Shown here: positions 1-64,000 of the stretch, in pieces
How the letters are laid out: each line of letters opens with the position of its first letter
Position numbering within the stretch: position 1 is the stretch's first letter
The notes under the pieces: generated by a model
Seen by the model: only the letters and a program-made list of their open reading frames with translations
Told to the model about the DNA's origin: nothing
Database searches by the model: none
Translations under genes and position numbers: made by a program
Source of the DNA: Acidimicrobiales bacterium
GTDB lineage: Bacteria; Actinomycetota; Acidimicrobiia; Acidimicrobiales; Iamiaceae
NCBI GenBank assembly: GCA_025463985.1
Contig: JAODBM010000002.1
Coordinates: 124,001-188,000, forward strand
DNA length: 64,000 nt
Direction: 5' to 3'

Positions 1-1020
1 CTTGGCCAGGCTCTTGGCCGCCACGCCTCCGGCGGAGTCGAACTGGCCGCCGACGTAGATCGCTCCCGAGCCGGGGTCGACGGCCACCGCGGCGACCGTG
101 CCGGTGGTCTGCGCGGCCGTGAGCACCCCGGAGCCGTAGGACGTCCAGCCCGATCCGTTCCATCGGGCGAAGCTGGACGTCAGGACCGCCCCGGCCTGCT
201 CGTACGTGCCTCCGGCGTACAGCTGGCCCGCCACGTCGAGCAACGCTCGCACCCGGCCAGGCCGGGTCTTGCCACAGCTCGTGCACGTCTGGATGCCCGC
301 GCCCAGCGGGCTGAACTTGCCGGTCGCCGGGTCGTAGGACGCGACGCTCATGGCGGGAACACCGCCGGCGTGGTCGAACTGGCCGCCGAGGAACAGGTGG
401 GTCCCGTCGGTCGCCAGCGCCTCCACGTCCTCCGGTATGGGCAAGGACGGGTCGGTGGCGACGCCCGATCCGACCGGGGCCCACCACAGGCCGTTCCACA
501 CGGCGAGATGGCGGGCCGGCTTTCCGCCAGCGGTCGTGAAGGTGCCGCCGACGTAGACCTTGCTCCCGATGACCGCGATGGCGTTGACCGTGCCGTTGAG
601 GCCGGTGCCCATGGGAACGAATCCGCCGCCGGTCCAATGGGCGACATGCGCGAACGAGCTCGTCGGCATCCCCGCGACGGAGACGAAGTCTCCGCCGATA
701 TAGGCGTCGCTCCCCGCGTAGGTCACCGCCGTGACCGCCCCGTCGGTGCCCTGCAGGCCGAAGCGTCGATCCCAAGCGGGCGCTGCAGCAGCGGACGTCG
801 CCGCCAGCCGGTTGCCCGCTTGCGCCACGACCAGCGGCGCCGACCGACTGCTCGCCCGGGAGATCGGCGCGGCGGCCACCACGTTGGGGGTCGTCACCGC
901 CACGAGTGCCCCGGCCACCGTCATCACGCGAAGCCCTGCCGCCAACCCGACCCGGAGACCGCCGACCGAGCGCCGAGCGCCTCGGAGCCGCAGCGTGGCC
1001 ACTGCTCGTTCGACCCTCAT
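1..1020 (-). CDS. Secreted beta-propeller/Kelch-like repeat protein (partial, runs off window start)
   Basis: Open minus frame from ATG at 1020 to the window edge, so absent from the ORF track. Translation MRVERAVATLRLRG..., hydrophobic leader, then repeats such as 'VYVGGTFTTAGGKPARHLAVWNGLWWAPVGSGV', 'LFLGGQFDHAGGVPAMSVASYDPATGKF', 'IYVGGQFDSAGGVAAKSLAK'. Confidence 0.8.
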   Translation of the reverse strand, partial: MRVERAVATLRLRGARRSVGGLRVGLAAGLRVMTVAGALVAVTTPNVVAAAPISRASSRSAPLVVAQAGNRLAATSAAAAPAWDRRFGLQGTDGAVTAVTYAGSDAYIGGDFVSVAGMPTSSFAHVAHWTGGGFVPMGTGLNGTVNAIAVIGSKVYVGGTFTTAGGKPARHLAVWNGLWWAPVGSGVATDPSLPIPEDVEALATDGTHLFLGGQFDHAGGVPAMSVASYDPATGKFSPLGAGIQTCTSCGKTRPGRVRALLDVAGQLYAGGTYEQAGAVLTSSFARWNGSGWTSYGSGVLTAAQTTGTVAAVAVDPGSGAIYVGGQFDSAGGVAAKSLAK

Positions 1021-1268
1021 GCCCCGCCATCCCTCTCCGCCCCGACTGGGTGCCCGTTCACCGTACGGTCGAAGGACCGTGCTTCATATACGGGGAACCC
1101 CGTGTTCTCGCCGTCGAGGGTCGATCGTCCTGGTGGCGCTGGGCACTCACCGGCCGGAGCTCACGCCCGGCCAGCCCCGGCGCTCAACGCAATCGGGCCT
1201 GAGAGCTGAAAGCGGTAGGGTCGCGGGCGGTCGGGCCGCGATCGGGCCCGGGCGGGAGGGCGCGTCGA

Positions 1269-4205
1269 ATGGCGACGACGAAGCGGCACAGCCGTGCTGG
1301 GCTGGCGAGCCTGCTCGCGGTAGCTCTTGTGGCCGCGGGGTCGGTCGCGACATCGACGCCGGCGGGCGCCGTGCCCACGGCGGAGCTGTCGATCGATCAG
1401 ACGAGCCTCAACCTCGGTCCGGTGGCGCCCGGGGGAGTCGTCCGCGGCACGGTCCACATCAGCAACGTGGGCACGGCGCCGCTGACCGGCCTGGCCAACG
1501 GCGACCCGACCGATCCGCGGTTCAGCGCGGCCAACGCGTGCCCTGCGAGCCTCCCCGCGGGGAGCGGCTGCAGCCTCGACGTGGCCTTCGCCCCGCCGGT
1601 CGGCCCGGCGACGGCCACGGGGACAGTGGACGTCATGTCGAGCGCCGGGACACGCACGGTGCACCTCTCGGGCACGGCGGACACGCCGACGTTCCCGATC
1701 GAGGTCGGCGTGAGCGGCCTCGACTTCGGGGAGGTGCCGATCGGCTCGAGCTCGGCGCCCCAGCCGGTGACGCTGACGAACGTGACGACCGCTCCCGTCT
1801 CGCCCAAGTTCGGGCTGTCGTTCCTGCCTGACCCGCCCTTCTTCCAGTCGAGCACGTGCACGGCAACGCCCATGGCTCCCGGGGCCAGCTGCGCGTTTCG
1901 CTTCCGCTTCTCGCCGACCAAGACCGGATACGCGTCGACCACCCATCTGGTCCAGCTGAGCGTCGGCGGCAAGAGCCGGTCGGTCAACGTCGAGCTCAGG
2001 GGCCACGGCATGTCGAACCTGCGGGTGTCGGGCACCCTGCACGACTTCGGCGAGGTGAAGGTCGGCTTCGGGTCGACGCAGAGCCTCCTCACGGAGGTCA
2101 CCAACACCGGCGCCGTCTCGACCAGGCTCACCGTCAGCGGTGAGTCGGCCTCGGGTGCCTTCCACGCGGTTGACGGATGCTCCGGTGTGGCCATGGCGCC
2201 CGGGGCCAGCTGCACGATCTCCTACTCGTTCGGGCCGACGTCGGCGACCCCATCGAGCCTCACCGACGACCTGGTGCTGACCGACGGCGCCCGCCACCTC
2301 TCCACCCCGGTGACCGTCCACCTCAGTGGCAAGGGCGTGTCGGGGAGCCCGTTCCCGCTCGTGACCTCCTCCACCGGCCTCGACTTCGGGACCCAGCTCA
2401 CCGGGTCGCCGGGGGTCACGCATCAGATCGTCGTGTCGAACATGGGGAGCTCCGATGTTGCGCTCGGGCTCTCCGGCCTCCAGCCCGACCCCAACTTCCC
2501 GATCCTCGGCAACGGGTGCGGGGCGACCCTCGCCTCCGGCTCCAGCTGCTCGGTCTTCTACGTGTTCAGGCCCGACCAGATCGGCACCTACGGGTCGTTG
2601 TCGACCTTGACCCTGACGGCCGACGGATCGTCGCGGAAGGTCACGGTGGTTCTGTGGGGCGTTGCGCTGACGCCCGTCCTCGTGTCGCCCTACCGGTTCG
2701 ACTTCGGCACCACACCGATCGGCGTCAGCGCCCCGGTCTTCGAGACCGTGCTCAGGAACCTCAGTCCCGTGTCCCTCGTGGCCGTCGACGGCGTTTCGGC
2801 CGGCCTGCCCTTCCTGTCGAGCACCGACTGTGGCAACGGGGTGCCGGCCGGCGGCACGTGCAAACTCGATCTCAGCGAGCGCGCGACCTCGACGGCCGCC
2901 CAGTCGCAGACCATCGCCATCGGGCTCACGCCCAACAGCGCGGCCCACTACTCCGTCGACCTCGCGTACTCCTCGGCGGGCGGCGCCCCCACCGGGGCCA
3001 AACCCTTCGTCGGGGCCACGTCGCTCGACGCCGGGCTGGTGAAGGTCGGAGGCACCCGCCAGGTCTCGACCGTGGTCGCCAACACCAGCTCGGCGAGCAT
3101 CCCGGCCCCGATGCTGGCCGTGCCGCCCGACCCGCGGTTCACGGTGGCCGACCTCTGCGGTCCGGTCCCGCCCGCGGACACCTGCAGGGTCACCTACACG
3201 CTCCACGGCTCGATGCCCGGCGACGTGTCGACCACCGCCACGATCAGCGCGGGTGGCCACTCGACGACCGTGCACCTGCACGGCGTGGTGGTGGCCGCGC
3301 CCCATGCCGGGGCCGACGCGGCGACGGCGATGCGCGGGGTGCCCTACCAGGTCACCACCGTGGCCGCCGGGCTCCTGGCCAACGACACGGGCCGCGACGT
3401 GTTCATCTCCGCCCACACGAACCCGGCCCACGGCACGCTGGCGGTGCAGACCGACGGGCGCTGGTCGTACCTGTCGTCGGGCTACGTGGGGCCCGACTCG
3501 TTCACCTACACCGTCACCGACGCGGTGGGTCAGACGTCGACGGCCACGGTCGCCATCACCGTGCGGGCCAACACGGCGAACGAGGCGTTCGTGCGCTCGG
3601 CGTTCGCCGACTTCTTGGGCCGGGCCCCGACCGCCAACGAGCTGTCGACCGACGCGGGCGGTCTCGACGCCGGCACGTTGAGCCGGGGCACCGTGGTGTC
3701 CGGGTTGGCGTCGTCGAGCGAGTGGGTGTCGGCGGTCGTGAACCAGTTCTACCTCGACACGTTGGGCCGGCCCGGCGACGCGGGCGGGGTGGCCTACTGG
3801 ACGAACCGGATCCGCACGGGAGCCAGCACGCCGGCCCAGGTGGCGGCGGAGTTCTACGCCAGCGACGAGTACTTCCACCACACCGGCGGCACGAACCAGG
3901 CCTGGGTCACCGCCGTCTATCACGCGCTGCTCGGCCGGGCGCCCGACTCCGCCGGCCTCGCCTACTGGACCGGCCAGGTGGCGGCCACGGGCCGTGCACC
4001 GGTCGCGTTCCGCCTCTACCAGTCGTCGGAGTCGTGCCACACCCGGGTTCGCAAGCTGTACCAGAAGCTGCTCGCCCGCCTGCCCGACCCCGGCGGCGCC
4101 GACTACTGGGCCACCCAGGTCGCCGACCACGGCGACATCGCCCTGGCCGCCAACCTGGCCGCCAGCACCGAGTACTTCAACCGCTCCCAGACCCGCTTTC
4201 CCTGA
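1269..4205 (+). CDS. Secreted surface protein: repeated ASH/choice-of-anchor-D Ig-like domains, one cadherin/VCBS-like Ig domain, C-terminal DUF4214 repeats
   Basis: 978 aa; signal peptide; repeats 'LDFGEVPIGSSSAPQPVTLTNV...C...APGASCAFRFRFSPT'; 'LLANDTG...FTYTVTDAVGQTSTATVAITV'; 'FVRSAFADFLGRAPTANEL...FYLDTLGRPGDAGGVAYW...HALLGRAPDSAGLAYWTGQV'. Confidence 0.88.
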   Translation: MATTKRHSRAGLASLLAVALVAAGSVATSTPAGAVPTAELSIDQTSLNLGPVAPGGVVRGTVHISNVGTAPLTGLANGDPTDPRFSAANACPASLPAGSGCSLDVAFAPPVGPATATGTVDVMSSAGTRTVHLSGTADTPTFPIEVGVSGLDFGEVPIGSSSAPQPVTLTNVTTAPVSPKFGLSFLPDPPFFQSSTCTATPMAPGASCAFRFRFSPTKTGYASTTHLVQLSVGGKSRSVNVELRGHGMSNLRVSGTLHDFGEVKVGFGSTQSLLTEVTNTGAVSTRLTVSGESASGAFHAVDGCSGVAMAPGASCTISYSFGPTSATPSSLTDDLVLTDGARHLSTPVTVHLSGKGVSGSPFPLVTSSTGLDFGTQLTGSPGVTHQIVVSNMGSSDVALGLSGLQPDPNFPILGNGCGATLASGSSCSVFYVFRPDQIGTYGSLSTLTLTADGSSRKVTVVLWGVALTPVLVSPYRFDFGTTPIGVSAPVFETVLRNLSPVSLVAVDGVSAGLPFLSSTDCGNGVPAGGTCKLDLSERATSTAAQSQTIAIGLTPNSAAHYSVDLAYSSAGGAPTGAKPFVGATSLDAGLVKVGGTRQVSTVVANTSSASIPAPMLAVPPDPRFTVADLCGPVPPADTCRVTYTLHGSMPGDVSTTATISAGGHSTTVHLHGVVVAAPHAGADAATAMRGVPYQVTTVAAGLLANDTGRDVFISAHTNPAHGTLAVQTDGRWSYLSSGYVGPDSFTYTVTDAVGQTSTATVAITVRANTANEAFVRSAFADFLGRAPTANELSTDAGGLDAGTLSRGTVVSGLASSSEWVSAVVNQFYLDTLGRPGDAGGVAYWTNRIRTGASTPAQVAAEFYASDEYFHHTGGTNQAWVTAVYHALLGRAPDSAGLAYWTGQVAATGRAPVAFRLYQSSESCHTRVRKLYQKLLARLPDPGGADYWATQVADHGDIALAANLAASTEYFNRSQTRFP

Positions 4206-4258
4206 TCCTCCCCCGGCCCAAAGCTGCGCCTCGGTAACGTGGGTCCTCGTGGGCGGCT

Positions 4259-4440
4259 GGCCACGCCGGCCTGCTGCACCTCCCCGGCTACCAGCGACAG
4301 CAGGTCGCCGCCGACTTCGGGGTGCCGATCGAGGACCTCGAGGACGCGCTGCGTGTCGCATCCCGACGAGCTGCCTGACCTCTTCCTCGATCGAAGCTTG
4401 GCCCGGATCCAGGTGCCGGGACTGCGAGCCATGTTCCACG
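4259..4440 (+). pseudogene. Decayed toxin-antitoxin remnant: C-terminal tail of DUF433-like antitoxin overlapping N-terminus of DUF5615/PIN-like toxin
   Basis: Frame ending at TGA 4376-4378 reads ...QVAADFGVPIEDLEDALRVASRRAA*; overlapping frame from GTG 4353 reads VSHPDELPDLFLDRSLARIQVPGLRA and then loses resemblance to the family. I know both motifs as the junction of this antitoxin/toxin pair; no full-length ORF exists for either. Confidence 0.55.
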
Positions 4441-4534
4441 GCGTGCTGCCGCTGGAACCGAGGTGGCGACGAGCGCGAGCCTCGGTGTGGCTAGGTGCGG
4501 CGGGGAGGAGCCGGCACCTAGCATCCGACCTGCC

Positions 4535-5749
4535 ATGAACAGGTTTCTCAAGTCGCTCACCGACGGATCGCCGCGGGCGGAAGGCGTCCTCGCCGTCCAG
4601 CATCTGCAACGGGCACTCGATGCCGACGTGATCTCTGCCGACACCGAGATCCCGGGGGCGAACCTCCAGCCGGCGAGCCTCGATCTCAGGCTTGGGTCCG
4701 AGGCGCTGCGGCTGCGGTGCAGCTTCCTCCCGAACAGGTACGACGTGGAGACGCGCGTCGCGGGGCTGACCGATGGTGAGCCGATCGACCTATCAGGGGA
4801 CGGCGCCATCCTCGACAAGGGAAGGCCCTACCTGATCCGCCTCCAGGAACGGCTCGCCCTTCCGCCGGAGCTCCGGGCTCGCGCCAACCCGAAGAGCTCG
4901 ACCGGGAGAGCCGACGTGTTCACGCGAGTGATCACCGACAAGGGTCGCACGTTCGACGACATCCGGCCCGGCTACCACGGCGCGCTGTGGCTCGAGGTCG
5001 TCCCGTTGTCTTTCGCCGTGCGTGTTCGAGAAGGGCTGACGCTCAACCAACTGCGCCTGTCGATCGGATCGACGCGGTTGTCCGATCAGGAGATCGCCGA
5101 GATGCATCGCACGCTCCCGCTGCTGTACCGCGGGGGCGGAGTCGTGAACGATGCGCAGTTCACGGTTTCCAACGGCCTGTTCCTCGGGCTCAACCTGAAG
5201 GGGGACCGCTCGGGTTTCGTCGGCTATAGAGCACGCAACGCCACTCCTCACCTCGACCTACGTCAGGTCGGTGAGGCCGACATCGAGACGTATTGGGAGC
5301 AGGTCCACAAGGAACCAGGCGATCAGATCGCCCTCGAACCGCGGCGCTTCTACCTTCTCATGTCCGACGAGGCGGTCGTGATCCCTGCAACGTGTGCCGC
5401 TGAGATGACCGCGTACGACCCGACCAGCGGTGAGCTGAGGACGCACTATGCGGGCTTCTTCGATCCTGGCTTCGGATACGGCCGAAAGGGTGAGATCAAG
5501 GGGTCCACTGCCGCCTTGGAGGTTCGAGCGCACGACGTCCCGTTCCTCATCGAGCACCGCCAGCCAGTGTGCAAGCTGACGTTCGAGCACATGTTGGACG
5601 AGCCCGACGCCGTGTACGGCGAGTCGATCGAGTCCAACTACCAACAGCAGACGAGCACGCTCGGCAAGCACTTCCCCCGAGGTCCCGGCGCGCCGCCCGA
5701 CAAGAAGCCGCGTTCCGACGACCACACGCCACAGCTGTTCCCCGGGTGA
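4535..5749 (+). CDS. dcd: 2'-deoxycytidine 5'-triphosphate deaminase (long duplicated form, DCD)
   Basis: 404 aa from ATG 4535: ...LQPASLDLRLGSEALRL...ARANPKSSTGRADVFTRVI...GYHGALWLEVVPLSFAVRVREGLTLNQLRL... Confidence 0.82.
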   Translation: MNRFLKSLTDGSPRAEGVLAVQHLQRALDADVISADTEIPGANLQPASLDLRLGSEALRLRCSFLPNRYDVETRVAGLTDGEPIDLSGDGAILDKGRPYLIRLQERLALPPELRARANPKSSTGRADVFTRVITDKGRTFDDIRPGYHGALWLEVVPLSFAVRVREGLTLNQLRLSIGSTRLSDQEIAEMHRTLPLLYRGGGVVNDAQFTVSNGLFLGLNLKGDRSGFVGYRARNATPHLDLRQVGEADIETYWEQVHKEPGDQIALEPRRFYLLMSDEAVVIPATCAAEMTAYDPTSGELRTHYAGFFDPGFGYGRKGEIKGSTAALEVRAHDVPFLIEHRQPVCKLTFEHMLDEPDAVYGESIESNYQQQTSTLGKHFPRGPGAPPDKKPRSDDHTPQLFPG

Positions 5750-6021
5750 CGGGCCGTCGCCCATGAGCGCCGGGGGCGTCTATCACTGACCGACGCGTCG
5801 CTTCGCCGTCGCCCGCACGATCACTGCCTGACAGGAGAAACGCCAGGGCAACCGCGATCGCCGCCGGAACCCACCCGAGGACGAACAAGGTGAGGGCGGC
5901 CCAGGCGGCACCGACAAACTGCCTCGCGACAGATCCGGTGATCTGCTGCTCAGCGGCCGTCGAGGTCGGAGCGTGCGGTTGAGGGGTTGGGTCGCCAGTT
6001 CTTGAGCGCCGCGTCCCACAG

Positions 6022-6681
6022 TCACGCGCCGCAGCTGCCAGGCGCCGCGCTGGGACCGCAGAGGTAGAGGTTGCCGGGTTGGGTGGTCAGCGTGTCCGAT
6101 GCGGGGTCGAGTGACAGGGAGATCGGACCGATCGGAACGTCGGCGGGGTCAGTCGTGTGACGGATACGGCCGAACGCGCGGTTGCCACGCGTGGTCGTGA
6201 TCACTCCATCCGCGTGAAGGCCCGGGATGATCGTGTTGCCTTGGAACGAGTCGCACGGAGGCGGGCTCGAGGCGCAGTCGACATAAAGCCGCGCCTCGAC
6301 AACGAAATGCCCGTCGCCGCCAAGGATCAGCTCCCGCGAGTGCCCGGCCCAGGTGCCAGCAAAACGCCCGATGTCGACGCGCGTCGTGGGCGGAGCCGTA
6401 GCTGTGGTCGTGCTCGGCATCGTGGTGCTTCTAGCGGCCGTGGTCGTCGTCACGGCAGTGGTCGTCGAAGTCGTGGTCAACGACGTGCTCGTCGTCCCGT
6501 TGATGCTGCCGATCGCCACCCACCGGCCACTCCGCAGCAGGCACCGCCCGACGCCCGCCGTCCGCTCGCAATGGTCTCGGGCTGCAAGGTCGACAGTCGA
6601 CGATGCGGAGCAAGCCAGGAGCAGGCACACGCCTATGCCGGCGCTCACGAGCCGAACCAGAGGGCGCCTTCGGCGGATCAC
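6022..6681 (-). CDS. Lipoprotein with TAGVGRC...IGSINGTT module and Thr-rich linker
   Basis: GTG start 6681; lipobox-like GVCLLLAC; RDHCERTAGVGRCLLRSGRWVAIGSINGTT, Thr/Ser-rich linker, then a distinct C-terminal domain. Confidence 0.68.
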   Translation of the reverse strand: MIRRRRPLVRLVSAGIGVCLLLACSASSTVDLAARDHCERTAGVGRCLLRSGRWVAIGSINGTTSTSLTTTSTTTAVTTTTAARSTTMPSTTTATAPPTTRVDIGRFAGTWAGHSRELILGGDGHFVVEARLYVDCASSPPPCDSFQGNTIIPGLHADGVITTTRGNRAFGRIRHTTDPADVPIGPISLSLDPASDTLTTQPGNLYLCGPSAAPGSCGA

Positions 6682-6695
6682 CGAGGGCAGAAGTC

Positions 6696-7409
6696 TCACG
6701 GGAACCAGTACGCACTGATGACGGCAGACGGGTACACGGTCTCGCATGGGATGCCGTTTCCGTCCGCGTCCATCCGCGCCGGCGAGCCCTGGCTGTACCA
6801 ATAACCGACAGCCTCGGCGTACGACACTCCGGCCATGTACAGGTCAACGCAGAACAGACCGCCTGCCATGCCCCCGTATGAGGTCTGCGGGGTCTGAACG
6901 CCCCAGTACGCCGCGACGTCAGACCGCGGGAAGACCGTCTCACATGGGATGCCATTGCGATCCGCGTCCATCTGATTGGGCTGCCCGTGCAGTCTCCAAT
7001 AGTCGACCGCCGCCGAGTACGAATAGCCACGACCGAACAAGTCTCGGCAGAACAGGCCCGCGGGCTCGGCTCGCACATCACCCGGACCGGGCCGAGTCGT
7101 GATCGTGCTTGTGCTGGTGCTCGTGCTCGTGCTGGTGCTGGTGCTGGTGCTTGTGCTCGACGCAATCGATGCCGACGTCATCGGTGCCGGCGGCGCGGTG
7201 GTGCCGTTGATGCTCCCGATCGGCACCCACATGCCCTGGCGCTGCACGCAACGACCGACACCAGCGGTCAGCTCGCACTGATCACGAGCCGCGTTCGAGC
7301 CCGAGCCTTCAGCTCCGCAGGCGGCGGTCGCAATCAGCGACGCCGCCACCGCGCCACACCTGATCGCCTGGCGTAGCCACCGCACTCGCCCGCGCCGATC
7401 ACCCGCCAT
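6696..7409 (-). CDS. Lipoprotein with TAGVGRC...IGSINGTT module, (ST)n linker and two Excalibur-like repeats
   Basis: ATG 7409; ATAACGAEG lipobox-like; RDQCELTAGVGRCVQRQGMWVPIGSINGTT; two repeats ending MDADRNGIPCETVFP and MDADGNGIPCETVYP. Confidence 0.75.
   Translation of the reverse strand: MAGDRRGRVRWLRQAIRCGAVAASLIATAACGAEGSGSNAARDQCELTAGVGRCVQRQGMWVPIGSINGTTAPPAPMTSASIASSTSTSTSTSTSTSTSTSTITTRPGPGDVRAEPAGLFCRDLFGRGYSYSAAVDYWRLHGQPNQMDADRNGIPCETVFPRSDVAAYWGVQTPQTSYGGMAGGLFCVDLYMAGVSYAEAVGYWYSQGSPARMDADGNGIPCETVYPSAVISAYWFP
7105..7158. repeat. Hexanucleotide microsatellite (GTGCTN)9 encoding a Ser-Thr linker on the minus strand
   Basis: Nine consecutive 6-nt units GTGCT[G/C/T] read directly from the sequence. 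Confidence 0.95.
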
Positions 7410-7878
7410 CGCCCCATCCCCTCGGATGCTCTGGCCCGCGAATCGGCTCGCTCGTCGAACCTGCCCGCGTCGCCCTCCGGACGGTAGCCCGCTGACCCCT
7501 GCGCCGCACGAGGCGACCGCCAGGCGCTGCGTGCCGCGCTTCGAAGCATGCGGCCCTGTCCGCCGGATCCAGTAGCGGCCCTCGTCTGCGTTGGCCGCTT
7601 TGTGATTCTGAGGCGGCGCGTATGCGCGACCGGGTGGTCCACCACCACTTCGACATCGAGCTCGACGTGCCTGGTGGACGATCACGGTTGACCTTCGAGC
7701 GCCCCTCGACCTGCGCCCCGAACCGATGCCGGAGTGACCCGCCAGGCACACCGATGCCCGACGTCGGTAGCCGAACCGTCAGACGTCGTCGAGCCTGCCG
7801 ATGACACCACGGCTCACGCGACCCGCCCGCGACTCGACCGCCTCGGTGGCCGGACGTGGGCGCCGGGCCATGCCGAGG

Positions 7879-9032
<1,154 letters not shown>

Positions 9033-9036
<4 letters not shown>

Positions 9037-9440
9037 TGGGTGACGGTGGGCGGCGCGGTCAGGAAGGGGCGGACCTCCAGCCATTCGTGGATCGGTTCGC
9101 CGCCGGCCCCAGGTGCAGCCGACAGCTCACCGGCGAGCTCGATCGCTCGCTCGTAGCTGTCGACGTCGATCACGAACCATCCCGCGATCAGGTCCTTCGT
9201 TTCGGCGAACGGGCCGTCGGTCACCGGCGGTTGCCCGTCGCCGTCGGAACGCACCCACACGCCGTCGGGCGACAGCGCCTGTCCCTCGATGAGCTCGCCA
9301 CTGCTCTCGAGCCGACCTGCGAAGTCGTTCATGAACTGCATGTGTGCCTCGACCTCGTCGGGCCTCCATTGATCCATCGGGACACCGTTGACGGCCTCCG
9401 GCGCGCCTCGGTAGTGCTTGAGCAGCAGGTACTTGGCCAT
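9033..9440 (-). CDS. YCII/DGPF-domain protein
   Basis: MAKYLLLKHYRG...DGQPPVTDGPFAETKDLIAGWFVIDVDS...; DGPF motif; next to ECF42-type sigma factor. Confidence 0.88.
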
Positions 9441-9643
9441 GGTGTTCTCCTTGTGCGGCGCCGGCCCGGCGGCCGGGTGCACCACTGGGACGGAGCAGGC
9501 GCCGACTTCTCGACATCACCAGGGGGAATCTTGCACGAGAGCTCTGCGGGTCGCTCCGGTGGAGTGAGCGACGGAAGCGCTACCGGCTCGGAGAGACGCC
9601 GCCATCCGCCGGTCGCCTCATCGATTCAGTTCCAGCTCAACGA

Positions 9644-10108
9644 TCAGTATTCGCCCTTGATCACGAAGTACGAGCCGCGGATGGTTCCAGCCAGCTTCGA
9701 CTTCTGTCTCGCGAACTTGAACCGCGAGGCCAGCTCCTCGGGGACATCCATCCCGTCGGAGAGCTTGAATCCGACGGCCCGCTTCGCTGGCGAGTCGATC
9801 GTGTACATCACGTTGATCGACAGGCCGCTCTCGTAGAAGACGTAGTCCATCCGGATGTTCTCGACCTCGAAGGTCGTCGCCTCCAAAGGTCGGGAGGAGA
9901 TGACGATGTCGCGCTCCTCCTTGAGGATCCGGTGCACCCGATCGATCGTCTCCGTGGCCTGATCGGCCGGCTCCACGGTGAAGACGTGGTCGTACTTGTT
10001 CTTGAAGTAGCGGGCCTCGTTCGCCCGAAGCCCGGCCAGCGCGGGCGCTACCGGCGAGGACTCCAGGCCGACGGTCGAGACGGAACCGAAGTCCACTGCG
10101 TAGGACAT
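9644..10108 (-). CDS. Hypothetical protein
   Basis: 154 aa from ATG 10108: MSYAVDFGSVSTVGLESSPVAPALAGLRANEARYFKNKYDHVFTVEPADQ...; coherent protein-like composition, no family recognised. Confidence 0.6.
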   Translation of the reverse strand: MSYAVDFGSVSTVGLESSPVAPALAGLRANEARYFKNKYDHVFTVEPADQATETIDRVHRILKEERDIVISSRPLEATTFEVENIRMDYVFYESGLSINVMYTIDSPAKRAVGFKLSDGMDVPEELASRFKFARQKSKLAGTIRGSYFVIKGEY

Positions 10109-10347
10109 CCCACTCTCCAGACTGGCGCCGAGGATCGATTCCGGCGAGGACGGCAGGCTATCGCTCGCCCCGCCAGGCACTCGGCGCTCGAGCGCGGAGC
10201 GCCTTCCCCCTGCAACACCTCGATTGCTGTGGGGAAGGCGCCGAATCCATTCCCAGCAGAGTCCCCGGGTTCTCTCAGACGCTCCCATGGATCCGCTCGC
10301 ATCGTGGCATCAAGCACGAAACCCACGAATGCAAGAGAGGAATCACC

Positions 10348-10770
10348 ATGGCCAAGAACATGACGACAGGAAGGCGGGGCAAGCTCACGAAGTGGCTCGC
10401 TGGTGGCGTGGCGGTCATCACGCTCGGGAGCGGTGGCTATGCCATCGCAAACGCCAGCTCCAACAGCAGTGCACCGGCCGCCGCGAGCGCGACCAGCGCG
10501 GCGAAGGTCATCCCGTTCCAGGCCGGCCAACCCGGCGCGTCCAAGGTGGTAGGCCAAGTGCCCGCGAGCTACAAGGCCGGCACCGGCACGATCGTCACCG
10601 GGACGGCCGCGGACAAGGCCAAGGCTGCTGCGCTCGCCGCCTATCCGGGAGGCACCGCCAACCGTGTCGTGCTGCTGAGCGACGGTAGCTACAACGTCCA
10701 CATGATCGGCGTGAACTGGCCACACCACGTCTTCGTGAACAGCGCCTTCACGGTCATCGGCGCGGAATAG
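10348..10770 (+). CDS. Small membrane-anchored/secreted protein
   Basis: 140 aa: MAKNMTTGRRGKLTKWLAGGVAVITLGSGGYAIANASSNSS...VVLLSDGSYNVHMIGVNWPHHVFVNSAFTVIGAE. Confidence 0.65.
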   Translation: MAKNMTTGRRGKLTKWLAGGVAVITLGSGGYAIANASSNSSAPAAASATSAAKVIPFQAGQPGASKVVGQVPASYKAGTGTIVTGTAADKAKAAALAAYPGGTANRVVLLSDGSYNVHMIGVNWPHHVFVNSAFTVIGAE

Positions 10771-10783
10771 AGGTGCGCCACAT

Positions 10784-11911
10784 CTAGCGCGGCAGCCCGA
10801 GCACGCGCTCGCCGATGATGTTGCGAAGGATCTCGGCCGTGCCGCCCATGATCCGATACGACGGCGCGTAGCAGACCTCTCGCGCGGCCCGGCCGCCGAG
10901 TCCGGAGTCGGGGCCCCAGAGCATCGCGGCCGGGCCGAGCAGTCGGGCAACGACGTTTGCGATCTGGACTTCGAGCTCGGTGCAGAACAGCTTCGTCGCC
11001 GCGCTGAAGCCATGTGGGGCCTGCTGGAGAACCTCACGCAGCACCAGGTTCCGCCCGATCCGGTAGCCGGCTTCGATGTGCGCCAGCTCCTGCCGCACGA
11101 CGGGATCCCGCGTCGTGGCCGGGTCGATCATCGAGCGCACCGCCGTGTAGAGCGCATAGTTCGAGAGGAGGCGGTCGATCCCGCCGCGCTCGTGCTCGAG
11201 CTGGCGCATGAGCTGCCTGAAGCTCGAGTTCTCCTTGCCGACGAGGTTCGATCCGGGCACCCGGACGTCGGTGAAGTTGACCTCGCAGAAGTGCTCGCTC
11301 GCCGTCATGTCCTTGATCGGGTGGACGCTGATGCCGGGCGAGCGCATGTCGATCACGAGGTCGGAGAGACCCGCGTGCTTGGCGGCCGAGCTGTCCGTGC
11401 GTACGACGCAATAGCACCAATCCGCGTGCGCAGCGCCGCTCGTCCACACCTTGTTGCCGTTCACGATCCAGTCGTCGCCGTCCCGATCTGCCCGAGTCCG
11501 CGCCGAGCCCACATCGCTGCCGGCATCCGGTTCGCTCATGCCGATGCACCACATGGACGTGCCGGCCACGATGCCCGGAAGCCAGCGCTTCCGCTGCGCC
11601 GGCGTGCCGAACTGAAGCAGCGACGGTCCCATCTGCCGGTCGGCGAAGTAGCCCGCGCAGATCGGCGCGCCATGCCGGATCAGCTGCTCGTAGACGACGA
11701 ACCGTTCGAGGGCAGTGCGGCCGTGCCCGCCATCCTCGATCGGCCAGGTCATGCCGATCCAGCCTCGCTTGCCGAGCTGCTCGGTGAACGAGCGATCGAA
11801 GCCGATGAGCCACGATGCCTCGGGGAACGGTAACGACAGCGCTGCGGCGCGTGCGACGTCCTCAGCTTCCGCGGCGAGCTCTCGCAATGGCCGACTCAGC
11901 GCAAAGTCCAT
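10784..11911 (-). CDS. Acyl-CoA dehydrogenase
   Basis: MDFALSRPLRELAAEAEDVAR...[22 protein letters not shown]...YRIMGGTAEILRNIIGERVLGLPR. Confidence 0.88.
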   Translation of the reverse strand: MDFALSRPLRELAAEAEDVARAAALSLPFPEASWLIGFDRSFTEQLGKRGWIGMTWPIEDGGHGRTALERFVVYEQLIRHGAPICAGYFADRQMGPSLLQFGTPAQRKRWLPGIVAGTSMWCIGMSEPDAGSDVGSARTRADRDGDDWIVNGNKVWTSGAAHADWCYCVVRTDSSAAKHAGLSDLVIDMRSPGISVHPIKDMTASEHFCEVNFTDVRVPGSNLVGKENSSFRQLMRQLEHERGGIDRLLSNYALYTAVRSMIDPATTRDPVVRQELAHIEAGYRIGRNLVLREVLQQAPHGFSAATKLFCTELEVQIANVVARLLGPAAMLWGPDSGLGGRAAREVCYAPSYRIMGGTAEILRNIIGERVLGLPR

Positions 11912-11924
11912 TCGTCGCAATGTA

Positions 11925-12419
11925 GGCGCAGGTGCGGTTGCGGAGATCGCCGCGCGCGCCGGGCTCACGGAGCGAACGTTCTTCCGGTACTTCGCTGACA
12001 AGCGCGAGGTGCTGTTCTCGGGCTCGGGCGCGCTGCAGGAGGTCCTCGTGAACGCTGTCGCCGGCGCGCCCGACGCCGCCGCACCGATCGACGCGGTCGC
12101 CGCCGCCCTCGAAGCCGCCGGCGCCGTGCTCCAGCAGCGCCGCCCGTTCGCCCTGAAGCGCCAAGCGGTCATCGCGGCGAGCACCGAGCTGCGAGAACGA
12201 GAGCTGATCAAGCTCGCGTCGCTGGCCTCGGCGCTCGCCGACGCGTTGCACCGGCGCGGCGCCACCGGTCCGGCCGCGACGCTGACCGCCGAGGCCGGCA
12301 TCGCCGTCTTCAGAGTGGCGTTCGAACGCTGGGTGACCGAGCGCGACGAGCGCGACCTGCCGCAGCTCATCCGGGACTCACTGGCCGACCTGAAAGCGAT
12401 GACCGCCGGCAGCCGATGA
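11925..12419 (+). pseudogene. 5'-truncated TetR-family regulator
   Basis: ...AVAEIAARAGLTERTFFRYFADKREVLFSGSGALQEVL... retains helix-turn-helix and C-terminal domain but lacks the usual preceding first helix; sequence upstream is the divergent ACAD start region. Confidence 0.55.
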
Positions 12420-12560
12420 CCGGCAGCGGTTCCTCGCCGACCGGCAGCGAGCGCTCGTCCGCCCCGACCGTGTCGCAGTGAGGATCGGGCGCACGCGCCG
12501 AGCCCGCGCGTGACCCCGGCAGGACCAGCTGCCGGGGCCACGGGCGGGGGGCTGGAGGGC

Positions 12561-13601
12561 CTAGTGGACGTCCTTGACCGCCTGCTGGACGAACGCGGTC
12601 GTGAAGGTCGCGTTCAGGTCCGCGGTCTTGCCCTTCATCGACGGGTTGAACTGGCTCAGGACGTCGTAGACGGTCTTCGGACCATCAGCCGGCATCACGC
12701 CGTCAGGGGAGTAGATGGCCTTCTCGGCGTCGAGCGCCTTGACGTAGGCGGCCTTGCCGACGCCGGTGTAGTAGTCGGGCGGCATCTGGTCGGCGATCTG
12801 GGCCGCGGTGTGGTTCTGGATGAAGTGGAGCGTGTCGACCAGCGCGTTGACGAGGCGCTGCACGGTGTCGCGGTTGTTGTTCACCCAGTCGGTCTGCATG
12901 TAGACCGACGTCGAGGGATACGTGCCGCCGAGCACCTGCCGCGTGCCCTCCATCGACCGCATGTCCGTGAGCACGTAGCCGAGGTGCTTCTGCAGCACGG
13001 CGGTGATCGTGGGCTCGGTCGTCATGCCGCAGTCGATCGCCTTGTGCTGCATCGCTGCGATGAACGTGTTGCCGGCCTGGACGGCGATGGGGGTTACCTT
13101 GTCGACCGCCACGCCGGCATGCACGGCGAGCGCCTTGGTCAGGAAGTTGGTCGACGATCCCAGCCCGGTCACGCCGAGCTTCCGGCCGCTCCAGTCGGAT
13201 GCGGAGCGGATCTCGCCCTTGAGGTCGGTGCGGCACAGCTCGACCTCGCCGGGCGCCCGCAGCAGCTGGATCACCGACTGGGTCTGCTTGCCCTTCGTCT
13301 GGAGGTCGATGGTGTGGTCGTAGAAGCCACCGACGCCGTTGACCTGGCCGGCGAGCATCGCGGTCTCGGCGTCCACGCCGGCCGGTTCGTCGTTCAGCGT
13401 CACCCCGATGCCGTACTTGTCGTAGTAGCCGAGCTGCTTGGCCAGCGTGAACGGGAGATAGATCTGCTTGTTCAACCCGCCCACCATGAGGCTCACCTTG
13501 GGCTTGCCCGAGCTGGTGGTGGACGCCTTGGTGCTGCCGCAGGCGGCGAGCATCGTGACGGTGAGGAAGGCGAGCGCGAGCGCGCCGAGCTTGCGGTTCA
13601 T
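12561..13601 (-). CDS. ABC transporter substrate-binding lipoprotein, NMT1/SsuA-like
   Basis: MNRKLGALALAFLTVTMLAACGSTKAS...GGLNKQIYLPFTLAKQLGYYDKYGIGVTLNDEPAG... Confidence 0.85.
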   Translation of the reverse strand: MNRKLGALALAFLTVTMLAACGSTKASTTSSGKPKVSLMVGGLNKQIYLPFTLAKQLGYYDKYGIGVTLNDEPAGVDAETAMLAGQVNGVGGFYDHTIDLQTKGKQTQSVIQLLRAPGEVELCRTDLKGEIRSASDWSGRKLGVTGLGSSTNFLTKALAVHAGVAVDKVTPIAVQAGNTFIAAMQHKAIDCGMTTEPTITAVLQKHLGYVLTDMRSMEGTRQVLGGTYPSTSVYMQTDWVNNNRDTVQRLVNALVDTLHFIQNHTAAQIADQMPPDYYTGVGKAAYVKALDAEKAIYSPDGVMPADGPKTVYDVLSQFNPSMKGKTADLNATFTTAFVQQAVKDVH

Positions 13602-13645
13602 GGCAACTCCTTGTCGTGGATGCGGTTCCGGGAGGCCCGGTGTCC

Positions 13646-14542
13646 TCAGAGGTCGGCGCCGGAGAGCTGCGGCGGCCGCCAAGAGAGGAGGCGACGCTCG
13701 AGGAGGCTGATCGCTCCCTCGGCGAGGAGTGCGACGACGGCGATGATCACCATCGCGGCGAGGACCCCGTTCGGGTTGAACGTGCCCTGCGAGTGGCTGA
13801 TCAACAGGCCGAGGCCCTGCTGCGCACCCAGGAACTCCCCGACGATCGCCCCGATGAGGGCGAACCCGAAGCTGACGTGGAGGCTGGCGATGATCCACGT
13901 CAGCGCAGAGGGCAGGACGACCTGCATGGTGACGTGCCGCCGCTTCGCACCGAGGATGCGCGCGTTGGCGACGAGGTTGCGATCGACCTCTCGCGTGCCT
14001 TGGAAGGCGTTGAAGAAGACAGCGAAGAACACGAGCACCACCGCGAGCGCGACCTTCGAGGACGGCCCGAGGCCGAACCACAGGATGAAGATCGAGCCGA
14101 GCACGATCCGCGGGATCGAGTTGAGGACCTTGATGAACGGCCCGAAGACCTCCGCGAGCAGGCGGACCCGGCCGAGCGTGATGCCGGCGACGATGCCGGC
14201 CACGACGCCGATGGCGAACCCGGTGAGCGCCTCCTGCAGCGTCACCCGGACCTGGGTCCACAGCGGCCCGACCTCGGTGCCGTGCTGCGCCCACGTCTTC
14301 AGCTGCGACGCGACGCCCGAGGGCTGGCCGACGAAGAACGCGTCGATGTGGCCGGTGCGGACGCCGAGCTCCCACCCGCCGAGGGTCACGCCGAGGACCA
14401 GGAGGCGGATGACGTTCACGAGGAGTCGACGGCGGCGCTGCCGGCGCACGGCGACGGGGTCGACGACCACGACGGGCGGACGCGTCAGCGCCACGGCGGG
14501 GTCGGGCTCGACGGTGAATGGATGCACGGCGGCACTGCTCAT
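13646..14542 (-). CDS. ABC transporter permease, SsuC/TauC-like
   Basis: Multiple hydrophobic segments; ...LNSIPRIVLGSIFILWFGLGPSSKVALAVVLVFFAVFFNAFQGTREVDRNLV... Confidence 0.87.
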   Translation of the reverse strand: MSSAAVHPFTVEPDPAVALTRPPVVVVDPVAVRRQRRRRLLVNVIRLLVLGVTLGGWELGVRTGHIDAFFVGQPSGVASQLKTWAQHGTEVGPLWTQVRVTLQEALTGFAIGVVAGIVAGITLGRVRLLAEVFGPFIKVLNSIPRIVLGSIFILWFGLGPSSKVALAVVLVFFAVFFNAFQGTREVDRNLVANARILGAKRRHVTMQVVLPSALTWIIASLHVSFGFALIGAIVGEFLGAQQGLGLLISHSQGTFNPNGVLAAMVIIAVVALLAEGAISLLERRLLSWRPPQLSGADL

Positions 14543-15345
14543 CACACGACCTCCAGCGCGGTCATCGAACGGGTGTAGGTGAGCTCTACCTCGCTGCGCA
14601 GCGACTGCCAGATCTCGTGGTAGAGCTCGACGAACTGGGGGGTGAAGCGGATCTCCTGCACCGAGCGGGGCCGCGGCAGGTCGATCGTGAAGATGTCCTT
14701 CACCGTCGCGGGACCCGCCGTCATCACCACCACCCGGTCCGCCAGGGCGATCGCCTCTTCGAGGTCGTGGGTGACGAACAGCACCGTCGGCTTGGTCAGG
14801 TCCCAGAGGCGCAGCAGCTCGTTGCTCATGATCGACCGCGTCTGGACGTCGAGCGCGCTGAATGGCTCGTCCATGAGCAGCACGCGGGGCTCGTTGATGA
14901 GGCTCTGCGCGAGCGCGACGCGCTTGCGCATCCCACCCGACAGCTGATGTGGATGGCGGTCCTCGAAGCCGGCGAGCCCGACGCGCAGGAGCCAATCACG
15001 CGCCTGCTGGACGGCCTCGCGCTTCGATGCCCCCCGCCACCTCGGCCCGGCGCTCACGTTGTCGAGCACCGTCTTCCACGGCAGCACGGCGTCGTTCTGG
15101 AAGACGAAGCCGACCTCCGAGCTGATGCCGTCGACCGGCTGGCCGCCGACGCGCACGTGTCCGACGCTCGGACGCTCGAGCCCCGAGACGAGCGAGAGCG
15201 TCGTCGACTTCCCACAACCGGTCGGACCCACGATGGCGCAGAACTCGCTCGCAGGAACCGAGAGGTTGAGGTCGTGCAGCGCCGTATAGGTGCCATGTGG
15301 CGTGCGGAACGCCTTGGTGACCCCATCAAGATCGATCGCGTCCAT
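14542..15345 (-). CDS. ABC transporter ATP-binding protein, SsuB/TauB-like
   Basis: Walker A GPTGCGKSTT, signature LSGGMRKRVALAQ, Walker B VLLMDEPFSALD; stop overlaps next start. Confidence 0.92.
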   Translation of the reverse strand: MDAIDLDGVTKAFRTPHGTYTALHDLNLSVPASEFCAIVGPTGCGKSTTLSLVSGLERPSVGHVRVGGQPVDGISSEVGFVFQNDAVLPWKTVLDNVSAGPRWRGASKREAVQQARDWLLRVGLAGFEDRHPHQLSGGMRKRVALAQSLINEPRVLLMDEPFSALDVQTRSIMSNELLRLWDLTKPTVLFVTHDLEEAIALADRVVVMTAGPATVKDIFTIDLPRPRSVQEIRFTPQFVELYHEIWQSLRSEVELTYTRSMTALEVV

Positions 15346-15509
15346 GTGCTTCCCCCTTCGCGATGTGACAGCGGTCTGACGGTCGCATTGCGAGGGGTCG
15401 GCGAGAAGCGTTGTGCGCGAAGACCCGACTAAGCCCGCGTTTCTCGCCGTTCTGCTCGTTCTCCTCACGAGCCCTGTCCAGCGCGGCTCCAGAAGACGAC
15501 ACTGGAGGT

Positions 15510-17114
15510 GTGACACGTCGCACACGTCGGCTGTCCGCGCAGATCCTTGCGGGCCAAGTCATCGTTCTCGTCGTCGCCGGGCTGGCGGGCCTCGCGCTGT
15601 ACGTGCGGCACACCCGTGACGACCTCGACCGCCAGTTCGAGCAACGGGCATTGACCGTGGCCCAGGCCGCCGCGGCCGACCCCGACATCCGTGCGGCGAT
15701 GGTGTCCGGAGACCGCGATGCCACCGTTGCCCGCATCGCCGAGGACCTCCGCAAGGCCACGGCCGCCTCGTACGTCGTGGTGATCGACGCCGCCGGTGGC
15801 CGCCACTCGCACCCGAACCCGACGCTCATCGGCAAGCGGATCGAGGAGCCGGTCGTCGCGCTCGACGGTCGGACCCACGTCGGCATCGATCATGGGCACC
15901 TCGGCCGGTCGGCGAACGGCAAAGCACCGCTCCGGGCGCCCGATGGCCGCATCATCGGGGAGGTGTCCGCCGGCATCCTCGAGACGCAGATCTCCTCGGA
16001 GCTGTGGCGCCAGGTGCCCACGTTGGTCCTGTCCACGATCGTGGCCCTGGCCGCGGGCGTGGCCATCTCGCTGCTGCTGGCGCGACGCCTCAAGCGCCGC
16101 ACGTTCGGGCTCGAGCTCGACGAGATCGCCGAGCTCCTGCAGGAGCGCGAGGCGATGCTGCACGGCATCCGAGAAGGCGTCGTCATCCTCGATCCTGCCG
16201 GACGCGTGTCGCTCGTCAACGACGAGGCCTGCCGGTTGCTCGATCTCCACACGACGCAGATCGGCCGCGTGCTGCACACCGACCTCCCGCCGGGCCGGCT
16301 GCGCGATCTCGTGGCCGGGGCCGAGCCCACCGTCGACGAGGTCGTCGTCACCGACGACCGTTGCCTCACGGTGGCGCGGATGCCCGTCTCGCTCGGGGGC
16401 CGGCCGCTGGGTGCCGTGATCACGGTGCGGGACCAGACCGAGCTGGTGAGCCTGCTGCGCGAGCTCGACAGCGTGCGCGCCCTCACCGACGCGCTCCGGG
16501 CGCAGCAGCACGAGCACGCCAACCGCATGCACACGGTCGCCGGCCTGCTCGAGCTCGGCCGCACCGAGGAGGCCGCGACCTACGTCCACGAGATCGCCGG
16601 CACCTCCGCGGCGCGAGCCGAGGTGCTGCAGGAGCGGATCGGTGAGCCGATGGTCGTGGCGCTGCTGCTCGGCAAGTTCCTCGTGGCCGCCGAGGTCGGC
16701 GTCTCGGTCGACATCGAGGCCGACGACTCCGTCGAGAGCATCACCGCCAGCGACATCGCGGTCGACCCGGCGGCGCTCGTGACCATCCTCGGCAACCTCG
16801 TCGACAACGCCATCGACGCCGCCCAGTCGAGTGAGGACAAGACGGTTCGGGTCCGCTTCGGTCGGGCGCCGAACGGGGACGTCACGATCGAGGTGAGCGA
16901 CAGCGGGCCCGGGATCGCAGGTGGCGCCGCGGACGTGTTCGTCGATGGCTTCACCACGAAGCCGCCGCGACCGGACGGCGTCCATCGCGGGCTCGGCCTC
17001 GCGCTGGTCCGGCGCCTCGTCGTCCGGGCCGGCGGCGAGATCGACGTCGAACCCGGTCCGGGCGCGACGTTCGTCGTGCGGCTTCCCGTCAAGGTCGCGG
17101 CGGGCCGCCGATGA
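15510..17114 (+). CDS. Sensor histidine kinase, CitA/DcuS-like
   Basis: GTG 15510; extracellular sensor between TM segments, PAS-like region, H-box LRAQQHEHANRMHTVAGLLELG, ATPase NLVDNAIDAA / GHGLGLALVRR-like region. Confidence 0.88.
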   Translation: MTRRTRRLSAQILAGQVIVLVVAGLAGLALYVRHTRDDLDRQFEQRALTVAQAAAADPDIRAAMVSGDRDATVARIAEDLRKATAASYVVVIDAAGGRHSHPNPTLIGKRIEEPVVALDGRTHVGIDHGHLGRSANGKAPLRAPDGRIIGEVSAGILETQISSELWRQVPTLVLSTIVALAAGVAISLLLARRLKRRTFGLELDEIAELLQEREAMLHGIREGVVILDPAGRVSLVNDEACRLLDLHTTQIGRVLHTDLPPGRLRDLVAGAEPTVDEVVVTDDRCLTVARMPVSLGGRPLGAVITVRDQTELVSLLRELDSVRALTDALRAQQHEHANRMHTVAGLLELGRTEEAATYVHEIAGTSAARAEVLQERIGEPMVVALLLGKFLVAAEVGVSVDIEADDSVESITASDIAVDPAALVTILGNLVDNAIDAAQSSEDKTVRVRFGRAPNGDVTIEVSDSGPGIAGGAADVFVDGFTTKPPRPDGVHRGLGLALVRRLVVRAGGEIDVEPGPGATFVVRLPVKVAAGRR

Positions 17115-17785
17115 TCCGGACGCTCGTGGTCGACGACGACTACCGGGTCGCCGACGTCAACGCCGCCTTCGTGGCCAAGGTGAAGGGCTTCGAGGTCATC
17201 GGGCAGGCGCACACCGCGCGGGCCGCGTACGAGACCGTCGCCGCCGCCGCTCCCCCGGACCTGATCCTGCTCGACCTCTACCTGCCCGATGCGCACGGCC
17301 TCGAGCTGCTGCGCCGGCTGCAACCACCGGATGGGCGACGGCCCGACGTGATCGTGATCACGGCGGCCCGAGACGCCGAGAGCGTCCGAACCGCGCTCCA
17401 GCTCGGTGCGGTCAGCTACCTCGTCAAGCCGTTCGCGTTCGATGCGCTCGCGCGCCGGCTCGAGGCCTACCGGGCGCTGCACGAGCGGCTGGCCTCGCTC
17501 GACGAAGCCTCACAGGACGACGTCGATGCGCTCTACGCGCTGCTGCGCACGTCGCCCGACCCGAAGCTGCCGAAGGGCAACTCGGAGCCGACCATGCGAC
17601 GCATCCTCGAGGTCGTCCGCCAGTCGGACCGCGACCTCGACGCCGTCGAGGTCGCGGAGCGGGCCGGGGTCAGCCGCGCCACGTCGCAGCGCTACCTCGC
17701 CGAGCTCGCCCGGGCCGGGCTGCTCGAGCTGCACCTCCAGTACGGCGCCACCGGGCGCCCATCCCACCGCTACCGCGCCACCTGA
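17111..17785 (+). CDS. Response regulator, CitB/DcuR-like
   Basis: MIRTLVVDDDYRVADVNAAFV...PPDLILLDLYLPDAHGLELL...; C-terminal HTH GVSRATSQRYLAELARAGLLEL; ATGA overlap with kinase. Confidence 0.9.
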   Translation: MIRTLVVDDDYRVADVNAAFVAKVKGFEVIGQAHTARAAYETVAAAAPPDLILLDLYLPDAHGLELLRRLQPPDGRRPDVIVITAARDAESVRTALQLGAVSYLVKPFAFDALARRLEAYRALHERLASLDEASQDDVDALYALLRTSPDPKLPKGNSEPTMRRILEVVRQSDRDLDAVEVAERAGVSRATSQRYLAELARAGLLELHLQYGATGRPSHRYRAT

Positions 17786-17877
17786 GTGGCCGTGCGGCGG
17801 GAACGAAACCACGCGCACGCGGGAAGGACGCAGCGTCGACGGCGGCGCACGATGTCGGCGATGGAGGCGGTCTGCGC

Positions 17878-18699
17878 ATGATCGGTGTCGCCTCGCTGCT
17901 CATTGCCCTCGCGGTCGGGCTCGTGGTCACGCGGGTCGGCACCGTCGCCCTGCGCAGCACGGGGCTCTCGCAGGCGACCGCCCACTTCCAGGCCCGCTCG
18001 GCGTTCACCGGCGTCGGCTTCACCACGGCGGAGTCCGAGGACATCGTCACCCACCCCGCCCGCCGCAGCATCGTGCTCACGCTGATGCTGCTCTCCAGCG
18101 CCGGGGTCGTCACGACGCTGGGATCGCTCCTGCTGTCGTTCGGCGGCAGCCCGGGGCTCCGCCAGGCGGGGGTGCGCGCGCTGGCCATCGCCGTCGGGGT
18201 GATCGTGCTGTGGCGCGTCTCGGAGAGCGCGTGGGTCGACCGCCACCTCTCCCGGGTGATCGAGCGCGTCCTGGCCCGGTTCACCGACCTCGACGCCCGC
18301 GACTACGTGCGCCTGCTCGACATCGCCGGCCCGTACTCGATCTCGGAGATCCGCGTGGACCCGGGTGACTGGCTCGAGGGTCGGTCGATCGAGGACCTGG
18401 CCCTGGGCCGCGAGGGCGTCGTGGTCCTCGGCGTCCACCACGGCGACGGGACGTACGAGGGCGTCCCGACCGCCTCGCTGACCCTGCGGGCTGGCGACAC
18501 GCTCGTCGCCTACGGCGTGTCGTCCAGCCTGGAGGAGTTGGAGCAGCGCCGGTCGGGTCGACCGGGCGACGAGGCGCACGAACGGGCGACGACGACCCAC
18601 CGCGCGTCCCTCAGGGACGCGGCGTCGCGGGCCGCCCACCCCATCGCGGCCGGCCCCGGCCGCACGAGGCGCGGCGCCGCCGTCCGCCGCGAGGGCTAG
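17878..18699 (+). CDS. Membrane protein with TrkA-C (RCK_C) domain
   Basis: MIGVASLLIALAVGLVVTRVG...; TM segments; ...LEGRSIEDLALGREGVVVLGVHHGDGTYEGVPTASLTLRAGDTLVAYG. Confidence 0.75.
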   Translation: MIGVASLLIALAVGLVVTRVGTVALRSTGLSQATAHFQARSAFTGVGFTTAESEDIVTHPARRSIVLTLMLLSSAGVVTTLGSLLLSFGGSPGLRQAGVRALAIAVGVIVLWRVSESAWVDRHLSRVIERVLARFTDLDARDYVRLLDIAGPYSISEIRVDPGDWLEGRSIEDLALGREGVVVLGVHHGDGTYEGVPTASLTLRAGDTLVAYGVSSSLEELEQRRSGRPGDEAHERATTTHRASLRDAASRAAHPIAAGPGRTRRGAAVRREG

Positions 18700-19502
18700 A
18701 CGTTGAGCCGCGCGGTGCGGGCGTACACCAGCGTGACGAGCGTGTCGGTGGACGTGTCGACCAGCTCGACCTCGACGGTGGCATCCGGGCCGGAGCCGAG
18801 CAGGCGGGCCCTCGTCCGCACGGGGCCGGCCCCGGTCTTGGCCAGGTAGCGCAGGTCGAGGTCGGTCACGACGACCGGACCGTCGACGCGGGTGGCCATG
18901 AGGTCCTCGGCCGCGGCCTCGGCCACCAGCGCGACCATCGCCCCCTGCAGGGTGCCGGCCGGGTTGCGGACCTCCTCGGCCAGCTCGATCTCGACGACCC
19001 CCGCCCCCGGGTCGACCGCCTCGATGCCGGCCTCGTCGCGCAGCGGGCGGGTGAGGACCGCGAAGCCGTCGAACTGTTCGAGGAGAAGCGCCGGCGTGAT
19101 CATCGGCTTGGGTGGGTCGGTCGCCTTGCGGGGGACCCGGGTGAAGCCCACGGCGCCCGTGGCGACCAGCGCGCCCGCGTCGTCGGTCAGGTCGACCTTG
19201 CTCACCACCGACCGTCGGCCCTGCCGCAGGACCCGCTGGACGGCAGTGACGCGCGACGGCGCCGGCACCGGCTGCATGCGCACCGTCATGTCGGTGGTGA
19301 GCGACCAGGCGCCCGGGTCGCCGTCCATCTGGATGCCGGCGACGGAGTCGATGAGGAAGGACAGGACGCTCGCCCGCACCACGCCGTGGTGCACCGTCTC
19401 GGGGCGCGGCGCCAGGTCGAGGAACAGCTCGTCGTCGACGTAGCGGGCGGTGACCCCGAGCCGGGCGTGCACCCACCGTCCCCCGACGCCGACGTCGGTC
19501 AT
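18696..19502 (-). CDS. PaaI-like double-hotdog thioesterase
   Basis: ...PETVHHGVVRASVLSFLIDSVAG... and ...RNPAGTLQGAMVALVAEAAAE...; two hotdog-like halves. Confidence 0.72.
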   Translation of the reverse strand: MTDVGVGGRWVHARLGVTARYVDDELFLDLAPRPETVHHGVVRASVLSFLIDSVAGIQMDGDPGAWSLTTDMTVRMQPVPAPSRVTAVQRVLRQGRRSVVSKVDLTDDAGALVATGAVGFTRVPRKATDPPKPMITPALLLEQFDGFAVLTRPLRDEAGIEAVDPGAGVVEIELAEEVRNPAGTLQGAMVALVAEAAAEDLMATRVDGPVVVTDLDLRYLAKTGAGPVRTRARLLGSGPDATVEVELVDTSTDTLVTLVYARTARLNV

Positions 19503-21130
19503 GGCCGCTCGTCGCGGCGCAGGAGCAGGACCCCGGAGGGCGTCCCTCCCCCGGACGTCACGACCGCGGTCGACGCCCCGCCGACCTGCCGCTGACCGGC
19601 GTCGCCGCGGAGCTGCGTGATTGCTTCGTAGATGAACCCGTAGCCGTGGGTGCGCCCCTCCGAGAGCTGGCCGCCGTGCGGGTTCACCGGAAGCTCACCG
19701 TCGAGCGCGATCCGCTTGCCCCCGTCGAGCCAGTCCTGGGCCTCGCCCAGCCCGCAGAAGCCGAGCCCCTCGAGCCACGAGACCACGTTGAACGTGAACC
19801 CGTCGTAGACGAGCGCGACGTCGACGTCGCTCGGACGGAGGCTGGTCCTGGTCCAGAGGTGGGCGGCCTGGCCGAGGACCTGTGGTTCGTGGGTGATCGT
19901 GCCCTGGTCCCACGAGACCCGTTCGAGGATCTGCGTGCCGACGGCCTCGATGCGGATGGCCGGCTTGGGCAGGTCGCCGGCCACCGAGGCGTCGGAGACG
20001 ACCACTGCGATCGACGCGTCGCACGGGACGTCGCAGTCGTAGAGCCCGAACGGGGTCGAGATCGGCCGGGCCGAGAGGTAATCGTCCATCGTCATCGGCT
20101 CGCGGTAGATGGCGGCCGGATTGAGCGCCGCGTTCGTGCGGCCGTTGATGGCGATGGCCCCGAGCATCTCGCGGGTCGCGCCGTAGCGGTGGAGGTACTG
20201 GTTGGCGTTCATGCCGATCCAGTTGGCGGCGGACAGCGCGCCGAACGGGGCGCTCCACTGGTGCCAGCTGGAGACCCGTCCCCCGCCGCCCCCGCCGAGG
20301 CGGAGGGCCGCATACGTGGACTGCCAAACGGTCCGGAAGCACAGGACGTGGCGGCAGAGCCCGCCGGCCACCGCGAGCATGGCGGCGATGACGGCACCAC
20401 CCGGACCCGGGATGTCGCCGCCGCCGTTGATCCAGGTCGGGTGCAGGCGCAGGGCCTCCTCGACGGCCGTCACTCCCCCTTCGCTGATGCCCATGCCCGC
20501 CCCACCCGGGTACGTCGAGAGGCCGTCGATGTCGTCGAACGTGAGCCCGGCGTCGGCGACCGCTTGGGTGCAGGCGTCGATGGTCAGCGAGAGCGGGTCG
20601 ACCATCAGCCGGCGGCCGAGCGCCGACCGCCCGATGCCCGACAGCACGGACCGGTGCTCGAACCGGTGGTCGGACAGTGGCGCCCGGGGCGTGGGCAGGA
20701 GCGGCTCGGCGATCGGGTTCGGGAGGTCGGCCCCGGTCGGTTCGAACAGCGGCAGCCAGACGTCCTCGACCTGCTCGAAGCGCACGGCGACCTCCTGGCC
20801 GACGTGCACCTCGTCGGGCTCGCACCCGACGATGTTGGTGGTCAGCCGGACGTCGGGGTTCTCGGCCAGGGCCACGACGGCGATCGCGTAGGGCGGGTCG
20901 AGGTCGAACCCAGGCAGCCATGGGTGGGCGTTGACGGTGCAGCCCACGACCGTGCCCCGCCCCGACACCGGTGTCGGCTTCCAGGCGCGGCTGCGGCAGC
21001 GGGGGCAGATCGGCACGGGCGGGTGGACGAGGGTGGCGCACTCGGTGCAGCCCTGGATGCGCAGCCGGCCGTCGGCGCCGGAGGTCCAGAACCAGTCGTT
21101 CGCCGGCGTCAGCTCGGGCAATGGCCTCAT
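19499..21130 (-). CDS. Fused DUF35/OB-fold (Zn rubredoxin-like) + SCP-x-type thiolase/lipid-transfer protein
   Basis: N-term WFWTSGADGRLRIQGCTECATLVHPPVPICPRCRSRAW (CxxC...CxxC); C-term RSALGRRLMVDPLSLTIDACTQAVADAGLTFDDIDGLSTYPG...GFCGLGEAQDWL...LPVNPHGGQLSEGRTHG. Confidence 0.82.
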   Translation of the reverse strand: MRPLPELTPANDWFWTSGADGRLRIQGCTECATLVHPPVPICPRCRSRAWKPTPVSGRGTVVGCTVNAHPWLPGFDLDPPYAIAVVALAENPDVRLTTNIVGCEPDEVHVGQEVAVRFEQVEDVWLPLFEPTGADLPNPIAEPLLPTPRAPLSDHRFEHRSVLSGIGRSALGRRLMVDPLSLTIDACTQAVADAGLTFDDIDGLSTYPGGAGMGISEGGVTAVEEALRLHPTWINGGGDIPGPGGAVIAAMLAVAGGLCRHVLCFRTVWQSTYAALRLGGGGGGRVSSWHQWSAPFGALSAANWIGMNANQYLHRYGATREMLGAIAINGRTNAALNPAAIYREPMTMDDYLSARPISTPFGLYDCDVPCDASIAVVVSDASVAGDLPKPAIRIEAVGTQILERVSWDQGTITHEPQVLGQAAHLWTRTSLRPSDVDVALVYDGFTFNVVSWLEGLGFCGLGEAQDWLDGGKRIALDGELPVNPHGGQLSEGRTHGYGFIYEAITQLRGDAGQRQVGGASTAVVTSGGGTPSGVLLLRRDERP

Positions 21131-22179
21131 CGGTTCGCTCCGAGCATCGCGATGACCTGCGGGAGGTCGACGATCGTGCGGATGCCGGGCTCGGCGGCCA
21201 CCACATACGGGATCGCGTTGACCGGCCGGTGCGCCGTGAGGCCCGGCGTCATCGCCGCGTAGTCCTCGGGGGCCACCGGGAACGAGACGGTGACGTCGAG
21301 CGGGGCGTCGCCGGCCACCGCGACGTGCCAGCCGCTGGCCTGCAGCGGCCAGGCCGGCTCGATGTCGGGCGTGCAGTACCAGTTGGCCCGGAACGTGAGC
21401 AGCGGCTCGCCCTTGTGCATGCCGGTGGCGATCATGCGCTGGGCCGCAACCGTGCCGGCCTCGATGGTGCCGGCCGCGATCTGCGTCGTGTGCCGGGCGG
21501 TCGCCACCTCGCCACTGGCCTCGACCGAGTCGAGCGGCAGCCCGAGGGCGTCGGCCACGACCGACAGCGACGGGCCGAACGACATGGCGCCGTGCTCCCA
21601 GCGCCGGGAGCCGCCGAACGCGGACGGGTCCTTGCCGAACCCCATCAGGTCGAAGAGCAGCTCGGGCGAGTCTCTCGACGACAGGTCGGCGAACTCGTCG
21701 ATGACCAGCGAGTCCAGCCGCCGCTGGATCGACGTGAGCACGAGCGGCAGCGCCTCGCTGATGAAGCCCGGACTGCTCCCCGTGCTGTGCACCGTCGTGC
21801 CGCCCTCCCGGCAGGCGGCCTCGATGCGCTCGCGGACGGCGGGGTCCAAGCTCGCCGGGCGGTGCAGCTCGCCGCGTGTCGCGACGACGTTGGCGCCCGA
21901 CGCCAGCAGCCGGCAGAGCACGTCGACGTCGAAGCGGTCGCCCATGTAGATCACGCAGTCTGCCTCCAGCGCGAGGATCTCATCGACGTCCTGGGTCGCC
22001 GTCACGCCCACCGGCCCGAGGCCGCACAGCTCGCCGGCATCCCGGCCGGCCTTGGCGTCCGAGTACACGAAGAGCCCGACGAGCTCGAGGTCCGGATGCT
22101 CGATCACGACCCGCAACGAGCGCAGGCCCACGTTCCCCGTCGCCCACTGCACGACGCGGTACGTCGGTCGTTCGGGCAT
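21127..22179 (-). CDS. DapB-like NAD(P)-binding dehydrogenase (2,4-diaminopentanoate dehydrogenase-like family)
   Basis: MPERPTYRVVQWATGNVGLRSLRVVIEHPDLELVGLFVYSDAKAGRDAGELCG... Confidence 0.75.
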   Translation of the reverse strand: MPERPTYRVVQWATGNVGLRSLRVVIEHPDLELVGLFVYSDAKAGRDAGELCGLGPVGVTATQDVDEILALEADCVIYMGDRFDVDVLCRLLASGANVVATRGELHRPASLDPAVRERIEAACREGGTTVHSTGSSPGFISEALPLVLTSIQRRLDSLVIDEFADLSSRDSPELLFDLMGFGKDPSAFGGSRRWEHGAMSFGPSLSVVADALGLPLDSVEASGEVATARHTTQIAAGTIEAGTVAAQRMIATGMHKGEPLLTFRANWYCTPDIEPAWPLQASGWHVAVAGDAPLDVTVSFPVAPEDYAAMTPGLTAHRPVNAIPYVVAAEPGIRTIVDLPQVIAMLGANR

Positions 22180-22197
22180 CTGGCCCCCCTTGGTCGG

Positions 22198-23112
22198 TCA
22201 GCGCTCGCCGGTGGCGAGCGAGGCTTTGTACAGGATGTTCTCGGCGAGGCGCATGTGGGCGGCGTCGACGAGCTTGCCGTCGCGCCCGATGGCGCCCACC
22301 CCTTCGGCCTCGGACTTCCGGTAGATCTCCATGGAATCGTGGGCCTCGGCGATCTCCTTCTCCGTCGGCGAGAACACCTCGTTGGCGATCGGGATCTGGC
22401 TGGGGTGGATCGCCCACTTGCCGTCGAAGCCGAGCAGGCTGGCGTGGACGGCGGACCGTCGGTACCCGTCGGGGTCCTTGTAGGCGGGGAACGGTGCATC
22501 GATGGCGTCGATCCCCGCCGCCCGCGCCGCAGCCAGCACCTGCACCCGGGCGAAGTGCCAGAAGTCGCCTGGGTAGTCCTCGACCGGGTCGAAGTTGCCG
22601 TCGACCCGGGCCCGCAGCGAGGCCGACAGGTCGCCGGCGCCGAAGATGATGGCCTCCAGGCGGTCGCTGGCCTTGGCGATCTCGGCCGCGTTCCCGAGGC
22701 CCTCGGCCTCCTCGATGAGCACCTCGAGCCCGATCCGCTTGGTGAGGCCGAGCTTCATCTCGAGCTGGGTGAGCAGCACGTCGACCCACCACACGTCGCG
22801 GGCGGTGCGCGCCTTCGGCACGATCAGCACGTCGAGCGACTCCCGGGCGCCGGTGACGACCTCGATGATGTCGCCGTGGCACCACGGCGTGTCGATGCCG
22901 TTGACCCGGACGGCCCGCACCGTCCGGCCCCAGTCGAGGTCCGTCAGCGCGGCGACCGCGGTGCCCCGGGCCGCCTCCTTCGCGATGGGCGCGCAGGCGT
23001 CCTCGAGGTCGAGGAAGACCAGGTCGGCGCCCGAGCTCGCCGACCGCTCGCACATCTTCTCGCTGCTGGCCGGCGTGGCCAGCTCGGAGCGTCGGGCGCG
23101 CAGCTCGCGCAC
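22198..23112 (-). CDS. HpcH/HpaI / CitE-like CoA ester lyase
   Basis: MRELRARRSELATPASSEKMCERSASSGADLVFLDLEDACAPIAKEAAR...GLEVLIEEAEGL...GFDGKWAIHPSQI. Confidence 0.88.
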   Translation of the reverse strand: MRELRARRSELATPASSEKMCERSASSGADLVFLDLEDACAPIAKEAARGTAVAALTDLDWGRTVRAVRVNGIDTPWCHGDIIEVVTGARESLDVLIVPKARTARDVWWVDVLLTQLEMKLGLTKRIGLEVLIEEAEGLGNAAEIAKASDRLEAIIFGAGDLSASLRARVDGNFDPVEDYPGDFWHFARVQVLAAARAAGIDAIDAPFPAYKDPDGYRRSAVHASLLGFDGKWAIHPSQIPIANEVFSPTEKEIAEAHDSMEIYRKSEAEGVGAIGRDGKLVDAAHMRLAENILYKASLATGER

Positions 23113-23134
23113 GGTTGCCTCCCGGGGTCGTGGG

Positions 23135-24337
23135 TCAGATGGTCTTGGCGGCGCGCAGGGCAGCCAGCCGGTCGGGGTCGAGGCCGAGCAGCTCGCCGTA
23201 GACCGCAGCGTTGTCGGCGCCGAGGCTGCGCCCGAGGTGCTCGATGCGCCCCGGGGTCTCGGTCAGCTGCGCCACCGGCGCCTGCACGGTCATCGGGCCG
23301 AGGTCGGGGTCGTCGACCTCGACGAAGAACCCGCGTGCGCGGAGGTGCTCGTCGGCGAGCAGCTGCTGCGCGTCGTAGACGGGCGCGGCGGTGACCTCGG
23401 CCGCGTCGAAGACCTTCATGGCCTCGTCGAGGGTCCGCTCGCGGATCCAGTCCGCCACGAGCTGGTCGACCTCGCCGGCGCGCTCCTGGCGGCGCACCGG
23501 ATCGACGTAGTCGGGGTTCTCGGCCAGGTCGGGCCGGTCGATGGCGCGGTAGACGCGCATGGCGATGTTGGGCGACGCGCTCGAGATCGCCACCCACTTG
23601 CCGTCGGACGTGAGGTAGGCGTTGCGCGGCGCGCTGGCGTCGAGGCGGTTGCCGACCCGGCCGGTGGTCACGCCGAGCTGGTCGTAGGCGAGCGTGCTGG
23701 ACTCGATGAGGCGGGCGAGCGGCTCGATGAGGTTCACGTCGACGAGCTGGCCGCCGCCACCGTGGACGTCGCGGTGGTAGAGGGCCATCATCACCGCGTA
23801 CGTCGCCGCCTGCGCGGCGACCCCGTCGGCCAGCATGAACGGCGGGAGGGTGGGCGGCCCGTCGGGCTGGCCGGTCACGGAGGCGAAGCCGCTCATGGCC
23901 TCGGCGAGCGTGCCGTAGCCGGGCAGATCGCTCTTCGGTCCGCCGCGCCCGAAGCCGCTCACATGGAGCATCACGAGGGACGGGTGGCGCTCGTGGACGG
24001 TCTCGTAGTCGATGTTCCAGCGCGCCAACGCGCTCGGGCGGTTCCCGACGATCAGCACGTCGCTGACCGCGAGGAGGCGGTGGAACAGCTCCTGGCCCTC
24101 GTGCTGGCGGAGGTCGAGCGTGACGCAGCGCTTGTTGCGGCTGACGCTCTTCCACACGAGCCCGATGCCGTCCTTGCGGTTGCCCCACGTGCGCAGGGGG
24201 TCGCCCCGGCCGGGCTCCTCCACCTTGATGATCTCTGCGCCGAACTCGCCGAGCGCGGTGGCCACCATCGGCCCGGCCGCGAGCGTCGCGGCCTCGACCA
24301 CGCGCAGCCCGTGGAGCGGGCCGTGCGCCTCAGGCAT
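23135..24337 (-). CDS. CaiB/BaiF family CoA transferase
   Basis: LHGLRVVEAATLAAGPMVATALGEFGAEIIKVEEPGRGDPLRTWG...LTPARM-like region 'GFGRGGPKSDLPGYGTLAEAMSG'. Confidence 0.92.
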   Translation of the reverse strand: MPEAHGPLHGLRVVEAATLAAGPMVATALGEFGAEIIKVEEPGRGDPLRTWGNRKDGIGLVWKSVSRNKRCVTLDLRQHEGQELFHRLLAVSDVLIVGNRPSALARWNIDYETVHERHPSLVMLHVSGFGRGGPKSDLPGYGTLAEAMSGFASVTGQPDGPPTLPPFMLADGVAAQAATYAVMMALYHRDVHGGGGQLVDVNLIEPLARLIESSTLAYDQLGVTTGRVGNRLDASAPRNAYLTSDGKWVAISSASPNIAMRVYRAIDRPDLAENPDYVDPVRRQERAGEVDQLVADWIRERTLDEAMKVFDAAEVTAAPVYDAQQLLADEHLRARGFFVEVDDPDLGPMTVQAPVAQLTETPGRIEHLGRSLGADNAAVYGELLGLDPDRLAALRAAKTI

Positions 24338-25685
24338 GGTGCACGACCTGCGGACGGGCCAACCCGAGGTGCTCGCGCAGGGTGTGGCCCGTGTAGCGGT
24401 CGCGAAAAAGCTCGCGGCGTTGGAGCTCGGGGACCACGAGCCGCACCACGTCCTCGTAGGCGCCCGGCGTGTGCGTCGCCGCGATCACGAACCCGTCGCA
24501 GGCGTCGCCCTCGAACCACTCCTGCATCTGGTCGGCGACCTCGGTGGCCGTGCCCACGAAGCGCGGGCCCTGCAGGAGGGTGGCCCGGTGGCCCGCCAGG
24601 TCGGCGAGGGTGACGGTCTCGCCGCCGATGTGCTGGCGGAGGTTCTGCACGAGGCCGCGGATGCCCGACACGGACTCGATCAGCTCGTCGGTGATCGGCG
24701 AGTCCAGCGCGAGCCCCGAGAAGTCGTAGTTCATGAGCTCGGACAACAGCGTCAACGAGGCCAGCGGGTCGACGAGCTCGTTGAGGAACGTCTGCTCGCG
24801 CTCCTCGGCATGGGCGTGGGACTCGCCGACCACCGTGTAGGCCATCGGCAGCATCTTCACCGAGGCCGGGTCACGCCCGTGCTCGGCGATGCGCTCCTTC
24901 TGGTCCTTGTAGTGCGCCCGCGCCACGTCGATGCCGGGGTCCCCGGTGAAGAGCAGCTCGGCCCAGCGGGCGGCGAAGTCGCGCCCCCGGCCCGAGGAGC
25001 CGGCCTGCAGCAGCACCGGCCGGCCCTGCGGCGAGCGCGGCACGGTGAGCGGGCCCCGGACGCTGAACCACTCGCCCTCGTAGTCGAGCGCGTGGACCTT
25101 CGTGGGATCGGCGAAGACGCCGCCGGCGCGGTCGTGCACCAGCGCGCCGTCCTCCCAGGTGTCCCAGAGGCCCGTGGTTGCCTCGAGGAACTCGTCGGCC
25201 CGGTCATAGCGCTCGTCGTGGCCGAGGTGCATCTTCACGCCGTAGTTCTGGGCCTCGCTGTCGTTGACCGACGTGACCACGTTCCAGGCCGCCCGGCCGC
25301 CCGACAGGTGATCGAGGGTGGCGAAGGTGCGGGCGACATGGAACGGCGAGTAGTAGGTCGTCGAGTACGTGGCCCCGAGACCGATGTGCTCGGTGGCCGC
25401 GGCGACCACGCCGAGCACGATGCTCAGGTCGAGCTTCACCGGCCGGGCCCCGAGGCGCACCGCGTCGGCCACCGACCCGCCGTAGATGCCGGGCATGGCC
25501 AGGCGGTCGTCGAAGAACATCATGTCGAAGCAACCCTCTTCGAGGGTCCGGCCGAGCTTCTGGTAGTAGCTCGCGGAGAGGTAGCCGTGCTCCGTCGCTG
25601 GATGGCGCCACGACCCGGCGTACACGGTCGTGCTGCCCGCCTGCATGAACCCCACCAACGACATCTGGCGTTCTGCCGAAGCCAT
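24330..25685 (-). CDS. LLM-class flavin-dependent monooxygenase (NtaA/SnaA/DszA-like)
   Basis: ...SASYYQKLGRTLEEGCFDMMFFDDRLAMPGIYGGSV...GLGATYSTTYYSPFHVARTFATLDHLSGGRAAWNVVTSVND. Confidence 0.92.
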   Translation of the reverse strand: MASAERQMSLVGFMQAGSTTVYAGSWRHPATEHGYLSASYYQKLGRTLEEGCFDMMFFDDRLAMPGIYGGSVADAVRLGARPVKLDLSIVLGVVAAATEHIGLGATYSTTYYSPFHVARTFATLDHLSGGRAAWNVVTSVNDSEAQNYGVKMHLGHDERYDRADEFLEATTGLWDTWEDGALVHDRAGGVFADPTKVHALDYEGEWFSVRGPLTVPRSPQGRPVLLQAGSSGRGRDFAARWAELLFTGDPGIDVARAHYKDQKERIAEHGRDPASVKMLPMAYTVVGESHAHAEEREQTFLNELVDPLASLTLLSELMNYDFSGLALDSPITDELIESVSGIRGLVQNLRQHIGGETVTLADLAGHRATLLQGPRFVGTATEVADQMQEWFEGDACDGFVIAATHTPGAYEDVVRLVVPELQRRELFRDRYTGHTLREHLGLARPQVVHHA

Positions 25686-25699
25686 CAACGTCTCCTTGG

Positions 25700-26998
25700 T
25701 CAATTGCCGGCCGCGACGGCGGCCTTGGCCCGGCGGCGGAAGCCCTCGAGCTTCTCGTCGGGCGTGCGGACGCGGCTGCTCCGCGACATGATCGACACGT
25801 CGTGGCCGACGGCCTGAGCGCGCCGCGCGCCGACGGTCGCCGCTTCCTTGGGCACGTGGGCGAACGGATCGAACGAGTACCAGCGCATCGCGTTCTCGTG
25901 GGTGATCTTGCGGACCTGGTCGTCTGGCACCGCGTTCGCGGCAAAGACCGCGGCCAGCTCCTCGGGCGCGTTCGGCCACATCGAGTCGCTGTGCGGGTAG
26001 TCGGCCTCCCAGCACATGTTGTCGACGCCGATCCGCTCGCGCAGCTCGACGCCGACCGGGTCGCTGATGAAGCAGGTGAGGAAGTGCTCCCGGAACACCT
26101 CGCTCGGGAGCCGGCCCCCGAAGTCCTGCTGCGTCCACGCGTGGTGCATCTCGTAGGTGCGGTCGAGGCGGTCGAGGAAGTACGGCACCCAGCCGTTGCC
26201 GCCCTCGGACAGCGCGATCCTGATGTCCGGGAAGTTCTTGATCACCCGGGACCACAGCAGGTCGGCGGCGGCGGACTGGATGTTCATCGGCTGCAACGTG
26301 ATCATCACGTCGGGCGGTGAGTCGGCAGCCGGCACGGCCAGCCGGCCCGACGAGCCGAGGTGGATCGACAGGACGGTGCCGGTGTCGCAGCAGGCCTTCC
26401 ACACCGGGTCCCAGTAGTCGGAGTGGAAGCTCGGGTAGCCGAGGGCGGCGGGGTTCTCGGTGAAGCTGAGCGAGTGGCAGCCCTTCGCGGCGACCCGCCG
26501 CACCTCGGCGGCCGTCAGCTCGGCGTCCCAGATCGCCGGGATGGCCATCGGGATGAACCGGCCGGGGTGGGCACCGCACCACTCGTCGATGTGGAAGTCG
26601 TTGTAGGCCCGCACGAGAGCGAGCGAGAGGTCGAGGTCGTCGCTGAGCAGCGTGCGGCCGGTGAACGTCGGGAACGACGGGAAGTTCATCGAGGCCAGGA
26701 CCCCGCCGGCATCCATGTCCTTGACCCGCTCGTGGACGTCGTAGCAACCGGGCCGCACCTCGTCGAGGCTCTGCGGCTCGAGGCCGTACTCCTCCTTCGG
26801 GCGTCCCGCCACCGCGTTGAGCGCGGCGGTCTCCATCACGAGCTGGCCGAACGTCCACACGTCGTTGCCCTCGGCGTTGCGGCTGAGCTTGGGGGCCCGG
26901 TCCAGGTATCGGGCATCGAGGTGGTGCACGAAGAGGTCGGGCGGCTCGATCAGGTGGTCGTCGACGCTGATGAGGATGAGGTCGTCGGCTTCGGTCAC
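25700..26998 (-). CDS. Amidohydrolase-family (ACMSD-like) metal-dependent hydrolase
   Basis: ISVDDHLIEPPDLF...; ALSEGGNGWVPYFLDRLDRTYE; CWEADYPHSDSMWP. Confidence 0.88.
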   Translation of the reverse strand: MTEADDLILISVDDHLIEPPDLFVHHLDARYLDRAPKLSRNAEGNDVWTFGQLVMETAALNAVAGRPKEEYGLEPQSLDEVRPGCYDVHERVKDMDAGGVLASMNFPSFPTFTGRTLLSDDLDLSLALVRAYNDFHIDEWCGAHPGRFIPMAIPAIWDAELTAAEVRRVAAKGCHSLSFTENPAALGYPSFHSDYWDPVWKACCDTGTVLSIHLGSSGRLAVPAADSPPDVMITLQPMNIQSAAADLLWSRVIKNFPDIRIALSEGGNGWVPYFLDRLDRTYEMHHAWTQQDFGGRLPSEVFREHFLTCFISDPVGVELRERIGVDNMCWEADYPHSDSMWPNAPEELAAVFAANAVPDDQVRKITHENAMRWYSFDPFAHVPKEAATVGARRAQAVGHDVSIMSRSSRVRTPDEKLEGFRRRAKAAVAAGN

Positions 26999-27012
26999 TG
27001 TGGCCCCCTGAA

Positions 27013-27027
27013 GAGAACGTGGTTTTC
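27013..27027. promoter_or_regulatory. Candidate weaker copy of shared motif (GAGAACGTGGTTTTC)
   Basis: 15 nt upstream of the minus-strand amidohydrolase start at 26998. Confidence 0.3.
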
Positions 27028-27083
27028 ACCTACGTAGAGGGAGCTTAGCGCCTTTCGGGAAGCCGTCGCCCGTCGTGGCCTCC

Positions 27084-28061
27084 TCAGAGGGCGACGTCGA
27101 TGACGACCTTCCCGATGGCCTTGCCGTCGGCGACGTAGCGCAGCGCGGCGGCCGCGTCGTCGAGCGCGAACGTGGCGCCGACGTGCGGGGCGATCCGGCG
27201 CTCGGCGAGCAGCGCGAGCAGGTCGGCTTCGTTGCGGCGGTGCTCGTCCGGGAGGTGCGTCGCGAAGCTCAGGAACTCGAAGCCGAGCACGGCGATGCCC
27301 TTGAGCAGCACGAGGTTGAGGGGGATGCGCGGGATCTCACCGGCCGCGTAGCCGACGGTCACGAACCGGCCGCCCCAGCGCAGCGAGCGGAGCGCCGGTT
27401 CGGCCAGGCCACCGCCCACAGGATCGACGACGACGTCCGTACCGCCGGGCAGTCGCTCTCGCAGCGCGCCGCGCAGGTCGGACGTGCGGTGGTCGATGAG
27501 GTGGTGGGCGCCGTTGGCCTCGGCGGCCTCGAGCTTGGCCGTCGACGAGGCCACGGCCGTGACGGAGGCGCCGAGCACGGCGCCGAGCTGCACGGCGGCC
27601 AGGCCGACGCCGCCGCCGGCGCCGAGCACGACCAGCTCCTCCCCCGGCTGCACCCGAGCCACCGAGCGGAGCACGTGATAGGCGGTGCGGTGGGCGACGC
27701 CAAAGGCCGCTGCGGTGCGGAGATCGACGCCCGCCGGGACCGGGACGAGGGACGCGGCGCTGACGACCGCCTGCTCGGCGAAGGCGCCCACCAACCCCGA
27801 TCCCATCACCTGGTCTCCCACGGCCACGCCGGTCACGCCGTCCGCGATCTCTTCGACCGTGCCGGCGAACTCGCTGCCGGGCACGAACGGCGGCGGCACC
27901 TTGATCTGGTACGTGCCGGCGATCAGCAGGACGTCGGGGAAGTTGACCGCAGCGGCGCCGACGCGCACCCGCGCCTGGCCCGCGCCGACCACGGGCGTCT
28001 CGACGTCCTCGACCCGCACGACCTCGGGCGGGCCGTACGTCGGGCAGATGGCCGCGCGCAC
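27084..28061 (-). CDS. Zinc-less medium-chain dehydrogenase / NADPH:quinone oxidoreductase
   Basis: VRAAICPTYGPPEVVRVEDVETPVVGAGQARVRVGAAAVNFPDVLLIAGTYQ...VLGAGGGVGLAAVQLG. Confidence 0.9.
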   Translation of the reverse strand: MRAAICPTYGPPEVVRVEDVETPVVGAGQARVRVGAAAVNFPDVLLIAGTYQIKVPPPFVPGSEFAGTVEEIADGVTGVAVGDQVMGSGLVGAFAEQAVVSAASLVPVPAGVDLRTAAAFGVAHRTAYHVLRSVARVQPGEELVVLGAGGGVGLAAVQLGAVLGASVTAVASSTAKLEAAEANGAHHLIDHRTSDLRGALRERLPGGTDVVVDPVGGGLAEPALRSLRWGGRFVTVGYAAGEIPRIPLNLVLLKGIAVLGFEFLSFATHLPDEHRRNEADLLALLAERRIAPHVGATFALDDAAAALRYVADGKAIGKVVIDVAL

Positions 28062-28062
28062 G

Positions 28063-28836
28063 TCAGCGGCCCCGCCACTCGGGCGGCCGCTTCTCGACGA
28101 AGGCCGTCGCCCCCTCCTTGGCATCGTCACTGGAGAACACGACCGAGCGCCAGTGGTCGAGGCGTTCCGCGGCCTGCCCTGCATCGGTCACTGTCAGGCG
28201 CACGAGCTCCTTGCATGCGGCGACGCCGAGCGGGGCGTTGGCGGCGATCCGTTCGGCGAGCGCGAGCGCCGCGTCCAGCACTTCTGCCGGCTCGACGACC
28301 GCGTTGACGAGGCCGAGCTCGTAGGCCCGCGCCGCCGAGATGGGGTCGCCGGTCAGCGTCAGCTCCATCGCGACACCGAGCGGCAGCCGCAGCCCGATGG
28401 CGGTGCCGCCGCCGGCGGGGAACAGGCCCCGCTTCACCTCGGGCAGTCCGAACTGGGCCTCGGACGACGAGACGATGAGGTCGCAGCCGAGGAGCAGCTC
28501 GAGGCCGCCGGCGACCGCCGAGGCGTTGGCGGCACCGACCAGCGGAACCGTGACCTCGCCCCGGACCAGCCGGAGGAAGCCGGCCATGGCCTCCTCGCTC
28601 CCGGCCGGTGCCGGCTCGCCGGCCGCGAAGGAGCGCAGGTCCATGCCCGCGCAGAACGCCCGGTCGCCGGTGCCGGTGAGCACGACGACCCGGACGTCGG
28701 GGTCGGCCTCCGCGTCGTTGAGGGCCGCGCCGAGCGCGGTGACCAATCCCGGCGTGAGCGCGTTCCTCGCCTCGGGACGGTTGAGGCGCAGGATGAGCAC
28801 CGACCCGCGCCGCTCGCGCACCAGCTCGTCGCTCAT
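28063..28836 (-). CDS. Enoyl-CoA hydratase/isomerase
   Basis: VLILRLNRPEARNALTPGLV...FCAGMDLRSFA...AGGLELLLGCDLIVSSSEAQFGLPEVKRGLFPAGGGT. Confidence 0.92.
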   Translation of the reverse strand: MSDELVRERRGSVLILRLNRPEARNALTPGLVTALGAALNDAEADPDVRVVVLTGTGDRAFCAGMDLRSFAAGEPAPAGSEEAMAGFLRLVRGEVTVPLVGAANASAVAGGLELLLGCDLIVSSSEAQFGLPEVKRGLFPAGGGTAIGLRLPLGVAMELTLTGDPISAARAYELGLVNAVVEPAEVLDAALALAERIAANAPLGVAACKELVRLTVTDAGQAAERLDHWRSVVFSSDDAKEGATAFVEKRPPEWRGR

Positions 28837-29849
28837 CGGCCGTAGTCCGTCGACGCGGCCAGGTCGGCGGCGGCCTGCATCAGGTCGAGGACGACCGGCC
28901 CGAACGCCAGGAGCTTCTCGTCGTTCCCGGCCCGCTGGAAGCCCTGCTCGAGCACCACCGCCAGCTTCCACTTGGCCAAGACGCAGTAGTAGTCGATGTC
29001 GTCGACCTGCCGGCCCGACACCTCGGCGTATCGATCGAGCATCTGCTCGCGCGACGGCATGCCCTTCATGTCCACGTAGCTGAAGGCATCGTCGACCACG
29101 TTCGTGTCCTCGGGCCACGGGTGCATGACCCAGCCGAGGTCGAGCTTCGGATCGCCGACCGTGCCCATCTCCCAGTCGACGATCGCGGCCAGCCGCGCCG
29201 GCCCGCCGTGCTCGTACATGACGTTGGCGAACTGGTAGTCGCCGTGCATGAGCCCGGGCACGAAGTCGATCGGCTTGTGGGCCCGCAGCCAGGCGGACGC
29301 GTCGTCGAAGCCGGGCAGCTCCCGGCCCTTGATCCGCTCGAGGAACGCCGTCCAGCGGTCGACCTGGCGCTCGTGGAAGCCGTCGGGCCGTCCGAGGTCG
29401 TGCAGGCCCTTGGCCTGCCAGTCGACCTTCGACAGCAGCGCGATGCCGTCGACGAGCTGGTACGCGAGCCCGGCGCGGGCGTCGAGATCAGCGTCGAACG
29501 GCGCCGGCCAGCCGTCGGTGTTCATCGGGGACCAGCCGTCGACGTACCCCATGATGTAGAAGGACCGGCCGAGCACCGACCCGTCCTCGCAGGACGCGAT
29601 CGCGGCCGTGTGCGGCACGTCCGTCCCGTCGAGCGCCTCGATGATGCGCCACTCGCGCATGATCCCGGCGTCGCGGGACGCGGGGGCGCCGGCCGGCGGC
29701 ATGCGCAGCGCGCCGTGCAGGTCGCCGCGGCGGACCTCGAAGATCTCGTTCTGCGTGCCCCCCGAGATGAAGGTGGCCTCCAGCGGCTCGCCCGCCCCCG
29801 GGAGGCCCCGGTCGTCCATCCAGGCCGCGAGTCGGTCGGTGTCGATCAC
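28833..29849 (-). CDS. Phosphotransferase-family protein (APH-like), typical ACAD partner
   Basis: GTG 29849; ...FVPGLMHGDYQFANVMYEHGGPARLAAIVDWEMGTVGDPKLDLGWVM; overlaps ACAD gene. Confidence 0.88.
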   Translation of the reverse strand: MIDTDRLAAWMDDRGLPGAGEPLEATFISGGTQNEIFEVRRGDLHGALRMPPAGAPASRDAGIMREWRIIEALDGTDVPHTAAIASCEDGSVLGRSFYIMGYVDGWSPMNTDGWPAPFDADLDARAGLAYQLVDGIALLSKVDWQAKGLHDLGRPDGFHERQVDRWTAFLERIKGRELPGFDDASAWLRAHKPIDFVPGLMHGDYQFANVMYEHGGPARLAAIVDWEMGTVGDPKLDLGWVMHPWPEDTNVVDDAFSYVDMKGMPSREQMLDRYAEVSGRQVDDIDYYCVLAKWKLAVVLEQGFQRAGNDEKLLAFGPVVLDLMQAAADLAASTDYGR

Positions 29850-31153
29850 AGGTTCCCCACTTCCAGCTCGAGGTGGTCGGCGAACTTGGCCTTGGCGGCG
29901 GCGAGCCGCTTCGGGAGGTGCCCGGTCGGCCAGAGGTCGTCGGTCGGCTTGTAGTCGCGGAGGACCTGGCGGGCGACGGTCATCTTGTGGACCTCGGTCG
30001 GGCCGTCGGCCAGGCCCATGACGCTGGCGCCGAGGAGCATCTGGTGGAACGGCATCTCGTTGCTGACCCCGAGCGCACCGTGGATCTGGATCGCCCGCCA
30101 CGCGATGTCGTGCAGCACGCCGGGCATCAGCACCTTCACCGCGGCGATGTCCTTGCGGACCTTGCGGTAGTCGTTGTGCTTGTCGATCGTCCACGCCGTG
30201 TAGAGCACGAACATCCGGAACTGCGTGAGCTGGGCGTAGGAGTCGGCGATGAAGCCCTGCACGAACTGCTTGTCGGCCAGGATGCCGTCCTTCGTCTCGC
30301 GGCTGAGGGCCCGCTCGCACATCATGTCGAGCGCCTTGCCGGCCAGGCCGATCGTGCGCATCGCGTGGTGGATGCGACCGCCACCGAGACGGGTCTGGGC
30401 GATGGCGAACGCCTGGCCCTCGCCGCCGAGCAGGCCCTCGGCCGGTACTCGCACGTTCTCGTAGTGGATCAGGGCGTGCGAGCCCTCGCCGAGCGGCTCG
30501 CCGCCGAGGCCGACGTTGCGCACGATGTTGACCCCCGGCGTGTCGCTCGGGACCAGGAACATCGACATGCCCTGGTACGCGCTGATCTCCGGGTTCGTCA
30601 CCGCCATCACGATGAGGAACGCGGCGGTCGGGGCGTTCGACGAGAAGTACTTCCACCCGTTGATCACCCACTCGTCGCCGTCGCGCTCGGCGCGGGTCTT
30701 GAACAGCGTCGGGTCGGAGCCACCGTGCGGCTCGGTCATCGAGTAGCACGAGAACAGCTCGCCGTCGAGCAGCGGCCGCAGGTAGCGCTCCTTCTGCTCG
30801 GGCGTGCCGTAGTGGGCGATGATCTCGGCGTTGCCGGTGTCGGGCGCCTGGCAGCCGAAGATGATCGGCGCCCACGACGAGCGGCCGAGGATCTCGTTCA
30901 GCAGCGACAGCTTGAGCTGGCCGTAGCCCTCACCGCCGAGCTCGGGGCCGAGGTGCGTGGCCCACAGCTTCTGGCGCCGGACCTCCGCCTTCAGCGGGTC
31001 GATGATCGTGCGGAGCTCGTCGCTGGGCGGGGTGAACTCCAGCCCGGGCCACAGCATGTCGAGCGGCTCGACCTCCTCCCGCACGAGCGCCGCCGCCCAG
31101 TCCAGCTTCTCCTGGAGCTCGGGCTCGGTCTCGAAGTCCCACGCCATGTGCAT
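29846..31153 (-). CDS. Acyl-CoA dehydrogenase
   Basis: ...FSCYSMTEPHGGSDPTLFKTRAERDGDEWVINGWKYFSSNA...; alternative start ATG 31147. Confidence 0.9.
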   Translation of the reverse strand: MHMAWDFETEPELQEKLDWAAALVREEVEPLDMLWPGLEFTPPSDELRTIIDPLKAEVRRQKLWATHLGPELGGEGYGQLKLSLLNEILGRSSWAPIIFGCQAPDTGNAEIIAHYGTPEQKERYLRPLLDGELFSCYSMTEPHGGSDPTLFKTRAERDGDEWVINGWKYFSSNAPTAAFLIVMAVTNPEISAYQGMSMFLVPSDTPGVNIVRNVGLGGEPLGEGSHALIHYENVRVPAEGLLGGEGQAFAIAQTRLGGGRIHHAMRTIGLAGKALDMMCERALSRETKDGILADKQFVQGFIADSYAQLTQFRMFVLYTAWTIDKHNDYRKVRKDIAAVKVLMPGVLHDIAWRAIQIHGALGVSNEMPFHQMLLGASVMGLADGPTEVHKMTVARQVLRDYKPTDDLWPTGHLPKRLAAAKAKFADHLELEVGNL

Positions 31154-31170
31154 CCCCCCTTGGTCCGCTC

Positions 31171-31183
31171 AGAATAACATTCT
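31171..31183. promoter_or_regulatory. Candidate operator: perfect 5-bp-arm dyad AGAAT-AAC-ATTCT between divergent ACAD and TetR genes
   Basis: AT-rich dyad read directly, located between starts at 31153 (-) and 31236 (+). Confidence 0.5.
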
Positions 31184-31235
31184 GGATCTAAAGAATCTAG
31201 TTTTCTGTCGGCAGAACGAGCAGTAGGCTGCCGCT

Positions 31236-31877
31236 GTGGAACCGACGACCCCCGAGCCGCGGGAAGACGTCGCCGAGCGCATCGCCCGCCGCACCCTGGC
31301 GAGCCGTGCCCCCGACTATCCGGGCGAGGTCCGGCGCCTCCTCGACGCCGGCCGAGAGGTCATCCGCCGCTGCGGCACCGAGGCGCGGCCGCGGGTGGCC
31401 GACATCGTGGCCGCCGCCGGGCTGTCGAACGACGCCTTCTACCGGCACTTCACGTCGAAGGACGCCCTCGTCGCCGCCATCCTCGAAGACGGCACCGAGC
31501 GGCTGCGCAGCTACCTCGACCACCAGATGGCGAAGGAGGTGACCCCGGAGGGCAAGCTGCGCCGCTGGGTCGAGGGGGTGCTGTCGCAGGCGGCCGACGA
31601 CGACGTGGCTGCCACCACGCTGGCCGTGCTGTGGAACGCGGACGGTCTCGCCGACGGTCCGGCCGCGGCTCGCGCCCCGCTGGCCACGCTCCTGCACCAG
31701 CCCTTTGCCGCCCTGGGCAGCGTCAACCCCGAGCTCGACGCCTCGCTCGCCGGCCATTGCGTCATCGGTGCCCTCAGCGACTTCCTGTGGCAGCGCTCCC
31801 GGCCGACCCGCGAGGAGATCGAGCACGTGGTCGCCTTCTGCCTCGCCGCGGTGCGCCCGCGAAACCCGAGGCAATAG
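31236..31877 (+). CDS. TetR-family transcriptional regulator
   Basis: ...RPRVADIVAAAGLSNDAFYRHFTSKDALVAAILEDG... Confidence 0.87.
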   Translation: MEPTTPEPREDVAERIARRTLASRAPDYPGEVRRLLDAGREVIRRCGTEARPRVADIVAAAGLSNDAFYRHFTSKDALVAAILEDGTERLRSYLDHQMAKEVTPEGKLRRWVEGVLSQAADDDVAATTLAVLWNADGLADGPAAARAPLATLLHQPFAALGSVNPELDASLAGHCVIGALSDFLWQRSRPTREEIEHVVAFCLAAVRPRNPRQ

Positions 31878-32029
31878 CCCACCGGTTCGGGCGGTCATTG
31901 CCTCGGCTTTTCCGCGAAGGCAATAGCCCCGTCTCGGGCCGTCATTGCCTCGACGCGAAACCCGAGGCAATAGCCCACCGGTTCGGGCCGTCATTGCCTC
32001 GGGTTTTCCGCGAAGGCAATAGCCCCCCG
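31858..32029. repeat. Palindromic repeat array: four ~47-49 nt units with GGCAATAGCCC...GTCATTGCC, forming a 96-nt higher-order direct repeat
   Basis: AGGCAATAGCCC begins at 31869, 31918, 31965, 32014; CGCGAAACCCGAGGCAATAGCCCACCGGTTCGGGC at 31858 and 31954 (period 96) with near-identical continuation. Confidence 0.93.
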
Positions 32030-32071
32030 TCACGACGAGACGCCCGGGCTCGAGAGCCGTTGGCTTGCTAC

Positions 32072-32086
32072 GATAATGCCGCTCTC
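32072..32086 (-). promoter_or_regulatory. Candidate shared motif (GATAATGCCGCTCTC) upstream of amidohydrolase
   Basis: 13/15 match to GATAATGTCGTTCTC (reverse complement of 53456-53470). Confidence 0.35.
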
Positions 32087-32132
32087 GGCAGACGAAAATG
32101 GCGTTTGCCCAAACCGCACCCTAGGAGCCCGC

Positions 32133-33386
32133 ATGGCCACTTCCCGTCCGCCAGAACGGCCGACCCACCTGCGCAGCGCGCGCATGCTCGACGTGGTGAA
32201 GGGCGAGCTGGTCGAGCCCGGTGACCTCTTGATCGAGGGCGAGCGGATCGTCGAGGTCGCGCCCGCGTCGGTGCCGGCGGATGCCCAGGTGCTCGACCTG
32301 GGCGACGTCACCCTGCTCCCCGGCCTCATGGACATGGAGGTCAACCTCCTGCTCGGAGGGCCGAACCACTCCAGCCCCCTCACCGCGGTGCAGGACGACC
32401 CGGCCATCCGCACGCTGCGGGCCGTGGCCAACGCGCGACGCACGCTGCGGTCCGGGTTCACGACGGTGCGGAACCTCGGGCTCTTCATCCAGACCGGCGG
32501 GCTGCTGCTCGACGTCGCCCTCATGAAGGCGATCGACTTCGGCTGGATCGACGGCCCGCGGATCGTGCCTGCCGGGCACGCCATCTGCCCGACCGGTGGC
32601 CACCTCGACCCCACGATGTTCCAGGCGTTCGCGCCCCACATCATGCCGCTCACCGTGGAAGAGGGCATCGCCAACGGCGTGTCCGAGGTGCGCAAGGCCG
32701 TCCGCTACCAGATCAAGCACGGGGCCAAGCTCATCAAGGTCTGCGCCTCGGGCGGCGTGATGTCCCACACCGGGCCGGCCGGCGCGCAGCAGTACTCCGA
32801 CGAGGAGCTCGCGGCCATCGCCGACGAGGCCCACCGCGCCGGCCTCAAGGTGGCCGCGCACGCGCACGGCGACGACGGCATCCGCGCCGCGATCGAGGCG
32901 GGGATCGACTGCATCGAGCACGGCTCGCTCATGAGCGACGAGACCCTCACGCTGATGATCGAGACCGACACGTTCCTCGTCGCCACCACCTACCTCGCCG
33001 ACGGCATGGACACGTCGCACGCCCCGCCCGAGCTGCAGGCCAAGGCGGCCGAGGTGTTCCCGCGGGCCCGGGCCACGATCAGCAAGGCCATCGAGCGCGG
33101 GGCCCGCATCGCCTGCGGCACCGACGCGCCGGCCATCCCCCACGGCCGCAACGCCAAGGAGCTGATCGCCCTCGTCGACCGGGGCATGACGCCGCTGCAG
33201 GCCATCCGCTCTGCGACGACCGTGTCGGCCGAGCTCATCGACGTCGACGACCGCGGCCGGCTCGAGGCCGGCCTGCTCGCCGACGTGATCGCCGTGGCTG
33301 GCAACCCGCTCGCCGACATCACGATGACCGAGCAGGTGCGGTTCGTGATGAAGGGCGGCAAGGTCTACCGCCACGAGCACGGCTAG
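32133..33386 (+). CDS. Amidohydrolase family protein (imidazolonepropionase-like / Xaa-Pro dipeptidase-type)
   Basis: VLDLGDVTLLPGLMDMEVNLL...GLKVAAHAHGDDGIRAAIEAGIDCIEHGSLMSDE...IACGTDAPAIPHGRNAKEL. Confidence 0.9.
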   Translation: MATSRPPERPTHLRSARMLDVVKGELVEPGDLLIEGERIVEVAPASVPADAQVLDLGDVTLLPGLMDMEVNLLLGGPNHSSPLTAVQDDPAIRTLRAVANARRTLRSGFTTVRNLGLFIQTGGLLLDVALMKAIDFGWIDGPRIVPAGHAICPTGGHLDPTMFQAFAPHIMPLTVEEGIANGVSEVRKAVRYQIKHGAKLIKVCASGGVMSHTGPAGAQQYSDEELAAIADEAHRAGLKVAAHAHGDDGIRAAIEAGIDCIEHGSLMSDETLTLMIETDTFLVATTYLADGMDTSHAPPELQAKAAEVFPRARATISKAIERGARIACGTDAPAIPHGRNAKELIALVDRGMTPLQAIRSATTVSAELIDVDDRGRLEAGLLADVIAVAGNPLADITMTEQVRFVMKGGKVYRHEHG

Positions 33387-34081
33387 CGCAGCGAGACGCC
33401 GTTCAGGATCAGGTCCCAGAGCTCTTCGGCGGGATCGACGGCGCTGCGCTTGAGCGGCGTGCCGATGATCGTGGCCGAGAAGGCGTTGAACATGATCGCC
33501 TCGAGCACGATGCCGGCGATCGGGCCGTGGCGCAGGCCGGGCCGGATGGCGCCGGCGGCCCCGGCCTCGTCGAGCACCTCACCGAAGAGCGTGACGATCG
33601 GCGCGAACGCCCGGGCTGCTTCGGCCGGATGGCTCGTGAGGAGCTGTTGGGCGAAGTCGACCATCATGACGGGAGCCGCCGTGGCCTTCTTGGCCGCCTT
33701 GCCGCCGCGGCTCGGGCGGCACAGGCGGTAGTACTCGACCACGAAGCGATGGACCCGCTCGACGGGGTCTTCCTCTTCGGTGACCTTCTTCCCGACGAAC
33801 TCGGCAGTCCAGCGGACGGACTCCTCGAACAAGGCGAGCAGCAGCTCGTGCTTGCCGCCGAAGTACTGGTAGAAGGTGCGCAGCGACTGGCCGGAGCGCT
33901 CGACGACCTCTTGGACCGTGAAGTCCTTGCCGGTCTCGCTGTCGTTCATCAGCTCGACGGCGGCGTCGAGGAAGCGCTGGACGCGCTTCTCGGCACGCGT
34001 CCGCGCCGAGCCCAACGACCGTGCCACCGCCTGTTCACGCCAGCTGGCCGCCGACGGGTCGGCGGGCTCGTTCGTCGTCAC
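33383..34081 (-). CDS. TetR-family transcriptional regulator
   Basis: ...RVQRFLDAAVELMNDSETGKDFTVQEVVERSGQSLRTFYQYFGGKHELLLALFEE... Confidence 0.88.
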   Translation of the reverse strand: MTTNEPADPSAASWREQAVARSLGSARTRAEKRVQRFLDAAVELMNDSETGKDFTVQEVVERSGQSLRTFYQYFGGKHELLLALFEESVRWTAEFVGKKVTEEEDPVERVHRFVVEYYRLCRPSRGGKAAKKATAAPVMMVDFAQQLLTSHPAEAARAFAPIVTLFGEVLDEAGAAGAIRPGLRHGPIAGIVLEAIMFNAFSATIIGTPLKRSAVDPAEELWDLILNGVSLR

Positions 34082-34106
34082 GACCGAGAGCGTATCCGAA
34101 CGTTGA

Positions 34107-34123
34107 CGAGAGTCGACGTCTCG
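34107..34123. promoter_or_regulatory. Candidate operator dyad CGAGA-GTCGACG-TCTCG upstream of TetR gene
   Basis: Inverted repeat 25 nt upstream of the TetR start at 34081. Confidence 0.35.
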
Positions 34124-34163
34124 GAAGATGCAAACAAAGTTTCCGCAGGCGCGCCGCGCGTGG

Positions 34164-34490
34164 TCAGGGGACGGGCTCCACCACGACGTCGAGGGCCGAG
34201 GCGCCGCTGTCCGGCACCCGCGGCTGGCTCCAGACCTCGACCGGGAACGAGACCGTGACCAGCGAGGAGAACAGCCACAGGAGGCTCCGGTCCTCGTCGG
34301 AGATGCCGTCGAGCGCGACCTGGCGGAGGTAGTCGACGCTGTCCTCGAGCCGGGGGAACACGGCGTCGTAGAACGTCTGGAGCTGGTGCATGGTGCTCGC
34401 GATGCGCTTGGCGTAGCGGTCGTGCTCGCTCGGGAGCGCCCAGTCGGCGAAGGGCTCGAGCTCGGCGAAGGCGGCGGGAAGGGTGGCCAT
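34164..34490 (-). CDS. Small protein downstream of Rieske oxygenase, unknown function
   Basis: 108 aa: MATLPAAFAELEPFADWALPSEHDRYAKRIASTMHQLQTFYDAVFPRLEDSVDYLRQVALDGISDEDRSLLWLFSSL...; same strand, 14-nt gap. Confidence 0.7.
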   Translation of the reverse strand: MATLPAAFAELEPFADWALPSEHDRYAKRIASTMHQLQTFYDAVFPRLEDSVDYLRQVALDGISDEDRSLLWLFSSLVTVSFPVEVWSQPRVPDSGASALDVVVEPVP

Positions 34491-34504
34491 GATCCTCGTT
34501 CTTC

Positions 34505-35788
34505 TCAGGACGCAGCGATGACGCTGACGGGGGTGCCGGGCTGGTGCTGCTGGTAGTCGTCCACGTAGCGGCGCGTGACGGTGTGCAGGTGGCGCAGCAT
34601 GACCTCCTGGTCGCACAGCGGGAACTGCGTGACCGCCCGCGACTCGAGCATCGTCTGCGTCGCCTCGAGCGTGTTGCCGTCCTGGAGGCCGTACTCCTTG
34701 AACGTCACCGCCGCGAGCTCCTGCTGGAGCCGCTCGTAGGCGTTCTCCGGGGGCACGAAGTACAGCGTGCCCTCGAAGATGTGGGTGTTGTACGACGTCG
34801 GCCAATAGTGGTAGGTGAGGTACCAGTTCGGCTTCCACACGAGCAGCATGAAGTTCGGGAAGAAGAGGAACGAGTCCTCGCCCCACGCCGGGTGGCGGGC
34901 CGGGTTGAGGCCGTCCGGCAGCTCGCCGATGTCGGGGGCGTCCCAGACGCCGAACAGGCCGCTGCGCAGAACCCGCTCGATCGGCTTCACCATGCTCTCG
35001 TCCTTCGGCGGCGCCATGCCGCCCCACGACGACACCATGGCGTGGGGGCCGTCGACGTCATAGGCCAGCGCCTCGTACCCGTAGCCCTGCAGCTTGCGGG
35101 ACTCCTCCTCGGTCGCCTGCTTCGCGTGTAGGACGGGTGCGTGGTAGAACTCCATGAAGGCGTCGATGAAGAGCTTCCAGTTGCTCCCGATCTCGGCGCG
35201 GTACTTGTGCACCTGGGTCATCTTGTGAAACGGGTAGCCCTCGATGCCCGCTCCGAGCCGGCCCATGTACTGCCTGAGCGGCGGCGCCTCGGGATCGAAG
35301 TTCACGAAGATGAACCCTTCCCAGACGTCGACCCCGACCGGCACCAGCCCGTAGTCGCCCTTGTCGAGGTTGAAGAACTCTGACTCCTGCTGCACGAAGG
35401 TGAGCTCACCCTCGAGGCCGTAGCGCCAGCCGTGGTACTTGCAGGTGAACTGGCGGCAGGTGCCGCTCGTCTCGTGCTGCGGGAAGTCGTTCCAGACCAG
35501 CTTGTTGCCGCGGTGGCGGCACATGTTGTGGAAGGCCTGGATCTCGCCCTTCATGTCGCGCACGAGGACGACCGACGTGCGGGCCGCGTCGAGCTCCCTC
35601 GTGAAGTAGCTGCCGTTCTTGGGCAGCTGCTCGACACGACCGACGTTGAGCCAGGTGCGGCGGAACACGGCGTCGCGCTCCAGCTCGTAGAAGTCCGGGG
35701 AGATGGAGTCTTCGTAGGACACCGGTTCGGTCGGGAGCTCGAACGCCTCGGTCCAGGTGCCCGCAGCAGGCTTCGTGAAGTGGGGCAT
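34505..35788 (-). CDS. Rieske [2Fe-2S] aromatic-ring-hydroxylating oxygenase alpha subunit
   Basis: Rieske CRHRGNKLVWNDFPQHETSGTCRQFTCKYHGW; catalytic-domain region WKLFIDAFMEFYHAPVLHAKQ. Confidence 0.93.
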   Translation of the reverse strand: MPHFTKPAAGTWTEAFELPTEPVSYEDSISPDFYELERDAVFRRTWLNVGRVEQLPKNGSYFTRELDAARTSVVLVRDMKGEIQAFHNMCRHRGNKLVWNDFPQHETSGTCRQFTCKYHGWRYGLEGELTFVQQESEFFNLDKGDYGLVPVGVDVWEGFIFVNFDPEAPPLRQYMGRLGAGIEGYPFHKMTQVHKYRAEIGSNWKLFIDAFMEFYHAPVLHAKQATEEESRKLQGYGYEALAYDVDGPHAMVSSWGGMAPPKDESMVKPIERVLRSGLFGVWDAPDIGELPDGLNPARHPAWGEDSFLFFPNFMLLVWKPNWYLTYHYWPTSYNTHIFEGTLYFVPPENAYERLQQELAAVTFKEYGLQDGNTLEATQTMLESRAVTQFPLCDQEVMLRHLHTVTRRYVDDYQQHQPGTPVSVIAAS

Positions 35789-35842
35789 GTGGATCAGTTC
35801 CCTCCGGTCAGGCCGACCCAGCAACTATAGCATGAGTCTCTG

Positions 35843-36451
35843 TTAAAGAGAATCCCGTTTCCAAGCTTTCAGATCGTCGTCCAGCTGCACCCCGAACGAG
35901 CGGAAGGCCATGGCCAGCAGGTCGTAGGCACCGACGGTGAAGACGACATCCATCAGCTGCTGCACGTCGAGCTCGCGGGCCAGGGTCGCCCAGGTGGCAT
36001 CAGCGATCCGGGCGTCGCGCAGCAGCTCGTCGGCCGCGCTGACCAGCGCCTGGTCGAGGGCCGACCAGCCGTCGGCGTCGGGCCCCTCGGCGACCCGCTC
36101 GACCTCGTCGGGTGCCACGCCGGCGTCCCGGGCGAGGACCAGGTGCTGCGTCCACTCGTAGTCGGACTGCCGCACCCAGGCGACTCGCAGCACGAGCAGC
36201 TCGCGCATCCGGGGCGTCAACGTCGTGGCGAACAGCACGTGGCCGTTGAACGTGTTGTAGGCCCGCGTGAGCTCGGGGTGCAGGGCCAACAGGCCCAACG
36301 CGTTGAGGCCCTTCGGGCGGCTCGGGTCCTGGTCGGGGAACGGATGGCGGGCGTTCGGGACGCGGAGGGCGCCGAGCGCGTCGCGCATCGACGCCGGCCA
36401 CTCCTTCGGCGGCAGCGGCGTGAGCCGCGGTGCGTCAGGTGTTGCGTCCAC
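35843..36451 (-). CDS. Carboxymuconolactone decarboxylase (AhpD-like) family protein
   Basis: ...LTPRMRELLVLRVAWVRQSDYEWTQHLVLARDAGVAPDEVERVAEGPDADGWS... Confidence 0.88.
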   Translation of the reverse strand: MDATPDAPRLTPLPPKEWPASMRDALGALRVPNARHPFPDQDPSRPKGLNALGLLALHPELTRAYNTFNGHVLFATTLTPRMRELLVLRVAWVRQSDYEWTQHLVLARDAGVAPDEVERVAEGPDADGWSALDQALVSAADELLRDARIADATWATLARELDVQQLMDVVFTVGAYDLLAMAFRSFGVQLDDDLKAWKRDSL

Positions 36452-37187
36452 CGTTGACCCCCAGGACCTGGCCGGTGACGTAGCTCGCCTCGTCGCGCAC
36501 GAGGAAGGCGCACATGGCCGCGATGTCCTCCGGCTGACCGACCCGGCGCACGGGCGTCCGCTTGGCGTGGTACTCGACGCTCTCGCCGAGCCGACCCTTG
36601 GCCTCGCTGGCCCGCAGCATCGGGGTGTCGATGAACCCGGGCGGGATCGTGTTCACGGTGATCCCCTTCGAGCCGAACTCGAGCGCCAGGGCCTTGGTGA
36701 AGCCGATCACGCCGGCCTTGGCGGACACGTACGGCGTCATGAGCGGCTGGCCGCCCTGCGCGCTCGACGACGAGATGTTCACGATCCGGCCCCAGCGCTC
36801 CTCGATCATCTCGGAGATGACCGCCTGGCAGCAGTGGAACGTGCCGGTCAGGTTGACGTCGAGCACGTGGTTCCACGTCTCGGCGGTGATGGACAGGAAC
36901 GGCTGGAAGCAGTCGAGCCCGGCGTTGTTCACGAGGATCGTCGGACGGCCGAGCCGGTCGCGCACCTCGGACACGCCGGCGTCGATCGTGGCGCGGTCGG
37001 TGACGTCGACCTCGAGGCCGAACGCCGTCGCACCGGATGCCGCGATGCCGGCCGCGGCCTTCTCGGCGGCCTCGCCGTTGCGGTCGAAGATGGCCACGGC
37101 GTTCCCGTCGGCGGCCAGGCGCTCGCTGATGGCCAGGCCGATGCCCGAGGCCCCCCCGGTGACGATGGCGACGCGTCCGGTGCTCAC
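36435..37187 (-). CDS. Short-chain dehydrogenase/reductase
   Basis: GTG 37187; VAIVTGGASGIGLAISERLA...ILVNNAGLD...YVSAKAGVIGFTKALALEFGSKGITVNTIPPGFIDTPM. Confidence 0.93.
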   Translation of the reverse strand: MSTGRVAIVTGGASGIGLAISERLAADGNAVAIFDRNGEAAEKAAAGIAASGATAFGLEVDVTDRATIDAGVSEVRDRLGRPTILVNNAGLDCFQPFLSITAETWNHVLDVNLTGTFHCCQAVISEMIEERWGRIVNISSSSAQGGQPLMTPYVSAKAGVIGFTKALALEFGSKGITVNTIPPGFIDTPMLRASEAKGRLGESVEYHAKRTPVRRVGQPEDIAAMCAFLVRDEASYVTGQVLGVNGGRNT

Positions 37188-38014
37188 TGGACCGCCTCGT
37201 CGCCGTAGAGCGTGGTGCGGTGCATGTCGCGCGCCGACGTCGCGTCGTAGGGCCTCGCCCGGTGCAGCACGCCGCGGTTGTCCCAGATGACCATGTCTCC
37301 GACCTCCCAGGTGTGGCGGTACACGCGTTCGGGCCTGGTGGCCCTCGCCAGCAGGTCGTCGAGGAAGGCTCGGCTCTCCGCTGGGTCCATCCCCACCACG
37401 TGCGAGGCCGTGGCGCCGAGCACGACCGAGCGGCGGCCGGATCCGTGCGTCCACACCAGCGGGTGCTCCTTCGCCGGCCGCGAGCGCCACCGCGCCAGCT
37501 CCTCCGGCGTCGGCGACTTGTTCCCCATCAGCTGGGCCGCCTCGAAGCTGTGGACGACGCGGATGGACTCGTAGCGCGCCCGCTCCTCGTCGCTGAAGTC
37601 GTCGTACGCCGCATAGGTGCTGGCGAACTCGGTGTCGCCGCCCGACGCGGCCACCGCGTGGGCGCTCAGCAAGGTGGCCATGATCGGGACGTCCTCGGTC
37701 ATCCCGTCGATGTGCCAGTCGAAGGTGCCCTTCAGGTACCCGGCGGCTCGGTTCTTGGTCGGGTCGAGCGTGACCCGGAAGATCTCGGGGTGCTCGCCCT
37801 TGCCGAACACCTCGACCCGCCCGAGCCGCTTGCTGAACGCGACCTGGGCGGCGTCATCGGCGTGCAGGCCGCGGAAGACGAGGGCGCCGTGCGCCTCGAG
37901 GGCCTCGAGCGTCCAGGCGGCGAGCGCCGCGTCGTGCGCGAGCCGCTCGAGATCGACGCCGACGACCTCGGCGCCCACGGTCTCGCTGAGCCGCTCGGTG
38001 GTGATCACGGTCAT
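37184..38014 (-). CDS. TauD/TfdA-family 2-oxoglutarate-dependent dioxygenase
   Basis: ...GALVFRGLHADDAAQVAFSKRLGRVE...FDWHIDGMTEDVPIMATLLSA...MVIWDNRGVLHRARPYD. Confidence 0.92.
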   Translation of the reverse strand: MTVITTERLSETVGAEVVGVDLERLAHDAALAAWTLEALEAHGALVFRGLHADDAAQVAFSKRLGRVEVFGKGEHPEIFRVTLDPTKNRAAGYLKGTFDWHIDGMTEDVPIMATLLSAHAVAASGGDTEFASTYAAYDDFSDEERARYESIRVVHSFEAAQLMGNKSPTPEELARWRSRPAKEHPLVWTHGSGRRSVVLGATASHVVGMDPAESRAFLDDLLARATRPERVYRHTWEVGDMVIWDNRGVLHRARPYDATSARDMHRTTLYGDEAVQ

Positions 38015-38043
38015 GCCGCTCTCCTTTGGGTGGGACATCGTCG

Positions 38044-39708
38044 TCAGCGGGCACCGGCGTCGAGCTGGCCGTCGCGCAGCTGCTGGCGGAGCCGGAACTT
38101 CTGGACCTTGCCGGAGGGCGTGCGGGGGAGCTCCTCGACGGGGTGGATCGACTCGGGCCACTTCTGGCGGGCCAGGCCCGCGGTGGCGAGGTGCTGGCGC
38201 ACCTCGTCGAGCGTCGGAGCCGGCCTGCCCTCGCGGACGCGCAGCACCGCCGCGGCGTGCTCGCCCAGCCGCTGGTCCGGCGCGGCCACCACGCTGGCCT
38301 CGGCGACGGCGTCCATCCCGAGGAGCAGCTCCTCGATCTCCTGGGCGCTGATGTTCTCGCCGCCCCGGATGATGAAGTCGGCGATGCGGTCGGTGATCGT
38401 GAGGTAGCCGTCGTCGTCGAGCACGCCCACGTCACCGGTGCGATACCACCCGTCGTCGTCGAAGGCGGCGGCCGTCAGCTCGGCGTCGGTGTAGCCGGGG
38501 AAGCAGTCGGGCCCCCGGCTCAGGATCTGGCCGTCGGCGTCGAGGCGCACGTCGACGCCCGGCAGGGCGCGACCGTCGGTCGTGAGCCGCTTCACCTGGT
38601 CGTCGTCGATCATGCAGGCGGTGATCGACGGGTGCTCGGTGCTCCCGTAGGACCGGAACACCTTGATGCCCATCCGCGTCGCCCGCTCCGTCACCGCGAC
38701 CGGGACCGACGAACCGCCGAGGCCGGCGTACGGCATGAGCGCGAGGAGCTCGTCGTCGAAGTCGGGATGGTCGAGGAGGCTGGTCAGGAAGAAGGTCGCC
38801 CCGCCGCCGACGCCGAGGCGCTCCTCGCGCATCATCCGCAGGACCTCGGCCGGGTCCCAGACGTCGATCAGGTTCACGGCACGGTCGCGCAGCAGCGGGA
38901 CGAGGAAGGCGTTGAGCATCCCGATGAAGTGGCCGACCGGCGCACCGGTGATCTGGGGCGGCCCGCCGGCCGGGAAGAAGGCGTCGAGCTGACGGACCTC
39001 CGAGCCGATCGTGCGGTGGGTGTGCACGACGCCTTTGGGGTCACGGGTGGTGCCGGACGTGAAGCCAACGACGGCCGGGGAGTCGGGGTCGACGGCGAGC
39101 GGTCCGGCGATCGGATCGGCGTCGAGCATGGACGCGAAGGGCGTCGCCGCGGCCGGTAGCGCCTCCCGGGGCGTGTCGCCGACGACGAGCCACCGGGGGC
39201 CGGGTCGGGCCGCCAGGAGCGACTCGTACACGGCGAGGTAGTCCCCGTGCCCGAACCGGTCGGCGGTCACGATGACGTCGGGCGACGTGGTGCGCAGGAT
39301 GTAGTCGACCTCCTTCGCGCCGTAGAAGTGCACGATCGGCACCACGACGGCACCGAGGTAGGCGGCCGCCCAGAACGCGATGCCGGCCTCGACCCAGTTC
39401 GGGAGCTGGATGACCACCACGTCGCCCGGGCCGATCCCCTGCGCGTGCAGGGACGCGGCGAGCGCGCGGGCCGCCCGGTCGACGTCGGCGAACGTGCCCT
39501 GCCACGGGCGGACCTTCGAGCGGACCCGGAAGCCCGAACCGCCCCTGGTCCCGAGGCCCTTGGCGACGGTCTCGCCGAGCGTGGCGTCATCCCACCAACC
39601 GTGGGCGCGGTAGCGCGCGGCGCGATCCCGCGGCACCGATCGCAGGTGCCACCGATCCGCTGCCGCGCCGCTCTGGTCCCCCACGCGTCCTCCTCGATCC
39701 CCGAGCAC
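38044..39708 (-). CDS. AMP-dependent acyl-CoA synthetase
   Basis: VGFTSGTTRDPKGVVHTHRT...FRSYGSTEHPSITACMID...[39 protein letters not shown]. Confidence 0.92.
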   Translation of the reverse strand: MLGDRGGRVGDQSGAAADRWHLRSVPRDRAARYRAHGWWDDATLGETVAKGLGTRGGSGFRVRSKVRPWQGTFADVDRAARALAASLHAQGIGPGDVVVIQLPNWVEAGIAFWAAAYLGAVVVPIVHFYGAKEVDYILRTTSPDVIVTADRFGHGDYLAVYESLLAARPGPRWLVVGDTPREALPAAATPFASMLDADPIAGPLAVDPDSPAVVGFTSGTTRDPKGVVHTHRTIGSEVRQLDAFFPAGGPPQITGAPVGHFIGMLNAFLVPLLRDRAVNLIDVWDPAEVLRMMREERLGVGGGATFFLTSLLDHPDFDDELLALMPYAGLGGSSVPVAVTERATRMGIKVFRSYGSTEHPSITACMIDDDQVKRLTTDGRALPGVDVRLDADGQILSRGPDCFPGYTDAELTAAAFDDDGWYRTGDVGVLDDDGYLTITDRIADFIIRGGENISAQEIEELLLGMDAVAEASVVAAPDQRLGEHAAAVLRVREGRPAPTLDEVRQHLATAGLARQKWPESIHPVEELPRTPSGKVQKFRLRQQLRDGQLDAGAR

Positions 39709-39753
39709 TATGCCACGGCGGAAGAGTTTTTGCTAACCGCATTGCTGCATTGA

Positions 39754-39768
39754 GAGAACTACGTTATC
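39754..39768. promoter_or_regulatory. Candidate shared motif GAGAACTACGTTATC between divergent ligase and reductase genes
   Basis: 13/15 match to GAGAACGACATTATC at 53456. Confidence 0.4.
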
Positions 39769-39778
39769 TTCCTGATAC

Positions 39779-40837
39779 ATGGCGATCCCGGCACCGACGG
39801 CGCGACCTGCGGGCGCCGGCCGCGACCGTGGGTACCACCCGCTCCGCGTCCGGCGCATCGTGCAGGAGACCGTCGACGCCTGCTCGATCGTGCTCGAGGT
39901 GCCCGAGGATCTGCTCGACGCCTTCGCCTACGACGCCGGGCAGTTCTGCACGTTCCGCGTGTCGATCGAGGGCCAGGAGCGGCTGCGGTGCTACTCGATG
40001 TCCTCGTCACCGGAGGTCGATGCCGAGCTGCAGGTGACCGTGAAGCGGGTGCCGGGCGGCGCCGTCTCGAACTGGCTCAACGACGCGCTCGCTCCGGGCG
40101 ACGTCATCGACGCCAGCCCACCGTCCGGCCTCTTCCGGCTGGGCGACGCGACGGGCGACATCGTGGCCTTCGGTGGTGGAAGCGGGATCACCCCGATCTT
40201 CTCGATCGTGAAGTCCGCGTTGGCCACGACCTCTCGGCGCGTCCGGCTCCTCTACGCCAACCGCGACCAGGACGCCGTGATCTTCAGCGCTGAGCTCGCG
40301 GCCCTCGAGGCGCGGCACCCCGACCGCCTGCTCGTCGCCCATCACCTGGACGTCGACCGGGGCTTCGTCGAGCCCGGCACGGTGCGCCCACTCATCGACG
40401 ACGCCATCGACGCCGACTTCTACGTCTGCGGACCCGGGCCGTTCATGGACGTGGTCGAGGGCACGCTGCTCGAGCAGGGCATCGCTCCGGCCCGGATCCA
40501 CATCGAGCGGTTCTCGCGGGCGGACGAGCCGGCCGTGCCCGAGCCGCTCCCCGCCGAGGCCAGCCGCATCGAGGTGACGATCGAGCTCAACGGCCAGGTC
40601 GGCCGCACCGAGCACCGCCCGGGCACGACGATCCTGCAGACCGCCCGGCAGCTGGGCATGGCCGCGCCGTTCTCCTGCGAGTCCGGCAACTGCGCGACGT
40701 GCATGGCCAAGCTGGTCGTGGGCGAGGCGACGATGCGCACCAACAACGCCCTGGCACCCGACGAGGTGGCCGACGGCTGGGTGCTCACGTGCCAGGCCGT
40801 TCCGACGACGCCGTCCGTGCGCGTCCTCTACGAGTAG
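39779..40837 (+). CDS. Ferredoxin-NAD(P) reductase with C-terminal plant-type [2Fe-2S] (Rieske oxygenase reductase component, KshB/HMP-like)
   Basis: ...RCYSMSSSPEVDAELQVTVKRVPGGAVSNWLND...FGGGSGITPIFSIVKSAL...CESGNCATCMAKLVVGEATMRTNNALAPDE...GWVLTCQA. Confidence 0.92.
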   Translation: MAIPAPTARPAGAGRDRGYHPLRVRRIVQETVDACSIVLEVPEDLLDAFAYDAGQFCTFRVSIEGQERLRCYSMSSSPEVDAELQVTVKRVPGGAVSNWLNDALAPGDVIDASPPSGLFRLGDATGDIVAFGGGSGITPIFSIVKSALATTSRRVRLLYANRDQDAVIFSAELAALEARHPDRLLVAHHLDVDRGFVEPGTVRPLIDDAIDADFYVCGPGPFMDVVEGTLLEQGIAPARIHIERFSRADEPAVPEPLPAEASRIEVTIELNGQVGRTEHRPGTTILQTARQLGMAAPFSCESGNCATCMAKLVVGEATMRTNNALAPDEVADGWVLTCQAVPTTPSVRVLYE

Positions 40838-40851
40838 GAGAAGATCCGCCA

Positions 40852-41283
40852 ATGCCGCCGCTCCCGATCGACGACGTGCTCGAGCTCCAGCAGCTGCTGG
40901 CCCGGTACGCCGTCGGCATGACCAAGGACGACATCGAGGCGGTCATGGAGGTGTTCGCGCCGGGCGGCACCTACAGCGCGTTCGGCGACACCTACTCGCT
41001 GACCGACTTCCCCGCCCTCGTGGCCGCCGCGCCCAAGGGCCTCTTCATGGTCGGCCCGCCCGCGCTCGAGCTCCACGGCGACCGCGGCACCGGCCAGCAG
41101 CCGCTGTGCTTCGTCGAGCAGACGACCCACGACATGCGCATCGGCTGGTACACCGACACCTACACCCGCACGCCCGACGGCTGGCGGCTGCAGACCCGTT
41201 CGATGACGTTCTTGCGCAAGAGCGGCTCCCGCGACGCCGGCCGTGCCCACGACCCGACGCGGCCGGCACCGACCGCAGGTTGA
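40852..41283 (+). CDS. SnoaL/NTF2-like protein
   Basis: MPPLPIDDVLELQQLLARYAVGMTKDDIEAVMEVFAPGGTYSAFGDTYS...WYTDTYTRTPDGWRLQTRSMTFLRKSG. Confidence 0.82.
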   Translation: MPPLPIDDVLELQQLLARYAVGMTKDDIEAVMEVFAPGGTYSAFGDTYSLTDFPALVAAAPKGLFMVGPPALELHGDRGTGQQPLCFVEQTTHDMRIGWYTDTYTRTPDGWRLQTRSMTFLRKSGSRDAGRAHDPTRPAPTAG

Positions 41284-42413
41284 TGCAGCTCGACGCGTTC
41301 CGGGCCGCGCTCGACGCGTGGCTCGACGAGCACCAGCACGACCTCGTGCCCGACCACGCGGGCGTGGGCAGCCTCGACGAGCAGATGGCGCACCTGTCCA
41401 AGGTCAAGCGGCTTGCCTTCGACGCCGGCTGGATGCGCTGGGGCTGGCCGGAGGCGGTCGGCGGGCTCGGCGGGTCGACGCTGCTGCGTGCCTACCTCGG
41501 CGAGGCGCTCACGGCCCGGGACCTCGTGGAACCGGGGATCTACTCGATGACCGAGGTCCTGGCTCCGACGATGATCGACTACGCGCCGGCCGAGCTCGCG
41601 GCGGCGATGGTGCCCCGCCTGCTGCGCGGCGACGAGACGTGGTGCCAGGGGTTCTCCGAGCCGGACACCGGCAGCAACCTCGCCTCCCTGTCGTGCCGGG
41701 CGGCCCGCACCGACGCCGGGTGGCGGGTCACGGGTCAGAAGGTGTGGACGAGCCTCGCCCAGTACTCCCAGCGCTGCGTGCTCCTGACCCGGACCGGCAC
41801 GCCCGAGTCGGCCCACAAGGGCATCACCGCCCTGTTCGTCGACATGGACAGCCCGGGGATCACCGTCCGGCCGATCGAGACCATGCATGGCGCCCCGGAG
41901 TTCTCCGAGGTCTTCTTCGACGGCGTCCTGGTGCCGTTCGACCGGACCCTCGGCGAGGAGGGCCAGGGCTGGTCGGTGGCCATGGACCTGCTCCCGTTCG
42001 AGCGGAGCACCGCGCTGTGGCACCGCGCCGCCTACCTCCACCGCCGGTTGGAGCAACTGCTCGGCGCGGCACCGGCCGGCAGCCTCGACGCCGCGGACCT
42101 CGGCGAGGTGACCCAGATCCTGTACGCGTTCCGGGCCCGCTCCCGCGCCACCCAGCACCGTCTGGACGCGGGCGAGCGGCTCGGGCCGGAGACGTCGATC
42201 GACAAGGTGCTGGTCGCCACGGCCGAGCAAGCCGTGTACGACCTCGTCGCCGACGCCCTGCCCGCGGCGGTCACGATCGGTGACGACCCGGCCAGCGAGC
42301 GGTGGCGCACGGGCTTCCTCTACTCCCGGGCCGCGACGATCTACGGCGGCAGCGCCGAGATCCAGCGCAACATCATCGCCCGCCGCCTCCTCGACCTCGG
42401 GAACGACCGGTGA
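41283..42413 (+). CDS. Acyl-CoA dehydrogenase (alpha-type of pair)
   Basis: ...WCQGFSEPDTGSNLASLSCRAARTDAGWRVTGQKVWTSLAQYSQRC...YGGSAEIQRNIIARRLLDLGNDR. Confidence 0.9.
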   Translation: MQLDAFRAALDAWLDEHQHDLVPDHAGVGSLDEQMAHLSKVKRLAFDAGWMRWGWPEAVGGLGGSTLLRAYLGEALTARDLVEPGIYSMTEVLAPTMIDYAPAELAAAMVPRLLRGDETWCQGFSEPDTGSNLASLSCRAARTDAGWRVTGQKVWTSLAQYSQRCVLLTRTGTPESAHKGITALFVDMDSPGITVRPIETMHGAPEFSEVFFDGVLVPFDRTLGEEGQGWSVAMDLLPFERSTALWHRAAYLHRRLEQLLGAAPAGSLDAADLGEVTQILYAFRARSRATQHRLDAGERLGPETSIDKVLVATAEQAVYDLVADALPAAVTIGDDPASERWRTGFLYSRAATIYGGSAEIQRNIIARRLLDLGNDR

Positions 42414-43516
42414 TCGACGGCGCCGACCTCGAGCTCTTCACCCGCAGCCTGCGCCATGCCACCGACAGCAGCACGGGAGCCGCGCTCGACGCCGCCCTCG
42501 ACGACCTCGGCTGGCCGGACGCGCTCGCCGACGACCCGCGCGCCGCCGTCTCGATCCTGTTCGGCCTCCAAGGCGGGGCCAACGCGACCTCGTCCGCCCT
42601 CGACCACGTGCTCCTCGCCGCCCTCGCCCCCCTCACCCCCTTCGCCCCCCTCGAACTGGGCGGAAGCCCGGTCGCCCCAGCAACCGCCATCCCACCCGCC
42701 TCCAACCCCCTCGAACTGGGCGGAAACCCGGTCGCCCCAGCAACCGCCATCCCGCCCAGTTCAGGCGTGGGGGTGGGCGCGGGCGTGGGGGTGGTGCTGC
42801 CGGCGCTTGGCGGGTGGCACCCGCCAGGGGACCTGCGCGGTGGCCGCTTGGCCGTGGCCGGACTCGGCACCGCCGGCCTCGCGCACCGCGCGACGGCCAT
42901 CGTGGTCGCCCGCGCCGGCGACAAGACCGTCGCCGTCGCGGTGCCCACCGCGAGCCTCACGCTCCGTGCGGTGCAGGGCGTCGACCCAGAGCTCGGCCTA
43001 ATCGAGGTGACGGCCGACGGCCTCATCGTGGCGGTCGACCCCGACGCCGACCCCCTGACCGGTTGGACCAACGCCGTGGCCCTCGCCCAGGTCGCCCTCG
43101 GGCACGAGCTGGTGGGCGCGTCGCGCACGATGCTCGACCTCGCCCGCATCCATGCCCTCGAACGGGTCCAGTTCGGCCGGCCGATCAGCGCCTTCCAAGC
43201 CGTCCGTCACCGGCTGGCCGAGACCCTGGTCGCCATCGAGATGGCCGAGGCCCTGCTCGACGCCGCCTGGCTCGACCAGTCACCGCAGACCGCGGCCATG
43301 GCGAAGGCGCTGGCCGGCCGCGGCGCGCGCACCGCGGCCCGCCACTGCCAACAGGTGCTGGCCGGCATCGGCTTCACCACCGAGCACCCGCTCCACCGGT
43401 ACGTCCGGCGGATCCTCGTGCTCGACCAGCTGTACGGCGCCGCCCAGTCCCTCACCGCCGCGCTCGGCACCGAGCTCATCGCCACCCGCCAGCTCCCACC
43501 CCTGCTCCCCCTCTGA
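42410..43516 (+). CDS. Acyl-CoA dehydrogenase (beta-type of pair) containing in-frame repeat insertion
   Basis: GTG 42410 overlaps previous stop; C-terminal ACAD fold ...YDLARIHALERVQFGRPISAFQAVRHRLAETLVAIEMAEALLDAAW... (41283 partner); insert PLELGGSPVAPATAIPPASNPLELGGNPVAPATAIPPSSG. Confidence 0.87.
   Translation: MIDGADLELFTRSLRHATDSSTGAALDAALDDLGWPDALADDPRAAVSILFGLQGGANATSSALDHVLLAALAPLTPFAPLELGGSPVAPATAIPPASNPLELGGNPVAPATAIPPSSGVGVGAGVGVVLPALGGWHPPGDLRGGRLAVAGLGTAGLAHRATAIVVARAGDKTVAVAVPTASLTLRAVQGVDPELGLIEVTADGLIVAVDPDADPLTGWTNAVALAQVALGHELVGASRTMLDLARIHALERVQFGRPISAFQAVRHRLAETLVAIEMAEALLDAAWLDQSPQTAAMAKALAGRGARTAARHCQQVLAGIGFTTEHPLHRYVRRILVLDQLYGAAQSLTAALGTELIATRQLPPLLPL
42648..42762. 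repeat. 60-nt-period tandem repeat with palindromic arms (CGAACTGGGCGG...CCGCCCAGTTC) inside the ACAD coding sequence
   Basis: CTCGAACTGGGCGGAA[G/A]CCCGGTCGCCCCAGCAACCGCCATCCC at about 42650 and 42710 (one mismatch); right arm CCGCCCAGTTC at 42752-42762. Confidence 0.95.
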
Positions 43517-43545
43517 CCCGCCCCCGCCCCCAGCCCACCCCCCAG

Positions 43546-43597
43546 CGAATGTGGAGTAGAAGCGGTTGCCAGGACGACCGCTTCTACTCCACATTCG
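43546..43597. repeat. Perfect 21-bp-arm palindrome between convergent genes (hairpin / possible bidirectional terminator)
   Basis: CGAATGTGGAGTAGAAGCGGT - TGCCAGGACG - ACCGCTTCTACTCCACATTCG. Confidence 0.97.
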
Positions 43598-43646
43598 GGG
43601 ATCGGGATCGGGATCGGGGTCGGGGGGCGGGGGGCGGGGGGCGGGG
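43597..43646 (+). repeat. G-tract run (GGGATC)n then (GGGGGGC)n, potential G-quadruplex
   Basis: ggggatcgggatcgggatcggggtcggggggcggggggcggggggcggggtc read directly. Confidence 0.8.
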
Positions 43647-44936
43647 TCAGTGGGCGGGGGTGAGCTCGAGGTGGAGGCGGTTGAGGCCGCGGAGGATGTA
43701 CGTGGGGGCGTACTCGTAGCGGCGGGCGCCGGCCGGGCCGTGGTGGTCGTCGGAGATCCGGATGTCGGCCGTGCGGGCGAGCAAGCGCTCGACGGCGATG
43801 CGTCCCTCGGCCCGGGCCAGGGGACCGCCGGGACAGGTGTGGATCCCATGGCCGAACGCGAGGTGCTCGCGGGCGTTGTCGCGGTCGACGCGGAACGTGG
43901 CGGGCCGGTCGAACCGCCGCGGGTCGCGGTTGGCCGCAGCGTTCAGCACCATCACCGTGGTGCCCGCCGGGATGTCGACCCCGCCGATCGTCGTGGGGAC
44001 GCGTGACAGCCGGAAGTCGCCCTTCACCGGGCTCTCGGTCCGCAGCACCTCCTCCACGAAGTTCGGGATCCGCTCCGGCTCGGCGCGCAGCAGGCGCTGG
44101 AGGTCGGGGTCCTCGCCCAGCAGCTGGAACGCAGCGGCGAGCATGCGGACGGTCGTCTCCTGGCCGGCCCCGAAGAGGTTGGCCGCGACCCGGACCACGT
44201 CGATGACCTCGGGCGTCGAACCGTCGGGGAACGTGGCTTTGGCCAGGCCGGTGAGCACGTCGTCGCGCGGCTCGCGCCGGCGGTCTTCGACGTAGGTCGT
44301 GAACTGCTCGTAGAGGAACTCGAGCGGGCTGTGCGCGAGGGCGTCGTCGCCCGTGCTCCCGACCGCGCTCTTCGACCGGTGCCCTCCTTGGAGTCGATCC
44401 CGGAAGCGCTGGTGGTCCGACTCGGGGACGCCGAGCAGGTCGGCGATCACGAGCAGGGTGAACGGGCCGGCGAAGTCCCGCACCAGCTCGCACTCGCCGC
44501 GGGCGAGCACCTCGTCGATCTGCCGGTCGGCGAGGCACCACATGGCCTCCTCGTTCTGCTTCAGCCGCAGGGGCGTGAGCAGCCGCATCAGCAGCATCCG
44601 ATGGTCCTTGTGCCGCGGCGGGTCCATCGTGGGGAGCTGGTCGCTCATCGGCAGCTCGTCGCGGTGCTGCTCGATGAGCGCGCTGACGTCGTCGCCCTCG
44701 AGCGGGACGGGGAACCCTGGGAACGGCCCGGTGACCGCGTTGCACGACGAGAACGTGGCGGTGTCGTGGTACACGGCGAGCGCCTCCTCGTAGCCGGTCA
44801 CCATGACGACGTCGTGGTGGGGCTCGCGCTGCACCGGGCAGCGGTCGCGGAGGTGGTCGAGGTACGGGTACGGGTCGTCGACCACCGACGCGTCACGGAA
44901 GAAGTCGATCGCGTCGAAGTCGCTCATGTGGGTCAT
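43647..44936 (-). CDS. Cytochrome P450
   Basis: Heme motif LAFGHGIHTCPGGPLARAEG; I-helix FGAGQETTVRM; ExxR EEVLRTE. Confidence 0.94.
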   Translation of the reverse strand: MTHMSDFDAIDFFRDASVVDDPYPYLDHLRDRCPVQREPHHDVVMVTGYEEALAVYHDTATFSSCNAVTGPFPGFPVPLEGDDVSALIEQHRDELPMSDQLPTMDPPRHKDHRMLLMRLLTPLRLKQNEEAMWCLADRQIDEVLARGECELVRDFAGPFTLLVIADLLGVPESDHQRFRDRLQGGHRSKSAVGSTGDDALAHSPLEFLYEQFTTYVEDRRREPRDDVLTGLAKATFPDGSTPEVIDVVRVAANLFGAGQETTVRMLAAAFQLLGEDPDLQRLLRAEPERIPNFVEEVLRTESPVKGDFRLSRVPTTIGGVDIPAGTTVMVLNAAANRDPRRFDRPATFRVDRDNAREHLAFGHGIHTCPGGPLARAEGRIAVERLLARTADIRISDDHHGPAGARRYEYAPTYILRGLNRLHLELTPAH

Positions 44937-45709
44937 CCCTTGTCGAGGAAGCGGTCGAGGTTGGCGCGCAGCTCAGGTGACGTGAACGACCGGTCCTCGG
45001 CGGCGAGGGCGAAGTCGATGGTCGCCAGCACGGCGCGCTCCATGTGGAGGTTGAGGAGGCGCTTGGTGTCCTCGGTGGCCCGCCGTGGCAGCTTGGCGAT
45101 GCGGTGCGCACAGGCCAGCGCCTGCTCCAGCACGTCGCCGTCCGGGCACACGTGGTTGACGAGACCGATCTGGGCGGCGCGGGCCGCCGGGATCCTGTCG
45201 CCGGTCAACGCGTACTCCTTGGCCAGCTGCATGCTGATGAGCAGGGGCCAGGTGATCGGACCGCCATCGGCGGCCACCAGGCCGACCGCCACGTGCGGGT
45301 CGGCGAGGTAGGCGCCCTCGGCCATGAAGACGATGTCGGAGAGCGCGACGAGGCTGCAGCCGAGCCCGACGGCCGGGCCGTTGACGGCCGCGACCACGGG
45401 GACGCGGCAGGCGAGCATGCGCGTGACGATCGCCTTCCCGTCGACGAGCGACTCCTCCCGCAGCCCCGCGTCCTTCGTGAGCTCGTCGATGTAGCTCATG
45501 TCGCCTCCAGCCGAGAAGGCCCGGCCGTTGCCGGTGAGCACGACGGCCCGTGCCTCGAGGTCGGCGTCGACCTGCGGCCACAGCTCGGCCAGTCCACGGT
45601 GCAGCTCGCGGTTGGTGGCGTTGAGCTGCTCGGGCCGGTTCAGGCGGACGATCCGGACGGCGCCGTCGGCCTCGACCTCGATGGCGCCCGGCACGTCGTA
45701 GCCCGTCAT
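44933..45709 (-). CDS. Enoyl-CoA hydratase/isomerase
   Basis: VRIVRLNRPEQLNATNRELH...FSAGGDMSYIDEL...AAVNGPAVGLGCSLVALSDIVFMAEGAYLADPHVAVGLVAADGG. Confidence 0.92.
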   Translation of the reverse strand: MTGYDVPGAIEVEADGAVRIVRLNRPEQLNATNRELHRGLAELWPQVDADLEARAVVLTGNGRAFSAGGDMSYIDELTKDAGLREESLVDGKAIVTRMLACRVPVVAAVNGPAVGLGCSLVALSDIVFMAEGAYLADPHVAVGLVAADGGPITWPLLISMQLAKEYALTGDRIPAARAAQIGLVNHVCPDGDVLEQALACAHRIAKLPRRATEDTKRLLNLHMERAVLATIDFALAAEDRSFTSPELRANLDRFLDKG

Positions 45710-46833
45710 GCGGGCAGCCCGAGGATGCGGCGGGCGACGAGGTTGCGCTGGATCTGCGAGGTGCCGCCCATGACGCTCTGGGCCCGGCTGTAGAGGTACA
45801 CCTTCAGCGCCGTGTCGTCGGCGTCGCCGTGGCCGGTGCCACCGATGCCGAGGGCGGCGTGGCCCACGGCCTGCTCGACCTGGGTCATCAGCAACTTGTC
45901 GACCGAGCCCTCGGGGCCGTGCGAGACCCCATCGAGGCGGTCCGACAAGCGGCGGCACACGTGTAGCCGCAGCATCTCGGCCTCGACGATCGCCCACCCG
46001 AGGTCGCGGGTCTGCTCGGCGTCGTAGGCCTCCGGGTTGGCGCGCACGTGCGTGGCCAGCTCCTTCACCACCTTCTTGTAGCGGGACACGTAGCCGAGCT
46101 CGCCGGGCTCCCGCTCGTGGCTGACGACGGTCATGGCCAGCGGCCAGCCCTCGCCGGGCGCGCCGATCATGTTGGCCGCCGGCACCCGGGCGCCGTCGAA
46201 GATGACCTCGCCGAACTCCTTGGTGATGCCGTTGATCATCTTGAGCGGCCGCTGCTCGATGCCGGGCTGGCCCATGGGCACGACGAACGCCGAGATCCCC
46301 TTGTGCTTCGGCACGTCGTGATCGGTGCGGGCGAGGACGAGGCACCAGTCGGCGTCGTCGGAGTAGCTGGTCCAGACCTTGTGGCCGGTGAGCACGTAGT
46401 CGTCGCCGTCGCGGTCGGCACGGGTCCGGAGGGCGGCGAGGTCCGAGCCGGCGTCGGGCTCGCTGAAGCCCTGGCACCACCGCTCCCGGCCGCTGACGAT
46501 GCCGGGAAGGAACCGCTGCTGGATGTCCTCGTTGCCGTGCTCGAGGATGCCCTGCACCAGGTAGCCGAGGCTGGGCCGCGGCGGCGTGCCGGCGGCGGCG
46601 AGCTCTTCATCGAGGATCACGTCGAACACGCTTGGCAGCTCCTGGCCACCGATGGCCTTGGGCCACGACATGCCGAAGAAGCCGGCGTCGTAGAGCGCCT
46701 GGTGCCAGGCCGGCTGGCCGCGCCAGTACGCGTCGTCGGTCGAGGACGCGGGCAGGCCGGGGTCGTTGTCGGCCAGCCAGGCCCGGAGCCGCGCCCGGAG
46801 CTCGGCCTCGTCAGGCGAGTCGCCGAAGTTCAT
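45706..46833 (-). CDS. Acyl-CoA dehydrogenase (alpha-type of second pair)
   Basis: MNFGDSPDEAELRARLRAWL...[45 protein letters not shown]...VMGGTSQIQRNLVARRILGLPA. Confidence 0.92.
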   Translation of the reverse strand: MNFGDSPDEAELRARLRAWLADNDPGLPASSTDDAYWRGQPAWHQALYDAGFFGMSWPKAIGGQELPSVFDVILDEELAAAGTPPRPSLGYLVQGILEHGNEDIQQRFLPGIVSGRERWCQGFSEPDAGSDLAALRTRADRDGDDYVLTGHKVWTSYSDDADWCLVLARTDHDVPKHKGISAFVVPMGQPGIEQRPLKMINGITKEFGEVIFDGARVPAANMIGAPGEGWPLAMTVVSHEREPGELGYVSRYKKVVKELATHVRANPEAYDAEQTRDLGWAIVEAEMLRLHVCRRLSDRLDGVSHGPEGSVDKLLMTQVEQAVGHAALGIGGTGHGDADDTALKVYLYSRAQSVMGGTSQIQRNLVARRILGLPA

Positions 46834-47867
46834 CGTGAGCTGCCGATGCCGTGGTGGTCGAGGACCCGCGCCAGGTTGGCGCCGGCACCGCCGAGCACGT
46901 CGCTCGACATGAGCGCGCGCCGGAGGAAGACGTGGGCCAGGCACTCCCAGGTGTTGCCGATGCCGCCGTGCACCTGGACGGCGGTCTCGCACACGGTGCG
47001 GGCGGCGCGGGCGCAGTACGCCTTGGCCAGCGCGCCCGCGGCCAGCGCCTCGTCGGGCGGCAGGGCATCGACCGCCCACGCGGCGTGGAGCGCGACGCTC
47101 CTCGACCCCTCCATAGCGACGAACGCGTCTGCGAGCAGGTGCTGGACCGCCTGGAACGAGCCGATGGCCGCGCCGTACTGCCTGCGGTCGACGGCGTAGT
47201 CGCGGGCCAGCTGGACGGCACCGCGCATGACCCCGACCAGGTCCGCGCACGTCAGCGCCAGCCCGAGCGCCGTCCACGAGGTGACGTCGTGATCGGTGAG
47301 CACCCGGGCCTGGTCGGCGAGGGGCGCCGGCGTCCCCGACGGCACGGCGGTGGGGCGGGTGAGGTCGGTGCGCTCGTCGACCGGTCGCACGGCCACCTCG
47401 GCCAGCATGTGGCCGCCACCGGCGGCGAGGAGCACGAGCGCAGTGCCGGCCCCCTCCGCGTCGATCGCCACCGCGCCGTCGAGCACCACCGCGCCGTCGA
47501 GCGCCGCGGCTACGACCGGTGACGACAGACCCCGGGCGAGCAGGACGGTCTCGGCACCGGTCGCAAGTGGGGCGCCTGCGAGCCGCCGGAGCTCGGCAGA
47601 CAGGGTCGGCCCGAGGAACGGCGCGTCGACGAGGCCGCGCCCGAGCTCCTCCGCGACGATCGCCGCCTCCACGCCGGACGCGAGGGGCTGGCCACCGTCC
47701 TCGGCCGCGCGCAGGTCGCGCCAGCCGGACGCCGCGATCGCGGCGTCGAGCTTCGCGGCGCGCTCGGGGTCGTCGAGCTGCCGGACGGCCTTGGGCCCCA
47801 AGCGATCGACGACCTGCGCCACCGAGTCGCGCAGCGCGTGCTGCTCCGGGGACAGACGCACATCCAT
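46830..47867 (-). CDS. Acyl-CoA dehydrogenase (beta-type of second pair)
   Basis: [24 protein letters not shown]...RDYAVDRRQYGAAIGSFQAVQHLLADAFVAMEGSRS...QVHGGIGNTWECLAHVFLRRA. Confidence 0.9.
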   Translation of the reverse strand: MDVRLSPEQHALRDSVAQVVDRLGPKAVRQLDDPERAAKLDAAIAASGWRDLRAAEDGGQPLASGVEAAIVAEELGRGLVDAPFLGPTLSAELRRLAGAPLATGAETVLLARGLSSPVVAAALDGAVVLDGAVAIDAEGAGTALVLLAAGGGHMLAEVAVRPVDERTDLTRPTAVPSGTPAPLADQARVLTDHDVTSWTALGLALTCADLVGVMRGAVQLARDYAVDRRQYGAAIGSFQAVQHLLADAFVAMEGSRSVALHAAWAVDALPPDEALAAGALAKAYCARAARTVCETAVQVHGGIGNTWECLAHVFLRRALMSSDVLGGAGANLARVLDHHGIGSSR

Positions 47868-49384
47868 CAGTCGGCCTTCCGCGCTGCGAGCAGCGACGGC
47901 GTCCACTCCTCGCGCAACGTCCGGCGCAGCGCCTTCCCGGACGGAAGCCTCGGAATGGCATCGACGACCACGACGTGGCGGAGGTGCTTGTAGGTCGCGA
48001 GCGAGTCGGCGATGAGCTGGCGGATCTCGCCGTCGGCGACCACGACGCCGGCGTCGAGCTGGACGGCGGCCACGGGCACCTCGCCCGCCCGCTCGTCCGG
48101 GAGGCCGAAGACGGCGCAGTCGAGCACGGCCCGGTGGCCGAGGAGCACGGCCTCGATCTCCGCCGGCGCCACCTGGAAGCCGTTGACCTTGATCATCTCC
48201 TTCGAGCGGTCGGTGAGGTGCACCCACCCCTCCGCCTCCAGCCAGCCGACGTCGCCCGTGCGGTACCAGCCGTCGGCGAACCCCTCGGCCGTCGCCTCGT
48301 CGGGGAGGTACCCGGCCATGACGGACTCGCTGCGGACCTGGATCTCGCCGGTCTCACCCGGCGGCAGGACCGCGCCCGTCGCGAGGTCGGCGACCCGCAG
48401 CTCGACGCCCGCGGGCGGCAGGCCGGCCGAGTCCAGCCGCCACCGGTCGGGCCGGTCGACCGGGTTGCAGGCGATGACCGGCAGCTCGCTGGCGCCGTAG
48501 GCCGGCAGCCACGGCACGCCCGTGCGCTTGGTGACGAGCTGGGCGACGCTCTCGGTGACGGGGGTCGCGCCCCACATGATGTAGCGCAGCGACGAGAGGT
48601 CGTAGGCCTCGATGTTCGGATGGTTCGCCATCGCGAGGGCGATCGGCGCGACGGCCATCTCCAGCGTCATGCGGTCGCTCTCGATGCGCCGCAGCACCTC
48701 GTCGAGGTCGAACCGCGGGTGCAGCCTGACGGTCGCCCCGGCCTCGGCGGCCGCCAGCAGGTTGAGCAGTCCGAGGATGTGCGACGGCGGCGTCGCGACC
48801 TGGAAGCGGTCGTCGGGACCCAAGCCGAGCACCTCGCACCAGTGCCTGGTCGCGTGCCACATCGAGCGGTGGGTGTGGCGCACGGCCTTCGGGAGCCCGG
48901 TGGTGCCCGAGCTGAACACGAGCACCGACTCGTCGGTGTCGTGCACCGGGAGGTCCAGCGGGCCGGGGTCGCGGGCCAGCGCGGCGTCCATGACCGGTCG
49001 GTCGTCGAGGTCGGTCACCGGCAGCCGCTCCGCGAGCAGCGCGACGGCGGCGCCGTCGGCGACCGCGTGGATCGGACGCGTCAGGTCGAGCGCGTGGCCT
49101 ACCTCGACGGTCTTCCAGGCCGGGCTGAGGAGCACGGCCGCGGCGCCGAGCTTGCTGATCGCGTTCACCGCGACCACGAACTCCACGCGGTTGCTGGTCA
49201 TGACCGCGACGCGCTGGTGCGCCGCCACCCCGGCCGCCGCGAGGTGGCGCCCGAACGCGTTGCTCAGCCGGTCGAGGTCGCGGAACGACCAGGCGTCGTC
49301 ACCGGCCCGGAGGGCGGCGCGGCCACCGAACCGGCCGGCGGCCCGCTCGAGCCCCCGGTGCATCAAGGCCCCCATCGGGAGCAT
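47867..49384 (-). CDS. AMP-dependent acyl-CoA synthetase
   Basis: [19 protein letters not shown]...[15 protein letters not shown]...[39 protein letters not shown]. Confidence 0.92.
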
Positions 49385-49439
49385 TCTTCTCTCTATCCGA
49401 GAGGCGAGTCAACACAGATGGACATATAGAGTTCTCGTC

Positions 49440-50591
49440 ATGTCCGCCACCGATGCCGATGTCCGCCGCGAGATCATCGAGACCGTTCGCCGGTTCGTCA
49501 CCAAGGAGGTCGTGCCCGTCGCGTCCGACTTCGAGCGGGACGACCGCTTCCCCGCCGAGATCGTCGCCCAGATGCGCGCGCTCGGCCTGTTCGGGGTCAC
49601 CATCCCCGAGTCCTACGGCGGCCTCGGCCTCGACCTGCTCACCTACATCGGGGTGATCGAAGAGCTGGCGTACGGGTGGATGAGCCTCACCGGCATCATC
49701 AACACGCACACGATGGCGGCCACGCTGATCATGGCCCACGGCACCGAGGAGCAGCAGCGGCGGTGGCTGCCGTCGATGGCCGCCGGTGATCGCCGGGGCG
49801 CGCTGTCGCTCTCGGAGCCCGACGCGGGCAGCGACGCCCGCAACATCTCCTGCAAGGCCGTGCGCGACGGCGACGAGTACGTCCTCAACGGCACCAAGGC
49901 CTGGGTCACCAACGGCGAGCGGGCGAGCATCGTGGCGCTCGCGGCGCGGACCGAGGAGGGCATCTCGGCCTTCATCGTCGAGAAGGAGCCCGGCGAGACG
50001 TTCGAGGGGATCTCGGTCAGCAAGCACGTCGGCAAGCTCGGCTACAAGGGCGTGGAGACGGTCGAGATGGCGTACGTCGACCACCGCATCCCCGCCGCCA
50101 ACCTCATCGGCGAGGCCGGGCGCGGCCTGCCCCAGATCCTCGGCGTGCTCGAGGTGGGCCGCATCAACATCGCGTCGCGGGCCGTCGGCGTGGCCCGGGC
50201 GGCGTTCGACGCGGCGCTGAGCTACGCCCAGCAGCGCGTCTCCATGGGCAAGCCGATCGCCGAGCACCAGGCCATCCAGCTCAAGCTCGCCGACATGGCC
50301 ACCCGCCTCGAGGCGGCCCGCCTCCTCACCAAGAACGCCGCAGAGCGCAAGGCGGCTGGCCTGCGCTGCGACGTCGAGGCCGGCATGGCCAAGCTGTTCG
50401 CCAGCGAGACCGCGCTCGAGTTGGCCATCGAGGCGATGCGGATCCACGGCGGCATGGGGTACACGACCGACCTGCCGGTCGAGCGCTACTACCGCGACGC
50501 GCCGCTCATGATCATCGGCGAGGGCACCAACGAGATCCAGCGCCTGGTGATCGCCCGCGGCCTGCTGGCCCGGGCCGCGGCCAAGGGCTGA
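49440..50591 (+). CDS. Acyl-CoA dehydrogenase
   Basis: [38 protein letters not shown]...[39 protein letters not shown]...[27 protein letters not shown]. Confidence 0.94.
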
Positions 50592-50597
50592 GCACCT

Positions 50598-50649
50598 CGA
50601 ACTGGGCGCGACTGCGGTCGCCAGGGCGACCGAGTCCCCGCCCAGTTCG
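50598..50649. repeat. Palindromic element between convergent genes: CGAACTGGGCG ... CGGTCGCC-AG-GGCGACCG ... CGCCCAGTTCG
   Basis: Arms 50598-50608/50639-50649, GACT/AGTC 50610-50613/50633-50636, core 50615-50622/50625-50632. Confidence 0.95.
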
Positions 50650-50660
50650 GGGGTTTCGGG

Positions 50661-52232
50661 TCAGGGTGTGGTGGCCGGGGGGACGCGGGCCCGCAGCACG
50701 TCCTTCATCACCTTGCCAGTGGCGTTCAGCGGCAGCTCGTCGACCAGCTCGATCGCCCGGGGCACCTTGTAGTTGGCCATCTGGGCGCGGCTCCACTCGC
50801 TGATGTCGGGACCGGTCGTGGCGGCGCCGGCGCGGACGACGACGAACGCCATGCCCACCTCGCCGAGCCGCGCGTCGGGGACGCCGATCACCGAGGCCTG
50901 GTGGATGTCGGGGTGTCGAAGCAGGGCGTTCTCGATCTCGGCGGGGTACGCGTTGAAGCCGCCGACGATGAACATGTCCTTCGACCGGCCGACGATCTGC
51001 AGGCAGCCGGCGTCGGTCAGCACGCCGAGGTCGCCCGTCCGCAGCCAGCCGTCCTCCGACAGCGCCTGGGCCGTCGCCTCGGGGTCGTCGAGGTAGTGCG
51101 ACATGATGCTGCCGCCACGGAGCAGGATCTCGCCCGGCTCCCCCGCTGGCACCTCCGCGCCGTCGCCGTCGACGATGCGCAGCTCGAATCCCGGGCGGGG
51201 CCGACCGACGGTGGTGGCGATCGTCTCGACGTCGTCGCCCAGCGAGGTCGCCGCCGCCGTGCCGCCCTCGGTGAGGCCGTAGCCGGTGATGATCGTGGGG
51301 AACGGCAGCTCGTCGACCACCCGCCGGATCAGCTCGACCGGGATGTCGGCGGCGCCGGTCACCGCGACCCGCAGGCTCGACAGGTCGTGGCGGCCGCGGT
51401 CGGGGTGATCGAGGATCGACTGGTAGAGCGTGGGCGCCCCCGGCAGCACGGTCACCTGCTCGGCCGCGACCCGCGCCAGCACGCGGTCGACGTCGAACAC
51501 CGCTTCGGGGAGCATCGTGGCGCCGGCCGCGACCGACGCGAGGATCCCGGCCTTCAACCCGAACATGTGGAAGTACGGGTTGACCATGAGGTACCGGTCG
51601 CCGGCGGCGAGGCCGGTCATCGCCACCCAGTCGGTGGCGACGCGCAGCGTGCTGCCATGGGTCTGCACGACGCCCTTCGGCACGCCCGTGGTGCCCGACG
51701 TGAACAGGATGTCGGAGACGTCGTCGGTGCTCACGGCGGTGCTGCGGCGGCCCGCCTCGAGGCAGGCCTCGTCGGTCGCCTGCGCCAGGAAGCCGCTCCA
51801 CGACGACGTCCCGAACGGCGCCGGGCCGCGGGCGATCACGATGGTCCGGAGGTCGGGCAGCTTGACCCCGCTCGCCCGCAGCATCGCGACGTAGTCGGTG
51901 CCGAGGAAGTCGGTGACCGTCACGAGCGTCGTGACGCGGCTCCGGGCCAGGATCTCCGCCGCCTCGGCGCCCTTGAACCGCGTGTTCACGGGCACGAGCT
52001 CCGCGCCCGCCTCGAACAGGCCGAGCAGGGCCACGATCCACTCGGCGCTGTTGAACGCCCAGATGCCGACGCGGTCCCCGCGTTCGACCCCCGACGCGAC
52101 GAGGGCGGCACCGAAGCGCTGGGCCTGGTCGAGCAGCTCGGCGTACGTGAGCCGGGTGTCGCCGTCGACGACCGCGAGCCGGTCGCCGTACCGGTCGACG
52201 GTCGCGGCGACCAACGCCGGCACCGTGGTCAA
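50661..52232 (-). CDS. AMP-dependent acyl-CoA synthetase (FadD-like)
   Basis: ILFTSGTTGVPKGVVQTHGS...TGYGLTEGGTAAATSLGDD...WLRTGDLGVLTDAGCLQIVGRSKDMFIVGGFNAYPAEIENALL; probable TTG start 52232 (or GTG 52223). Confidence 0.92.
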   Translation of the reverse strand: MTTVPALVAATVDRYGDRLAVVDGDTRLTYAELLDQAQRFGAALVASGVERGDRVGIWAFNSAEWIVALLGLFEAGAELVPVNTRFKGAEAAEILARSRVTTLVTVTDFLGTDYVAMLRASGVKLPDLRTIVIARGPAPFGTSSWSGFLAQATDEACLEAGRRSTAVSTDDVSDILFTSGTTGVPKGVVQTHGSTLRVATDWVAMTGLAAGDRYLMVNPYFHMFGLKAGILASVAAGATMLPEAVFDVDRVLARVAAEQVTVLPGAPTLYQSILDHPDRGRHDLSSLRVAVTGAADIPVELIRRVVDELPFPTIITGYGLTEGGTAAATSLGDDVETIATTVGRPRPGFELRIVDGDGAEVPAGEPGEILLRGGSIMSHYLDDPEATAQALSEDGWLRTGDLGVLTDAGCLQIVGRSKDMFIVGGFNAYPAEIENALLRHPDIHQASVIGVPDARLGEVGMAFVVVRAGAATTGPDISEWSRAQMANYKVPRAIELVDELPLNATGKVMKDVLRARVPPATTP

Positions 52233-53425
52233 CGCAGGACCTTGTCCTCGATGTTCATCAGCCGGGCCAGGTTGCCGCCCATGATCTTGCGGACGGACTC
52301 CTCGTCGACGCCCTCGAGCTCGTCGACGTAGCTCGCCGGGTCCGCGAGCCCCTCGGGGTGCGGGTAGTCGGAGCCGAAGAGCACGCGGTCGACCCCGATC
52401 AGCTCGGCCAGCGCGCCGAGGTCCTCCTCCCAGAACGGGCTGACGTGGATCTGGCGCGTGAACACCTCGACCGGGTTCTCGAGGAAGTCCTGCGGCATCT
52501 TCTTGTGGACGTCGGCGAGGTTCTTCAGGAGCGGCTCGACCCAGCTGCTGCCGTTCTCGACCACGGCGACCTTGAGGTCCGGGAAGCGGGACAGCGCGCC
52601 GTGGCAGATGAGCGCGCCGCAGGCATCTTCGACCGGCCGCCACGACGAGAGCATCCGGAACGCCTGGGGCTCGAACGGCAGCATCTCGCTGCCGTTGCCC
52701 ATCCAGTCGTTGGTGTAGCGCTCGTAGCCGCTGTCGGAGGAGTGCATGGCCACGAGCACGTCGTGCTCGACGACCTTCTGCCAGAACGGGTCGAACTCCG
52801 GCAGGCCGAACGAGCGGGGCCCGCGCCAGCCGGGCACGGGCGCCGGCCGGATCAGCACCGCCTTGGCCCCGCGCTCCACGACCCACTCGAGCTCCTCGAT
52901 GGCCTTCTCGACGATCGGCAGGGTGATGACCGGCGTCGCGAAGATCCGGTGCTCGTAGTCGAACTGCCAGGTCTCGTACATCCACTCGTTCAGGGCGTGG
53001 ACCACGACGTGGATGAGGTCGGGATCGTCCCGCAGGCGCTCCTCGAGCAGGCTGGCGAGCGTCGGGAACATCAGGCACCGGTCGATGCCCTGCTCGTCCA
53101 TGAGCTCGACGCGGGGCGCCGGCTCGCGGAAGGCGGGGATGGCGCGCATCGGCTCGCCGAAGATCTCGCGGCGGCTCTTGCCCTCCGGGTTGCCCTTGCG
53201 GAAGTAGTCCTCTTGCGCACCTGGGCGGGCGACCACGTCGAACGTGGGGTTCGGGATGTACTCGCTGATCTGGCCCCGGACGACGATCTTCGTGCGGCCG
53301 CGCACGTCGACGTAGTCGATGGCCCGCTTGTGCCGCTCAGGCAGGAACTTCGTGAGCGCGTCGCGCGTCTCGTAGAGGTGGTTGTCGGCGTCGAACACCG
53401 GGATAGCGAGAGCAGGCTTCGACAT
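52229..53425 (-). CDS. Amidohydrolase-family metal-dependent hydrolase
   Basis: MSKPALAIPVFDADNHLYETRDALTKFLPERHKRAIDYVDVRGR...VLFGSDYPHPEGLADPASYVDEL. Confidence 0.9.
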   Translation of the reverse strand: MSKPALAIPVFDADNHLYETRDALTKFLPERHKRAIDYVDVRGRTKIVVRGQISEYIPNPTFDVVARPGAQEDYFRKGNPEGKSRREIFGEPMRAIPAFREPAPRVELMDEQGIDRCLMFPTLASLLEERLRDDPDLIHVVVHALNEWMYETWQFDYEHRIFATPVITLPIVEKAIEELEWVVERGAKAVLIRPAPVPGWRGPRSFGLPEFDPFWQKVVEHDVLVAMHSSDSGYERYTNDWMGNGSEMLPFEPQAFRMLSSWRPVEDACGALICHGALSRFPDLKVAVVENGSSWVEPLLKNLADVHKKMPQDFLENPVEVFTRQIHVSPFWEEDLGALAELIGVDRVLFGSDYPHPEGLADPASYVDELEGVDEESVRKIMGGNLARLMNIEDKVLR

Positions 53426-53455
53426 CGGACCCTCTTTCATCGTGCGGTTCTGGAT

Positions 53456-53470
53456 GAGAACGACATTATC
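53456..53470. promoter_or_regulatory. Candidate shared motif GAGAACGACATTATC upstream of amidohydrolase
   Basis: 31 nt upstream of the minus-strand start at 53425; similar 15-mers at 39754, 32072 (reverse strand) and 27013. Confidence 0.4.
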
Positions 53471-53517
53471 GCCAATGAAGAGTTCATGTGCAGCCAGTTG
53501 GCCGACGGTCCGCCTGA

Positions 53518-54471
53518 TCAGGCGGAGGTCGCCAGCGACGCCAAGAGCTCGCGCGTGCGCTTCGACGAGGCGACCAGCTCGTCGCGACCCTGGCCGATCG
53601 GCACGACGCGGACGGAGACGTCGGTGACGCCGGCGTCGGCGAAGGACTGCAGCCGCTTCTCGATCGTGGCTTCGCTGCCGGCGGCGAGGATGTCGCCGAC
53701 CTGGCGAGCGTCGCCGTGCTCGAGCAGCTTCTGGTAGTTGGGCGACACCTCTGCCTCGGAGAGGATGCGGTTCGTCCGCGCGACCGCGAGGTCGATCTCG
53801 TCGTCGCCGCAGAGGCACACGGGGACGCCGGCGACGACCCGCGGTGCCGGCCGCCCCGCCGCCGCGGCGGCCTTGGTCAGCGTTGGGACCACGTGGCTCC
53901 CGATGGCCCGCTCGTCGGCCATCCAGAGGATGGTGCCGTCGGTGCGCTCGCCGCAGAGCTGGAGCATGCGCGGCCCGAGCGCGGCCAGCAGGATCGGCGT
54001 CGGCGTGATGTCGGTGATGTCGAGCGGGTTGTGCACCCGGAAGAGGTCGTTCTCAACGTCCACCATGCCCGGCCCGCGGAAGGCCTGCTCGAGCACGTCG
54101 AGGTGGGCCCGCATCGTCGGGACGGGGCGCTCGTAGGGCAGGCCGAGCATCTCGTCGATGATCCAGTGGTGCGAGACGCCGAGTCCGAGCGAGAGCCGGC
54201 CGCCGCAGACGGCCTGGACCGACAGCGCCTGTTGGGCCAACGCGATGGGGTGCCGGGGCTGCACGGGCACGACGGCGGTGCCGATCTCGATGCGCGACGT
54301 GGCGAGCCCGACGATGGTGGCGGCGGTCAAGGCGTCGAGCTCGTCGGGGATCTGGGGGATCCACACCGTCGAGAGGCCGGCGTCCTCGGCCCAGCACGCG
54401 TCGGCGCGCAGGCGGTCGATCTTGGTTGCGTAGCGGCCCCGCTCCGGACCGACCATCAGGCCGATGCGCAT
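53518..54471 (-). CDS. LLM-class (F420-dependent-type) oxidoreductase
   Basis: MRIGLMVGPERGRYATKIDRLRADACWAEDAGLSTVWIPQIPDELDALTAATIVGLATSRIEIGTAVVPVQPRHPIALAQQALSVQAVCGGRLSLGLG. Confidence 0.92.
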   Translation of the reverse strand: MRIGLMVGPERGRYATKIDRLRADACWAEDAGLSTVWIPQIPDELDALTAATIVGLATSRIEIGTAVVPVQPRHPIALAQQALSVQAVCGGRLSLGLGVSHHWIIDEMLGLPYERPVPTMRAHLDVLEQAFRGPGMVDVENDLFRVHNPLDITDITPTPILLAALGPRMLQLCGERTDGTILWMADERAIGSHVVPTLTKAAAAAGRPAPRVVAGVPVCLCGDDEIDLAVARTNRILSEAEVSPNYQKLLEHGDARQVGDILAAGSEATIEKRLQSFADAGVTDVSVRVVPIGQGRDELVASSKRTRELLASLATSA

Positions 54472-54546
54472 GGGTAGCTCCCTTCCAACAGGTGAGAACG
54501 TTCCTCTTCATATAGTGTAGTGGCCGTTCCAGCGGGGAGGGGTTCC

Positions 54547-55998
54547 GTGACTGACGCAGGACGGTTGTTCATCGGGGGGGCGTGGACCGCGCCGAGCACC
54601 GACGAGGTCATCGAGGTCGTCTCGCCCCACACCGAAGAGGTCATCGCCACCGTCGCCGCCGCCGGCCCCGCCGACGTCGACCGGGCCGTCGCCGCCGCCC
54701 GCTCCGCCTACGACGATGGGCCGTGGCCGCGGCTCGATCCCGCCGAGCGGATCGACGCCGTCCGCCGGCTCGCCGGCCTCTACAAGGAGCGGAGGCGAGA
54801 GATGGCCCAGCTCATCACGGCCGAGATGGGATCACCGATCTCGTTCTCCAAGTTCTCGCAAGCCACGCTGCCGCTGCTGCTCCTCAACGCCTTCGCCGAC
54901 ATCGCCGAGGCGATGGAATGGGAGGAGCGCCGCGCCGGCGCCTTCGGGCAGGACATCCTCCTCTGCAAGGAGCCGACCGGCGTGGTGGCCGCCATCGTGC
55001 CGTGGAACATGCCGCAGTTCCTGCTCGTCGGGAAGCTCGCTCCGGCCCTTCTCGCCGGGTGCCCGATCGTGGTCAAGCCGTCGCCGGAGACCCCGCTCGA
55101 CGCCCTCCTGCTCGCCGAGCTCGTCGAGCAGGTCGGGCTGCCGCCCGGCGTGGTGAGCATCCTGCCCGCGGGACGCGAGGTCGGCCAGCACCTCGTCGCC
55201 CACGCCGGCGTCGACAAGGTGGCCTTCACCGGGTCCACCGCCGCGGGGCGAGATGTGGCCGCGGCCTGCGGCGCCGCGCTCAAGCGGGTGAGCCTGGAGC
55301 TCGGCGGCAAGTCGGCCGCCATCGTGCTCGACGACGCCGATCCGGCGGCGGTCGCCGCCGGCGTCCGCGTCGCCGGCCTCATGAACAGCGGGCAGGCGTG
55401 CGTCGCCCAGACCCGGGTCCTCGTGCCCAGCGCCCGCTACGGGGAGTTCGTCGATGCCTTGGCCGCGATGGTCGAGGAGCTGCCGGTCGGCGATCCGACC
55501 GAGGCCGCCACCGAGGTCGGCCCGCTCGTGGCCCGCCGGCAGCAGGAGCGCGTCCGCGGCTACATCGAGGAGGGCGAGCGCGAGGGTGCCCGCCTCGTGA
55601 CCGGTGGCAGCGACCTGCCGAAGGGCGTCGACCGAGGCTGGTACGTGCGCCCCACGTTGTTCGCCGACGTCGACAACCGGATGCGGATCGCCCGCGAGGA
55701 GATCTTCGGTCCGGTGCTCTCGGTCATCCCGTACGGCGACGACGCCGAGGCCGTCCGCATCGCCAACGACTCCGACTACGGGTTGTCGGGCTCGGTGTGG
55801 ACCGAGGACGTGGAGCGCGGCTTGGCGGTGGCGCGGGGCGTCCGCACCGGCTCGTTCGGCGTGAACCAGCCGTACTCGATGGACCCGGCCGCGCCGTTCG
55901 GCGGCATGAAGGCGAGCGGCATCGGCCGCGAGCTCGGCCGCGAGGGGCTCGAGGGCTACCTCGAGGTGAAGGCCATCTCGGTGGCCGCGGCGTCGTGA
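54547..55998 (+). CDS. Aldehyde dehydrogenase
   Basis: GRLFIGGAWTAPSTDEVIEVVSPHTEEVI...VVAAIVPWNMPQFLLVGKLAPALLAGC...LELGGKSAAIVLDDAD...MNSGQACVAQTR; start GTG 54547 or 54520. Confidence 0.95.
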   Translation: MTDAGRLFIGGAWTAPSTDEVIEVVSPHTEEVIATVAAAGPADVDRAVAAARSAYDDGPWPRLDPAERIDAVRRLAGLYKERRREMAQLITAEMGSPISFSKFSQATLPLLLLNAFADIAEAMEWEERRAGAFGQDILLCKEPTGVVAAIVPWNMPQFLLVGKLAPALLAGCPIVVKPSPETPLDALLLAELVEQVGLPPGVVSILPAGREVGQHLVAHAGVDKVAFTGSTAAGRDVAAACGAALKRVSLELGGKSAAIVLDDADPAAVAAGVRVAGLMNSGQACVAQTRVLVPSARYGEFVDALAAMVEELPVGDPTEAATEVGPLVARRQQERVRGYIEEGEREGARLVTGGSDLPKGVDRGWYVRPTLFADVDNRMRIAREEIFGPVLSVIPYGDDAEAVRIANDSDYGLSGSVWTEDVERGLAVARGVRTGSFGVNQPYSMDPAAPFGGMKASGIGRELGREGLEGYLEVKAISVAAAS

Positions 55999-56041
55999 CC
56001 GGCAGCATGTTCAGCGACAGCAGCTTCACAGGGGGACAGAG

Positions 56042-57241
56042 ATGAGCACGACCGACAGCGACGTCTACTACGACCCGTACGACTTCGACATCGACTCGGA
56101 CCCGTACCCCATCTGGAAGCGCCTCCGCGACGAGCGACCGCTCTACTACAACGAGCGCTACGACTTCTACGCCGTCAGCCGGTTCGACGACGTCGAGCGG
56201 GCCCTCGTGGAACCCGAGACGTACAGCTCGGCGAAGGGCACCCTCCTGGAGCTGATCAGGAGCGGAATGCAGATCCCGCCCGGCTCGATCATCTTCGAGG
56301 ACCCGCCCGGCCACACGCTGCACCGCGGGCTCCTCTCGCGTGTGTTCACGCCGCGCAAGATGGCCGCCATCGAGCCCAAGGTCCGCGAGTTCTGCGCCGC
56401 CAGCCTCGACCCGCTCATCGGGACCGGCGGGTTCGACTTCATCGCCGATCTCGGTGCCCAGATGCCCATGCGCACCATCGGCATGCTCCTCGGCATCCCC
56501 GAGCAGGACCAGGAGGCCCTGCGCGATCAGATCGACGAGGGCCTGCGGCTCGAGGACGGCACCATGCCCGAGTGGGACCAGGAGCAGCTGTCCGACTCGG
56601 GAGCCGCGTTCGCGGAGTACATCGACTGGCGGGCCGAGCATCCCTCCGACGACCTCATGACCGAGCTGCTCCAAGCCGATTTCGAGGACGCGACCGGCAC
56701 CATGCGGCGCCTCGACCGCGCCGAGGTCCTCAACTACGTGAACCTCATCGCCGCCGCCGGCAACGAGACCACCACCCGCCTCATCGGTTGGATGGGCAAG
56801 GTGCTCGCCGAGCACCCGGACCAGCGGGCCGAGGTGGCCGAGAACCGGGACCTCGTGCCGGCGGTCGTCGAGGAGGTGCTGCGCTTCGAGGCACCGTCGC
56901 CCGTGCAGGGCCGGTACATGACCGCCGACGTCGAGCACCACGGCCAGGTCGTGCCGGCCGGCAGCGTCGTGATCCTGCTGAACGGCTCGGCCAACCGGGA
57001 CGAGCGGCGGTTCCCGGACGGCGACCGCTTCGACATCCACCGCAAGGTCGGCCACCACCTGAGCTTCGGCTACGGCATCCACTTCTGCCTTGGCGCGAGC
57101 CTCGCCCGGCTGGAGGGGCGCGTGGCCCTCGACGAGGTGCTCAAGCGCTTCCCGACCTGGGAGGTCGACGCGGACAACGCCAAGCAGGCGCGCACCTCGA
57201 CCGTGCGCGGCTGGGAGTGCCTGCCGGTCTTCACGTCCTAA
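56042..57241 (+). CDS. Cytochrome P450
   Basis: Heme motif LSFGYGIHFCLGASLARLEGR; I-helix AAAGNETTTRLIG; ExxR EEVLRFE. Confidence 0.95.
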   Translation: MSTTDSDVYYDPYDFDIDSDPYPIWKRLRDERPLYYNERYDFYAVSRFDDVERALVEPETYSSAKGTLLELIRSGMQIPPGSIIFEDPPGHTLHRGLLSRVFTPRKMAAIEPKVREFCAASLDPLIGTGGFDFIADLGAQMPMRTIGMLLGIPEQDQEALRDQIDEGLRLEDGTMPEWDQEQLSDSGAAFAEYIDWRAEHPSDDLMTELLQADFEDATGTMRRLDRAEVLNYVNLIAAAGNETTTRLIGWMGKVLAEHPDQRAEVAENRDLVPAVVEEVLRFEAPSPVQGRYMTADVEHHGQVVPAGSVVILLNGSANRDERRFPDGDRFDIHRKVGHHLSFGYGIHFCLGASLARLEGRVALDEVLKRFPTWEVDADNAKQARTSTVRGWECLPVFTS

Positions 57242-57267
57242 TACGCACGGCGAACAAGGGGATCAAG

Positions 57268-58020
57268 ATGAGAGCAGTCGTGGTGGGAGCGTCGAGCGGC
57301 CTGGGCCGCTGCATCGCGGTCGGGCTCGGGCAGCGGGGGGCTGAGGTCGCGCTGATGGCGCGCCGAGTCGACCGCTTGGTCGACGCGGCGAAGGATGCCG
57401 GTCCGGGCTCGCTGGCGATCGCGTGCGACGTCACCGACACCGCGTCGTGCCGGTCGGCGATCGACGAGGCCGCGGCGGGGCTCGGCGGCATCGACGCCCT
57501 CGTCTACGCCGCGGGCGTCGGGTCGCTCGTGCGCCTGGTCGACACCGACGCCGACACGTGGCGCCAGACGTTCGACACGAACGTCATGGGTGCGTCTCTG
57601 ATCACGGCGGCCGCCCTCCCCCACCTCGCCGCTTCGAGCGGCGCCGCGGCCTACCTGTCCTCGGTGAGCGCGTCGATGACGCCGCCATGGCCGGGCCTCG
57701 GCGCCTACGCGGTCACCAAGGCGGCGCTCGACAAGCTCGTGGAGGCGTGGCGCAACGAGCACTCGGGCGTCGGGTTCACGCGGGTGGTCGTGGGCGACTG
57801 TGGCGGGGGCGCGGCGGGCGTCAGCGAGTTCAACGTCGGCTGGGACGGCGAGCTGGCCGCCGAGGTGGTGCCGACCTGGATCGCCCGGCGCTACCTCAGC
57901 GGGTCGCTGGTGGAGGTCGACGAGCTCGTCAACGTCATCGACACGGTCCTGCGGTGCGGCGCCAGCGCCAGCATCCCGTCGGTCGCCGTGGTCCCCCGCC
58001 CGCCGGAGGAGGCCAGGTGA
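57268..58020 (+). CDS. Short-chain dehydrogenase/reductase
   Basis: MRAVVVGASSGLGRCIAVGLGQRGAEVALMARR...DALVYAAGVGS...LGAYAVTKAALDKLVEAW. Confidence 0.9.
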   Translation: MRAVVVGASSGLGRCIAVGLGQRGAEVALMARRVDRLVDAAKDAGPGSLAIACDVTDTASCRSAIDEAAAGLGGIDALVYAAGVGSLVRLVDTDADTWRQTFDTNVMGASLITAAALPHLAASSGAAAYLSSVSASMTPPWPGLGAYAVTKAALDKLVEAWRNEHSGVGFTRVVVGDCGGGAAGVSEFNVGWDGELAAEVVPTWIARRYLSGSLVEVDELVNVIDTVLRCGASASIPSVAVVPRPPEEAR

Positions 58021-60851
58021 ACAACTTCCTGCAGTTCGCGGTGATCGGCCTGGGGGCCGGCGCCTGCTACGCCTTGCTCGCGCAAGGCGCGGTGCTGATC
58101 TATCGCGGCTCGGGGGTCGTGAACTTCGCACATGGCGCCTTCGCCATGCTGGCGGGATACGTCACGTTCGTCGAGCTGCGCGACACCGCCGCGGTCAACC
58201 GCTTCCTGTTCATCCCCGGCACGCACTTCCTCGGCGACGCCTGGCCGACGATCCCGGCCATCCTCGCCGGCGTCGTCGTGGCCGGTCTGGTCTCGTTCCT
58301 GTTCCAGCGAATCGTCCTGTATCGGTTGCGGCACGCCGCACCGATCGTGCGCGTCATCAGCACCCTCGCCGCGCTGGCCGTCGTGCAGGCCTTCGTGGTG
58401 ATCCGCTACGGCGGCACCACGCACCGCATCCAGAACTTCCTGCCTGAGAATCGCTACAGCTGGGGCGGCGTCAGCTTCCAAGAAGAGCGACTCATCGTCA
58501 TCGGCATCGTGGTCGCCTTGACCGCCGCCCTCTGGGCCTTGGCGAAGTACACCCGCGTCGGCCTCGCGATCACCGCCTCGGCGCAGAACGAACGCGCGGT
58601 CGCGACGCTCGGATGGTCGCCCGAGCGGCTCTCGATGCTCACGTGGACCGTCGGCGGAGCGCTGGCCGGCTTCGGCGGCATCCTGGTCGCGCCGTTCACC
58701 GGCCTGACCCCCGAGATCTTCACGTTGGTGGTCACGATCTCCGCGCTGGCCGCCGCCCTGCTCGGCGGCTTCGAGTCGTTTCCCCTCACCCTGCTCGGTG
58801 GGCTCGTGATCGGGGTCGGCGAAGCGGAGATGACCAACTACCAGATCAAGGTGCAGCACGTCCTGCACCTGGGGTCGTTGACCGGAGCCACGCAGGCCGT
58901 CCCGTTCCTGGCCATCCTGCTCGTGCTGGTCGTGCGCGGGAGAGCGCTCCCGCTGCGCAGCCACGTCAGCGACGTCCTGCCCAGGCTCGGCAACGGCGTG
59001 ATCAACTGGCCCGGCATCATCTTGGGCTCCGGCCTCACCCTCGCGGTCACCCTCGTGTGGCTCGACAACAACTGGGCCACCGCGATGTACATCTCGCTCG
59101 CGTCGGCCGTCTTCGTCGCCTCGATCGTGGTGCTGACGGGCTTCGCCGGGCAGGTGTCGCTCGCACAGTGGGCGATCGGCGGCATCGGGGCGCTCATCGC
59201 CGGGCTGCTCGTGAAGGCCGGGCTGGAGATCGAGATCGCGATCGTCCTCGGCGTCCTGCTCACGATCCCGGCCGGGCTGCTCTTCGCCCTCCCCGCGCTG
59301 CGCACCCGAGGGGTCAACCTCGCGGTGATCACGCTCGGCCTCGGCTTCACCGTCTCCCAGGTGGTCTTCGCGAACCCGTCCTGGATCGGTGCACCCGCGG
59401 ACGGCGGCACGAGGATCGGCACGGTCAAGCTCTTCGGCATCGACGTGAACGCGGTCGACCATCCGCACCGGTGGGCGATCGTCTGCCTGATCACGCTCGT
59501 GCTCGTCGGGCTGCTCGTGGCGAACCTCCGCCGATCGCGGACCGGCCGCCGCCTGATCGCCGTGCGCACCAACGAGCGCGCTGCGGCGTCCCTCGGCGTG
59601 AGCGTCTTCGGCGTGAAGCTCTACGCGTTCGGGGTGGCGTCCGCGATCGCCGCCATCGGCGGCATCCTCCTCGGCTTCACCGCGAACACGATCACCTACG
59701 GGCGCTACAACGCCTTCCAGTCGATCAACTCGGTGGGCCAGGCGGTCATCGGCGGTCTCGGCTACGTCCTCGCCATCGTCGTGTCGGCGCCCAACGCGAT
59801 CGGCGGCCTGGGGACGCGGGTCATCCAGGACTGGTTCCATCTGGACCAGGGGAACTGGGACCAGCTCGTCGGTGGCGTGATCCTGTTCGCGATCCTCCTC
59901 ATCCACCAGCACGGCATCGCCGACGTCGTGTCGGCCCACCTGCCGGCTGGCCAGCGACGCGTCCTCGAGCGGTTGCACCTCGTCGTGCGTCCGGAGCGAC
60001 GGGCTCCGCTCCAAGACGTGGCCCGCGAGCCGGTGGCGCCGGCGACCCTGAAGGTCGAAGGCCTCACCGTGCGCTTCGGCGCGGTGCTCGCAGTCCACGA
60101 CGTCAGCTTCACGGTGACGCCCGGCGAGGTGGTGGGCCTGATCGGCCCGAACGGCGCCGGAAAGACCACGATCATCGACGCGGTGACCGGCTTCGTGCGC
60201 CCGGCGCGCGGCTCGCTGTGGCTCGACGACCAACGCATCGACGGGTGGACCGCGGCCCGGCGCTCGAAGCGTGGCCTGCGCCGCTCGTTCCAGTCGCTCG
60301 AGCTCTTCGAGGACATCACGATCGAGAACAACATCCACGCGGGCTCCGATGCCACGGAGTCGAAGCTGTCGTGGGTCACCGATCTCTTCTGGCCCGGGCG
60401 CCACGCCCTCAGCCCGAGCGCTGTGGCGGCCATCCAGGAGTTCGAGCTCGAGGACTGCCTGAGCCTGCTGCCGGGCGAGCTGCCGTATGGCCGTCGCCGG
60501 CTGGCCGGCATCGCGCGCGCCGTGGCGTCCGGCCCGTCCATCGTCATGTTGGACGAGCCCGCGGCCGGGCTCGACGAGGCGGAGAGCGGCGAGCTCGCCC
60601 GCCTCATCCGGCGCCTCGCGGACCAGCGCAAGATGGGCGTGCTCCTCGTCGAGCACGACGTGGGCCTCGTGATGTCCACGTGCGACCGGATCGTGGTGAT
60701 CGAGTTCGGCCGCGTGATCGCCTCGGGCACTCCCGACGAGATCCGCGAGGACCCGGTCGTGCGCGCCGCGTACCTCGGCACGCACGAGCCGGAGCACGCC
60801 GAAGAAGACGCTGCAGCCGACGGCTCCGAGCGCGTGGGAGTAGAGCGATGA
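58017..60851 (+). CDS. Fused branched-chain-type ABC transporter: LivH permease + LivM permease + LivG ATPase
   Basis: 944 aa from GTG 58017: LivH-like GAVLIYRGSGVVNFAHGAFAMLAGYV; LivM-like VVLTGFAGQVSLAQWAIGGIGAL; LivG Walker A GLIGPNGAGKTTIID, Walker B SIVMLDEPAAGLDEAE. Confidence 0.93.
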   Translation: MNNFLQFAVIGLGAGACYALLAQGAVLIYRGSGVVNFAHGAFAMLAGYVTFVELRDTAAVNRFLFIPGTHFLGDAWPTIPAILAGVVVAGLVSFLFQRIVLYRLRHAAPIVRVISTLAALAVVQAFVVIRYGGTTHRIQNFLPENRYSWGGVSFQEERLIVIGIVVALTAALWALAKYTRVGLAITASAQNERAVATLGWSPERLSMLTWTVGGALAGFGGILVAPFTGLTPEIFTLVVTISALAAALLGGFESFPLTLLGGLVIGVGEAEMTNYQIKVQHVLHLGSLTGATQAVPFLAILLVLVVRGRALPLRSHVSDVLPRLGNGVINWPGIILGSGLTLAVTLVWLDNNWATAMYISLASAVFVASIVVLTGFAGQVSLAQWAIGGIGALIAGLLVKAGLEIEIAIVLGVLLTIPAGLLFALPALRTRGVNLAVITLGLGFTVSQVVFANPSWIGAPADGGTRIGTVKLFGIDVNAVDHPHRWAIVCLITLVLVGLLVANLRRSRTGRRLIAVRTNERAAASLGVSVFGVKLYAFGVASAIAAIGGILLGFTANTITYGRYNAFQSINSVGQAVIGGLGYVLAIVVSAPNAIGGLGTRVIQDWFHLDQGNWDQLVGGVILFAILLIHQHGIADVVSAHLPAGQRRVLERLHLVVRPERRAPLQDVAREPVAPATLKVEGLTVRFGAVLAVHDVSFTVTPGEVVGLIGPNGAGKTTIIDAVTGFVRPARGSLWLDDQRIDGWTAARRSKRGLRRSFQSLELFEDITIENNIHAGSDATESKLSWVTDLFWPGRHALSPSAVAAIQEFELEDCLSLLPGELPYGRRRLAGIARAVASGPSIVMLDEPAAGLDEAESGELARLIRRLADQRKMGVLLVEHDVGLVMSTCDRIVVIEFGRVIASGTPDEIREDPVVRAAYLGTHEPEHAEEDAAADGSERVGVER

Positions 60852-61567
60852 ACGGCGACGTGCTGCTCGAGGCGAAGGATCTGTCGTGCGGCTATGGGCG
60901 CATGTCGGTGGTGCGCGGCCTCGACCTGCCGGTCGTGGCGGGCGAGGTGGCGGCGCTCATCGGGCCGAACGGCGCGGGCAAGACGACGACGCTGCTCACC
61001 CTCGCCGGCGAGCTGGCACCGATCAGCGGCGAGGTGCGCTGGCTCGGAGCGCCCACGAGCTCACCGATGCACCAGCGCTGCAAGCAGGGCCTGAGCTACG
61101 TCACCGAGGAGCGCTCGGTGATCATGAAGCTCACCGCCCACGAGAACCTGCGCCTCGCGAACGTGACCGTGGCGGCGGCGACCGCGCTGTTCCCCGAGCT
61201 CGAGCCGCTGCTGAAGCGCCCGGCGGGCCTGCTCTCCGGCGGCGAGCAGCAGATGCTGACCGTCGCCCGGGCGCTCGGTCGACATCCCGCAGTGATGCTG
61301 CTCGACGAGCTCTCGCTCGGGCTCGCGCCGATCATCGTGCAGCGCCTGCTCCAGGCCGTGCGCACGGCGAGCAAGGAGCGCGGCGTGGGCGTGCTGCTCG
61401 TGGAGCAGCACGTTCGCCAGGCGCTCCAGGTGGCCGACCGCGTCTACGTGATGCAACGCGGGCGCATCGTGCTCTCCGGCTCTGCGCACGAGGTGGGAAG
61501 CCAGCTGTCGGAGATCGAAGCCGCCTACCTGACCGCCGCTCCCGAAGGCGACCAAGGCCCCGCGTGA
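60848..61567 (+). CDS. livF: Branched-chain-type ABC transporter ATP-binding protein
   Basis: Walker A LIGPNGAGKTTTLL; signature LLSGGEQQMLTVARAL; AVMLLDELSLGLAPIIVQRLL. Confidence 0.92.
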   Translation: MNGDVLLEAKDLSCGYGRMSVVRGLDLPVVAGEVAALIGPNGAGKTTTLLTLAGELAPISGEVRWLGAPTSSPMHQRCKQGLSYVTEERSVIMKLTAHENLRLANVTVAAATALFPELEPLLKRPAGLLSGGEQQMLTVARALGRHPAVMLLDELSLGLAPIIVQRLLQAVRTASKERGVGVLLVEQHVRQALQVADRVYVMQRGRIVLSGSAHEVGSQLSEIEAAYLTAAPEGDQGPA

Positions 61568-61707
61568 CGGGGCCGGCTCCGACGGGGCGCCCGCGAGATG
61601 AGACCAAGCCTCTCATTCTGCGAAAATGCCTTTTACGCGAGACGACCATGGTGTAACATTCGGTCCACTGCTGGCATGGGGTGTGCCGCACGTTCGCAAG
61701 GGGCCCG

Positions 61708-63027
61708 ATGAAGCTGAAGCTGGTTCTCCGACTCATGGCCGCGTTCGTTGCGCTGGCGGTCGTCGCCGCCGCATGCGGCAGCAGCAAGAGCAGCGGCGGA
61801 GGCGCGGCAACCACGGCGTCGCCTTCCAGCGGCGGCGGGAGCGCGAAGTTCGTCTCGCTCGGCGGCTGGAACGACGGGGCGTGCAAGGCGTCCCAGCCGG
61901 CCGTCGTGGTGGGCATGAGCGAGCCGATGGACGTTGCTGGGACGTCCCTCAAGGACTACGCCGACGGCGCCCAGGCGGCCGTCGACGCGTTCAACAAGCG
62001 GGGCGGCATCGGGGGCGGGTGCCTCAGCCTCAAGGTCTGCGACGGGAAGGGCGATGGGCCCACCGAGCTGTCCTGCGCCCGCCAGGAGACCGAGAACACG
62101 AGCATGGTCGCCGGCCTCGCGTCGACCTTCACCCGCAGTGAAGCCGACGCCTATCAGCTGTTCGAGAAGTCGGGCCTGCCGCAGGTCGGCGCGCAGGTCA
62201 CCATGCCCGGAGCGTGGAACTCGCCGATCAGCTTCGAGTTCAACATGGGCGGGGCCGGCGCGCTCTTGGCGGGCATGCCGGCACTCAAGTCCATCGGGGT
62301 CAAGAAGTTCGTCGTGCTCCTTCCCGCGAGCGGGCAGTCGGGAGCGTTGAAGGCGTTCGCGGACCCGCTCATCAAGGGCCTCGGCATGAACCTGGTGCAG
62401 ATCATCGAGATCCCCCCGACCGCGGTCGAGTTCACCCAGTTCGTGCTGACCGCTCAGAACGCGGGCGCCGAAGGCGCTGTGCTCGCGCTGCCGGGCAACG
62501 TCGGCAGCCAGATCCTCGACGCCATCGGCTCGCTCAACAGCAAGCTGAAGCTCGCGGGCAGCTGGGGGACCTTCTCGCAGAAGGACGTCAAGACGCTGCC
62601 CGACACGACGTCGGCCAACATGGCGTTCAGCGACGCGGTTCCGCCGGCCAGCGCCGACCCGACCAAGTGGCCGATCTTCAACGTGATCCTCGACGACTTC
62701 AACGCTTCCGGGAAGGCGAACCTCGCGGGCGACGCGGCCACCGCCCAGGCCACCAACGGCTGGCTCTCCGTCTACGCCCTCATCAAGGTGATGCGAGATG
62801 CGAAGGCGACCAGCGTCACGCGGGCGACCGTCAAGCAGGCGTTCGACAAGGCGAAGGATGTGCCGATGTTCGGCCTCCTCCCACCCTGGACGCCGTCGAA
62901 GCAGTCGACCAACGCCATCTTCAAGGGGATCTCGAACCCGACCTACTGGACCGGCCACTGGGACACCAGCAAGAAGGCGTTCGTCGTCGACGCCAAGCAG
63001 GTCGACCTCCTCGCGCTGCTCGGGTAG
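61708..63027 (+). CDS. ABC transporter substrate-binding lipoprotein (Peripla_BP_6 / LivJ-like)
   Basis: MKLKLVLRLMAAFVALAVVAAACGSSKSSGGG...LKDYADGAQAAVDAFNKRGGIGGGCLSLKVCDGKGD. Confidence 0.88.
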   Translation: MKLKLVLRLMAAFVALAVVAAACGSSKSSGGGAATTASPSSGGGSAKFVSLGGWNDGACKASQPAVVVGMSEPMDVAGTSLKDYADGAQAAVDAFNKRGGIGGGCLSLKVCDGKGDGPTELSCARQETENTSMVAGLASTFTRSEADAYQLFEKSGLPQVGAQVTMPGAWNSPISFEFNMGGAGALLAGMPALKSIGVKKFVVLLPASGQSGALKAFADPLIKGLGMNLVQIIEIPPTAVEFTQFVLTAQNAGAEGAVLALPGNVGSQILDAIGSLNSKLKLAGSWGTFSQKDVKTLPDTTSANMAFSDAVPPASADPTKWPIFNVILDDFNASGKANLAGDAATAQATNGWLSVYALIKVMRDAKATSVTRATVKQAFDKAKDVPMFGLLPPWTPSKQSTNAIFKGISNPTYWTGHWDTSKKAFVVDAKQVDLLALLG

Positions 63028-63035
63028 AGGTCCAG

Positions 63036-63356
63036 ATGATCCTGATCGTCGTCAAGCAACCGGTGCGGGCCAAGTACGCCGATGACTTCGGGTCGCTCGT
63101 GGCGGACTTCACCACGGCGTCGCGAGCCGAGCCCGGCAACATCTCGTTCGACTGGTGCCGGAGTGCCGACGATCCGAACCTGTGGGTGCTGATCGAGGTC
63201 TTCCGTGACGCGGAGGCCGGCGAGGCCCACGTCCAGTCCGATCACTTCAAGGCGGCGTCCGAGCAGATGCCGCGGTGGCTCGCCGCCGCCCCGGAGATCA
63301 TCCACGTCGAGGTGCCCGGCGACCGTTGGTCCGCGGTCAGCGAAGGCTCCTCATGA
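63036..63356 (+). CDS. Antibiotic biosynthesis monooxygenase (ABM)-family protein
   Basis: MILIVVKQPVRAKYADDFGSLVADFTTASRAEPGNISFDWCRSADDPNLWVLIEVFRDAEAGEAHVQSDHFKAA. Confidence 0.88.
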   Translation: MILIVVKQPVRAKYADDFGSLVADFTTASRAEPGNISFDWCRSADDPNLWVLIEVFRDAEAGEAHVQSDHFKAASEQMPRWLAAAPEIIHVEVPGDRWSAVSEGSS

Positions 63357-64000
63357 TCGGCGCAGCTCGCGCTTGAGCACCTTGCCCGAGGGGTTGCGGG
63401 GCAGCGCGTCGAGGAACGTGATCTCCTTGGGCACCTTGAAGCGGGCGAGCTGCAGGCGGCAGTGCTCGATGAGCGCTTCCGCCGTCGCCGTGGCATCCGG
63501 ACGCAGCACGACATAGGCCACCGGCACCTCACCCCACCGATCGTCAGGGCGACCGACGACGGCCACTTCGAGGACCGCCGCGTGCTCGTACAGCACGCGC
63601 TCGACCTCGGAGCCGGCGATGTTCTCCCCACCCGACACGATCATGTCCTTGAGCCGATCGACGATGAAGAGGTAGCCGTCCTCGTCGCGGACGCCGACGT
63701 CGCCGGTGTGGAACCAGCCGCCGGCAAACGCTGCCGCGGTCGCGTCCGGGTCCCGCCAGTACCCCTTGAAGACCTTTGGGCCGCGCACCACGATCTCGCC
63801 GCGCTCCCCCGCCGGCACCGGCCGGCCCTGCGTGTCCCAGATGTCGAGCTCGAGGTAGGGGCAGGGACGGCCGACGCTGCCGAGCTTGGTGACGGTGCTG
63901 TCGCGGTCGAGGAACGTGTCGCCCGAGACCGTCTCGGTGAGGCCATATGCGTCGGCGAGCCATGCCGCTGCGAACGTGCGCTGGATCCGTTCGATGAGCG
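63351..64000 (-). CDS. AMP-dependent acyl-CoA synthetase, C-terminal part (runs off window end)
   Basis: ...DAYGLTETVSGDTFLDRDSTVTKLGSVGRP...GGWFHTGDVGVRDEDGYLFIVDRLKDMIVSGGENIAGSEVERVLYEHAAVLEVAVVGRPDDRWGEVPVAYVVLR; frame open to the edge. Confidence 0.92.
   Translation of the reverse strand, partial: LIERIQRTFAAAWLADAYGLTETVSGDTFLDRDSTVTKLGSVGRPCPYLELDIWDTQGRPVPAGERGEIVVRGPKVFKGYWRDPDATAAAFAGGWFHTGDVGVRDEDGYLFIVDRLKDMIVSGGENIAGSEVERVLYEHAAVLEVAVVGRPDDRWGEVPVAYVVLRPDATATAEALIEHCRLQLARFKVPKEITFLDALPRNPSGKVLKRELRRS

Follow-up and report, generated by a model that had tools for sequence, protein, structure and literature searches.

A TetR-like regulator gene (31236..31877, +) in a 64-kb stretch of DNA from an uncultured member of the Acidimicrobiales (hereafter the window, 64,000 nucleotides in full) runs at its 3' end into a tandem array of palindromes. 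The question raised by this locus is whether the array is a private duplication at one gene end or a copy of a repeat family that spreads in the genome and, if the latter, what kind of family it is and why its copies lie where genes end.

Results

The array has a composite layout. The AGGCAATAGCCC starts fall exactly at 31869, 31918, 31965 and 32014, with the alternating spacings of 49, 47 and 49 nt given in the original prediction, and the proposed 96-nt higher-order repeat was reproduced, with 97% identity between 31858-31930 and 31954-32026 (73 nt). Across the 64-kb window, GGCAATAGC had no match outside the array. Four like palindromic units had been proposed; instead, two types alternate at 31861-32026 in the order A–B–A–half-B, A being a 51-nt dyad and B sharing its arms but varying in the middle. 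The first A unit (31861..31911; AAACCCGAGGCAAT..ATTGCCTCGGcTTT) is followed by a B unit (31918..31950) with the A arms, another core and 13- to 14-nt linkers on either side, by a second A unit (31957..32007) 96 nt from the first, and by a second B unit cut to its left arm (32014..32026). Because the units are near-symmetric, their orientation is hard to assign. Counted from the AGGCAATAGCCC starts, the first and third units are complete dyads of 35 nt with the core CCCACCGGTTCGGGC, the second is a dyad of 33 nt with the core CCCCGTCTCGGGCC and the fourth is the left arm alone, so that the alternation of 49 and 47 nt follows from 35 + 14 and 33 + 14 (dyad plus linker). As predicted, the array begins in the last TetR codons, the final NPRQ and the stop codon TAG (31875-31877) corresponding to A-unit nt 3-17, and an amidohydrolase gene (32133..33386, +) lies downstream of it. 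On the two sides of the array, the divergent acyl-CoA dehydrogenase and TetR pair (29846-31877) is kept in genomes G162, G134, G050 and G143, and the amidohydrolase gene and a convergent second TetR gene (32133-34081) are kept in the Acidimicrobiia metagenome-assembled genomes (MAGs) L146, L148, L149, L163 and L171.

Matches to the array in its source genome, a 4.19-Mb MAG of 238 contigs that is 83% complete, exceed chance. BLAST returned 76 matched pieces, with strong matches at about 30 sites and E values as low as 1e-36, and a search with the arm gave 106 matches versus 10 with a reversed-pattern control. A census using a covariance model from 45 units and a weight matrix counted 56 A units, grouped in 35 arrays that lie between genes or overlap gene ends; the repeat, which might have proved to be present at this locus alone, thus occurs at about 35 sites, as high-copy, dispersed, extragenic palindromes like REPs in general. 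The A consensus is close to AAACCCGAGGCAATGACCCACCG-NTC-CGGTGGGTCATTGCCTCGGGTTT, from which the window copies differ in the middle, and the dyad is flanked by AAA and TTT at 82-83% per base in a window of 71% G+C. The A-B-A layout is found in 18 arrays, which are most of the multi-unit ones, and combines two palindromic unit types into a mosaic at set spacing, as in BIMEs, while about half of the sites hold a single A unit, a dyad with a 3-nt loop. The B units retain the arms, and their middles are unrelated between sites. Over 39 nt, A units from one array differ at 5.8 positions and those from different arrays at 9.0, and the nearest A unit is in the same array for only 21 of 40.

The idea that the array represents a separate repeat family held, and its alternative, a third arm or core type of the other palindromes in the window, did not: the units at 50598..50649 (GAACTGGGCG..CCGCCCAGTTC, between convergent genes) and 42708..42762 belong to a second, unrelated family in the same genome. 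Its 52-nt units (GAACTGGGCGG..CCGCCCAGTTC) occur at about 40 sites, likewise at gene ends, with tandem spacings mostly of 61-63 nt and a few of 69-74 nt, and 9 of the 20 arrays examined lie between convergent genes.

The position of the A family was assessed on gene calls from a simple codon model, with gene names read by eye and not by family search. Among the 35 gaps that hold arrays, 16 are convergent, 15 tandem and 2 divergent (convergent versus divergent, P = 7e-4), and 2 are contig ends; the median distance is 11 nt on the stop-codon side and 64.5 nt on the start side (P = 4e-8). The arrays are thus enriched at ORF 3' ends and rare in divergent gaps, as is typical of REPs. At six genes, TetR included, A-unit nt 15-17 are the stop codon, which thus lies inside the repeat, and the tails read NPRQ (TetR), DPRQ (NUDIX-like), EPRQ, DQRQ (epimerase-like), SSRQ and NPSQ. 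The NUDIX protein ends here in LAGRTVPLSAGADPRQ and its orthologues in LAGRTVPLPADG.., and TetR orthologues elsewhere in the order lack the repeat and have C termini that differ from the NPRQ tail, which agrees with the suggestion that the TetR end was formed by the repeat and fits insertion. At another locus (L058:2072-2140), a gene crosses an A unit in a different frame and stops at a TAG in the B unit, with the tail ..SRGNSAPNRSVIASAFPGRQ.

Relatives were searched both for the units and for the sites. No convincing unit was found in 23 other genomes of the bacterial family, the best match (E = 2e-5) scoring 26.7 bits where full units of the source genome score 38-75 bits. A strict A pattern, which recovers 19 of the 56 own units in 17 arrays, had no match in 84,980 GTDB species or in viral contigs, sets from which the source genome may have been left out. 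For the sites, C-terminal pieces of the flanking genes were searched in the bacterial family and the neighborhoods were compared. Five convergent gene pairs recur, and at four of them the gaps are -20 to 54 nt in several relatives versus 130-299 nt here: CofE and epimerase (167 nt here; 6, 11, 33 and 54 nt in G011, G008, G010 and G001), an upstream gene and a glycerol kinase-like gene (299 nt here; -4, -12, 27, 41, 42 and 45 nt in G009, G011, G010, G007, G013 and G023), enoyl-CoA hydratase-like and YcaQ-like genes (130 nt here; -20, 27 and 38 nt in G010, G002 and G003), and NUDIX and ABC-F genes (136 nt here; -8 nt in G002). Since these relatives leave no room for an array, the gap comparison demonstrates that arrays were gained at gene ends by lineage-specific insertion. 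Gaps are also wide (136-542 nt) in some other relatives, sometimes holding unrelated palindromes, so the ancestral gap length was not uniform. By eye, gene-end slots in G002 (three copies at L294; also L263), G004 (L308) and G019 (L284) hold unrelated palindromes, some in tandem, and G162, from another bacterial family, has a further palindrome family dispersed in its genome, with a copy beside the TetR orthologue (L090:2128-2380). At the window array itself, the relatives of the amidohydrolase gene, the closest of which come mostly from Acidimicrobiia MAGs and also from Streptomyces, do not share this TetR neighbor and therefore allow no full empty-site comparison; the order TetR-array-amidohydrolase was not seen in the relatives examined, and the array possibly marks a synteny break.

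Structure prediction gave -107 kcal/mol for one strand of the window array (31850-32050) versus -79.6 kcal/mol for shuffled sequences (z = -6.6). The pairs of the A dyad showed no compensatory change, and the observed covariation was below that of shuffles, and upkeep of the A hairpin by such change was rejected on this result. The B middle gave a weak signal as a maintained hairpin (mean z = -0.6), pairing of the linkers inside their own array was worse than random, and comparison with Rfam gave no known RNA family, with no match above the gathering score and only two sub-threshold microRNA matches.

Discussion

We consider it likely that the array belongs to a lineage-specific, nonautonomous, REP/BIME-like repeat family that spread into gene 3' ends, was enlarged or homogenized locally, and is kept where it does least harm. 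Such a history may have taken the following course: (i) single A dyads or A-B-A composites would have been copied into gene 3' ends, where the empty sites in relatives show the gain; (ii) arrays would have been enlarged or homogenized by tandem duplication or conversion, to which the closer likeness of A units within arrays points; (iii) copies would persist where they do least harm, just past stop codons, the arm supplying the stop where it enters a gene (GGCAATAG/GGCAATGA); and (iv) the hairpins, once transcribed, would probably terminate or shield the transcripts that arrive from either side. The account presumes copying by an enzyme combined with tolerance at gene ends, and it counts against it that no transposition was observed, that comparison with relatives, which belong to other genera, established no target duplication, and that no mobilizing enzyme was found.

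A RAYT-driven REP was rejected on the failure to find a Y1 (PF01797) transposase gene in the source genome, a result that is not final at 83% completeness; the same search matched in 5 of 14 control genomes. Given this absence, the copying enzyme is probably not a RAYT. REPs are known near the 3' ends of convergent ORFs, where their termini can give the flanking ORF its TAG stop, and CGTC REPs have no dedicated transposase (PMC3733652). Like the GTAG- and CGTC-tagged REPs, A units are dispersed palindromes, mainly in convergent or unidirectional gaps and within about 20 bp of ORF 3' ends, whose termini supply a TAG stop; unlike them, they have a dyad that spans about 51 nt, compared with 20-40 nt in those REPs (PMC3733652), no RAYT/Y1 gene was found, and a 51-column alignment of 45 units shows no unpaired GTAG or CGTC end tag, the ends being AAA..TTT. 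Untagged REP-like families, with those of Mycobacterium tuberculosis and Deinococcus radiodurans among the ones named, await study; they resemble the A family as tagless palindromic repeats, come from other lineages and are likened here by description, not sequence (PMC3733652). The parts of the E. coli BIME account that we draw on (PMC2817692), again compared by description and not by sequence, tell of two unit types combined at regular spacing in composite arrays, as here, and the A family departs from them in its near-symmetric A and B units, B middles unrelated between sites and stepped A-A spacing. By these analogies the A family fits the general REP kind but not the tagged superfamilies. 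A literature search on palindromic repeats in Acidimicrobiia yielded a single REP survey, in which Acidimicrobium ferrooxidans appears only as a row of counts.

The arrays could instead be mainly bidirectional transcription terminators, selected at convergent gene ends, with spread secondary, which we regard as possible but the less probable account. A role of the array as a terminator or mRNA end is possible, and it is made plausible by position, just 3' of stop codons and between convergent genes, and by a stable, strongly folding dyad with A and T tracts on each side (T3-T4 tracts flank the A units). However, a rule-based scan for U-tract terminators found no site in the window array, clear T tracts are missing from the second family, and the lack of compensatory change argues against strong hairpin upkeep; taken with the bare gaps of relatives, in which the same gene pairs overlap or converge at 6 nt, it would weigh against a need for a terminator.

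Less probable again is an origin as MITE-like remnants of an ordinary transposon with the A arms as inverted repeats. Dispersed copies with inverted-repeat arms at otherwise empty sites would suit it, but A dyads also occur singly, closed by a 3-nt loop, in contrast to MITE ends, which enclose an interior, the units form A-B-A tandems, and among the matches listed the half-arm search gave no clear lone-arm group of the sort that would mark IS ends, the case that the original prediction had held open.

The spacing of A units prompts a DNA-level reading. A-A distances are 96-99 nt in 11 arrays and 109, 109, 110, 120, 120, 130 and 139 nt in the others, which deviate by a mean of 1.0 nt from the short-class mean plus a 10.5-nt period (P = 0.0024; with any period of 8-14 nt allowed, P = 0.005, best period 11.1). 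Since the period was sought after inspection of the data and on seven long values, these steps of about 10.5-11 nt are only a hint of a role at the DNA level. Nucleoid proteins or gyrase have been proposed as binders at E. coli BIMEs. By analogy, A dyads might be sites for a protein joining two dyads, with spacing near whole helical turns and conservation in sequence rather than pairing; this we think improbable, given that just seven long arrays bear on it, that about half of the sites hold one A unit and that no such protein is known. Equally improbable in our estimate is a broader version, in which A-B-A would be the working DNA unit, its two dyads held to one helix face by a spacer that varies in whole turns, with a putative non-RAYT enzyme that binds and copies it, and unrelated similar families would compete for gene-end slots in the order. 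A duplication confined to the end of the TetR gene, for which the near-identical 96-nt repeat might speak, is ruled out by dispersal to about 35 sites.

Spread of a lineage-specific family of the REP/BIME kind, which we prefer, would add an uncultured actinobacterial lineage to those known to have palindromic repeats at gene ends, here with neither tags nor a RAYT, and the empty sites in relatives provide direct evidence for insertion. Different palindromes occupy the corresponding slots in relatives, so that whether such repeats are mobile parasites or useful terminators becomes a question that can be tested by comparison.

Follow-up and report, generated by a model that had tools for sequence, protein, structure and literature searches.

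The 52-bp hairpin at positions 43546–43597 of the window (the whole 64-kb stretch of DNA that was analysed, part of the 4.19-Mb Acidimicrobiales draft genome labelled G000) is probably one of a family of short non-autonomous mobile palindromes with a REP-like way of life, which was not found in the literature searched. The mobility of these elements is well supported by sequence comparison, and we infer both the mover and a role in RNA. A mobile REP-like unit had been offered in the initial annotation as one of three functions, next to a bidirectional terminator and a protein-binding hairpin, and it is the best supported of them in view of the filled and empty sites found at four loci.

Structure of the hairpin and its copies in the window

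The features of the window referred to in the text are listed below; no strand is assigned to the elements.

42410–43516, plus strand: ACAD-like gene with a 38-aa insertion from two family B copies (own gene calls, alignment with genome G006)
42652–42703: family B element, first of a tandem pair with a 60-bp period, right arm decayed, within the ACAD gene
42712–42763: family B element, second of the tandem pair, within the ACAD gene
43517–43545: C-rich left flank of the family A element (sequence and flank skew analysis)
43546–43597: family A element, a 52-bp palindrome with stem 43546–43568/43575–43597 and loop 43569–43574
43563–43580: conserved core CGGTTGCCAGGACGACCG, the hairpin tip (core comparisons)
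43598–43646: G-rich right flank of the family A element (sequence and flank skew analysis)
43647–44936, minus strand: cytochrome P450 gene, convergent with the other neighbour of the family A element (own gene calls)
49440–50591, plus strand: gene for an acyl-CoA dehydrogenase, upstream of the 50598 element (own gene calls)
50598–50649: family B element between convergent ACAD (plus) and AMP-ligase (minus) genes; site empty in the relative L202
50661–52223, minus strand: gene for an AMP-binding ligase, converging on the 50598 element (own gene calls)

Re-reading of the letters bore out what had been described initially, namely the sequence and position of the palindrome, the shared CGAA...TTCGGGG ends and the likeness of its core to those at 42669–42686 and 50615–50632. 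As RNA, the element is predicted to form 23 + 23 pairs around a 6-nt loop (−41.7 kcal/mol, z = −11.6 versus shuffles); no other perfect 21-nt inverted repeat is among those listed for the window, and its arm has no other occurrence there. According to the models, the significant copies in the window number exactly four (42652–42703, 42712–42763, 43546–43597 and 50598–50649), all of which fit the same rigid 52-bp design. Besides the three copies named at the outset there is a fourth one at 42712, and the 42652 and 42712 copies both lie inside the ACAD reading frame rather than between genes.

Short tandem GGGATC and GGGGGGC repeats occupy the G-rich side at 43598–43655, and these units beside the hairpin suggest local slippage. 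One of the ACAD proteins of the genome has its nearest matches in Acidimicrobiales/Actinomycetes MAGs.

Copy number and enrichment in the genome

The doubt that the core might not be enriched, or that the three copies might be the only ones, was dispelled by the genome-wide search, in which the core pattern, with 3 mismatches allowed, gave 380 matches versus 86 with the reversed control. When 2 mismatches were allowed, the arm CGAATGTGGAGTAGAAG was matched 72 times (about 37 family A copies) versus 2 times in the control. Paired family A arm matches have a single fixed spacing, which defines a 52-bp unit, and this architecture was matched 29 times in 1.28 Mb of stretches versus twice in simulated sequence. 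Family A arms nearly always occur as such pairs, with a few weak or contig-edge single matches, a pattern that gives no sign of an autonomous parent element.

Family B, with the arm CGAACTGGGCG, has many more genome copies than family A. Profile searches of the 1.28 Mb found 29 family A sites, each single, and 52 family B copies at 27 places, 15 of which are arrays of two to four copies; since the stretches were picked partly for holding matches, densities there are not genome averages. Unlike family A, family B tends toward head-to-tail arrays of two to four copies with a period of mostly 60–74 bp, examples in G000 being L110:10272–10511, L097:19572–19747 and L104:8998–9233.

A chance palindrome or an assembly artefact might be suspected in a draft genome of 238 contigs that is 83% complete, but the enrichment of core, arm and 52-bp architecture over the controls and the homologous elements in the single-contig genomes G016 and G004 are at odds with this reading, which is already refuted and keeps a practically negligible probability.

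Conserved core and private arms

The layout of family A is CGAATGTGGAGTAGAAG CGGTCG N6 CGACCG CTTCTACTCCACATTCG and that of family B is CGAACTGGGCGG N5 CGGTCG N6 CGACCG N5 CCGCCCAGTTCG. Both align without gaps across 52 columns with the elements of relatives, which have the same 52-bp design and the common core GGTCGYYNNGRCGACC but other arms. Arm identity is 0.96 inside family A and 0.72–0.83 inside the other groups, and falls to 0.32–0.45 between family A and all others, whereas core identity between groups (0.68–0.80) stays near the value within them (0.72–0.88). The description as modular elements with a conserved core and exchangeable arms is therefore right, and it holds genome-wide and order-wide: the arms are private to single families or genomes, while the core, the ends and the 52-bp length are common.

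Of 24 genomes from the taxonomic family, 10 contain the design according to a covariance model, though their arms are different ones; in the order, a broader model found it in 13 genomes out of 248, which represent nine families and again differ in their arms, such as CGTTCTGGTCGAATATCTGGTCGC... and GCTTTTGGGCGCGAAATCGGTTGC...; the matches in a phylum-wide sample of 297 genomes were confined to the source genome and one more genome of the order, and absences in these large searches are not firm owing to the strict filters used. The family A arm gave nothing above background in 60 relatives, and its exact 21-mer is absent from the GTDB collection. Comparison across genomes shows family A to have been amplified with new arms inside this lineage.

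Across lineages, paired columns contain 118 double-change cells versus 57 in shuffles, the covariation score is 0.28 versus 0.14, and compensatory pair changes are present between lineages. Within family A no covariation signal was obtained, the copies being too alike to inform, as is expected for young copies.

A short invariant core common across lineages would also be expected if the elements were bound by a chromosome-organising or regulatory protein and had been spread by selection for function. However, this leaves the 23-bp perfect stem and the tandem arrays unexplained, the elements occur only patchily within one bacterial family, and a core-binding protein would not require the near-identity of the family A arms, which makes this explanation quite improbable.

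Filled and empty sites

Insertion is supported by comparison of filled and empty sites at four loci, the relatives compared belonging to other genera, so that gains are inferred across genera. The ACAD gene at 42410–43516 can be aligned from end to end with the orthologue in G006, apart from 38 surplus aa that coincide with the two tandem family B copies read in frame; in the ACAD comparisons, a match in L200 was dropped as an out-of-phase reading frame. The aspartyl-tRNA synthetase encoded by aspS in G000 has the C-terminus ...LGLRVLPPGNVE*, which lies within a family A element that supplies the stop codon; the orthologues end in ...LLPKKSS*, ...LLPRSN*, ...TLPKAT* or ...VLPRAT*, and no such element was found in the sequence 3′ of their stops. 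The convergent ACAD/ligase junction holds the 50598 copy in the window and only a short gap in L202, in which the neighbouring genes are 90% and 83% identical, and no significant element was detected in any of the 44 related loci. In the opposite direction, one junction of tandem genes, which we take by their sequence to be panC and panD, has an element in G006 and is empty in G000.

Nine family A copies give the neighbouring gene an ending of NVE followed by the stop TAG (element positions 12–14), always in the same frame. These unrelated genes, found at L059, L070, L071, L072, L101, L123, L124, L126 and L127, include the aspartyl-tRNA synthetase, Ham1-like and SpoU-methylase genes.

Placement and flanking sequences

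According to our own codon-usage gene calls, on which all placement counts rest, the median distance of the elements to flanking 3′ ends is 12 bp (family A) and 15 bp (family B), and to 5′ ends 52 and 48 bp, respectively. The position relative to convergent genes, a check proposed in the initial annotation, proved to be enriched for both families: convergent junctions account for 10 of the 28 sites of family A (p = 0.003) and 12 of the 24 of family B (p = 2e-5), as opposed to the 13.6% predicted from intergenic length. Fewer elements than predicted lie in divergent regions, which nevertheless contain eight sites.

This placement gives some weight to an immobile origin, in which the hairpins would be bidirectional terminators or 3′-end processing signals that owe their likeness within a genome to selection and gene conversion: the hairpin is very stable and readable on both strands, it lies close to stop codons with enrichment at convergent junctions, and on either strand it is preceded by a C-rich stretch of the kind that Rho sites favour. 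Against it stand the copies inside a gene and between divergent genes, the empty orthologous junctions (that of aspS included), the missing T tract and the family A arms, which are more alike than pairing needs and have no covariation within the family. Intrinsic (U-tract) terminators resemble the elements in being stable hairpins just past stop codons, often between convergent genes, but differ from them in the T tract, in the near-identity of the copies and in the insertion within genes. In the region 42000–51500 of the window, no terminator-like site with a U-tract was found, and the Rfam 15 covariance models gave no match at E ≤ 1. The proposal of a bidirectional terminator thus fails for the classical U-tract type, while a role in termination or at the mRNA end is plausible from the 3′-end placement; as the origin of the elements, a fixed signal of this kind is unlikely.

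Over the first 15 bp on each side the flanks are strongly skewed, C-rich before and G-rich after the element, and the skew decays over about 60 bp. It occurs in convergent, tandem and divergent contexts as well as in G016, G004 and G006, whereas intergenic inverted repeats of other kinds have little or none of it. The flanks share this composition and a weak CCACCCC/GGGGTGG tendency; no signal of complementarity or of templated stem extension into the flanks was seen beyond composition, and flush direct repeats of up to 3 bp, looked for as target-site duplications, were not in excess over swapped flanks. It is therefore more likely that the flanks reflect the target or later selection than that they are copied as part of the unit.

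Comparison with known repeats

Most prokaryotic REPs belong to the GTAG or CGTC super-families, of which the CGTC one has no transposase and takes in the Rickettsia palindromic elements (RPEs) that insert into coding genes; their stems are 5–13 bp long, a one-sided tag is defining, Actinobacteria are never mentioned, and how CGTC REPs spread is left unanswered (PMC3733652). Like GTAG REPs and REPINs, the elements are small, dispersed, lineage-specific palindromes situated mainly downstream of genes and in convergent or unidirectional gaps (PMC3733652), and they occur as many extragenic copies. They differ in the lack of a Y1 transposase in the element-rich genomes, in having the hairpin tip conserved rather than an unpaired GTAG foot, in the 23-bp stem (5–13 bp in REPs) and in the absence of the inverted two-hairpin pairing of REPINs. 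With CGTC REPs, including RPE-4 and RPE-6, they have in common the lack of a dedicated transposase and the in-frame gene insertion (PMC3733652), seen here as the 38 aa in the ACAD gene at 42410–43516, but they have neither the CGTC foot nor the CCA tail, and the stems of CGTC REPs are 8–9 bp with loops of 4–5.

Movement as classical REPs or REPINs by a RAYT (Y1 transposase) would agree with the small size, palindromic form, dispersal, extragenic position, lineage specificity and occasional clustering known from REPs (PMC3733652). The RAYT whose presence had been suggested was searched for as Y1_Tnp (PF01797) and was not found in G000 (83% complete), nor in the element-rich G006 and the likewise element-rich single-contig genomes G016 and G004, while the same search gave matches in five of the control genomes. 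Conversely, of two genomes with Y1 proteins, G010 has one weak element and G015 none at the thresholds used. No unpaired GTAG end tag was detected, the ends being CGAA...TTCG followed by C/G-rich flanks and GTAG occurring only inside the family A stem; nor does the flank composition contain a CGTC foot or a CCA-like tail. The RAYT explanation is largely refuted by these comparisons and appears highly improbable. Having the way of life of REPs but failing the tests for tag and RAYT, the elements are filed as a new REP-like family in neither super-family.

MITEs are likewise non-autonomous, dispersed and built of inverted repeats; here, by contrast, there is no target-site duplication, no transposase gene sharing the ends was found, and the whole unit is stem. 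The attC site of integrons is a folded palindrome with a variable inner sequence and conserved set points. The likeness of our elements to it is in working only, as their ends, read by eye, do not have the attC R/L box consensus. A search of the literature for palindromic repeats in Acidimicrobiia or Actinobacteria returned nothing relevant.

Two other types of hairpin were observed. An unrelated family with arms GAGGCAATGACC...GGTCATTGCCTC is in tandem at 31862–32034 of the window and dispersed in the genome (L065:3917–3965, L071:9478–9518, L073:9507–9557). In L213, from a MAG labelled Frankiales, a cluster built on GCAATGTGGC lies past position 2146, 3′ of an ACAD gene, and has AATGTGG in common with the family A arms.

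Proposed mode of spread and significance

The conserved tip, ends and length suggest that the elements are recognised as a folded strand with arms free to change together. A trans-acting enzyme would act on the single strand in its folded state, reading the tip sequence GGTCGYYNNGRCGACC together with the CG...CG ends and the geometry. Pairing would be all that is needed of the arms, which could change as a unit, so that each lineage would drift to its private arms. The 3′-end placement may combine an insertion preference for C-rich to G-rich junctions with purifying selection, and part of the bias could be due to selection alone. Once transcribed, the hairpin of about −40 kcal/mol may act as a 3′-UTR barrier in either direction, with exonuclease protection of mRNA ends or assisted factor-dependent termination as plausible roles, which would not be the reason for every copy given those in divergent regions and within genes.

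More tentatively, and with considerable doubt, the elements may represent a new class of palindromic mobile DNA, seen so far only in Acidimicrobiales, whose machinery reads nothing but tip, ends and geometry, whose arms are rewritten jointly (for example by fold-back template switching) and thereby become private, and which inserts at or beside stop codons and can donate a stop.

The elements bear on the question of how tiny palindromes can spread in the absence of a transposase: their design is inverted, with the tip conserved and the arms private, and their placement preference is measurable. Family A, as a young amplification, is suited to catching insertions. The insertions rewrite the C-termini of genes, that of aspartyl-tRNA synthetase included, and annotators of such a genome should read -NVE ends and LELGG.PVAPATAIPP linkers as repeat DNA.
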